Shown here one piece after another: positions 1-37,219 of a DNA stretch of 37,219 nucleotides. Positions within the stretch are counted from its first letter, which is position 1; the number at the start of each line of letters is the position of its first letter. Under the pieces are notes generated by a model. That model was not told where the DNA came from and made no database searches. It saw only the letters and a list, made by a program, of their open reading frames with translations. Both the position numbers and the translations under genes were made by a program. This DNA comes from a virus: positions 1 to 37,219 of the IMG/VR virus record IMGVR_UViG_3300033153_001433; one strand, given 5' to 3'.

Positions 1-1
1 A

Positions 2-538
2 GTAAAAACCAGAAGTACAAAAAAAAGAAAAGACGGATCTGTAAGAAAAACATCAACTACAAGTTCAGACGGAACTAGAACAGTTGTTAAAAAGAGAAGA
101 GACGGTTCTGTAAAAAAAGTTAAAGAGTATAAGGCTGGAAAGAAAAAAGCATACAAAACTACTAAGACTAAAAAAAGCGGTCTTAAAACAACGAGAGAAT
201 ATAAAAAGGGAGTAAAGGGTGCAACTATAACAAAAGAAAGAATGAAGGATGTGGGCACAACTAGAGTAAAAACAACTACAACAACCACTCGTAAACAAAG
301 AAATGCAAAAAGAAAAAGAGCTATAGGTAATGCACTTAAAACTGGAGCAAAAGTAGCAGGAGGAGCAATGGCAGTAGCGGCAAATCCAACTCTTGTAGGT
401 GCTGCGGCAAAAGCAGCAGCAGGTGCATTAGCAGGGGGAGTAGCTTCAGGAGTAGTTAGAGGCGTTAAAGAAAAAGTGAAAAAGCTTAGAAACAAAATGA
501 GAAATAGAAAAAAGAATCCTAATAGAAAAAGATTATAA
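2..538 (+). CDS. Partial, highly basic Lys/Arg/Thr-rich protein (5' end outside window)
   Basis: The reading frame is open from the first bases of the window to a TAA, giving 178 visible residues; no start is needed inside the window, so the gene is cut at its 5' end. An internal ATG at 242 would give a 98-residue form but is probably not the start, because the upstream codons have the same composition. Three zones are visible. A basic region has two near-copies of a KKR(K/R)DGSV(R/K)K motif followed by Thr/Lys/Gly hairpin-like stretches. A short Ala/Gly-rich hydrophobic segment follows at about residues 118-150. The C-terminal tail is very Arg/Lys-rich. The composition recalls histone H1 tails or viral DNA-condensing core proteins, but this is analogy only. 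The stop overlaps the next ATG (TAATG), so translation is probably coupled. Function unknown. Confidence 0.75.
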   Translation, partial: VKTRSTKKRKDGSVRKTSTTSSDGTRTVVKKRRDGSVKKVKEYKAGKKKAYKTTKTKKSGLKTTREYKKGVKGATITKERMKDVGTTRVKTTTTTTRKQRNAKRKRAIGNALKTGAKVAGGAMAVAANPTLVGAAAKAAAGALAGGVASGVVRGVKEKVKKLRNKMRNRKKNPNRKRL

Positions 539-855
539 TGCCAGATCCTAAAAAGAAAAAAAGTAAAAAAAGCATATACAACGCTATAGGTTTTAGCAAT
601 AAAGATATTGATAAAATAAAAGGTGTAGGTAAAAAAATAGGTAACACTAAAATAAAAGACGTACCAAAACACACAAAGCGTATTGTAAAAAATGTTGCTA
701 AAGGAGCTAAAGAACTTTATACTGTTATCAAAGATGAATATAAGTATCAAAAGAAAGAGGCTGCAAGAGATTATGCTAAAAAGGTTGATAAGGTTAGAAG
801 AAAGTATAGGCCAAAAGATTATGATAGTAAAGGAAAATTAAAAAAGAATCACTAA
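538..855 (+). CDS. Small basic protein, unknown function
   Basis: A 105-residue protein, extremely rich in lysine: it opens MPDPKKKKSKKS and ends KGKLKKNH. The middle contains a helical stretch (about residues 50-95) alternating Lys/Arg with Tyr, Ala and Val, which could form a basic amphipathic helix. There is no signal peptide, membrane segment or recognisable catalytic motif. It begins at the TAATG junction with the preceding gene and is followed after one base by the next gene, so it belongs to one polycistronic chain. Nucleic-acid binding is plausible from charge alone. I do not recognise a named family. Confidence 0.75.
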   Translation: MPDPKKKKSKKSIYNAIGFSNKDIDKIKGVGKKIGNTKIKDVPKHTKRIVKNVAKGAKELYTVIKDEYKYQKKEAARDYAKKVDKVRRKYRPKDYDSKGKLKKNH

Positions 856-856
856 T

Positions 857-1030
857 ATGCCGACAGTAAAATATAAATGCCCAGATACGGGTAAAACGAT
901 GAAGAAGCAATTTCCTTATAATGCAGTTGGAAAAGCACAAGCTGGACAATTTGCAAAGGAAAGCGGAGGGAGTAAAAAAGGAAACCCAGGATATCACAGT
1001 GAAGTGAAGATGGGAAGAAAAATGTATTAA
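857..1030 (+). CDS. 57-residue basic protein, unknown function
   Basis: An ATG at 857 one base after the previous stop opens a 57-codon frame ending in TAA at 1028-1030. The protein begins MPTVKYKCPDTGKTMKK and contains a QFPYNAVGKAQAGQFAKE stretch, then a Gly/Lys-rich end. A single Cys-Pro-Asp-Thr-Gly turn near the N terminus resembles half of a zinc ribbon, but no second CxxC is present, so metal binding is not supported. Tight packing and Lys-rich composition match the neighbours, which is why I take it as real despite its size. Confidence 0.65.
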   Translation: MPTVKYKCPDTGKTMKKQFPYNAVGKAQAGQFAKESGGSKKGNPGYHSEVKMGRKMY

Positions 1031-1048
1031 CTATTAAATTTTATAATT

Positions 1049-1243
1049 ATGAAACAAGGATATAATTCAAGATTAGACGAGTCATTAGGAGCTCGTAATG
1101 GAAAAAAATCTCAGTCTTATAAAGACAGAAGAGATGAGTCTAAAGCTATGTCAAAAAAAATGTATGATCATTCATATGGTGCTGACAAGTCAATGTCATA
1201 TAGACACACAAACAAGATAGTAAAGCACGATCATTTAAAATAA
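1049..1243 (+). CDS. 64-residue hydrophilic protein, unknown function
   Basis: A 64-residue, strongly hydrophilic protein (start MKQGYNSRLDESLGARNGKK) with many Lys, Arg, Asp, Ser and Tyr and a His-rich C terminus. It has no hydrophobic core, so it may be disordered or function only in complex with another protein or DNA. An 18-base A/T-rich leader without Shine-Dalgarno precedes it, and its TAA overlaps the ATG of the next gene (TAATG). The N-terminal RLDESLGARNG pattern looks familiar from small proteins of marine phages, but no function is known to me. Confidence 0.65.
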   Translation: MKQGYNSRLDESLGARNGKKSQSYKDRRDESKAMSKKMYDHSYGADKSMSYRHTNKIVKHDHLK

Positions 1244-1440
1244 TGGCTGGGCGTACTAAAAAATTTCCTGAAATAAAAAAAGGAAATGAAGGAAAATTTA
1301 CGGCATGGGCAAAACGTAATGGCTATAGCGATGCGTGTAGTGCTGCAAATGCTGTAATGAAAAACACAAAAAAACATTCAGAGTCTGTAGTAAAAATGGC
1401 AAACTATGCTAAAAACTTTGGATGCAGTATGAAATCTTAA
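1243..1440 (+). CDS. 65-residue small basic protein, unknown function
   Basis: A 65-residue protein, start MAGRTKKFPEIKKGNEGKFT, with a compact helical look: a WAKRNGYSDACSAANAVMKN block followed by a second helix ending in NFGCSMKS. Two cysteines (in SDACSAA and NFGCSM) lie far apart. It starts on the TAATG junction with the previous gene. Unlike its neighbours it has a plausible small helical core with alternating Ala/Val/Met, so it may be folded. Proteins of this type recur in aquatic virus genomes as far as I remember, but I cannot name a family or role. Confidence 0.7.
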   Translation: MAGRTKKFPEIKKGNEGKFTAWAKRNGYSDACSAANAVMKNTKKHSESVVKMANYAKNFGCSMKS

Positions 1441-1455
1441 TTAAAATATATTATA

Positions 1456-1674
1456 ATGGCAAAAAAGAAATCAACTAAAAAGAATTTATTAAAGAAAGAA
1501 CCCAAGGCTCCTAAAAACATGACGTATGAAGAAAAGGTTGCCTTAAAAACTTCAGGTGTTCCTGGAAAAACAAAAACAGTAGAGCCTCCTAAAGAGGTAA
1601 AACCAGATTCTCATGTGCAATTTATAACTGCTCGTCCTGCGACACCAGTTAACTCAAGAGATCGAAATAGATAA
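1456..1674 (+). CDS. 72-residue Lys/Pro-rich protein, unknown function
   Basis: A 72-residue protein, start MAKKKSTKKNLLKKEPKAPK, rich in Lys, Pro, Thr and Val and lacking hydrophobic blocks, so probably extended or disordered. A 15-base A/T leader separates it from the previous gene. The C-terminal half (SHVQFITARPATPVNSRDRN) is less basic and may be a short docking segment. Nothing catalytic is visible. It is the last clearly Lys-rich member of the small-gene cluster. Function unknown. Confidence 0.65.
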   Translation: MAKKKSTKKNLLKKEPKAPKNMTYEEKVALKTSGVPGKTKTVEPPKEVKPDSHVQFITARPATPVNSRDRNR

Positions 1675-1682
1675 CTAAAAAA

Positions 1683-1802
1683 ATGATTGAAAAATTAATA
1701 TCTTTGTATAGCTATTTAAAATGTAAATGGAATAGTTTAATGAACTTCTTATCTTTTAATGTAGATGAGTGTCCAAATGAAACTTGCTCATGCAAAATGT
1801 AA
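1683..1802 (+). CDS. 39-residue Cys-containing microprotein, unknown function
   Basis: An ATG at 1683 opens a 39-codon frame ending TAA at 1800-1802. It encodes an N-terminal hydrophobic/aromatic helix (MIEKLISLYSYLKCKW) followed by a short acidic segment and a C-terminal Cys motif DECPNETCSCKM, giving four cysteines in total. The C-x4-C-x-C end could bind a metal. Its 3' end overlaps the next small frame by 13 bases. A TAnnTTTG box (1699-1706) falls inside it, so the alternative is that this stretch is a promoter region and not a gene. I prefer a gene because of the non-random Cys motif and the packing. Confidence 0.5.
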   Translation: MIEKLISLYSYLKCKWNSLMNFLSFNVDECPNETCSCKM

Positions 1803-1963
1803 ACAGACCGTCTAGAGGATTAGGCGATACAATAGCGAAAGTAACTAAGGCAACTGGGTTAGACAAGGTGGCTGATAGAATGGCAAAAGCAGCTGGCAAA
1901 GAAGACTGTGGTTGTGGAGAAAGAAGAGATACTTTAAATAGAGTGTTTCCATATAAAAAATAA
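1790..1963 (+). CDS. 57-residue CGCG-motif microprotein, unknown function
   Basis: An ATG at 1790, inside the 3' end of the preceding 39-codon frame, opens a 57-codon frame ending TAA at 1961-1963. The protein begins MQNVNRPSRGLGDTIAKVTK, forms an amphipathic helix around ATGLDKVADRMAKAAG, and ends with the compact signature EDCGCGERRDTLNRVFPYKK. I remember similar small phage proteins with a DCGC...R...LN..FPY ending, so this is likely a conserved family, although its function is unknown. Two cysteines alone are few for a stable zinc site unless it dimerises. The next gene starts six bases after the stop. Confidence 0.65.
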   Translation: MQNVNRPSRGLGDTIAKVTKATGLDKVADRMAKAAGKEDCGCGERRDTLNRVFPYKK

Positions 1964-1968
1964 AAAAA

Positions 1969-2751
1969 ATGGCATATCAAAAAATAGTAGTAAACACAGG
2001 CATGTCCGCAGCAGTTCTTGCTAGTGACACTAACCATATACCTAATCTACCAAATGTATCTATAGTGACAGGTACTGGTGATCCCGTTGACAGTGGTACA
2101 ACAACGGCTGCAAACACAAATACTTTAGTAGATACAGGAGCAAACTTTGTAGCAACAACAGCACCATTTCCAGTTGTGGCAGGAGATCTTGTTTTTAATA
2201 CAACTAATACTGGAAACTCAACAGCTGTTTCTGCAACAGCAACCTCAGTAGTAATGGGTGCCAACATATTTACTCAAGCAGCTGGTGGTGAAAACTATGT
2301 AATTTTAAGAGCAAACACTTTAATTGATACAAGTAGAGACTTCCAAGCTTTAGGCGTTCAGGGTGGAGACATAGTTTACAATACAGCAACAAATACTCAA
2401 GCGGTAATTCAGTTTGTAAATGGAAGCTTGTTATCTTTAGATACTGATATTTTTGGATCGTTAACATCTTATAATAATGCATATAAAATTTTCGTTGCAG
2501 GAGGTAGTAAAGGTGGTGCAACTGTAATGAAATCTGCTGATTGTTGCTTATTGTATGTAGGCACAGACACAGCTAATGATGCGATGGGTGACGCTACTCA
2601 ATATGTAGATGTAAGAGTTTTAACTTGTGCAGACAATGAGGTTATATTTAAAAACTTTAAAGTTGGAGAATATTTACCAGTTCAAATCAAACAACTTTTC
2701 GAAACAGGAACTTCAGTTTCTGCAAGAGAATCATGTCTAGCTATTTGGTAA
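1969..2751 (+). CDS. Probable virion structural protein with duplicated beta module
   Basis: A 260-residue protein, Ala/Thr/Val/Asn-rich and free of signal or membrane segments, typical of a beta-sandwich virion protein. It carries two copies of a module of about 60 residues: residues 51-112 (NTLVDTGANF...AGDLVFN...GANIF...GENYVI) and 116-175 (NTLIDTSRDF...GGDIVYN...TDIF...NNAYKI). The N terminus (AYQKIVVNTG) and C terminus (VGEYLPVQIKQLF...SVSARESCLAIW) resemble small head or decoration proteins of phages, but I cannot say which. The second half of the module appears again in the protein at 25298-26281. It sits between the microprotein cluster and the lysis genes; the next gene follows after one base. 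Confidence 0.75.
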   Translation: MAYQKIVVNTGMSAAVLASDTNHIPNLPNVSIVTGTGDPVDSGTTTAANTNTLVDTGANFVATTAPFPVVAGDLVFNTTNTGNSTAVSATATSVVMGANIFTQAAGGENYVILRANTLIDTSRDFQALGVQGGDIVYNTATNTQAVIQFVNGSLLSLDTDIFGSLTSYNNAYKIFVAGGSKGGATVMKSADCCLLYVGTDTANDAMGDATQYVDVRVLTCADNEVIFKNFKVGEYLPVQIKQLFETGTSVSARESCLAIW

Positions 2752-2752
2752 T

Positions 2753-3019
2753 ATGACAGTTATTTCTGAAAACACAAGGTTTAGCTTAAGCCCTAAAAAT
2801 TTTCTTACCATTCTTGTGTTAGTAGGAAGTATGGTAGGCATGTATTATTCCTTACAGGCTCAGATTGAAATAGCTAAAGAATTGCCTGAACCAAGTCAAA
2901 CTCCTACAGAGCAAATGATAGAAATACAAAAAGAGTTGGTTTTTATTAAAACAGAAATGTTAGAAATGAAAGAAACTCTAAATAGGCTAGACGATAGAAT
3001 TTATCAACTAAGAAAATAA
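2753..3019 (+). CDS. Membrane-anchored coiled-coil protein, candidate lysis accessory (i-spanin-like)
   Basis: An 88-residue protein with a short basic N terminus, one transmembrane helix at about residues 17-36 (FLTILVLVGSMVGMYYSLQA), and a long charged helix with heptad spacing at about residues 52-88 (MIEIQKELVFIKTEMLEMKE onward). This N-in, C-out topology with an extended coiled coil is that of inner-membrane spanins, although holin-associated coiled coils can look similar. The gene immediately precedes an amidase and a holin, which supports a lysis role. No lipoprotein partner (lipobox LxxC) was found nearby or in an embedded frame, so the spanin reading stays tentative. Confidence 0.6.
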   Translation: MTVISENTRFSLSPKNFLTILVLVGSMVGMYYSLQAQIEIAKELPEPSQTPTEQMIEIQKELVFIKTEMLEMKETLNRLDDRIYQLRK

Positions 3020-3022
3020 TGA

Positions 3023-3436
3023 ATGAGAGCAATAAAAAAAATTATTGTTCATTGTTCTGCTACTCCACGAAATAAAGATTTTTCAGCAGAAGATATAAGA
3101 GACTGGCATGTTAAAGGAAACGGCTGGGACGATATAGGATATCATTTTGTTGTAAGGCTAAATGGACAAATAGAATATGGCAGAATGGTTGACAAGTATG
3201 GTGCCCATGTTTCGGGACATAACTATGATAGTTTGGGAATATGTTATATCGGTGGTATGGATAAAGAAATGAAGTGTTGGGAAGACACCAGAACTGATCA
3301 ACAAAAAGAATCTTTACTTTTACTTCTTAAAACATTAAAAAAATTTCACCCCGATGCAGTTGTTTATGGTCATAGAGATTTTTCAAGCAAAGAGTGTCCT
3401 AGTTTTGATGCAACAAAAGAATATAATGAATTATGA
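3023..3436 (+). CDS. N-acetylmuramoyl-L-alanine amidase endolysin (T7 lysozyme type, Amidase_2)
   Basis: A 137-residue single-domain zinc amidase that would cut the bond between N-acetylmuramic acid and L-alanine in peptidoglycan at the end of infection. It starts with the family's beta strand KKIIVHCSAT, in which H10 is the first zinc ligand. GYHFVVR follows with Y40, then H117 in YGHRDF, K123, and C125 in KECPSFD. The H-x5-K-x-C spacing (117, 123, 125) equals that of T7 lysozyme (122, 128, 130), so all key residues appear present. There is no signal peptide, consistent with release through a holin. The frame overlaps the next gene by four bases (ATGA). An ATG at 3019 in another frame is a short decoy. 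Confidence 0.95.
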   Translation: MRAIKKIIVHCSATPRNKDFSAEDIRDWHVKGNGWDDIGYHFVVRLNGQIEYGRMVDKYGAHVSGHNYDSLGICYIGGMDKEMKCWEDTRTDQQKESLLLLLKTLKKFHPDAVVYGHRDFSSKECPSFDATKEYNEL

Positions 3437-3837
3437 ATATATGGAGTAAGATATTTGGATCAGCAGGGTTGGAAGTGGCAGACAAGGTTAGTAATGTGGT
3501 TGATAGGTTTGTTCAAACTCCTGATGAAAAAATAGCGTTTAAAAAAGAAATGTTAGAAATATTTAATAACGCTGCTATTGATGAACAAAAGAATGTAACC
3601 GAACGCTGGAAAAGCGATATGTCATCAGATAACTATCTGTCTAAAACAGTTAGACCAGCTGTTTTAATATTTTTGATTTTTAGTACAATCTTGCTTATTT
3701 TTATTGATTCAGGATTTATTACCTTTGTAGTTGACGATGAGTGGAAGGATCTTTTAAAAGTTTTGCTAGTTACAGTAGTGGCTGCATACTTTGGAGGACG
3801 CTCATATGAAAAGGGAACTAAAATCAAAAATAAGTAA
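3433..3837 (+). CDS. Holin (GTA-type / 3TM phage holin superfamily)
   Basis: A 134-residue membrane protein. The N-terminal 70 residues are a helical cytoplasmic region (VVDRFVQTPDEKIAFKKEML and ERWKSDMSSDNYLSKTVRP), typical of the gene-transfer-agent-type holin family. It is followed by a hydrophobic span at about 76-91 continuing to 100, a short acidic turn, and a second span at about 106-120 (LLKVLLVTVVAAYFGGRSYEK). The KTVRPA entry into the first span and the C-terminal FGGRSYEK are diagnostic in my memory of the family. It would form the pore or lesion that releases the upstream amidase. It overlaps both neighbours (ATGA before, TAATG after), forming one lysis cassette inside the structural genes. 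Confidence 0.88.
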   Translation: MNIWSKIFGSAGLEVADKVSNVVDRFVQTPDEKIAFKKEMLEIFNNAAIDEQKNVTERWKSDMSSDNYLSKTVRPAVLIFLIFSTILLIFIDSGFITFVVDDEWKDLLKVLLVTVVAAYFGGRSYEKGTKIKNK

Positions 3838-4559
3838 TGGCAAAAATATCATCGTATCCAATACAGTCTGTAATAGTAGGAACTGATAAAGTTATAGGTA
3901 GTGATGCTATAAACGCCATGGCAACAAAGAATTTTACTTTTGATGATATTGCTATATTTTTAAACACAAACAATAAAATAGAAAGTAACGCTTTAAGGTA
4001 TCAATATCAAAACTGGAACACAGGAGATGTAAGAAGATCGGGAACTATATCTTTTGCTAACTCAGGAGCAGGAACACCAGCCTTTTCTTCTTTAACAACT
4101 TTTATGTTAAGTAAGTTTATGTTAAAATCAAACATAGACATATCTTCTTATTACTCAGTGCCATTAATATCTTCAGTAGTTTTAATTTCACAAACAGATA
4201 ATCCATCAAACTTTGGTGTATATGATTGGAATTCAGCAGTGCAAGATGGGGTAGAGACTGATTTTTTTGACATTGGAGTAACATTTAAAGCGGGTGCTGG
4301 TAACCTACAAAACGATAAAGATTATTTCATATCTTTGCTAACGTATGGCGGAGCAGTTTCTGGAGATAAAAACTATGTGTTTTCTCAGAATGTAGCTGCT
4401 AATCCTTGGGTAATAAATCATGGATTAAATAAGTATCCGTCAGTATCTGTTGTTAACTCAGCGTTAGAAACAGTATACGGAGATGTAGAGTATGATAGTT
4501 TAAACCAAGTAACAATAACTTTTAACGGCCCACAAACAGGAAAGGCCTTTTTTAACTAA
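3837..4559 (+). CDS. Small tail fibre-like / virion protein
   Basis: A 240-residue beta-rich protein. The N-terminal block (residues 1-42, with GTDKVIGSDA and TKNFTFDDIA) looks like the attachment segment of long fibres and matches the start of the 1323-residue fibre at 11483. The C-terminal 50 residues (WVINHGLNKYPSVSVVNS, GDVEYDSLNQVTITF, ending GKAFFN) follow a module often seen at the tips of phage fibres. The middle is unrecognised and carries SSYYSVPLIS and a DFFDIGVTFKAGAGNL stretch. Probably a short fibre or an adaptor for fibres, exposed on the virion. Starts on a TAATG junction with the holin. Confidence 0.7.
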   Translation: MAKISSYPIQSVIVGTDKVIGSDAINAMATKNFTFDDIAIFLNTNNKIESNALRYQYQNWNTGDVRRSGTISFANSGAGTPAFSSLTTFMLSKFMLKSNIDISSYYSVPLISSVVLISQTDNPSNFGVYDWNSAVQDGVETDFFDIGVTFKAGAGNLQNDKDYFISLLTYGGAVSGDKNYVFSQNVAANPWVINHGLNKYPSVSVVNSALETVYGDVEYDSLNQVTITFNGPQTGKAFFN

Positions 4560-4573
4560 CTAAAAAACAAAAC

Positions 4574-4966
4574 ATGAGAAAAATATTTTTAACATCAATA
4601 TTAAGTTTATTTACAATTTTAGCTTCAGCACAATTTATGGTAACTAGCACGCTTAGTTCACCAGCAGATGGAGAAGAAGTAAGTCTAGATAACTTAACAG
4701 ATAACATAGGAGTAATGTATTCTATGGATAAAATAAGTGCAGGAATAATGATGGATGGAGATGATTATAATTTAGTAGCAAGATATACTTTTGGAGAACA
4801 CTTGTTTGCATATGGATTAATGACTGAAGAAGAAGAAATTTCTTTAGGAGTGGGGTATGCATTAAATGTGTGGAACGAGTTATATATTGAGCCATCTTAT
4901 CTATTAGATATGGAATCAGAAGATAGTGAAGGAGAACTTAAATTAAGTTTAACTTATAAATTTTAA
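4574..4966 (+). CDS. Secreted outer-membrane beta-barrel-like protein, phage-encoded
   Basis: A 130-residue protein with a clear Sec signal peptide: MRK, a hydrophobic core (IFLTSILSLFTILA), and a cleavage site ASA|Q after residue 19, of the type common in flavobacterial exported proteins. The mature part alternates polar and hydrophobic residues in short strands (NIGVMYSM, ISAGIMM, YNLVARYTF, LFAYGLM, ISLGVGYAL, LYIEPSYLL, ELKLSLTYKF) separated by acidic loops. It ends in Tyr-Lys-Phe, like the C-terminal signal of outer-membrane barrels recognised by BAM. A virion protein would not need a signal peptide, so it likely acts in the host envelope during infection. Superinfection exclusion or surface remodelling are possible roles, unproven. 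It lies between a fibre-like gene and the giant fibres. Confidence 0.75.
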   Translation: MRKIFLTSILSLFTILASAQFMVTSTLSSPADGEEVSLDNLTDNIGVMYSMDKISAGIMMDGDDYNLVARYTFGEHLFAYGLMTEEEEISLGVGYALNVWNELYIEPSYLLDMESEDSEGELKLSLTYKF

Positions 4967-4986
4967 CAATATAAAACACAGATAAC

Positions 4987-7626
4987 ATGGCAATTAATTT
5001 TTTACAAAATGTCTCGCTCAATAATACAGAGCTACAAAACTTTAAAGTACAGAACGTAACTTCTGATCCAACCGTAACTGGAGAGGGTCAGTTAATATAT
5101 AGATCAGACTCTAATGTTCTTAAATTTTATAATGGCTCTAATTGGATTACTTTAGATAGTAACGCAGGTACCGTAACTTCTGTTGGAGTATCTAGTAATT
5201 ACTTAACTATTGGTAGTTCACCAATAACAAGTAGCGGAACAATATCAGTTAATATGCCAAACTCTGGCGTTACAGCTGCATCATATACTCACGCAAGTAT
5301 TACTGTAAATGCACAGGGTATTGTAACAGCCGCATCAAATGGAACGGCTACATTAGGAGTAACATCATTCACTAATTCTAACGGAACATTTGTTTCTGCT
5401 GGAACTGCAAACTCTAGTGCTACAGGAGCAGTAACTATGGGTACCATAGATTTATCAGCAACTGGTTCTCCAAGTAGTTCTACTTTCTTAAGAGGTGATA
5501 ATGTATGGGCAGCGATTCCAGGGGGATATACTTCATGGACACTTCAAGGTGATTCAGGATCAAATTTATCAGTTACAAATGGAGTGACTGTAGATATAGC
5601 TGGTGGTACTGGAATTTCTACTGCAACAACAGCAACAGGAATGACTTTAACAAACACTGGTGTAACATCAGCTGTAGCAGGGTCAAACATATCTGTAAGT
5701 AGTGCAACAGGAGCGGTAACAATAGCGTATACTGGAGGAACAGGAACAATGAGTTCATGGAATTTGGTTGGGGACACAGGAAGTCAGTCTATAACAAATG
5801 GAAACAATGCTACTTTTATTGGAGGAACTGGTATTACAACGGCAGCAAGTGCAACTGATGATTTAACAATTACTCTTGATGATACATCGGTTACTGCTGG
5901 TTCTTATACTTCGGCTAACTTTACGGTTGATGCACAAGGTAGAATAACTGCCGCATCTAATGGTGGTGCAGGAACAATGACATCATGGACTATTGGATCA
6001 ACGTCAGGATCAAATCAAACTGTAAGTAATGGCGAGGTTGTAGACATAGTAGGTGGTACATATATAAGTGGAACTATTGGAGGAACAAGAACTGTTACTC
6101 TTTCTCACGACACTACTTCAAGAAGTGATACTACAAGTTCATCTTCACCAGGTTCAGCAGGAACATTTACAGCAGTTGATTCGGTTACTACAAATTCTAC
6201 AGGTCACATTACAGCTCTTAATGTAAAGACTGTTACAATGCCAACATCTCCTACTGTTTATGCAGGGTGGACTTTAGATGGCGATTCAGGATCAGCACAA
6301 ACTATAGCATCTGGAAATACAGCAACATTTATTGGAGGGTCAGGTATAACAACTGCTGTTAGTGCGACAGATGATTTAACTATAACTAACTCAGGAGTTC
6401 TAAGTAATGTAGCTGGAACAGGTATTGGAGTAAGTGGGGCAACAGGAAACGTAACAATATCTAACACAGGGGTAACAGCGGTTTCAGCTGGAACAGGAAT
6501 TAGTGTTAGTGGCTCAACAGGATCAGTAACAATAACAAATACAGTTACTAATACAGATGCAAATTATGCATTAAGTGTAGGTGCTGTATCATCAAATGAA
6601 TCTACATTATCATTAGTTGGTTCAAGTGGTGGTTCAACAACAACAGCTAAATTCTCAGGAACTACTTCTGAGATAGAAATAACAACTCCATCAACTGGTA
6701 ATGGTGGTGATATTACTATTGGATTACCAAGTAATGTTACTGTAACCACAAGTTTAAATGTAGGGACTGGAGGAATAGAAACAACAGGAGCATTAAATGT
6801 AACAGGAACAGGTCAATCAGCTTTTGCTGGTCAAGTAACTGTACCAACAACACCTTCAGCTTCAACAGATGCAGCTTCGAAAGCTTATGTATTAGCACAA
6901 GTTGGAGGAGTAGGGGCATTTCAGGGAGGATATAATGCAAGTACAAACTCTCCTGCATTATCTGGAGCTGCCAACGTAGCTTTAAATAATGGTGACTTCT
7001 TTGTAGTTACAGTAGCAGGTTCAGCATTCTTTAGTACGCAATTAGAACCAGGAGATTTATTATTTGCAAATGCAGATATTGCAGCAAGTTCATCTCCAGC
7101 TAAGTCTGACTATACGGTTGTTATAGCTGACGAAAACATTGCAGGTGCTGGAGCAACTGATGGTGCAACAGCAAAAGGGGTTGCAGGATTTGATTCAGCA
7201 AACTTTGGTGTAACAGCAAATGGATTTGTAACAATAGATAACTCTGGTGTAACAGCAGCATCATATGGTGGTGTAACTAAATCTTTAAATGCAACAGTTG
7301 ACGCTAAAGGATTTGTTACTGCAATGTCTGAAAATACTATTGCAATACCAGCTTCACAAATAACAGACTTTTGTCAAGCAGTTACAACTTGTATTGGAAA
7401 CAATCATAATGCAGTTGCAAATATTGGTAACAACTCAGCAACAACATACACTGTAACTCATAATTTAGGAACAAGAGATGTTATGGTGCAAGTTTATCGT
7501 AACGAATCTCCTTTTGATACTATTTTTGTGGGTGTTGAAAGAACGTCTACATCTGCCGTAACTCTTAGTACAGTAGAAGCTTTAGATACAAATGAGGCAA
7601 GAGTATTGATTACTGAGATACTTTAA
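4987..7626 (+). CDS. Giant repeat tail fibre 1
   Basis: An 879-residue Thr/Ser/Gly/Ala/Asn-rich fibre. N-terminal segment: GEGQLIYRSDSNVLKFYNGS, a motif common near the start of phage fibres. The shaft is built from repeats of the form (S/T)W.L.GDSGS..(V/I).NG..V(D/F)I.GGTGI(S/T)T, with copies at about residues 182, 256, 332 and 427, interleaved with TAGSYTSANFTVDAQGRITAASN-like spacers (compare residue 94 and about 307). Around 620-640 comes a TVPTTPSASTDAASKAYVL motif, typical of T4-type short-fibre shafts. The last 60 residues (YTVTHNLGTRDVMVQVYR...ARVLITEIL) are a common fibre tip. Likely a trimeric receptor-binding or shaft fibre. Promoter and dyad follow the stop. Confidence 0.9.
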   Translation: MAINFLQNVSLNNTELQNFKVQNVTSDPTVTGEGQLIYRSDSNVLKFYNGSNWITLDSNAGTVTSVGVSSNYLTIGSSPITSSGTISVNMPNSGVTAASYTHASITVNAQGIVTAASNGTATLGVTSFTNSNGTFVSAGTANSSATGAVTMGTIDLSATGSPSSSTFLRGDNVWAAIPGGYTSWTLQGDSGSNLSVTNGVTVDIAGGTGISTATTATGMTLTNTGVTSAVAGSNISVSSATGAVTIAYTGGTGTMSSWNLVGDTGSQSITNGNNATFIGGTGITTAASATDDLTITLDDTSVTAGSYTSANFTVDAQGRITAASNGGAGTMTSWTIGSTSGSNQTVSNGEVVDIVGGTYISGTIGGTRTVTLSHDTTSRSDTTSSSSPGSAGTFTAVDSVTTNSTGHITALNVKTVTMPTSPTVYAGWTLDGDSGSAQTIASGNTATFIGGSGITTAVSATDDLTITNSGVLSNVAGTGIGVSGATGNVTISNTGVTAVSAGTGISVSGSTGSVTITNTVTNTDANYALSVGAVSSNESTLSLVGSSGGSTTTAKFSGTTSEIEITTPSTGNGGDITIGLPSNVTVTTSLNVGTGGIETTGALNVTGTGQSAFAGQVTVPTTPSASTDAASKAYVLAQVGGVGAFQGGYNASTNSPALSGAANVALNNGDFFVVTVAGSAFFSTQLEPGDLLFANADIAASSSPAKSDYTVVIADENIAGAGATDGATAKGVAGFDSANFGVTANGFVTIDNSGVTAASYGGVTKSLNATVDAKGFVTAMSENTIAIPASQITDFCQAVTTCIGNNHNAVANIGNNSATTYTVTHNLGTRDVMVQVYRNESPFDTIFVGVERTSTSAVTLSTVEALDTNEARVLITEIL

Positions 7627-7636
7627 TCTAAATCAC

Positions 7637-7686
7637 ATATACGAGTTTAAATATTAGTTAAACACTTTTATTTAAATTCGTATATT
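7637..7686. promoter_or_regulatory. Long inverted repeat (dyad) between fibre genes
   Basis: Arms at about 7637-7653 and 7669-7685 are complementary over 17 positions with a single G/T wobble and a loop of about 15 bases. The right arm contains the start of the promoter box TATATTTG (7681-7688). As RNA it would form a stable hairpin after fibre 1; as DNA it could be an operator over the fibre 2 promoter. No T-run follows, so a plain intrinsic terminator is less likely. Confidence 0.6.
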
Positions 7687-7688
7687 TG
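7681..7688 (+). promoter_or_regulatory. Bacteroidota-type -7 promoter box before fibre 2
   Basis: TATATTTG fits the TAnnTTTG -7 element of Bacteroidota primary sigma factor promoters. It lies in an 82-base gap, 20 bases before the ATG of the 844-residue fibre. No convincing -33 TTG is seen at the expected distance. Confidence 0.6.
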
Positions 7689-7708
7689 TAAAAATCTAAT
7701 TTCTCAAT

Positions 7709-10243
7709 ATGCCTGTATTTTTTCAAGACAATACTTACGATGATAATACCAAAGTAATTTTTGGTCAAACTACTGGTGCTACTACTTTTCCACATATAAG
7801 ATGGTTCAATGACACAAATGCCGATTATTGGCATTTTGATAATTCGTCAAACGGCTGTATTTGGGAAAACGGAAATATGCTTTGGATGCAAAACGCAGGC
7901 CTTAACTCTGGTTTTGGAATGCAGATAGAATCAGGAATAGTTAAATTATTTAACTCTGAAGGTTTAGGTAATGGGGGTACAATTAGATTAACGACAACAA
8001 CTTCTGGAGTTGATATTAATGGTAAGTTTGTTACATCTGCCGTTTCCGACTGTGCAGGTTTAAATATGACTGATGACTTAGACATGAATGCTAATGATTT
8101 TATAGATTCAAATAATTCAACAGGATCAGCAAATCAAGTGTTAATATCAAAAGGAACGGGAAATGGAACAGAATGGATAACGCTTCCTGGAAGCTCAGGA
8201 GCTGGAACCGTTACTAGCGTTGCGGCATTAACATTAGGAACTTCAGGAACTGACTTATCTAGTACAGTAACAAACTCAACTACTACTCCTGTAATAACCT
8301 TAAATGTTCCTACAGCATCAGCAGCTAATAGGGGTGCTTTGTCATCAACAGACTGGGCAACATTTAACGGTAAAATGCAGTCTTTTACTATACAAGGTGA
8401 CTCAGGGAGTTCTACAGTTACAGGCTTACAAACAGTAGATATTGCAGGAGGAACTGGTATTACTACAGCGGAAAGCTCAAGAACCGTAACAATCACAAAT
8501 TCTAAGCCTTTTGATGGAATAACTGTTTCAGGAACTACAGGAGGTGGTACAGTAATATCAAATAACGGATTTATAGCAATAGCCGCTGGTTCAGGTATAA
8601 CAACAACAAATAGTAACGGAACAATAACAATAGCTGCAACGGGTGGAGGTGGTTCAATGTCAAACTGGATTTTGCAAGGAGATTCTGGAACTAATCTAAC
8701 GGTTACCAATGGTAACACAATAGATATTGCTGGAGGAACAAATATTTCAACTGCCACTACAGCGACTGGAATAACCATAAATAATGGTATAACAAACAAT
8801 AATCAATTAACAAACGGAGCAGGGTATACAACAAATACAGGAACAGTTACTGCTGTAAATGGTACTGCACCAGTAGTTTCGTCAGGAGGTACGGCCCCTA
8901 CTATTTCTATGGCAGCGGCAACTACTTCGGTTGACGGTTATTTAACAGCAGGAAACTTTACAACTTTCAATAATAAAATGACTAATTTCACTATTGAGGC
9001 TGACACTGGTGGTGCGGCAACAATAGATAATGGTGATGCTATAGATATAATTGGAGGTACAAATATAACAACACATCGTTCAGGAAATAATATAACTATA
9101 AATTCAAGTGCATCAGGTACAGTTGTTAGTGTTGGCTTAGCTGTTCCATCGGCCTTTACAGTTACGGGGACACCTATAACAACAACAGGGACATTTACAA
9201 TAGCAGGTGCAGGAACTTCATCTCAATATGTAAGAGGAGACGGAGGTTTAGCTACCTTCCCAACTATACCGCCAGCAGGAGTAACTTCAGTAGCTACTGG
9301 AAGTGGACTAACTGGTGGAACAATAACAAGTACAGGAACTGTATCAGTTGATTATGGTTCATCAGGATTAATTAATGATGCACCAGGAGGTACAGGGTCA
9401 ATAAGTGAGAATGATTTTATATTAATAGGTAAAGACGAGTCTGGTTCTGGAGAAACAAGATCTTATGAGGTGCAAGAGCTTAGTTCAGTATTAGGAGGAG
9501 TAACTTCTGTAGGTATTACTGCGGGTACAGGAATTAGTGTTTCTGGCTCACCGATAACTTCTTCAGGAAGTATTACTGTAACAAATACTATTACAAACAA
9601 CAATCAATTAACAAACGGAGCAGGATATACAACTAATACTGGTACTGTAACTACAGTTGGTGCAGCCAACCCAACTTCTGGTGGTGCGGCAGGATTTCCA
9701 CTTTTTATTACCAGTACAGCTTCAACAACACCAGTAGTAAACTTAAACCAAGGACAGATAACAGGAACTAAAGTATCTACAGCCGCAGGTGGAGGAGTTA
9801 CAAGTGGAACTTGGAATGCTAATACTCAATTAGATAAAACAGATAATACAGATAATTCGTATCAAGGAGAAATAGTATATTTTGGTACTGCCGCAAGTTC
9901 TCCTTTAGCTCAAGGAAAGCTATATGTTTATACTGCAACGGATGGGGAATGGGCAGCTGCAAAAGCAGATGCTGTAGGAACATCCGCAGGGCTATTAGCC
10001 ATTGCATTAGGAACAACTGTTTCGGCAGGAATGTTTACAAGAGGTATGTATACTAATAGTTACACAACAACAGGAAGTTCTAATGGAAGTATTTTGTATA
10101 TTGATAGTGTAAATGCGGGTTCTATGACACATGAACCACCATCAGGCACAGGTAAATTTGTAAGAATTGTAGGTACACAGTTAGACTCATCTAATGGTCA
10201 AATATTTTTTCATCCAGACAATACATTTATAGAGCTATCATAA
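7709..10243 (+). CDS. Giant repeat tail fibre 2
   Basis: An 844-residue fibre paralogous in its shaft to the one at 4987. The N terminus (MPVFFQDNTYDDNTKVIFGQ, then IRWFNDTNADYWHFDNSSNG) differs from the other fibres and may be its own attachment domain. Shaft repeats of the W.(I/L).GDSG...NG...DI.GGT type start at about residues 226, 318 and 426. Two NNNQLTNGAGYTTNTGTV segments occur (about 364 and 631), matched by a DNA direct repeat. The C-terminal 150 residues (GEIVYFGTAASSPLAQGKLY, VRIVGTQLDSSNGQIFFHPD, ending TFIELS) form a module I remember from many marine phage fibres. It has its own candidate promoter and ends one base before the next gene. Confidence 0.9.
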   Translation: MPVFFQDNTYDDNTKVIFGQTTGATTFPHIRWFNDTNADYWHFDNSSNGCIWENGNMLWMQNAGLNSGFGMQIESGIVKLFNSEGLGNGGTIRLTTTTSGVDINGKFVTSAVSDCAGLNMTDDLDMNANDFIDSNNSTGSANQVLISKGTGNGTEWITLPGSSGAGTVTSVAALTLGTSGTDLSSTVTNSTTTPVITLNVPTASAANRGALSSTDWATFNGKMQSFTIQGDSGSSTVTGLQTVDIAGGTGITTAESSRTVTITNSKPFDGITVSGTTGGGTVISNNGFIAIAAGSGITTTNSNGTITIAATGGGGSMSNWILQGDSGTNLTVTNGNTIDIAGGTNISTATTATGITINNGITNNNQLTNGAGYTTNTGTVTAVNGTAPVVSSGGTAPTISMAAATTSVDGYLTAGNFTTFNNKMTNFTIEADTGGAATIDNGDAIDIIGGTNITTHRSGNNITINSSASGTVVSVGLAVPSAFTVTGTPITTTGTFTIAGAGTSSQYVRGDGGLATFPTIPPAGVTSVATGSGLTGGTITSTGTVSVDYGSSGLINDAPGGTGSISENDFILIGKDESGSGETRSYEVQELSSVLGGVTSVGITAGTGISVSGSPITSSGSITVTNTITNNNQLTNGAGYTTNTGTVTTVGAANPTSGGAAGFPLFITSTASTTPVVNLNQGQITGTKVSTAAGGGVTSGTWNANTQLDKTDNTDNSYQGEIVYFGTAASSPLAQGKLYVYTATDGEWAAAKADAVGTSAGLLAIALGTTVSAGMFTRGMYTNSYTTTGSSNGSILYIDSVNAGSMTHEPPSGTGKFVRIVGTQLDSSNGQIFFHPDNTFIELS
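8791..9645 (+). repeat. Direct DNA repeat pair inside fibre 2 (about 54 bases each)
   Basis: Copies at about 8791-8845 and 9592-9645 encode the same NNNQLTNGAGYTTNTGTV peptide and are nearly identical at DNA level, with only a few third-position differences. Recombination between them would delete about 800 bases in frame, removing part of the shaft. Confidence 0.75.
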
Positions 10244-10244
10244 T

Positions 10245-11135
10245 ATGGCTACTATAGATAAACTAAATACTGTATCGATGACTGGTATTAACAAAGTTGA
10301 TACCATTTCGTTATCTACTATAGAAGAAATTAATACTATTGCAGTTCCAGCAGGTTTTACTACAGATTATTCTGTTGAATTAAACGGTACTTCACAATAT
10401 ATTAATTTAGGAGATCAAAGAAATACTTCGTTAAATCCATCTCAATCTTCTATTAATAGCACAGGATTTACTTTAACGGCCTGGATATATCTTGATGTTC
10501 TTGCATCTCCGACAGATTATATTTATGATTTAGGAAATTGTTGTTCTAATAATTACTATGGATTAAAAATGGGGGTTAACGCAAATGGAGCTTTAATATT
10601 TCATGTTATGGGATTAAACTCAGGCTTTGCAGGGGCTGGTAGTAACAACAGAAATACTACAAGAACAGCAAATTCAACTATTTCAGCAGGACAATGGTAT
10701 CATGTAGCTGCTGTTGTACCATCAGGTAGTATGGGTTCTACAATGGATAGAAACGATTGGATATTATATATTAATGGCTCTGCTTATAGTGGTACTTATA
10801 CAAGGTCAGGAAATCAAGGTCTTACATTAACTTACAATGGTAATTCAAGTTTAGGGGTTTGGAGAAGAGTAAGCAATGGAAACTTTTTTGATGGAGAGTT
10901 AAATAATCTTGCTGTATTTAACACAGCGTTAAATGCTACAAATATTTCAGCTATTTATAATTCAGGAACACCTATAGATTTAAGCACAAATTCTGGTAAC
11001 TATAATCAGTCGGCTAACTTAACAGCATGGTGGAGATTTAATGAAGGAACTGGCACTTCTTACACTGATAGTTCAGGTAATGGATTTACAGGCTCTGGAG
11101 TTAATACACCTACTTGGAGTACAAATACTCCATAA
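10245..11135 (+). CDS. LamG/concanavalin-A-like lectin-domain fibre protein
   Basis: A 296-residue protein. The N-terminal 40 residues repeat a short INKVDTISLS / IEEINTIAV pattern, a probable attachment segment. From about residue 41 a jelly-roll of the LamG/concanavalin type follows: DYSVELNGTSQYINLGD, FTLTAWIYLD, the QWYHVAAVVPSG and WILYINGSAYSG strands, and FDGELNNLAVFNTAL; then a second-half LTAWWRFNEGTG element. These are hallmarks of the Laminin_G_3 family, whose members bind glycans. In a fibre locus it would be a host-surface sugar-binding tip or a fibre partner. Follows fibre 2 after one base, so it is co-expressed with it. Confidence 0.88.
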   Translation: MATIDKLNTVSMTGINKVDTISLSTIEEINTIAVPAGFTTDYSVELNGTSQYINLGDQRNTSLNPSQSSINSTGFTLTAWIYLDVLASPTDYIYDLGNCCSNNYYGLKMGVNANGALIFHVMGLNSGFAGAGSNNRNTTRTANSTISAGQWYHVAAVVPSGSMGSTMDRNDWILYINGSAYSGTYTRSGNQGLTLTYNGNSSLGVWRRVSNGNFFDGELNNLAVFNTALNATNISAIYNSGTPIDLSTNSGNYNQSANLTAWWRFNEGTGTSYTDSSGNGFTGSGVNTPTWSTNTP

Positions 11136-11157
11136 CAATTACATAAAAAAACTTTTG

Positions 11158-11165
11158 TATCTTTG
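11158..11165 (+). promoter_or_regulatory. Bacteroidota-type -7 promoter box
   Basis: TATCTTTG in the 62-base gap after the LamG gene, 32 bases before the ATG of the 90-residue gene, followed by an A/T-rich leader. It matches TAnnTTTG; no clear -33 element is visible. Confidence 0.65.
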
Positions 11166-11197
11166 TTACTTTAATAACCCTAAATAAATATAATTAA

Positions 11198-11470
11198 ATG
11201 GAAGATAATAAGAAAAAACTAACGGAAGAAGAATTAACATTACTTCAAGGATTGCAAGCAGAATTCAACACTATAAAAATGAATTTGGGCGATACTATTT
11301 TACAACAAAATCAACTTATGGAAAAGGTTGAAGAAGTTAAAGCAAAGTTTCAGAAAGAAGAAGTTTCTTTAATGCAAAAATATGGTGATAACGCTACAAT
11401 TAATTTAGAAACTGGAGAGGTTACAGACGCTCCAAAAGAAGAGGCTGCTGACTTGAAGATAGAAAAATAA
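11198..11470 (+). CDS. Short coiled-coil protein, unknown function (fibre locus)
   Basis: A 90-residue acidic protein. Residues 8-60 form a long helix with heptad-like Leu/Met/Val spacing (LTLLQGLQAEFNTIKMNLGD, LQQNQLMEKVEEVKAKFQ), followed by a short YGDNATINLETGEV turn and an acidic tail. There is no membrane segment. It has its own candidate promoter and lies directly before the longest fibre, so it may be a fibre-assembly chaperone or a small virion protein. I recall similar short coiled coils in phage structural regions, without a known role. Confidence 0.7.
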   Translation: MEDNKKKLTEEELTLLQGLQAEFNTIKMNLGDTILQQNQLMEKVEEVKAKFQKEEVSLMQKYGDNATINLETGEVTDAPKEEAADLKIEK

Positions 11471-11482
11471 AAATGCAACCCT

Positions 11483-14400
11483 ATGGCTAAAATAAAAAAT
11501 ACTACTGCCTACCCAACGGTAGCACCTGCTGCAAATGATTTAATTATTGGAACAGATGTTAGCGATAACAAAAAGACAGTAACATTTCTAGTTAGCTCAA
11601 TAGGGGGAGGAGGAGGAGTTCCTCAAGATCTTAATTCTGTATTAGGAGTAGGAAATACTTCTGCTCTTAATATAGAGTTAAATGGAAACGCCTCTGCATT
11701 AGGATCAAGTATATCTGTAATAGATATATTTCCAACAACAATTTCAGCTGGAGGATTAGGTTCTCATGGTACAGCAGGTCAAGTATTAAGTTCTACAGGA
11801 ACTGGATTGGCTTGGATTGCAGCACCAGGAACAACGCAGTCTTGGAATGACACATTAGCGGTAAGCCCAGTAGCTACAGCAAATCCAAACTTAACAGGAA
11901 CATTTACAATTCAAACAGGCGGTGGATTATCTTTATTAGGTAATTCAACTTTATCTGTTAGTGGTACCTCTATATTTTATAGCAATGTAACTTTAAGTGA
12001 TGGTGTAAATTTAAAAGTTAGTGATCAGTCACAAATAGGTATAGATGATGGAACAGGAACTTATGTGTATGGTACTCCTGGACAGTTTTTAAGTGCAACG
12101 GCTAATGGTTTGGCTTGGAGTAGTGCAGGAACACTTACAACTCCAACCTTACAACAAGTTGTAACTGCTGGTAATACTTTATTAAATAGCAGTATAGTTT
12201 TTACAGGAACTGGTGGAATTACATTAAGTGGAACCAACACAATAACAGGACAAGGAGTTATAAATTTTAATGGTAATGGAACTCCAACATCCTCAGCAAC
12301 ACAAGGAAGATTAATAATAAGTCAAGGGTCAATAACCTTGTCTGGAGCTAATAGTCAAATATTATTGGCAGGTAACCCTGGTGCAGCAGGACAAGTGTTA
12401 ACATCAAACGGGCCTTTTATTACTCCAACATGGCAAGCTGGATCTGGTGGTGGAAGCTCTAATTTGCAACAAGTATTAGACAACGGCAATACAGCAACAC
12501 AAAACATAAACTTAACAGGAGATATAAATTTAGCTGCTGGAGGATTAAAATTAGCAGCAAATGCATTTATAGAGTTAAATACAGATAGAGGAACATTAGG
12601 TCAGGTGTTAATTTCAGGAGGGCCAGCAGGTTTTCCTACATGGGCAAGTGCAGGTACAGGAACCGTAACGGCTGTAAACGCATCTGACACAACATATATA
12701 GATATGTCTGTAGATGCTACAGCTCCAGCCACACCAATAGTTTCATCTCAATTAATAACAACAGGAACAGTTGTAACAGGCCCAGGAGGATTAACACAAG
12801 CATTTTATGATGATGATACAACAGGAACAAATTATACTGTTCAGCAGGGTCTAACTACAACAGCAACTATAGGAAGTGGTTCAGGTATTATAGTGTCCAT
12901 AAATTCAACATCAGGAGGTAATGTGGTTTTATCTGATTTATCATTTGTTTCTGGTGGATCAGGATATGCATCAGGAGATAAATTTAGAGTAAATCAAACA
13001 GGGTCAGATAATAATTTAATTATAGAAGTTGATACTATAGCTAGTGGAACATATTATGACCAGACGGGTAAGTTTTCATCACCTTCTGGTAATGACTGGG
13101 ATTTAGCTGTAACTAATGCAGGGAACTTAATAACTGTAACAAATTCAGATGGTGCTCGTTCTAGCTCATTTACCTTACAAGGTTCGGGTGGTGCTGTGTT
13201 TACTAACGCAGGAAGTAATAATATAGAGCTAAACTTTACTGGCTCAGGTACGGGTACAGTACAAAGTATTAGCTTAACAGATTCAACTGGGTCGGCAGGT
13301 ACAGCAATTACCTCTTCTGGTACATTTACTTTTGCTGAACAAGCGGCCAATGGTACATATTTAAGAACAACATCTGCGGTAAGTGGAACATCAATAACTT
13401 TATCAACTGAAACACCAACTATTCAGGTAGTAGCTACAAAAGGCGGTACATTACTTGATACGCCTTTAACTATTCAAAACTCAAACGGAACAACAAACAA
13501 TTCATTTGTATTAGGAACAACAGCTGCACCATCGGTAGCTACAGCAGGACAGGTTCTTGCCTTTAATAGTGCTAATGGTGGTTATATGGAATGGGTCGCA
13601 CAAGCAGGAGGAGGTAATATGACTTCTTGGAATATTGATGCAGACACAGGTGGGCCTGGAACAGTTTCTGATGGAGAGACTGTAAACATCGTAGGAGGAA
13701 ATGGAATAAGCACAGTAAGCACTCCAGGAACTAGAACAATATCTATTGGCAACACAGGTGTTCTTCAAGTAAATTCATTTGCTGGTAACATTACATTAAA
13801 TGGTAATGCAAATTCAACAGTTGGTTCAAAAGCAGTATTAACTGCTAATATAACTGCGGCAGGTACAGGATATGTTGCTAATAATTACTATCCAACTACT
13901 AAAGTTACTTCAAGTATCGGAACAGCTACTGGTGTAATAATAAGAGTTACGAGTGTGGGTGGATCAGGAAATATAACAGGTATACAGGTTTATGGTGGAG
14001 GTAAAGATTGGACTGTAGGTGATACTTTTACAGTTGATTTTGGAACCACTTTAGCTACATTAACTGTTGCTTCAGTCGGAGCAAATGGAACAGTAACAAC
14101 TACAACTTGGAGAGGATTGTCGGGAACAGATTCAAATAAACAAACTGGATATATAGCTAATACGGTTTCTAGGTTTGAATCTATACAATCTGCATATAGT
14201 AGTAAAATAGTAGAATATATTGCTACTGGTACTGAAGCAGATTTTACAGCGGATGGATATTTCTTAGCACTCAATACAACAGTATTCAATCCTCAAGACG
14301 GATATAATTTATATTGTGCAAAAGACATTGGTATTAAAACAACAAAAAATAATGCTAACATAAAGTTTGGTACGTCATCAGGTACATGGGATTATACAAA

Positions 14401-15454
14401 TGCACAAAACACAATAGCAATAGGAGATGATGCAGGAGACGCTATTACAACTGGTGATGATAATATATTTATTGGGCGTCAAGCAGGTGCAGGAATAACC
14501 ACAACTGATGATAATATAGGAATAGGAGCCTTAGCAGGAAATAGAGCTGGTTTGCAACAATATTCAATTTGGATAGGAGATTCGGCAGGTACTTATGCAC
14601 TTACAGGTAATGATATATGTATAGGGAAATCAGCTGGAACATATTTATCTAATGATACAGATGATCCAGCAGTTCAACAATTTACAGGTAGAATTGCTAT
14701 TGGTCAACTTGCTATGGCGGGGCCGTCATCACCAAGACAGTTTAACCCATTCGAGGTTGCTATTGGTGATCAAGCATCTACACTACAAAACACAACACTT
14801 ACAACGTCTTCTGGACAGGGTGTATATATAGGTGCTAATGCAGGTAGAGGCCCATTTTCATCTGGAAAGTCAGCTGTTGAAAGTGGTTTTCATGTAGCTT
14901 TGGGTGCTAGCTCTATGTATTATGGAGGGACTGCTAGGGAAGGTCAGATAGCTATAGGTTATAAAGCGTCTATAGGTCATCAAAGTATAGTTACAGAAAC
15001 CTACAACACATCAATATATGGTATTGCTATTGGTTACGAGTCCGAAGGAATAGCTGCTGTTTATAGTCTAATTACAAGATCTGGTGAAGGAAACATAGCG
15101 ATAGGTTATCAAGCCGCAGGAACAAATGGTTCTGTAATAGAAGGAGGTACCATTGCAATAGGTACAGCAGCATCAGCACAAGGACAGAACTCGATAGCTA
15201 TTGGTAAAGATTCAGATGCTTCTTCAGGAACAGGAGTTAATAATTCTATAGCTATAGGTTTTGGGGCTCAAGCAACATTTGCAAATTCAGTAGCAATAGG
15301 GCCAAACGCAACAACAGCAGCAGTTAACACTATAGCTTTTGGATCTTCTACAGAGAACTTAGGTGTAGTCACAACCTCTGCATCAACACCATCAACACAC
15401 AAATGGCCAGTTAGAATAAATGGCGTTAACTATAATATATTATTGACAACCTAA
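11483..15454 (+). CDS. Giant tail fibre 3 with YadA-head-like repeats
   Basis: A 1323-residue fibre. N-terminal attachment segment (DLIIGTDVSDNKKTVTF) is shared with the 240-residue protein at 3837. The shaft contains several G..GQVL.S.G..W repeats (for example GTAGQVLSSTGTGLAW and AAGQVLTSNGPFITPTW) and one W.IDADTGG...GGNGIST repeat at about residue 714, related to the other two fibres. From about residue 972 to 1290 there is an array of at least a dozen AIG-type repeats (IAIGDDAG, IFIGRQAG, IGIGALAG, IAIGYQAAG, SIAIGKDS, SVAIGPNA), the pattern of the left-handed beta-roll head of trimeric adhesins such as YadA. The end (HKWPVRINGVNYNILLTT) is a common fibre C terminus. Probably a trimeric receptor-binding fibre. 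Confidence 0.9.
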   Translation: MAKIKNTTAYPTVAPAANDLIIGTDVSDNKKTVTFLVSSIGGGGGVPQDLNSVLGVGNTSALNIELNGNASALGSSISVIDIFPTTISAGGLGSHGTAGQVLSSTGTGLAWIAAPGTTQSWNDTLAVSPVATANPNLTGTFTIQTGGGLSLLGNSTLSVSGTSIFYSNVTLSDGVNLKVSDQSQIGIDDGTGTYVYGTPGQFLSATANGLAWSSAGTLTTPTLQQVVTAGNTLLNSSIVFTGTGGITLSGTNTITGQGVINFNGNGTPTSSATQGRLIISQGSITLSGANSQILLAGNPGAAGQVLTSNGPFITPTWQAGSGGGSSNLQQVLDNGNTATQNINLTGDINLAAGGLKLAANAFIELNTDRGTLGQVLISGGPAGFPTWASAGTGTVTAVNASDTTYIDMSVDATAPATPIVSSQLITTGTVVTGPGGLTQAFYDDDTTGTNYTVQQGLTTTATIGSGSGIIVSINSTSGGNVVLSDLSFVSGGSGYASGDKFRVNQTGSDNNLIIEVDTIASGTYYDQTGKFSSPSGNDWDLAVTNAGNLITVTNSDGARSSSFTLQGSGGAVFTNAGSNNIELNFTGSGTGTVQSISLTDSTGSAGTAITSSGTFTFAEQAANGTYLRTTSAVSGTSITLSTETPTIQVVATKGGTLLDTPLTIQNSNGTTNNSFVLGTTAAPSVATAGQVLAFNSANGGYMEWVAQAGGGNMTSWNIDADTGGPGTVSDGETVNIVGGNGISTVSTPGTRTISIGNTGVLQVNSFAGNITLNGNANSTVGSKAVLTANITAAGTGYVANNYYPTTKVTSSIGTATGVIIRVTSVGGSGNITGIQVYGGGKDWTVGDTFTVDFGTTLATLTVASVGANGTVTTTTWRGLSGTDSNKQTGYIANTVSRFESIQSAYSSKIVEYIATGTEADFTADGYFLALNTTVFNPQDGYNLYCAKDIGIKTTKNNANIKFGTSSGTWDYTNAQNTIAIGDDAGDAITTGDDNIFIGRQAGAGITTTDDNIGIGALAGNRAGLQQYSIWIGDSAGTYALTGNDICIGKSAGTYLSNDTDDPAVQQFTGRIAIGQLAMAGPSSPRQFNPFEVAIGDQASTLQNTTLTTSSGQGVYIGANAGRGPFSSGKSAVESGFHVALGASSMYYGGTAREGQIAIGYKASIGHQSIVTETYNTSIYGIAIGYESEGIAAVYSLITRSGEGNIAIGYQAAGTNGSVIEGGTIAIGTAASAQGQNSIAIGKDSDASSGTGVNNSIAIGFGAQATFANSVAIGPNATTAAVNTIAFGSSTENLGVVTTSASTPSTHKWPVRINGVNYNILLTT

Positions 15455-15463
15455 TTAAATTAA

Positions 15464-15598
15464 ATGAGAGTAGAATTAAATGAAGAATCTATTAAACATA
15501 TAAATCGACTATTACAATCACTTCCAATAAGTACACTACATATTGTTGAAGAAATCACAAAGGAGATTAATAAAGGTTTAGTAGAAGAAAAAAAATAA
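15464..15598 (+). CDS. 44-residue protein, unknown function
   Basis: An ATG at 15464 opens a 44-codon frame ending TAA at 15596-15598. It is preceded by an A/T leader (TTAAATTAA) and encodes MRVELNEESIKHINRLLQSL followed by a second helix (THIVEEITKEINKGLVEE-like). Two amphipathic helices with a Pro turn suggest a small helical hairpin, perhaps a dimer. It fills an otherwise empty gap of about 150 bases and has the same codon style as neighbours, which supports a real gene. Confidence 0.6.
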   Translation: MRVELNEESIKHINRLLQSLPISTLHIVEEITKEINKGLVEEKK

Positions 15599-15604
15599 AA
15601 TAAA

Positions 15605-15829
15605 ATGGATATTAGAAAAATTTCAGTTGGTTCTGATTATAAATCAGGATCTATGCACTATATAGTAAATCAACCCGTATTAGGTGGAGACTATAAAATA
15701 CATTTAATACAAGCTAACGAAAAGACGCAGTCATATAAACTTTGGGTTATTAAAGATCAAGAAGTTTTAATATGGAAAGAGTTTTTGTATACGCTTCCAA
15801 TAACTTTAGAATACAACATAAACTTTTAA
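15605..15829 (+). CDS. 74-residue protein, unknown function
   Basis: A 74-residue protein, start MDIRKISVGSDYKSGSMHYI, predicted to be mainly beta strands (YKIHLIQAN, SYKLWVIKDQEVLIWKEF, ITLEYNINF). Small proteins of this pattern lie near terminase genes in aquatic phages as far as I recall, but I know no function. Its TAA overlaps the ATG of the following gene (TAATG at 15827-15831), which also decides the start of that gene. Confidence 0.7.
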   Translation: MDIRKISVGSDYKSGSMHYIVNQPVLGGDYKIHLIQANEKTQSYKLWVIKDQEVLIWKEFLYTLPITLEYNINF

Positions 15830-16398
15830 TGAGGTCGGTGCACTCGTTTATTGTAGAGCCTGTAAACAACAGGAGATATGATAATATAAAAGAATTTGGT
15901 GACACACAGTTTATAACTAGCGTATCTGAAGAAGATCATAAAGCATCTAATCGATTTGGAATAGTAAAAGAACTGCCTTTAAATTATAAGGGTGAAGTCC
16001 AAAAAGGTGACACTCTTTTAGTTCATCACAATGTATTTAAGTTTTATAATGATATGTATGGTAGACGTAAAAGCGGTAGAAGTTTTTTTAAAGATAATTT
16101 ATTTTTTGTAGAGCACGATCAGTTTTTTTTATTTAAAAATAAAGATGGATGGAAGTCTCATGGTAAGTATTGTTTTATAAAACCTCTGTTAGCAAAAAAA
16201 GCATTTTTAGAAAAGGGTGCTAAATACGAAAGACTACAAGGAACTATAAAATATATCAACGAAGAATTAATATCTTTAGGTTTTTCAGTTGGAGATGTTG
16301 TTATATATCAACCTGAAAGCGAATATGAATTTACTGTAGATGGTGAATTGCTTTATCGAATGTTTACTAATAATTTAACAACTATACTAAATGAATAA
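15829..16398 (+). CDS. GroES-like co-chaperonin, apparently two tandem GroES-like domains
   Basis: I take the ATG at 15829 (189 residues) over the in-frame ATG at 15772, because it forms the same TAATG junction used throughout and avoids a 58-base overlap. The C-terminal half (about 113-189) follows GroES: YCFIKP (strand 1), RLQGTIKYI, GFSVGDVVIYQP, SEYEFTVDGELLYRMF, LTTIL. The first half has a similar order: FIVEPV, NRFGIVKELP, GEVQKGDTLLVHHNVF, NLFFVEHDQFFLF. T4 Gp31 and classical GroES are single domains of about 100 residues, so a tandem arrangement is unusual. It could cap a host GroEL to fold the capsid protein. A divergent beta-barrel protein without chaperonin function is the alternative. 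Lies in the packaging block. Confidence 0.7.
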   Translation: MRSVHSFIVEPVNNRRYDNIKEFGDTQFITSVSEEDHKASNRFGIVKELPLNYKGEVQKGDTLLVHHNVFKFYNDMYGRRKSGRSFFKDNLFFVEHDQFFLFKNKDGWKSHGKYCFIKPLLAKKAFLEKGAKYERLQGTIKYINEELISLGFSVGDVVIYQPESEYEFTVDGELLYRMFTNNLTTILNE

Positions 16399-16666
16399 AG
16401 AATTAAAGTTACAAATAATAGAAGCTGGAGAAAAGGCCGTAAAACAATTAGTTAAGGTGGCTAAAGAAGATATTATTAAGTTTGATGCCGAGGATGAATT
16501 AGCCGCTGATAGATTAAAAAATGCCGCTGCCACTAAAAAACTTTGTATTATGGATGCATTTGAAATAGTAAAAAAAATAGAAGAAGAAAGAAACCTACTT
16601 GAAGGAATAACAACAGAAACAAAAAACACAACACCTAAAGGATTTGCAGAATCACGATCAAAATAG
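16391..16666 (+). CDS. Small helical protein, candidate small terminase subunit
   Basis: A 91-residue, almost fully helical protein (LKLQIIEAGEKAVKQLVKVA; AADRLKNAAATKKLCIMDAF; EIVKKIEEERNLLEG) with a polar C-terminal tail. It overlaps the preceding gene by eight bases and the large terminase by 23 bases. Its position directly before terL and its small helical nature fit a terminase small subunit, but no helix-turn-helix could be identified with confidence and the protein is shorter than most, so this is inference from context. Tight overlap suggests translational coupling with terL. Confidence 0.6.
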   Translation: MNKELKLQIIEAGEKAVKQLVKVAKEDIIKFDAEDELAADRLKNAAATKKLCIMDAFEIVKKIEEERNLLEGITTETKNTTPKGFAESRSK

Positions 16667-18890
16667 TATTTACAGGGTATTAAAAAACTACATCCCTAAA
16701 AATGTTATTGCTAATAAAAACAGAGCAAAAACATGGCTGTATGGATATAATGAAAAATACGATGTAATTATTATTTCTAAAGATGGAACTCTTGGTGAGG
16801 TGTATGAAGTTAGTAATATTAAAATAGGATTACCTAAGGCTCCTGTAAAATTTATTAATGATAAAGAAAAAAAAGAAGATCAAACTTGGGAGGTAACTCT
16901 AATACCTAAAATATTAAAAAGAATACAAACTATTTTTCAATGGCATGAAGCACCTCCACACTTTAAATCAGAGTGGGTTGATTATATAGAAAGCGAATTT
17001 GATAAAAGAGAGCAAGGGCATTGGTTTAAAAATAACGGAATTCCTACTTACATTACAGGAACACACTATATGTATTTACAGTGGACTAAGATTGATGTTG
17101 GAAACCCAGACTTTAGAGAAGCAAACAGAATTTTTTATTTATTCTGGGAAGCCTGTAAGGCAGACAAAAGAAGTTTTGGAATGTGTTATTTGAAAATAAG
17201 ACGGTCAGGGTTTTCGTTTATGAGTTCTTCTGAAGGTGTTAATCAGGCGACAATAACAAGAGATGCTCGTATAGGTATACTATCTAAAACAGGAGCTGAT
17301 GCTAAAAAAATGTTTACCGATAAAGTAGTTCCAATATCTAACAATTACCCGTTCTTTTTTAAACCCATACAAGATGGTATGGACAAACCAAAAACAGAAT
17401 TGGCTTATAGAGTTCCTGCATCTAAGATAACTAAAAAAAATATGTATGACATTGGTGTTGAGGAGCTTGACGGATTAGACACAACAATAGATTGGAAGAA
17501 TACATCAGACAACTCTTATGATGGTGAAAAATTACAATACTTATTACATGATGAAAGTGGTAAGTGGGAAAGGCCTGAAAACATTTTAAACAACTGGAGA
17601 GTAACTAAGACTTGTTTAAGGCTTGGTAGTAAAGTTATTGGAAAATGTATGATGGGTTCAACATCAAACGCATTGGACAAGGGTGGTGAAAACTTTAAAA
17701 AATTATTTGAAGATTCTGATGGTGGAAAAAGAAATCAGAACGGACAAACTAAGTCAGGATTATATAATTTATTTATTCCAATGGAGTGGAATTTTGAAGG
17801 GTATATAGATAAGTATGGAATGCCTGTTTTACATTCTCCTGACAAACCTGTTCTTGGTATTGACGGAGAATACATTACAACTGGTGCTATTGATTATTGG
17901 GAAAACGAGGTGTCATCTTTATCAAATGATCCTGATGCATTAAATGAATTTTACAGACAATTTCCACGAACTGAATCTCATGCCTTTAGAGATGAGTCAA
18001 AACAATCACTGTTTAATTTAACAAAAATTTACCAACAAATTGATTATAATGATTCATTAATGTTAGGTCAGCATATTACTCGAGGATCTTTTTCTTGGCA
18101 AGACGGTGTAAAGGATACTAAGGTTATTTTTAGCCCAAACAAAAGTGGTAGATTTTTAGTATCTTGGACTCCAGGAGTCGGTTTACAAAATAGAGTAATT
18201 GTTCGTAATGGTATTAGGTATCCAGCCAACGAGCACCTAGGATCTTTTGGTTGTGACTCTTATGATATTTCTGGAGTAGTTGTTGGTAAAGGTTCTAATG
18301 GAGCTTTGCATGGATTAACAAAGTTTAATATGGATGACGCTCCTTCTAATACATTTTTTTTAGAATACATAGCCAGACCACAAACGGCTGAAATATTTTT
18401 TGAAGAAGTTTTAATGGCTTGTGTTTTTTATGGAATGCCTATATTATGTGAAAACAACAAACCAAGATTATTGTATCATTTTAAAAACAGAGGATATAGA
18501 GGTTATAGTATGAATAGACCAGATAAAAGATTTAACAAATTATCAAAAACAGAAAGAGAGTTAGGCGGCATACCTAACACTTCAGAAGACGTAAAGCAAT
18601 CTCATGCAGCTGCAATTGAATCTTATATAGAAAAGTATATAGGTTTTGATTTTGAAGGTCATTACAGAGATTCTGAAACCATAGGAGATATGCCATTTCA
18701 AAAAACTTTAATAGACTGGGCAAAGTTTGATATTAGTAAAAGAACAAAGTTTGATGCTGCTATTAGTTCTGGTTTAGCTATCATGGCTAATCAGAAGCAC
18801 TTATACACACCATCTAAACAAAAATCAAAAATAAGTATTAACTTTGCACGATATAACAACAAGAATTCCTTGAGTCAAATAATAAGATAA
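16644..18890 (+). CDS. terL: Terminase large subunit (packaging ATPase-nuclease)
   Basis: A 748-residue DNA-packaging motor. No ATG exists near the 5' end of the open frame; the only suitable start is TTG at 16644, inside the previous gene, so a TTG start with coupling is likely. The ATPase region has a nonstandard Walker A at about 184-194 (KIRRSGFSFMS, Phe where Lys is usual), a Walker B with catalytic Glu at 298-304 (YLLHDES), and a motif III GSTSN at 338-342. The RNase-H-like nuclease follows with D538 (FGCDSYD), E603 (LCENN) and D704 (TKFDAAIS). It would cut concatemeric DNA and pump it through the portal encoded next. Stop overlaps the portal ATG (TAATG). Confidence 0.9.
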   Translation: MQNHDQNSIYRVLKNYIPKNVIANKNRAKTWLYGYNEKYDVIIISKDGTLGEVYEVSNIKIGLPKAPVKFINDKEKKEDQTWEVTLIPKILKRIQTIFQWHEAPPHFKSEWVDYIESEFDKREQGHWFKNNGIPTYITGTHYMYLQWTKIDVGNPDFREANRIFYLFWEACKADKRSFGMCYLKIRRSGFSFMSSSEGVNQATITRDARIGILSKTGADAKKMFTDKVVPISNNYPFFFKPIQDGMDKPKTELAYRVPASKITKKNMYDIGVEELDGLDTTIDWKNTSDNSYDGEKLQYLLHDESGKWERPENILNNWRVTKTCLRLGSKVIGKCMMGSTSNALDKGGENFKKLFEDSDGGKRNQNGQTKSGLYNLFIPMEWNFEGYIDKYGMPVLHSPDKPVLGIDGEYITTGAIDYWENEVSSLSNDPDALNEFYRQFPRTESHAFRDESKQSLFNLTKIYQQIDYNDSLMLGQHITRGSFSWQDGVKDTKVIFSPNKSGRFLVSWTPGVGLQNRVIVRNGIRYPANEHLGSFGCDSYDISGVVVGKGSNGALHGLTKFNMDDAPSNTFFLEYIARPQTAEIFFEEVLMACVFYGMPILCENNKPRLLYHFKNRGYRGYSMNRPDKRFNKLSKTERELGGIPNTSEDVKQSHAAAIESYIEKYIGFDFEGHYRDSETIGDMPFQKTLIDWAKFDISKRTKFDAAISSGLAIMANQKHLYTPSKQKSKISINFARYNNKNSLSQIIR

Positions 18891-21328
18891 TGGATAACGT
18901 AACTATTGACATAAAATCAGCATCATTTCCCGATCAATTTGCACCTGATTCAGAAAAAAAAACTAAAGAGTTTGGGTTACAAGTAGGTCAGGCTATTCAA
19001 TACGAGTGGTTTAGAAAAGAAGGAGTTAATCAATGTAGGTTTTACAGTCAGTGGTTAGAGTTTAATAGATTAAGATTATATGCTAGAGGAGAACAATCAA
19101 TTGCTAAATATAAAAACGAATTAGCTGTAGATGGAGACTTATCATATTTAAATCTCGATTGGACGCCAGTACCTATTATACCTAAGTTTGTAGATATTGT
19201 TGTAAACGGTATGAGTGATAGATTATTCACAATAAAGACATATGCACAAGATGCAATGTCATCAGAAAAAAGAGGTAAGTTTCAGCAAATGGTTGAAACA
19301 AATGTTATAGCCAAACCTTTATTCAAACAAATAGAACAAGATTTTGGGATGGATGTGTTTCAGGTTAATCCTGACGAGCTACCAGAAAGTGATTTAGAGA
19401 TGGAGCTTTATATGCAAATGAATTACAAGCCAGCTGTAGAGATGGCAAATGAAATTGCTATTAACACAATGTTAGAAGAAAATCATTATGACCAGATTCG
19501 TAAAAGATGTGACATGGACTTAATGACCTTAGGAGTTTCTATGGTAAAACACGAGTTTCAGTTAGGCGATGGTATTAAAGTAAAATATGTAGACCCAGCA
19601 AATGTTGTTTATAGCTATACTGAAGACCCATACTTTAAAGATTGTTTTTATTGGGGAGAAGTTAAGACAATACCTATAACAGAAGTTTTAAAAATAAATC
19701 CTGATTTAACTCAGGAGGATATGAAAGAAATATCTAAGTATAGTCAGTCATGGTATGACTATTATAATGTTGCTCAGATGTACGAAAACAGTATGTTCTA
19801 TAGAGATACTTGTACTCTTTTGTACTTTAACTACAAATCAACTGAAAGTTTTGTTTACAAAAAGAAACAAACTTCCGAAGGAAATTATACAACCGTCCCT
19901 AAAGATGATCAATTTAATCCACCAGAAGAAATGATGGAGGAAGGTAAATTTGAAAGAGTAGAAAAAAGAATTGATGTTTGGTATGAGGGTGTTATGGTAA
20001 TGGGAACAAATATTATATTAAAGTGGGAGATGGCTAAAAATATGGTTAGACCGCAATCTGCTAGTCAATATGCAATGCCTAATTATGTAGCAACAGCACC
20101 AAGAATGTACAAGGGTAACATAGAGTCATTAGTTAGACGGATGATACCTTTTGCTGACCTAATACAGTTAACTCATTTAAAACTACAACAGGTTATTTCT
20201 AAGGTTGTGCCAGACGGTGTGTTTATAGATGCAGATGGAATGAATGAAGTAGATTTAGGAACTGGAAATGCATATGATCCATCTGACGCTTTAAGATTAT
20301 ATTTTCAAACTGGTAGCGTTGTTGGTAGAAGTTATACTCAAGATGGAGACTTTAATCAAGCAAGAGTACCTATTACACAGTTAACCTCATCTAGTGGTTC
20401 TCAAAAAATGCAAATGTTAATTGGTAATTATAATCATTATTTAGATATGATTAGGCAGGTTACTGGATTAAATGAAGCAAGAGATGGTTCTACGCCTGAT
20501 GCTTACTCTTTAGTAGGTGTGCAAAAATTAGCTGCACTAAATTCAAATACTGCAACAAGACATATTTTAGAAGGTAGTTTGTTTTTAACACAAACACTAG
20601 CCGAAGCATTATCAATAAGAACGGCTGATGTATTAGAGTATTCAGATTTTGCTGATGAGTTTGCAATGCAAATAGGTAAATATAATATAGGGTTATTAGA
20701 AGATATTAAAAATTTATACCTATATGACTTTGGTATATTTATTGAAATGTCACCAGATGCAGAAGAAAAAGCAATGTTAGAACAAAACATTCAAATGGCT
20801 TTATCAAAAGGGGGAATAGACCTTGAGGATGCTATTGATATTAGAGAAATTAAAAATATCAAAATGGCTAACCAGTTATTAAAAGTAAAGCGTAAGCAAA
20901 AACAACAACAAGAACAACAGCAAAAAGCTACTGAGATGCAGATGCAACAACAAAATAATATGCAATCTCAACAAGCTGCTGCTCAAATTCAAATGCAAAA
21001 AATTCAGATGGAGACTCAATCTAAAATGCAGGTTAAGCAAGCAGAGATAGGTTTTGAAATAGAAAAGCTTAAAAATGAGGCTGCATTGAAAGAACAATTA
21101 ATGTTAACTGAATTCCAATTCCAAATGCAATTAAAAGGAAGAGAGGAACAGGCGATAAACAATAGAGAACAAAATAGAGAGAAGGCTAAAGATAAAAGAA
21201 TTACTCAACAGTCTACTCAGCAGTCTCAAATGATTACTCAGAGAAAAAACAATTTACCTCCTATAACTTTCGAATCTAATGAAGATAGTTTAGATGGTTT
21301 TGATATGGCTGAGTTTGATCCAAGATAA
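18890..21328 (+). CDS. Portal protein
   Basis: An 812-residue protein placed directly after terL and before scaffold and capsid genes, the classical portal position. It has the expected mixed N-terminal wing region (RLYARGEQSIAKYKNELAVD, PIIPKFVDIVVNGMSDRLF), a stem-like helical part around the RRMIPFADLIQLTHLKLQQV stretch, and DMIRQVTGLNEARDGSTPDA, which is typical of portals of short-tailed phages. From about residue 665 to 780 it is a long Gln/Met/Lys-rich helix, resembling the C-terminal barrel of P22-type portals that extends into the capsid. Forms the dodecameric ring for DNA entry and exit. No second translated portal gene is seen. Confidence 0.88.
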   Translation: MDNVTIDIKSASFPDQFAPDSEKKTKEFGLQVGQAIQYEWFRKEGVNQCRFYSQWLEFNRLRLYARGEQSIAKYKNELAVDGDLSYLNLDWTPVPIIPKFVDIVVNGMSDRLFTIKTYAQDAMSSEKRGKFQQMVETNVIAKPLFKQIEQDFGMDVFQVNPDELPESDLEMELYMQMNYKPAVEMANEIAINTMLEENHYDQIRKRCDMDLMTLGVSMVKHEFQLGDGIKVKYVDPANVVYSYTEDPYFKDCFYWGEVKTIPITEVLKINPDLTQEDMKEISKYSQSWYDYYNVAQMYENSMFYRDTCTLLYFNYKSTESFVYKKKQTSEGNYTTVPKDDQFNPPEEMMEEGKFERVEKRIDVWYEGVMVMGTNIILKWEMAKNMVRPQSASQYAMPNYVATAPRMYKGNIESLVRRMIPFADLIQLTHLKLQQVISKVVPDGVFIDADGMNEVDLGTGNAYDPSDALRLYFQTGSVVGRSYTQDGDFNQARVPITQLTSSSGSQKMQMLIGNYNHYLDMIRQVTGLNEARDGSTPDAYSLVGVQKLAALNSNTATRHILEGSLFLTQTLAEALSIRTADVLEYSDFADEFAMQIGKYNIGLLEDIKNLYLYDFGIFIEMSPDAEEKAMLEQNIQMALSKGGIDLEDAIDIREIKNIKMANQLLKVKRKQKQQQEQQQKATEMQMQQQNNMQSQQAAAQIQMQKIQMETQSKMQVKQAEIGFEIEKLKNEAALKEQLMLTEFQFQMQLKGREEQAINNREQNREKAKDKRITQQSTQQSQMITQRKNNLPPITFESNEDSLDGFDMAEFDPR

Positions 21329-21354
21329 CCTTAAAAAAGGTGTATTATAATTAT

Positions 21355-21362
21355 TAACTTTG
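21355..21362 (+). promoter_or_regulatory. Bacteroidota-type -7 promoter box before scaffold/capsid genes
   Basis: TAACTTTG in the 54-base gap between portal and scaffold genes, 20 bases before the ATG, followed by a leader AAATTAAATTAAATAAA. Probably drives the scaffold and capsid genes up to the terminator at 24028. No clear -33 element. Confidence 0.65.
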
Positions 21363-21382
21363 TATAAATTAAATTAAATAAA

Positions 21383-22516
21383 ATGGAAATTAAAGTAAAA
21401 GAAGTTTCAAAAGAAGAAAAGTCAACACAACAAATTGAAAAAGAACTTTTAGAAAAGCATGAAGAAAAGTTTGAAAATGTTGAAAAAGTTGATGAAACAG
21501 AAAAAATAAATGTTCCTGTTAATCAGGAAACACCAGCAACTGAAGAGAAAGTTGCTGAACCAGAAACAACTCCATCGTTAGAGTTAAATGACGAAGACGT
21601 TCTTAAATATATTAAAAACAGGTATGATAAAGAAATATCGTCTGTTGATGAATTGTTTGCACAAAAAGAAGCAAACATAGAATTACCAGAAGATGTTTCT
21701 GCATATATGGAGTATAAAAAAGAAACAGGGCGTGGTATTGAAGACTTTTATAAATTACAAAAAGACTTTGGTGCTATGGACTCTGATCAACTATTAGCTG
21801 AATATTATAATGCAACTGAAGAAGGTTTAGATGCTGTTGATATTCAAGATTTAATTGATGATAACTTTGGTTATGATGAAGAGATAGATGAACCAAAAAC
21901 TATTAAGAAATTAAATTTAGCTAAAAAAAGAGAACTTGCGAAAGCAAAAAAATATTTCAATGAACAGAAAGATAAATATAAAATTCCTCTTGAGTCAAGT
22001 GGGAGTGGATTATCTGACGCAGACAAAGAAAGTTTAAATGCTTATAAAAGTTACATCGAGGAATCTAATACTGCAAAAGAGGCTAATGCAAAAAGATACA
22101 ATTATTTTCTCAAGAAAACTGATGAGGTTTTCAGCAATGAGTTCAAAGGTTTTGAGTTCAATGTAGGGGAAAAGAGTTTTACTTTTAAGCCTGGAGATTC
22201 GGCTGAATTAAAAAACAAGCAATCTGATGTCAATACATTTTTAAATAAATTTATGGATAAAGATGGTTTAATGATAGATGCAGCTGGTTACCATAAAGCA
22301 ATATCTATGGCAATGAATCCAGAAAAGTATGCAAAGTTTTTTTACGACCAAGGTGTTTCTGATACTGTAGACAATGTTTCAAAAAAATCAAAAAACATTA
22401 ATATGGATATTAGACAAGCACAACAAAGCGTAACAAAAGATGGTAGAACCATACGAGCAGTAAAATCTAATGATAGTGGAAGAGGACTCAAAATTAGAAG
22501 TATAAAACGAGTATAA
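21383..22516 (+). CDS. Scaffold-like acidic protein
   Basis: A 377-residue, strongly charged and mostly helical protein. The first 65 residues are nearly all Glu, Lys, Val and Thr (low complexity, probably coiled coil or disorder). The middle has helical segments (DVLKYIKNRYDKEISSVDEL, EDFYKLQKDFGAMDSDQLLA), and the C terminus is basic (RTIRAVKSNDSGRGLKIRS). Placement between portal and capsid, with acidic N-terminal and basic C-terminal ends, is characteristic of capsid scaffolding proteins, whose basic tail contacts the shell. Not recognised by a catalytic motif; a fused protease is not seen. It has its own promoter. Confidence 0.75.
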   Translation: MEIKVKEVSKEEKSTQQIEKELLEKHEEKFENVEKVDETEKINVPVNQETPATEEKVAEPETTPSLELNDEDVLKYIKNRYDKEISSVDELFAQKEANIELPEDVSAYMEYKKETGRGIEDFYKLQKDFGAMDSDQLLAEYYNATEEGLDAVDIQDLIDDNFGYDEEIDEPKTIKKLNLAKKRELAKAKKYFNEQKDKYKIPLESSGSGLSDADKESLNAYKSYIEESNTAKEANAKRYNYFLKKTDEVFSNEFKGFEFNVGEKSFTFKPGDSAELKNKQSDVNTFLNKFMDKDGLMIDAAGYHKAISMAMNPEKYAKFFYDQGVSDTVDNVSKKSKNINMDIRQAQQSVTKDGRTIRAVKSNDSGRGLKIRSIKRV

Positions 22517-22535
22517 ATTTTAAAAAAAATTAATT

Positions 22536-24002
22536 ATGTCAGTACAAGCAGTCCCTGGCTTTGACTTGCAGCCAAGTGCTCAGCAAGTAGCCACAAGAAC
22601 AAACTACATAACAAACTTTGACTTTCTAAGTCAGTATCTACCAGATACTTATGAGAAAGAATTTGAGCGTTATGGAAATAGATCAGTTGCATCATTCTTA
22701 AGAATGGTAGGAGCTGAGATGCCAACTAACTCAGATTTGATAAAGTGGGCAGAACAAGGAAGATTACATAGTAAGTATACAGCAATGACAACTCCAGCAG
22801 CAGCAGGAGCTAACACAGCAGTATGGACTATTCCTTTAGCACAAGTAAATCCACCGTCACCACCTGCATCTTCTGCACCAGCTAATGGTTTTGCAGCAAT
22901 AAGAGTTGGTCAGACAGTTATGATTTCACTTGAAACAAATGGAACGACTTTATATAACAAAGCTATCGTAACAGCAGCACCTACAGCAGCAGCACCAAAC
23001 GTATTCACAGTTGGATACTATGAGGCTACTGGACAGGCGTGGGCAGGAGCAGGAACAACAGCTTCTATGTTTATATACGGTTCTGAATTTGCAAAAGGAA
23101 CACCTGGAATGGCTGGTTCTAACGAATCTCAAGATTTCATTTTTGATAACAAGCCTATTATTATTAAAGATCAGTATACAGTAAATGGTTCTGATATGGC
23201 TCAAATCGGTTGGATTGAAGTTACAACTGAAAATGGAGCAAATGGATACCTATGGTATTTAAAATCAGAGCATGAAACTAGAATGCGTTTCGAAGATTAC
23301 TTAGAAACTGCAATGGTAGAAACTGTACCAGCAGATGCACTTTCTGGAGCTGGAGATTTTATTCAGAACGCACCTGGAGCATCGGTAGCAAACCAATCTG
23401 GATCTGATGGTATTTTCTGGGCAGTTGAAAACAGAGGAAACGTATGGAGTGGTGGTAACCCAGTTACTCTAGCAGGTTTTGATTCTGTAATTCAGAGATT
23501 AGACAGACAAGGTTCTATCGAAGAAAATGTTCTTTTTGTAAATAGAAATTTCTCATTTGACATTGATGATATGTTAGCAGCACAAAACTCTTACGGAGCT
23601 GGTGGTACTTCATATGGTCTTTTTGATAATGATAAAGAAATGGCTTTAAATTTAGGTTTCACAGGATTCCGTAGAGGATATGACTTCTACAAGTCTGACT
23701 GGAAATACCTAAACGATCCTACAATGAGAGGTGATATTGAAGGAGGACGAGTTAATGGACTTATGGTTCCAGCTGGTTCAACTACTGTATATGACCAAAT
23801 CTTAGGAAAGAATGCAAAGAGACCATTCCTTCATGTAAGATATAGAGCTTCAGAAACAGAAGACAGACGTTATAAAACTTGGATTACTGGTTCTGCTGGT
23901 GGTGCAAGAACAAACACGACTGATAGTATGACTGTAAACTTCTTATCTGAAAGAGCTGTATGTACTTTAGGAGCGAATAACTTCTTTATATTCCAGCAAT
24001 AA
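22536..24002 (+). CDS. Major capsid protein (HK97-like fold inferred)
   Basis: A 488-residue protein without membrane or signal segments, placed after the scaffold and followed by the strongest terminator in the window. The N terminus has a helix-rich arm (FDFLSQYLPDTYEKEFERYG). A long E-loop-like region (IKWAEQGRLHSKYTA) and a beta-rich Ala/Gly/Pro insertion (about 85-180) follow. The end contains RPFLHVRYRASETEDRRYKT and NFLSERAVCTLGANNFFIFQ. Its GC-richer, Ala/Gly-heavy codons against A/T-rich neighbours fit a very highly expressed gene. The assignment rests on size, order and composition; the HK97 fold is known to be universal for tailed phages. Confidence 0.85.
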   Translation: MSVQAVPGFDLQPSAQQVATRTNYITNFDFLSQYLPDTYEKEFERYGNRSVASFLRMVGAEMPTNSDLIKWAEQGRLHSKYTAMTTPAAAGANTAVWTIPLAQVNPPSPPASSAPANGFAAIRVGQTVMISLETNGTTLYNKAIVTAAPTAAAPNVFTVGYYEATGQAWAGAGTTASMFIYGSEFAKGTPGMAGSNESQDFIFDNKPIIIKDQYTVNGSDMAQIGWIEVTTENGANGYLWYLKSEHETRMRFEDYLETAMVETVPADALSGAGDFIQNAPGASVANQSGSDGIFWAVENRGNVWSGGNPVTLAGFDSVIQRLDRQGSIEENVLFVNRNFSFDIDDMLAAQNSYGAGGTSYGLFDNDKEMALNLGFTGFRRGYDFYKSDWKYLNDPTMRGDIEGGRVNGLMVPAGSTTVYDQILGKNAKRPFLHVRYRASETEDRRYKTWITGSAGGARTNTTDSMTVNFLSERAVCTLGANNFFIFQQ

Positions 24003-24027
24003 GCAGGTAGTATAATTACTTAGAATA

Positions 24028-24055
24028 GGGGGGATAAACTCCCCCCTTTCTTTTA
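24028..24055 (+). terminator. Intrinsic terminator after the capsid gene
   Basis: An A-G6-A arm at about 24028-24035 pairs with a T-C-run arm starting near 24041 across a loop TAAAC, and is followed by a T-rich tract (TTTCTTTT). This G/C-pure stem is exceptional in this A/T-rich window and directly follows the capsid stop. Confidence 0.85.
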
Positions 24056-24083
24056 ACTTAAATTAAAATTAAAATTAAATAAA

Positions 24084-24833
24084 ATGAAACCAATATTTGA
24101 AAATAAAGCCTATAGGCTTGTGAGTAACAAAAGACCTTTAGCTTTTATGTTAGCCTCACGCCACAACAAAAGATCCCCATTATTACACTTTGATGAAGAA
24201 ACAGGAGTTAACAGACCTCTTCGTTATGCAAGAAATCAAAAAAGCCCATTTGAAGATGAGCAAGATGGAAATGCAATATTAGAGCCTATAGTATTTGAGG
24301 ATGGAATGCTAGTCGTTCAAAAACAAAATCAAGTTCTACAAAAATTTTTACATCTACACCCAGGTAATGGGACTATCTTTTACGAAATAAATGAAAAACA
24401 AGATGCTGTTAATCAATTAGAATATGTTGAAGCAGAATTAGATGCACAAATTTTAGCCAGAGAATTAGAAACCGAAAAACTTATTACAGTATGTAGAGTA
24501 TTTTTAGGTGCAGCTGTAGATAAAATGTCTATACCTGAGCTTAAAAGAGATGTATTAATGTATGCTAAAAATCAACCTTTTGAGTTTTTAGAAATATTAG
24601 ATGATCCTATGTTAGAAGTGCAGGATCATGTAGCTCAATTCTTTGCTCAATCTTTATTAATTTACAAAAACAATAATAAAGATGTATACTTTAATTTACC
24701 TAAAAACAAAAGTAAAATGTTGACAGTTCCTTTTGGTGAAGAAGGAGTTTATATTGTTGCATCTTATATGCAGTCTGATGATGGTATTGAAACATACAAG
24801 CTATTGAAAAAAGCCTTAAAGAAAGACAAATAG
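24084..24833 (+). CDS. Virion-region protein, unknown function
   Basis: A 249-residue protein, start MKPIFENKAYRLVSNKRPLA. N-terminal part beta-like with a conserved-looking FMLASRHNKRSPLLHFDEET; then a helical middle (QLEYVEAELDAQILARELET, DKMSIPELKRDVLMYAKNQP) and a beta C terminus (DVYFNLPKNKSKMLTVPFG). No membrane or signal segment. It is preceded by a tandem A/T leader (AAATTAAAATTAAAATTAAA) like that of the scaffold gene, but no promoter box is seen, so it may rely on readthrough. Position between capsid and small structural protein suggests a head-associated role. I do not recognise a family. Confidence 0.7.
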   Translation: MKPIFENKAYRLVSNKRPLAFMLASRHNKRSPLLHFDEETGVNRPLRYARNQKSPFEDEQDGNAILEPIVFEDGMLVVQKQNQVLQKFLHLHPGNGTIFYEINEKQDAVNQLEYVEAELDAQILARELETEKLITVCRVFLGAAVDKMSIPELKRDVLMYAKNQPFEFLEILDDPMLEVQDHVAQFFAQSLLIYKNNNKDVYFNLPKNKSKMLTVPFGEEGVYIVASYMQSDDGIETYKLLKKALKKDK

Positions 24834-24839
24834 ATTAAG

Positions 24840-24847
24840 TATATTTG
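24840..24847 (+). promoter_or_regulatory. Bacteroidota-type -7 promoter box before 106-residue gene
   Basis: TATATTTG, five bases after the previous stop and 41 bases before the ATG, with an A/T-rich leader (AACTTAAAATTTTTTAAA). Together with the terminator at 25232 it defines a one-gene unit. Confidence 0.65.
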
Positions 24848-24888
24848 CACTACAAGTAATATTTTTTTTTAACTTAAAATTTTTTAAA

Positions 24889-25209
24889 ATGGTAAAATAT
24901 CTAGAAATCCCAATGTCAGGTACAGGGGAAACTTTTCAATTAGTAGGAATTAACGGAGTAATTGCTGTTGAACAAGCAAGTACAACTACAGTAACATTAG
25001 CTTATAATGCAGCAGGGCCAGTCGTTGCAACACTAACTTTAGGAGCAGCTATGGCTGCAAATGATAATACGGTTAGAGATGCTGTGCAAGACGCTATGAT
25101 TACGGCTTTACAAACAGGATGGACTTCTCCGAAGTTTAGACTAAGTTTAGCAGGTCTTGAAGATGCAGCAGGTGCTGCTGTAACAGTTACAGGAATAGCA
25201 GTTGCGTAA
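24889..25209 (+). CDS. Small virion-like protein, single-gene transcription unit (decoration candidate)
   Basis: A 106-residue protein, start MVKYLEIPMSGTGETFQLVG. It is beta-rich with an Ala/Thr/Val composition (STTTVTLAYNAAGPVVATLT), a central short helix (NDNTVRDAVQDAMITALQTG) and an Ala/Val C terminus (AAGAAVTVTGIAVA). It lacks signal, membrane and catalytic elements. Its own promoter box upstream and a near-perfect intrinsic terminator 22 bases downstream suggest separately tuned, high expression, as expected for a head decoration or other high-copy virion protein. I remember similar small proteins in flavobacterial phage virions but cannot cite one; the role is inferred from expression context and composition. 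Confidence 0.8.
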   Translation: MVKYLEIPMSGTGETFQLVGINGVIAVEQASTTTVTLAYNAAGPVVATLTLGAAMAANDNTVRDAVQDAMITALQTGWTSPKFRLSLAGLEDAAGAAVTVTGIAVA

Positions 25210-25231
25210 CAATTATTCTTAAGTATTTAAG

Positions 25232-25264
25232 AGAGGTCACAAAAAAAGTGACCTCTTTTTTTTT
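25232..25264 (+). terminator. Intrinsic terminator after the 106-residue gene
   Basis: A perfect 9-base stem, AGAGGTCAC paired to GTGACCTCT (25232-25240 with 25248-25256), with an A7 loop, is followed by eight T. Textbook shape. Isolates the one-gene unit from the following promoter. Confidence 0.93.
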
Positions 25265-25266
25265 GC

Positions 25267-25274
25267 TATATTTG
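25267..25274 (+). promoter_or_regulatory. Bacteroidota-type -7 promoter box before the adaptor/tail genes
   Basis: TATATTTG immediately after the terminator T-run, 23 bases before ATG 25298. It matches TAnnTTTG and probably starts the long tail operon. Confidence 0.65.
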
Positions 25275-25297
25275 TAAATATTTAAAATGTATTTTCT

Positions 25298-26281
25298 ATG
25301 GCTATGATCAATAACGTAAGGAATACAGTATTGGCAATTATAAATAAAAATAATTACGGATACTTATCTCCTCAAGACTTCAATCTGTATGCTCAACAGG
25401 CACAGATGGATTTATTTGAAGATTATTTTTATCAATACAATCAATATATAAATAGAGAAAACTTAAGGCAGTCAGGAACTGGGTATGCAGATATAGTAAA
25501 AGGATTAGAAGAAGTAATAGATTCTTTTTCAGTACAAACATTTTTAACATCGGGAGGTGCAAATACATGGACACTACCATCGGACTATTATTTAGTAAAC
25601 AAAATATTTCACTACCCTAGACTATTAACTTCTGGAACTACTACGTCAACTAACCCAAATCAGCTTATAAATGCGGCTTTAATAGGACAGACATCCCCAC
25701 CTCGTTTTGATACAGGTGTAACAGGATTTACAATTTTTCCCGCAACAGGTAGCTTGGTGGTAAACACAGATACATTAAAACAATCTTTTGTAAATAATGT
25801 TGTAAGTTCTACTACATTAAACTTAGCAACAGATATTTTTCAATCAGCTGTTATACCACCAAATGAAAACTACAGTATATTTGATGCTAACACAATAGTA
25901 GAGGTAGAAAGAGTAAGTCAAAATAAGTTGTTTTATTTAACAAGCTCTACACTAACAGCACCAACCTCATTATTTCCTGCTTATGTATTAGATGGAAATA
26001 CTATAACAGTATATCCAAGCAGTATACAGGCAACTGGTGCAATTAAAACACAATACGTTAGATATCCTAAGCCACCAAAATGGACTTTTGCAACTATTAC
26101 TTTAGGAGAACCTTTGTTTGATGCAACCGCAGCTGACTTTCAAGATTTTGAATTACCTCTTTCTGATGAGCCAGGATTAATTGCAAAGATATGTCAGTAT
26201 GTAGGGGTTGAAATAAGAGAGGCTGACGTTTATAATTTTGGATCTACAGAAGAGGTTCAAGAAAACCAAATACAAGTATAA
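25298..26281 (+). CDS. Head-tail adaptor or tail tube-like protein A
   Basis: A 327-residue protein. The N-terminal helical hairpin (NNYGYLSPQDFNLYAQQAQM, DLFEDYFYQYNQYINRENL) is characteristic of adaptor or tail-tubular-A-type proteins that sit under the portal. A beta middle follows (WTLPSDYYLVNKIFHYP), and near residues 156-196 a stretch NTDTLKQSFVNN...LATDIF...NENYSIF that matches the second half of the duplicated module of the 260-residue protein. After it come AIKTQYVRYPKPPKW and a helical LIAKICQYVGVEIREA. It begins a new transcription unit and is followed after three bases by a second protein of this kind. Assignment by pattern and order; alternative is a ring protein of another podovirus type. 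Confidence 0.7.
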   Translation: MAMINNVRNTVLAIINKNNYGYLSPQDFNLYAQQAQMDLFEDYFYQYNQYINRENLRQSGTGYADIVKGLEEVIDSFSVQTFLTSGGANTWTLPSDYYLVNKIFHYPRLLTSGTTTSTNPNQLINAALIGQTSPPRFDTGVTGFTIFPATGSLVVNTDTLKQSFVNNVVSSTTLNLATDIFQSAVIPPNENYSIFDANTIVEVERVSQNKLFYLTSSTLTAPTSLFPAYVLDGNTITVYPSSIQATGAIKTQYVRYPKPPKWTFATITLGEPLFDATAADFQDFELPLSDEPGLIAKICQYVGVEIREADVYNFGSTEEVQENQIQV

Positions 26282-26284
26282 CAC

Positions 26285-27205
26285 ATGGCATATATTACTG
26301 ACTATCAATATTATGAAAACAACGGAGTATCTCCTTTAGAAAAAAACTGGGGGTCATATCAGTATGTAAGTTTAGAAGATATAGTTCAAAACTTTATGCT
26401 AATATATAATGGAAATAACGAAATACTAAACAACGTAGAAAGATACCAAGTTTTGTTTCATGCCAAAAGAGGAATACAAGAATTAAACTATGATGCAATG
26501 AAGGAGATTAAAATCCTTCAGTTAACTGTAGATTCTCAAATAAGATTTGTATTGCCACAAGACTATGTTAATTATGTAAGAATATCTTATTATAGAGATG
26601 GGGTTCTTTATCCTATGACTGAAAACATTCAGACTATGTGGAGTGGAGCATACTTGCAAGATAATGACGCTAAAATATTATTTGATATTAATGGTAACGT
26701 ACTAAAGCCTGAAAACTCACAGGTTGATTTGTCTAGACAAGGAGGTGGTATGACGCAAATGTATTTAGGTGGCGGCCCTTATCATGGTCAAATGGGATAT
26801 TGTTGTGACGGAGAGTGGTATTTTGATTACGCAATAGGCACAAGGTATGGTTTAAACACAGAGACAGCTAATGCAAATCCATTGTTTACAATCAACAAAC
26901 AAGAAGGTGCTATATATTTTAGTTCAGATATGAGTGGCAAATCAGTTGTTTTAGAGTATGTTTCTGACGGAATGAAAAATGGTAATGATTCTGAAATAAA
27001 TGTAAATAAATTATTTGAAGAGTTTATATATGCATACATAAGATACTCTTTATTAAACAGTAAGTTTGGCGTACAAGAATACATAGTTAATAGAGCAAGA
27101 AAAGAAAAGTCAGCACTATTAAGAAATGCTAAGTTAAGATTAAGTAATATGCATCCAGGCAGATTGCTAATGAACATGAGAGGTCAGGATAAATGGATAA
27201 AATAG
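26285..27205 (+). CDS. Tail tubular protein A-like / head-tail connector
   Basis: A 306-residue protein. The block LFHAKRGIQELNYDAMKEIK followed by LTVDSQIRFVLPQDYVNYVR is a familiar signature of tail tubular A-like proteins of short-tailed phages: a helix then a beta strand and a loop with the LPxDYVxxxR pattern. A beta-rich insertion (LDSRQGGGMTQMYLGGGPYH-like, with CCDGEWYFD) and a C-terminal helical region (LFEEFIYAYIRYSLLNSKFG) follow. Starts after three bases and its stop is one base from the ATG of the giant nozzle protein, making a tight tail assembly operon. Likely forms the ring between portal and nozzle. Confidence 0.78.
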   Translation: MAYITDYQYYENNGVSPLEKNWGSYQYVSLEDIVQNFMLIYNGNNEILNNVERYQVLFHAKRGIQELNYDAMKEIKILQLTVDSQIRFVLPQDYVNYVRISYYRDGVLYPMTENIQTMWSGAYLQDNDAKILFDINGNVLKPENSQVDLSRQGGGMTQMYLGGGPYHGQMGYCCDGEWYFDYAIGTRYGLNTETANANPLFTINKQEGAIYFSSDMSGKSVVLEYVSDGMKNGNDSEINVNKLFEEFIYAYIRYSLLNSKFGVQEYIVNRARKEKSALLRNAKLRLSNMHPGRLLMNMRGQDKWIK

Positions 27206-27206
27206 T

Positions 27207-30200
27207 ATGGATATTAACACTAATTTTATAGCAGGTAAAATGAATAAAAGCGTTGATGAACGCTTAATACCTAAAGGACAATACATAGACGCACTTAATG
27301 TTAGACTAGGATCAACAGAAACAACCGAAATAGGTGCAGTTGAAAATTCAAAAGGAAATACTATATTAACTGACATTGGGTATCAGGGAGTAACTCTTTC
27401 AAGCAATGCAACCTGTATAGGTGCTTTTGAAGATGGGGTTAATGAAAATATATATTGGTTTGTTCACGACCCTACTTCGGCCTTATCAGCTTCTGGTAAG
27501 ATAGACATGATATTGTCTTATAATGTTTCTGGCCAATCTACAACATATCATGTTGTTAGTGAAACTGTTTTAAATTTTAATCCTCTTTATTTAATTACTG
27601 GTATTGATTTAATTGAAGATTTATTGTTTTTTACAGACGATATAAATCCACCTAGAAAAATAAATATTAATAGAAATTATCCTGAGCCAAATGTTTCAGG
27701 AGATCAAATAACTGAAGAAGAGTTAAATGTAATTGTGAAACCACCAGGGTTTAGTTCATACACAAATAGTTTAGGAGTTGTAGAAGAAGAATTACCTGCA
27801 CCAACACTTGTTTTATCTAATGTCGTTGGTGATGAAAATTATATAAAAGATAAATTTATATGTTTTGCATATAGATATCAATATAGAGAAAATGAATATA
27901 GTGCTACTTCTTTGTTTACCACACCATCTTTTGAGCCAGGTCTATTTAAATACGATAAGGCAAATCAAAATAATGCTGGAATGGAAAACGTTTATAATAG
28001 CGTTGACATTACTTTTAATACAGGTGGCTCACTTGTTATAGCTATAGAGTTGCTATTTAAAGAATCGGCTACCAACACTATAAATGTAATTGAAAGGTTT
28101 GATAAGTCTGATTTAGGCTGGTCTGACAACGACCAACAAACATTTCGTTTTACAAATTCTAAAATATATACTGTTTTAGGAAGCGATGAGTTATTGAGAC
28201 TGTATGATAATGTTCCTAGATTTGCTAAGTCTCAAACTATAATGGGCAACAGATTAATTTATGGAAACTATATAGATCAATACGATATAAAAACAGCAGA
28301 CGGACAACAAATACCTATAGACTTTAGAACAACGGGTTCTTCTGTAGGAATTGAAAGTGAAGTAGTATCTTTTGATTTATTAGGAATAGGTGATGCTAAT
28401 CAAATAGACCCCGCAGTGGGAACATCTTTTTTTGTACCGTTTTCTTATGGTAGATGGAATTTACCTAGCTCTAACATACCATTACCTATACTAAAAAATG
28501 CTGAGTTTAATGTAAAGGTAAAGATAACATCAACGGCTGCATATGCTCCTGGAGCACCTGGATATTTAGATTTAGGAGGAGATACAGCAGATCCTTTATT
28601 TCCTACTGGATTTAAAACTAACACTTTATCTAGTCAACCCGAAATTTCTGTACGAATAATTGCTAGAAATAACTACGCTACATATATAGACTTTACTAAT
28701 TCATTAGAGTTTCAAGAGGCTTTTGGAGTTGGAGTGCCTGGAACACCTGGTTCAACTATAACTCCCATTACCCCTGGAGCATCTTATGGGTTTTCTTTGT
28801 CTGATCAATTTTATGCATTAATACAACCCCCTACAACTCCAACTTATGCTGTGGATTATGTTTTTAAAACAGCTGGTAAATGGGATCCAGGATCAGGAGC
28901 TCCTATACCAGCTCAAGAAGGGTATAAAATGGAATCGTTTTCTACAGGAGTAAGATTACAACAACCGTCAGTTCAATATCAGTATGATGACGGGGTGGGT
29001 AATATAGTTAATGTTTACGAATATTTTGCTTTTTCTGTTACATCAATTACTGTTGCTGGGCCTCCTGCTATTGGAACGTCTACCGACTGTACTATTTCTT
29101 TTTCAAATATATCTAACTCTGCCAGTTTACATAGTAATAGAAATTTTGAAACAGGAATTATGTATATGGATGATTATGGAAGATCTACTACCGTTCTTGT
29201 TTCTCCTAATAATACTGTGTTTTTTCCAGCAGCCGACTCTGTAAGTATAAATACTATTATTGCTACTGTAAATAATAAGCCTCCTTTTTGGGCTAGTCGT
29301 TATAAATTTTTTGTGAAACCATCTTTAGGTGCTTATAATATAATTTATAGTGACGCAATATTTACCGATCAATTTGATCAAGGATTAGCATGGGTAAGGC
29401 TTGAAGGAGATGCTACCTCTATAGTTAATAAGAACGATATATTAACTGTAAAAATACAGTCAGATGGACAAGTAGTTCCTAGGCTTGTTACTACTACAGT
29501 ATTAGAAGTTGAAGCAAAAAATAGAGGAGGTACAGGTACAGGACAAGATAACAATTTACCTGCTGGAGCACCTGCTGGTTTATATATGTTAATACGCCCA
29601 CAAGGATTTCGTGCATCAACCTCCGCTAATGCACTTATAGATAACGGATATAAAAGTGTAGACGCAACTTCAGGTTTTGGAACTGTAGAGTATCCATGTT
29701 TTACTACAGATAGTGCAGGTAATCCATTAGTATACAATTTACCACAGGGGTCTGAGGTATCACTGACTTTTAGAACATGGAGAGGATATGCGTGGTTTGC
29801 TAAATGCGATATGAATTATGAAACAGTTCCGTTTAAGTTTGAAGTAACTGCCTCTAGCACTGCACAAAATCTTAAAGACTTTTTTGATCAAGAAGGAATA
29901 AACCCTAACAACTTTATGCAAAACACAGAGTGTGTTGACGATATGAAGGCAGTTTATTATCCAACACAATATGCTATTGGACAAGGGCCATCAGACAGCT
30001 CTAGCCTTATACCAGAATTACAGTTTTGGTTTACTTCTGACAATTATTCTTCATCTTCAAGTGAATTATTTTTAAACGTAAGATCAATATTTCCAGTGGC
30101 TACTGGTTTTCTTAGAACCGACATAAGACCTGTAAATACAGAAGTTCAAATTGAAGTAAATAGAAATAATAATTTTATGGCTTTTGAAACTAAAGCTGCT

Positions 30201-32159
30201 GTGTCTGATGCAGATTTATTTTTTGAGTCTTCTGAATCTTACTCTATAAAACCAGATATTAATGGAGACTTAGCTCACTTTTCTAATAATAAAACAGGAG
30301 CACAAAATCAGGTTATTTCAACCAACACTCCAGCTATTATTGAATTACCATTTTCTGATTGTTATAGTTTTGGTAATGGTATTGAAAGTTTCAGATATAA
30401 AGATCTTTCTACTTCTAACTTTTTTGTTATAGGAGAAAGGGTTTCTGCTGTTAGTAACACTTTGTTTGAGGAAGCAGATAGATTTGCTGGACTAACGTAT
30501 AGTGGTGTTTTTAGCGGCCCATCTAATGTAAATAATTTAAACGAATTTAATTTAGGGCTAGTAAACTTTAAAGACTGTGAATTAGTATATGGGCCTATAA
30601 TGAAATTACACGCAAGACAAACAGATATATTAGTTTTACAAGAAGATAGAATATCATATGTTTTAGCTAACAAAAACTTAATAAGCGACTCTACTGGTGG
30701 GGGAGCTATAGTTTCTGTTCCAGAAATATTAGGGCAACAAATAGCAAGAATAGAGGAGTATGGTATAAGCTTTAACCCAGAAAGTTTTACAAGCTGGGGG
30801 AGAGATATGTACTTTAGTGACACAAAAAGAGGAGCGGTAATAAAGTTGACTGGTGCTGGATTGGAAAGCGATACACTTGAGGTTGTGTCAGCTTTAGGAA
30901 TGAGGTCTTATTTTAGAAATAAATTTGCGGATCAATTAAACACACAAAAGCTTGGAGGCTATGACCCTTATATGGATGAATATGTTTTTTCCACAAACAA
31001 TAAATTAGTTCCATTCCCTGTGCCAAATATAGAGTGTGGTACTCAAATTCAAAAAACCAACACCTCTTCACCATTAAGTTTTGTCGTAGATGTAACGGTA
31101 GCGACAGGAACTTTTGATATTGTTATTAATCCTGTAGGGTCTATGGATGTAAATGTTGTAGTTGTATACAATAATATTACCACAACAAATAATAATTTAA
31201 CAGGGCCTACTACTATTTCTATAACTAAAGCCCAACAATATCCAACTACCGCAACAGTAACGGTTACACCTAACGAGGAATCATCATTTAGGTTGTTTCC
31301 AAATTGCGTAGCTACACAAACATTAAATGTAGTGTCGGTTGTTTTAGGGTCGCCAATAAGTGGATTAATAGGAACTGGTGCTCAAACTATACATTATGAG
31401 TATAGTTGGACAAATGGTTCTTTTACAAGCCCGTTAGAGTCAAATCAAGTAACATTTAGCGGAACAGAAAATGTAAGCGAGTATATTATAAATACAGGAC
31501 AAACCTCAATAGGCATGTATCCAGGTACTGGATCTACAGTTACAATGAGAAGTAATAAAATTAATCCAGACACTTTTGTTTTTACAGACACAGAAAACAG
31601 GTTCTATGCAATAACAAGTAATTCGTTACCAGCAACATCTGGAGCTACATTTGATTTAACATTATTAACCAATCCATTAGCACCAATAGTAGGCTCTAAT
31701 CCTGACCCTGTAACTAATGTAGATAATATTTATACAGCTATATCCCCAGCTCTTAATATAACATCAAGTACACAAACACTTTATTTAGTTTGGGACTTTA
31801 GAGATAGAAGAAATGAAGATTTTTGTTACTCAACAATAGATGCAACTGACGCTTGTATAGGATGTACACCAGTATCAGGTTGTACAGAGTTTTCATCATC
31901 CGATGTGCAAGGGTCGTTTCCACAAGCTTGTAATGGTGGGGCTGGTATACCTATGAGATCAACTAATTTTTTCCATGACGGTACGGGAACTTTCCCACAA
32001 GTAGGAGATAAGGTTTACAAAACTCCAGGGCCTAACCCAACAATACCTTGTAATCAAGGAGTTATAGCAGACCCTGGATATTATTATTTACAAAATGGAG
32101 ATATTATGTTTATACAATCTATAACCTCTAATGTGACAAGCATTTTACCTTGTCCTTAA
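27207..32159 (+). CDS. Giant tail nozzle / stabilisation-type protein (tail tubular B / P22 gp10-like)
   Basis: A 1650-residue protein. The start (FIAGKMNKSVDERLIPKGQY and NVRLGSTETTEIGAVENSKG) is the signature of tail stabilisation or tubular-B proteins of podoviruses. The body has beta-rich parts, an FAYRYQYRENEYSATS motif, and a propeller-like area (DILVLQEDRISYVL, SFTSWGRDMYFSDTKRGAVI, KLGGYDPYMDEYVF). Unusually long: after about residue 1270 it adds an Ig-like beta region and a C-terminal Cys cluster (seven Cys at about 1538-1650, such as CIGCTPVSGC). T7 and P22 relatives are 470-800 residues, so the length is notable. It would form the tail nozzle. Confidence 0.8.
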   Translation: MDINTNFIAGKMNKSVDERLIPKGQYIDALNVRLGSTETTEIGAVENSKGNTILTDIGYQGVTLSSNATCIGAFEDGVNENIYWFVHDPTSALSASGKIDMILSYNVSGQSTTYHVVSETVLNFNPLYLITGIDLIEDLLFFTDDINPPRKININRNYPEPNVSGDQITEEELNVIVKPPGFSSYTNSLGVVEEELPAPTLVLSNVVGDENYIKDKFICFAYRYQYRENEYSATSLFTTPSFEPGLFKYDKANQNNAGMENVYNSVDITFNTGGSLVIAIELLFKESATNTINVIERFDKSDLGWSDNDQQTFRFTNSKIYTVLGSDELLRLYDNVPRFAKSQTIMGNRLIYGNYIDQYDIKTADGQQIPIDFRTTGSSVGIESEVVSFDLLGIGDANQIDPAVGTSFFVPFSYGRWNLPSSNIPLPILKNAEFNVKVKITSTAAYAPGAPGYLDLGGDTADPLFPTGFKTNTLSSQPEISVRIIARNNYATYIDFTNSLEFQEAFGVGVPGTPGSTITPITPGASYGFSLSDQFYALIQPPTTPTYAVDYVFKTAGKWDPGSGAPIPAQEGYKMESFSTGVRLQQPSVQYQYDDGVGNIVNVYEYFAFSVTSITVAGPPAIGTSTDCTISFSNISNSASLHSNRNFETGIMYMDDYGRSTTVLVSPNNTVFFPAADSVSINTIIATVNNKPPFWASRYKFFVKPSLGAYNIIYSDAIFTDQFDQGLAWVRLEGDATSIVNKNDILTVKIQSDGQVVPRLVTTTVLEVEAKNRGGTGTGQDNNLPAGAPAGLYMLIRPQGFRASTSANALIDNGYKSVDATSGFGTVEYPCFTTDSAGNPLVYNLPQGSEVSLTFRTWRGYAWFAKCDMNYETVPFKFEVTASSTAQNLKDFFDQEGINPNNFMQNTECVDDMKAVYYPTQYAIGQGPSDSSSLIPELQFWFTSDNYSSSSSELFLNVRSIFPVATGFLRTDIRPVNTEVQIEVNRNNNFMAFETKAAVSDADLFFESSESYSIKPDINGDLAHFSNNKTGAQNQVISTNTPAIIELPFSDCYSFGNGIESFRYKDLSTSNFFVIGERVSAVSNTLFEEADRFAGLTYSGVFSGPSNVNNLNEFNLGLVNFKDCELVYGPIMKLHARQTDILVLQEDRISYVLANKNLISDSTGGGAIVSVPEILGQQIARIEEYGISFNPESFTSWGRDMYFSDTKRGAVIKLTGAGLESDTLEVVSALGMRSYFRNKFADQLNTQKLGGYDPYMDEYVFSTNNKLVPFPVPNIECGTQIQKTNTSSPLSFVVDVTVATGTFDIVINPVGSMDVNVVVVYNNITTTNNNLTGPTTISITKAQQYPTTATVTVTPNEESSFRLFPNCVATQTLNVVSVVLGSPISGLIGTGAQTIHYEYSWTNGSFTSPLESNQVTFSGTENVSEYIINTGQTSIGMYPGTGSTVTMRSNKINPDTFVFTDTENRFYAITSNSLPATSGATFDLTLLTNPLAPIVGSNPDPVTNVDNIYTAISPALNITSSTQTLYLVWDFRDRRNEDFCYSTIDATDACIGCTPVSGCTEFSSSDVQGSFPQACNGGAGIPMRSTNFFHDGTGTFPQVGDKVYKTPGPNPTIPCNQGVIADPGYYYLQNGDIMFIQSITSNVTSILPCP

Positions 32160-32171
32160 AAAAACAAAACT

Positions 32172-32339
32172 ATGGCAACAACAGTAACTAAATGGCATGA
32201 TGGAAGCAACTTTGTTTTTGCATATGCCGTATATGATGATCAAGCTCTAACAGTCCCAGCAGCTGATGGGTTTTATCAGTTTGGTGGATATGTAAGACAA
32301 CAATTAAATGGAAAACTAGAACCTTATACACAATGTTAA
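32172..32339 (+). CDS. 55-residue protein, unknown function
   Basis: An ATG at 32172 opens a 55-codon frame ending TAA at 32337-32339; the next gene starts one base later. The protein (MATTVTKWHDGSNFVFAYAV, then AADGFYQFGGYVRQQL, end YTQC) is a compact beta-like peptide rich in Tyr and Phe. It sits in the tail operon, between the nozzle and a tail-associated protein, and is likely a minor virion protein or assembly factor. No motif recognised. Confidence 0.6.
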   Translation: MATTVTKWHDGSNFVFAYAVYDDQALTVPAADGFYQFGGYVRQQLNGKLEPYTQC

Positions 32340-32340
32340 A

Positions 32341-33093
32341 ATGGCAATAAAAGAAACTTTATCATATAGCGATGGAGTAAAAGGATGGCCATCTTTTTAT
32401 TCTTTTTTACCCGATTATTTAATTGGAATGAATAGCTTTTTCTATTCGTTTCATCAAGGCCAACTTTATAGACACAATACTAATGAGCTTAGAAATAATT
32501 ACTATGGTGTTCAGTATAACTCCAATATAACAGGAGTATTTAATGTTCAGCCACAGACTATTAAATTATTTAAAACAATATCTTTAGAAAGTGACGCTGC
32601 CTGGGGTGTGGAAACTTTAGAAACAGATTTAGGAAATGGAGATATGTTAAGCACTTATTTTGAGCAAAAAGAAGGTGAGTGGTTTTCTTTTATTAGAAAC
32701 AAAAGTACAACAGTCAACTTTAAACTAAGATCGGCTAATGGAATAGGGCAGATTGCAGCTGTTAACGTAGCTTTTGTAGGTATTGATGTAGTGTTTAATG
32801 TAAGCCTGGGAAGTATAATTAGTATTGGAGACACATTATATCATCAGGTAACCCCAACATCTTCTCGACCTACAGGAATAATTACAGCTATTAATCAAGC
32901 AACAAACACAGTAACTATTGCAGTAGTATTAAATATGCCCTTAGCAAATCAGTTTGCCTTTTATTATAAAGACCCTGTTGCTGAATCGCATGGAGCTCGT
33001 GGATATTTTATGAGATTTAAGTTAGAAAACACAGACACGACTCCAGTTGAACTGTTTTCTGTAGGTAGTAGTGTGATGAAAAGTTATCCATAG
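32341..33093 (+). CDS. Tail-associated virion protein, unknown function
   Basis: A 250-residue, Phe/Tyr-rich beta protein. It opens with a striking KGWPSFYSFLPDYLIGMNSF, then FYSFHQGQLYRHNTNELRNN. I remember this WxSFYSFxPDY...GQLYRHN pattern in tail proteins of aquatic phages, so it is a recurring family, but its role is not known to me. The C-terminal half has a beta-domain with a Ser/Thr/Ile pattern (SLGSIISIGDTLYHQVTPTS) reminiscent of the modules in the 260-residue protein. Located after the nozzle protein. Confidence 0.7.
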   Translation: MAIKETLSYSDGVKGWPSFYSFLPDYLIGMNSFFYSFHQGQLYRHNTNELRNNYYGVQYNSNITGVFNVQPQTIKLFKTISLESDAAWGVETLETDLGNGDMLSTYFEQKEGEWFSFIRNKSTTVNFKLRSANGIGQIAAVNVAFVGIDVVFNVSLGSIISIGDTLYHQVTPTSSRPTGIITAINQATNTVTIAVVLNMPLANQFAFYYKDPVAESHGARGYFMRFKLENTDTTPVELFSVGSSVMKSYP

Positions 33094-33100
33094 ATTTTAC

Positions 33101-33108
33101 TATCTTTG
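33101..33108 (+). promoter_or_regulatory. Bacteroidota-type -7 promoter box very close to a start codon
   Basis: TATCTTTG lies in the 20-base gap before the GNAT-like gene, with only five bases between the box and ATG 33114 (another ATG at 33110). If active, the transcript would have almost no leader. Confidence 0.45.
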
Positions 33109-33113
33109 CATGG

Positions 33114-33515
33114 ATGGCTTTAAATATTAAACCACTAAGTGATAACGATTATGATGATATATTATGTGGTTGGTGGAAAGAATGGAAATGGACAGCCCCT
33201 AAAAAAGATTTTTTACCAGACATGGGGTACATGGTTTATTATAATGACGAACCAATTTGTGCTGGGTATATGTATATAACTAACTCTAATGTAGTTTTAT
33301 TAGAGTGGATTATATCTAGCTTTAAATTTAAAGACAGAAAGATTAGAAAAGAAGCACTATTAATGTTAGTGCAGACGATAACAAGTCTAGCAACAACATT
33401 AGAAAAAAAATATGTATATTCACTTTTAAAAAGTAAATCTTTAATTGAGATATACCAAGAGTTAGGCTACAAGAAGGGTGATAGTAACACGCAAGAAATG
33501 ATTAAAATATTATAA
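33114..33515 (+). CDS. GNAT acetyltransferase-like protein
   Basis: A 133-residue protein with the overall order of a small GNAT domain: GYMVYYNDEPICAGYMYITN (beta strands 2-4), NVVLLEWIISSFKF (strand 4-5 leading to the cofactor loop), a helix (KEALLMLVQTITSLATTLEK), KKYVYSLLKSKSLIEIYQEL, and LGYKKGDSNTQEMIKIL as the C-terminal strands. The acetyl-CoA-binding loop, normally (Q/R)xxGx(G/A), reads KFKDRKIRKEA and lacks the glycines, so catalysis is doubtful. It lies inside the virion gene block, not in a metabolic cluster, and may have a structural or modification role. The fold assignment is by pattern. Confidence 0.65.
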   Translation: MALNIKPLSDNDYDDILCGWWKEWKWTAPKKDFLPDMGYMVYYNDEPICAGYMYITNSNVVLLEWIISSFKFKDRKIRKEALLMLVQTITSLATTLEKKYVYSLLKSKSLIEIYQELGYKKGDSNTQEMIKIL

Positions 33516-34346
33516 ATGGCATTAACAACAGCAACAATAATAGCACTTGGGGGAGCAGCCGTAGGTGGTGGAATGAATTTAATTCAAGCTGGAAAAGCAA
33601 GAGATGCACAAAAGGATGCAGATAGAGCTGCGGCAAGACTAATGAATGATGCTAAGGCTAAATTACAAAAAAACTTTTACGAGGGACTAAGGATTCCTAC
33701 TGAAGCATACGATCAAGCCTACGAAGCAAACGCACAGGCACAAAGAGAAAGTGTTGAGGCATTGCAACAAGCAGATGCAAGAACTTTAGCAGCTGGTGTA
33801 GGTAGAGTTGGAGCCTTGTCAAATCAAAATACACAACAAATAAGAGCCCAACAAGCACAAGAAATGTTTGAATTAGATAAGTTTAAGCGTGGAGCTCAAG
33901 AGGATATGACACAACAGTTAGCACAATTGGATGTTGCTCAGGCTCAAGATCAAGCTGCAAGAGCTGCACAAGCTGATGAGCAAGTGGGTATGTTACAGGC
34001 TGGAGCAGCGAATGCTTTTATTGGTGGTATTACTTCTGCGGCACAAGCACAAGAATTAAACACAATGAGTAAGGAAGATAAATTATTATCTAAAAATTAT
34101 GCTGATAACGAAGCTTTATTTAAAGCTCAAGGCATAGATAGAAATGTGTATTTACAAAATCCAGGTAATTATAAAATAGAAAATGGAAAGCTAACTATTA
34201 TTAAACCTCCTGTTGTAACAAATAAGAAGGCTAATAACAATGTTGTAGTAGAAGATGATACAGAGGTAATGGATTATTTCGAACCAAGTGTTGATTTTGC
34301 ATTTAATTTTCAAGATAGAATGAACTCATTAAGACCAAATGGCTAG
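33516..34346 (+). CDS. Internal virion (ejection) protein, gp14-like in style
   Basis: A 276-residue protein. Residues 1-26 are hydrophobic and Gly/Ala-rich (TATIIALGGAAVGGGMNLIQ), followed by a long coiled coil rich in Ala, Gln and Arg (about 27-165: ARDAQKDADRAAARLMNDAK, ARTLAAGVGRVGALSNQNTQ, QIRAQQAQEMFELDKFKRGA). A second Gly/Ala stretch (AGAANAFIGGITSAAQAQ) and a polar C terminus with DYFEPSVDFAFNFQDRMN follow. This layout, at the downstream end of the tail operon, is that of the smaller internal core or ejection proteins of short-tailed phages, which form a transperiplasmic channel with larger partners. It overlaps the next gene by eight bases. Confidence 0.75.
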   Translation: MALTTATIIALGGAAVGGGMNLIQAGKARDAQKDADRAAARLMNDAKAKLQKNFYEGLRIPTEAYDQAYEANAQAQRESVEALQQADARTLAAGVGRVGALSNQNTQQIRAQQAQEMFELDKFKRGAQEDMTQQLAQLDVAQAQDQAARAAQADEQVGMLQAGAANAFIGGITSAAQAQELNTMSKEDKLLSKNYADNEALFKAQGIDRNVYLQNPGNYKIENGKLTIIKPPVVTNKKANNNVVVEDDTEVMDYFEPSVDFAFNFQDRMNSLRPNG

Positions 34347-36198
34347 AAAAAATATAAACTTTAACACATACGTTGAAAGAGATTTACAAAAAACTACAGT
34401 AGATTGGGGAACTGTAGCTAATAAATTAACTGGAGATCTATTAAAAATACGAGAAGATAGAGCGGCTGAAAGAGATAAGATAGCCCAAGACACCATTGAC
34501 GCTACCGACAAGGTAAACGAAATGGAAGAGTATACAAGTCAGACCTTACAAAATTTAGCATTAGGAATGTCAGGAGATTCAGCAGAATTTTTAAGAGTAC
34601 AGCAAGATTTATTTAACAGGGGTCTTATTTCGCAAACTGAATTAGCACAAAACAAACAGAGAGTTTTGGGTGACTGGCAACAGTTTGGAAACATAAGTAA
34701 AAGATGGGAGTCAGATTATGTAGACATGGTTAAGAGAGCTGATGATGGAGACGCATCTACTTTTGAGGTTTGGTTTAATAAACAAAATGCTGAGTTTGGT
34801 AACTTAAAAGGTGTAACTGGTTTTGTAAATCCCCAAACAGGAACGCTTTCTTTGCTTAGAAGAGATGGTAATGGAAATGTTTCAGACGATCCTTCACGCC
34901 ATGTAAGCTTGAACCAGTTACAAAATAGATTTAACACACAAATACAAAACGTATCTAAAGATAATGCTATTGATAAAGACCTTAAAGAGTCAGTTAATCA
35001 GTTAGGAAAATTAGTTGTTGCAACTTTAACTACTACAGGTGAGGGAGATGATAAAAGACCAGATGGTGGAGTGTTGACTGTTGAAGGACAAAAACAGGCA
35101 ATGGAGACAGATGAAATTAAAAAATACATTCAAGGTACAGTAAATGGATTTTTGTCTAATGACTATAAAATATTTAGTGTACTAGGAGACATTGTAGGTA
35201 AAGATAAAAATGGTAATAAGTATGAGCCAACAACCAGTCTTACTGAAGCAAAAAACGATCCTTCTAAAGTTCTTGTAAGATATGATGAGAGTACAGGAAT
35301 GCCAGTTCCAGTTGAGGACGCACCAAACTGGGCGGATCAAAAAGATGTTGCTGAAAAGGCTGTTAAAAACAGAATGCTTGTAATGCTAGATGACGTAGAG
35401 GCAATCAAGCCAGGTGAAACTCTTACTGATTATCAAAAACAATTACTTGAATTAAAAAGAAGACAGTTAGATCAAGATGATGAAAATATAAATAATGCTA
35501 TAGACGAGGAGTATGATATGATTAAATACTCACCAGCTGTATATGGTAGAGATAAATCTAAGAATCAAGTAATGAACGGTATGAGTGCAGCTGATTATAT
35601 TGATGATAAGCTAGATGAAAACATTACTAAGACTGTATTTTTTGATCCAGACAAACAGGTTAAAAAAGTATTTACCAATGTTATTCAAGGAGTGCTAGAT
35701 CCAAATATGTTTACTGATTTAGAAAGAGGTGAGTATCCAGGACAAAAACCTTTCAATCTCCAGTATCGAGATGATGGATCAGACAGATTAGTGGTTGAGT
35801 TTGGAGATAGAACTATAACTTATCCACCATTGAAAGGAGATGATATGTTAAAAGAAAGACCTTTTGATAGAAGTACAGGACAGTATGCTAAAAACATACA
35901 GTTGGTGGGTGCTAATGAAGATGATATGAAAACTGCTAATAGTGGCAAAATACCAGCAGGTTTTTACGGAGTTGACACTACTGGAGATGGTAAAATAGAT
36001 ACGTTTAAGCCAGGGCTTGATAACTACAATACTGGAGGTAAAGGTGCTAATCAAGATATGTATGACAAAACAAGTGAAATGTTTGATTATGTAAGAAGAA
36101 ACTTAATCGACCCTGTAGATCAAAACTTAAGAAAATTACAGAAAGAAAAGTATGACGAAAAGTCTAAAAAAAGAAAAAGAAAATTACCAGGAATATAG
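34339..36198 (+). CDS. Internal virion (ejection) protein, large helical
   Basis: A 619-residue, polar, mostly helical protein, start MARKNINFNTYVERDLQKTT. It has long helices (ADRDKIAQDTIDATDKVNEM-like, NLALGMSGDSAEFLRVQQDL), an RRDGNGNVSDDPSRHVSL loop, and a highly basic end (EKYDEKSKKRKRKLPGI). It lacks signal and membrane segments. An Asp/Gly/Thr-rich loop near the C terminus (GVDTTGDGKIDTFKPG) has the form of a calcium-binding dockerin-like or EF-like turn (D-T-T-G-D-G-K-I-D), a possible metal site. It lies between two other internal-protein candidates and probably corresponds to T7 gp15 in role. Function inferred from context and composition. Confidence 0.72.
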   Translation: MARKNINFNTYVERDLQKTTVDWGTVANKLTGDLLKIREDRAAERDKIAQDTIDATDKVNEMEEYTSQTLQNLALGMSGDSAEFLRVQQDLFNRGLISQTELAQNKQRVLGDWQQFGNISKRWESDYVDMVKRADDGDASTFEVWFNKQNAEFGNLKGVTGFVNPQTGTLSLLRRDGNGNVSDDPSRHVSLNQLQNRFNTQIQNVSKDNAIDKDLKESVNQLGKLVVATLTTTGEGDDKRPDGGVLTVEGQKQAMETDEIKKYIQGTVNGFLSNDYKIFSVLGDIVGKDKNGNKYEPTTSLTEAKNDPSKVLVRYDESTGMPVPVEDAPNWADQKDVAEKAVKNRMLVMLDDVEAIKPGETLTDYQKQLLELKRRQLDQDDENINNAIDEEYDMIKYSPAVYGRDKSKNQVMNGMSAADYIDDKLDENITKTVFFDPDKQVKKVFTNVIQGVLDPNMFTDLERGEYPGQKPFNLQYRDDGSDRLVVEFGDRTITYPPLKGDDMLKERPFDRSTGQYAKNIQLVGANEDDMKTANSGKIPAGFYGVDTTGDGKIDTFKPGLDNYNTGGKGANQDMYDKTSEMFDYVRRNLIDPVDQNLRKLQKEKYDEKSKKRKRKLPGI

Positions 36199-36201
36199 GA
36201 A

Positions 36202-37219
36202 ATGAACAACGAAGCTATTAAAAAATTATACGAAGCTTTAGCTGCTGATTATGAATTAGGCAGTATAGAGGAATTTACCGCTTATCTTCAAGATGATAAT
36301 AAGCGTAAGTTGTTTTACGAGCAAGTTATTGAACCAAATTTTGAGATTGAAAGTTATGAAGTTTTTGAACAAGCCTATGGCTTAAAAAAAAAAGACGTAT
36401 CCGAACCTACTGGGGATCAGGAGCCTATGGAATCTCCTTCACAACCAAATCAAGATCCTTTTTCTTCGGACTCTTCAAACGAACCAACAGCCCCAATAGA
36501 TCCAACAACGGGACTTCCATTTAAGGATGATGATACTCAGGTAATAGAAGAAGATATTAGTATCGATGATATTGAAGGGGGTGATACTGGAATTACCAGT
36601 ATAAATCCCGTAGAAAGAGATCAAACTACAGAGCTATACAACAGAGGAGAATTTTTTATAGAAGGTTCTCAAGAAAAAGATACATACCTAGAACAGTTAG
36701 TAGGTAAAAATTCCGTAACCGATCTTATTGGAGATATATATCGTGCTGGTAAACAAGGACTTATGCAGGGTAACACAGCTGATGAGGCAGCTTCTTTAAT
36801 GATTAGTGGTAGTGATGCTACTGATGAGCAGGTAGAAGCGTTTTTGCAATCTCAAGAAGCATTACAAAATCAAGGAACTACAGATGAGATGATGAATTTT
36901 AACAGAATTTATGATCAAGCTGATAATAAGTTTGCTGGTTTTTTAGAAGCTTTAGCAAAAAACCCGTCAGCTATTTTACAAATAGGTGCACAAACAATTA
37001 CTCAGTTAATGAACCCTGCATCCTTAGCTGCTGGTGGGGCCACTATAGCAGCTGGGGCTGCATATGGTGCTGGTACAGGAGCGTTTGCTGGAGGAGTAGG
37101 AGCAGCCCCTGGAGCATTAATAGGAGCATTTAATCCAGGAACATTAAGAACAGCATTTGCTATGGCTTCAGGAGCACTAGAATCTAGCTTGTCATTTGCT
37201 GAATTTATAAAAGAAGAGA
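36202..37219 (+). CDS. Partial large internal / polyvalent-type protein (3' end outside window)
   Basis: An ATG at 36202, three bases after the previous stop, opens a frame that stays open for 339 codons to the window edge, so the gene is truncated here and no stop is seen. Residues 17-60 contain two helical motifs of similar form (YELGSIEEFTAYLQDDNKRK and FEIESYEVFEQAYG), a pattern I remember at the N terminus of very large Bacteroidota phage and mobile-element proteins. A long acidic Pro/Ser/Thr linker follows (about 66-150), then helices, and a Gly/Ala-rich hydrophobic stretch at about 270-312 (SLAAGGATIAAGAAYGAG). Probably a giant ejection protein with downstream enzyme domains; unknown without its 3' part. 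Confidence 0.75.
   Translation, partial: MNNEAIKKLYEALAADYELGSIEEFTAYLQDDNKRKLFYEQVIEPNFEIESYEVFEQAYGLKKKDVSEPTGDQEPMESPSQPNQDPFSSDSSNEPTAPIDPTTGLPFKDDDTQVIEEDISIDDIEGGDTGITSINPVERDQTTELYNRGEFFIEGSQEKDTYLEQLVGKNSVTDLIGDIYRAGKQGLMQGNTADEAASLMISGSDATDEQVEAFLQSQEALQNQGTTDEMMNFNRIYDQADNKFAGFLEALAKNPSAILQIGAQTITQLMNPASLAAGGATIAAGAAYGAGTGAFAGGVGAAPGALIGAFNPGTLRTAFAMASGALESSLSFAEFIKEE

Follow-up and report, generated by a model that had tools for sequence, protein, structure and literature searches.

A predicted outer-membrane barrel carried by unrelated tailed phages and by the chromosomes of small-genome marine Flavobacteriales

Introduction

Outer-membrane proteins encoded by phages are known as single cases, most of them from enteric prophages. 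Lom of phage lambda is a phage-encoded, Ail/OmpX-like barrel whose gene lies near the tail genes. Lc of the temperate phage PA-2 is a sixteen-strand trimeric porin, for which replacement of the receptor was proposed as the benefit. T5 Llp and phi80/N15 Cor are small phage proteins of the host envelope, and they prevent adsorption (PMC9586334; PMC11436027). Llp is a periplasmic lipoprotein that jams and inactivates the outer-membrane receptor FhuA (PMC9586334); Cor acts on FhuA, too (PMC11436027).

Here, we analyzed one stretch of DNA, a virus record of 37,219 bases that is called the window below. Its ORF at 4574-4966 was read in an initial annotation as the gene of an outer-membrane-like protein; that reading stands, but it missed the chromosomal family of the host and the wide spread among phages. 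Phage-encoded outer-membrane barrels are already known; what is new in our analysis is one host-lineage family that is common to unrelated phages, and its pairing with a second gene.

Results

The barrel gene and its export signal

The barrel gene (plus strand, 4574-4966) encodes a protein of 130 residues. The protein begins with MRKIFLTSILSLFTILASA, continues behind the cleavage site with QFMVTS and ends in LSLTYKF; its mature part is ∼111 residues in length. Relatives at 76-100% identity were found in 17 viral contigs, the one at 100% overlapping the window itself. Among ten members of the clade that holds the window copy (the window clade), dN/dS is 0.10 for the mature part, 0.08 for the strands, 0.12 for the outer loops and ∼1.0 for the signal peptide. 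Judged by the sequence comparison, the ORF is a real gene and not a chance one, owing to the relatives in 17 viral contigs and the dN/dS of 0.10 in the mature part.

The Sec signal peptide covers residues 1-19 (4574-4630, plus strand), which the structural model described below folds as a helix at 2-17. It is composed of MRK, a hydrophobic core and ASA, followed by cleavage before Gln20; the initial annotation had given the same end (ASA|Q). It is without lipobox; Cys is absent from the whole 130-residue protein, cleavage site included, and thus there is no lipoprotein signal. The sequence of the signal peptide drifts (dN/dS ∼1), yet every copy retains one, and SAQF is conserved. Such a drifting but retained signal peptide, together with the low dN/dS of the mature part, suggests that export and the mature protein both are under selection. 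The C-terminal Phe, also pointed out before, is present in the window copy, but it is replaced by Leu in two relatives (L027 and L028).

Predicted fold of the protein

An AlphaFold2 (AF2) model of the window protein was built with 29 relatives. Following the signal helix, the model forms an eight-strand antiparallel closed barrel (pLDDT 83, pTM 0.70), with the strands at residues 20-27, 45-51, 54-61, 64-73, 77-83, 89-100 (with one break), 103-112 and 121-129. In structural alignment, the model matches best OprF-N (4rlc, Z 12.7), one designed transmembrane barrel (Z 12.1) and OmpA (1qjp, Z 11.9); the identity of the window protein to solved barrel structures is only 13-14%. Avidins come next, with a Z of 11.4, ∼1.3 below the best outer-membrane barrel. 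The AF2 model of one host relative (L083, pLDDT 78) has the same strand order, and its long loop 2 is of low confidence.

The initial annotation had set a closed eight-strand barrel against a soluble globular fold. The model is of the former kind, with OprF-N and OmpA at the top of its matches, though avidins are close by fold alone. Since avidins reach a Z of 11.4, membrane and soluble barrels are indistinguishable by fold alone, and we rejected the fold in itself as proof of membrane topology.

Sequence features of an outer-membrane barrel

Seven of the eight predicted strands clearly show two faces, one hydrophobic and one of polar or small residues, and strand 5 is weak; this bears out the amphipathic pattern that had been noticed before. 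The assignment of the hydrophobic face to the outside comes from the sequence. On the polar, predicted inward face, Gly46, Gly57, Gly92, Gly94 and Arg70 are each present in at least 92 of 93 members. Arg70 (strand 4, 4781-4783) is Arg in all 73 rows of the first set and in 92 of the 93 rows of the second. Glu106 (strand 7, 4889-4891), located on the same face, is Glu or Asp in 91/93 rows, and it is likely the partner of Arg70.

The C-terminal residues 123-130 (KLSLTYKF, 4940-4963) form a putative β-signal for the BAM machine. The strict form of this signal (zxGxxOxO) fits 29/29 host copies and 46/64 viral copies, and none of 729 neighbouring ORFs. With Ser in place of Gly, the window copy fits only the relaxed form, which is found in all 93 family members versus 2/729 other ORFs.

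Long connections (∼5-19 residues) join strands 1-2, 5-6 and 7-8, and the turns on the opposite side are mostly of 2-3 residues. Predicted extracellular loop 1 (residues 28-44, 4655-4705) contains one short helix at 38-43 in the AF2 model. Predicted extracellular loop 2 is minimal in the window copy (residues 62-63, 4757-4762); all these features lie on the plus strand. We measured the length of loop 2 as the spacing between the conserved Gly57 and Arg70, which is 12 in the window copy, 12-32 in hosts and 12-18 in viruses (P = 5e-7, uncorrected for relatedness, the rows not being independent). Many host copies have a long loop 2, and it is His-rich in 8/31 of them. In the host copies L099, L101, L106, L108, L110 and L085, it is long, acidic and His-rich (for example, SEHAHEGHDHEEDED) and looks like a surface loop for metal binding; such a loop is absent from the viral copies of the first set.

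The β-signal, the long outer loops with short turns opposite and the invariant Arg/Glu on the polar face argue for an outer-membrane rather than a soluble barrel. Combined with the modelled barrel and its OprF-N and OmpA matches, this predicted inside/outside pattern of residues agrees with the exported outer-membrane-like protein of the initial annotation, and the window protein is very probably an exported outer-membrane barrel. Its barrel, membrane location and loop topology are predictions from model and sequence. In Pfam, host homologues approach PF13505 (OMP_b-brl), with a best E-value of 3.8e-5 under the curated cut-off; host and T4-like copies score 15.6-24.4 bits versus the cut-off of 28.7, and the window copy has no match to this family. 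One link to type IX secretion, through PorP/SprF (Pfam E-value 0.036, below cut-off), was considered and rejected.

Gene neighbourhood in the window and in other phages

In the window, the barrel gene is preceded by three genes on the plus strand: one N-acetylmuramoyl-L-alanine amidase (endolysin) gene at 3023-3436 (PF01510, E-value 5e-13; phrog_822, 1.5e-57), one holin-like membrane protein gene at 3433-3837 (phrog_3427 holin, 2e-22) and, directly upstream of the barrel gene, one gene of a 240-residue fibre-like protein at 3837-4559, the C-terminus of which matches phrog_34633 and other uncharacterised phage families. Directly downstream (4987-7626, plus strand), one repetitive, low-complexity, fibre-like protein of 879 residues is encoded; it matches phrog_8309, an uncharacterised family, with an E-value of 2.6e-16. 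'Fibre' is a reasonable but putative name for both neighbours. Both genes are kept in the window clade; in loci that are long enough, the barrel gene sits between the 240-residue and ∼875-residue fibre-like genes, after amidase and holin.

Other phages place the barrel gene beside ribonucleotide reductase, beside the head genes for prohead protease and scaffold, or beside endolysin-like or thioredoxin-like genes. Adjacency to fibre genes had earlier been taken to point to receptor masking. The adjacency itself is found in the window clade, but it is particular to this clade, and owing to the non-fibre neighbours in other phages it is only weak evidence for masking in general. A promoter scan returned fewer sites than in shuffled sequences.

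Several other proteins of these phages may be mentioned. Just before the amidase gene, the window encodes one 88-residue protein (2753-3019), possibly an inner-membrane spanin, which has a single membrane helix at its N-terminus and likely a coiled coil; proteins like it are encoded ahead of the lysis genes in L046, L202 and L204. At 15772-16398, the window encodes a 208-residue protein that matches a phage co-chaperonin GroES family (phrog_13932, E-value 1e-18); GroEL is encoded by L043, a further barrel-carrying phage. A lipoprotein-like phage protein of 365-375 residues (lipobox ..SC..PKKCC) recurs in barrel-carrying phages (L046:5234-6331, L038:9599-10714 and L179:4802-5929).

A two-helix membrane protein is encoded beside the barrel gene in many phages

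Of the 86 viral sequences that do not belong to the window clade, 56 have, on the same strand and 16-167 bp away from the barrel gene, the gene of a 74-75-residue, two-helix membrane protein (for example, L055:8482-8706). It lies downstream of the barrel gene in 48 and upstream in 8; several of the 30 sequences counted as partner-negative are cut by contig ends. Because the gene order changes while the adjacency persists, these sequences suggest that the barrel and the two-helix protein work together. The partner gene is absent from the window clade (0/17).

Homologues of the partner, at 31-43% identity, are present in 42/52 genomes of the host family described below, where they are either on a different contig from the barrel gene or distant from it. 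In both examples read, the host homologue is beside a polA-like gene; in L115 and L116 (1208-1725), the two-helix protein adjoins a similar membrane protein of 70-71 residues beside that polA-like gene.

The barrel family is chromosomal in small-genome Flavobacteriales

A profile search identified two relatives in Flavobacteriales MAGs, in plainly bacterial surroundings. Judged by the translations of the neighbouring genes, one flank holds a hisS-like gene and the opposite flank a metallopeptidase-like gene; cinA-like and ribosomal-protein-like genes follow at a greater distance. Among 396 Flavobacteriales genomes, 48 gave strong matches; all of them are 0.8-2.1 Mb in size, and all but one possess a single full copy. 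Within one small-genome Flavobacteriales family, 41/52 genomes carry the homologue, and the 11 without match may be incomplete. In this family, the barrel gene is flanked by an alaS-like gene and by a porin-like one that is close to Alginate_exp; the hisS-like neighbour belongs to other genomes of the order. One host genome, G099, carries a tandem pair of diverged copies next to an alaS-like gene (L091:982-1932).

These comparisons place the barrel in a family that is native to small-genome marine Flavobacteriales and has a fixed chromosomal place there. From the gene family and the similar G+C (0.35 in the window phage, 0.32-0.34 in the Flavobacteriales lineage), we infer that the window phage infects this lineage.

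Spread and ancestry of the viral copies

The window carries terminase (phrog_6681 type) and portal (phrog_6547 type) genes, which identify it as a tailed phage; we call it podovirus-like because no tape measure gene was recognised among the window proteins scanned. A 12.9 kb stretch near its start, the only one compared, matches a 64,342-base IMG/VR contig at 100% identity. The barrel gene is present in ∼117 viral contigs, which yield 103 distinct viral gene sequences, a few of them cut by contig ends. Among the carriers are T4-type phages (terminase phrog_2, portal phrog_213, major head protein phrog_138, protease phrog_207), one siphovirus with tape measure gene, relatives with the terminase type of the window, one chaperonin-carrying phage and contigs of 94-210 kb.

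In trees of 73 and 93 proteins, two changes are needed to explain the virus and host labels. Constraining all viral copies to one clade is not rejected and even gives a higher likelihood (p-AU 0.616 and 0.609), in trees whose backbone is weakly supported. Many separate captures from hosts are not supported, since the single viral clade is not rejected, albeit on a weak backbone. The simplest reading of the trees would be that the gene was captured once or twice long ago and then exchanged between phages; the fixed host locus suggests the direction from host to phage.

By tblastn, neither the window copy nor a T4-like or host copy matched any of 50,697 phage records. PADLOC gave no match. In PHROG, the window copy matched nothing and its relatives just two families, both marginally. 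Pfam gave no match of the window protein to the Ail_Lom family up to an E-value of 1, and a sequence search of the PDB none beyond one chance match (E-value 0.7). In open-licence papers, our literature search found no description of the barrel family.

Discussion

For the phages, the barrel is probably a means to alter the surface of the infected cell or to maintain it. Our leading reading, held tentatively, is that the phage inserts the barrel into the outer membrane of its host and thereby changes adsorption, so that other virions would find a poorer target in the infected cell and in its debris. The barrel would be expressed during infection, probably late because its gene lies between lysis and fibre genes. 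The protein would then be exported by Sec and inserted by BAM into the host outer membrane, where it may replace or dilute the host's own version. The phage version would present a fixed, short loop 2, where loop 2 of the host varies widely. Changed adsorption may benefit the phage through superinfection exclusion, which is plausible, and through protection of the progeny. The variable length of loop 2 in hosts versus its short form in phages speaks for this reading, and T5 Llp (PMC9586334) and Cor (PMC11436027) provide precedents for adsorption control. Against it, the window clade conserves its outer loops (dN/dS 0.12), with no sign of an arms race, and masking does not account for the partner, a small membrane protein with homologues in the host.

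Nearly as likely, and a serious contender, is the supply of envelope parts: the phage copy would keep the envelope sound after host gene expression is shut off, and the partner would be the second supplied part. Cyanophages likewise carry psbA, their own copy of an important host protein. The host barrel gene is single and widely kept (41/52 genomes); the barrel, loops and β-signal are kept in phage copies. The partner, too, has host homologues (42/52 genomes, unlinked there), and it adjoins the barrel gene in 56/86 viral sequences outside the window clade. The barrel is common to unrelated phage types, and carriage by phages with presumably different fibres fits such a supply as well as or better than the masking of one receptor. 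However, the partner is absent from the window clade (0/17), and the viral copies form what looks like one or two specialised clades of old origin (one clade, p-AU 0.61) rather than repeated copies of the local host gene. In a broader and rather doubtful version, barrel and partner would constitute a two-gene envelope module, which would have been captured once or twice from a lineage of small-genome marine Flavobacteriales, been traded among unrelated tailed phages since then, and take over or seal the envelope of the infected cell; the window phage would hold the barrel half only.

A role at the outer membrane during the final stage of lysis, where the barrel would stand in for an outer-membrane spanin, is improbable. 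The window gene does follow amidase and holin shortly, and in L046 and L185 the barrel gene comes after a holin-like protein and an M15-type endolysin-like gene (names read from translations). However, the protein lacks the lipobox, with its Cys at the cleavage site, that marks outer-membrane spanins; the conserved chromosomal homologue of the host argues against a lytic function, and T4-like phages hold the barrel gene among head genes, others beside ribonucleotide reductase. Still less credit is due to an exported barrel that is soluble, resembles avidin or lipocalin and acts in the periplasm or extracellularly. Avidins align within ∼1.3 Z units of the best outer-membrane barrel (Z 11.4), but every member has the relaxed C-terminal β-signal, the polar face has invariant Gly and Arg/Glu, the long loops are on one side with short turns on the other, and host homologues approach OMP_b-brl. 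A tail or fibre part of the virion, as the position between two fibre-like genes in the window-clade loci examined might suggest, is very hard to reconcile with the retained signal peptide, the bacterial family of chromosomal homologues and the other locations of the gene in other phages.

Under adsorption control, our leading reading, the host barrel would be a candidate for a receptor that the phages of an uncultured marine group have in common. Under envelope supply, the gene would instead be an auxiliary gene of structural, not metabolic, kind. The phages that carry this one host-lineage barrel family differ in the type of head, tail and genome, and the barrel is often accompanied by a second protein with homologues in the host; such a distribution would be expected if the phages infecting this host group had a general need for it, comparable to psbA in cyanophages.

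Comparison with known systems

Like the OmpA/OmpX-type eight-strand barrels (the OprF N-domain 4rlc, OmpA 1qjp, Ail, NspA; PF13505), the window protein has a predicted closed eight-strand barrel, Sec signal peptide, β-signal, long outer loops, short turns and charges that are predicted to point inwards. Different from them, it is 13-14% identical to the solved structures and has no PF13505 match, the host members scoring under the cut-off. Viral protein structure libraries hold many outer-membrane barrels, including A0A218MMM7 of an uncultured virus (BFVD, uncharacterised), which is 38% identical, has the same fold and evidently belongs to the same family. Different from Llp and Cor, the window protein is without lipobox and is predicted to be a barrel. 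It resembles PA-2 Lc in being a phage-borne homologue of a host outer-membrane protein, but eight strands are predicted here, and no lysogeny is indicated for the window phage. Lambda Lom is likewise a small phage-encoded outer-membrane barrel near tail-fibre genes; different from Lom, the window barrel belongs to a host-lineage family that is common to unrelated phages.
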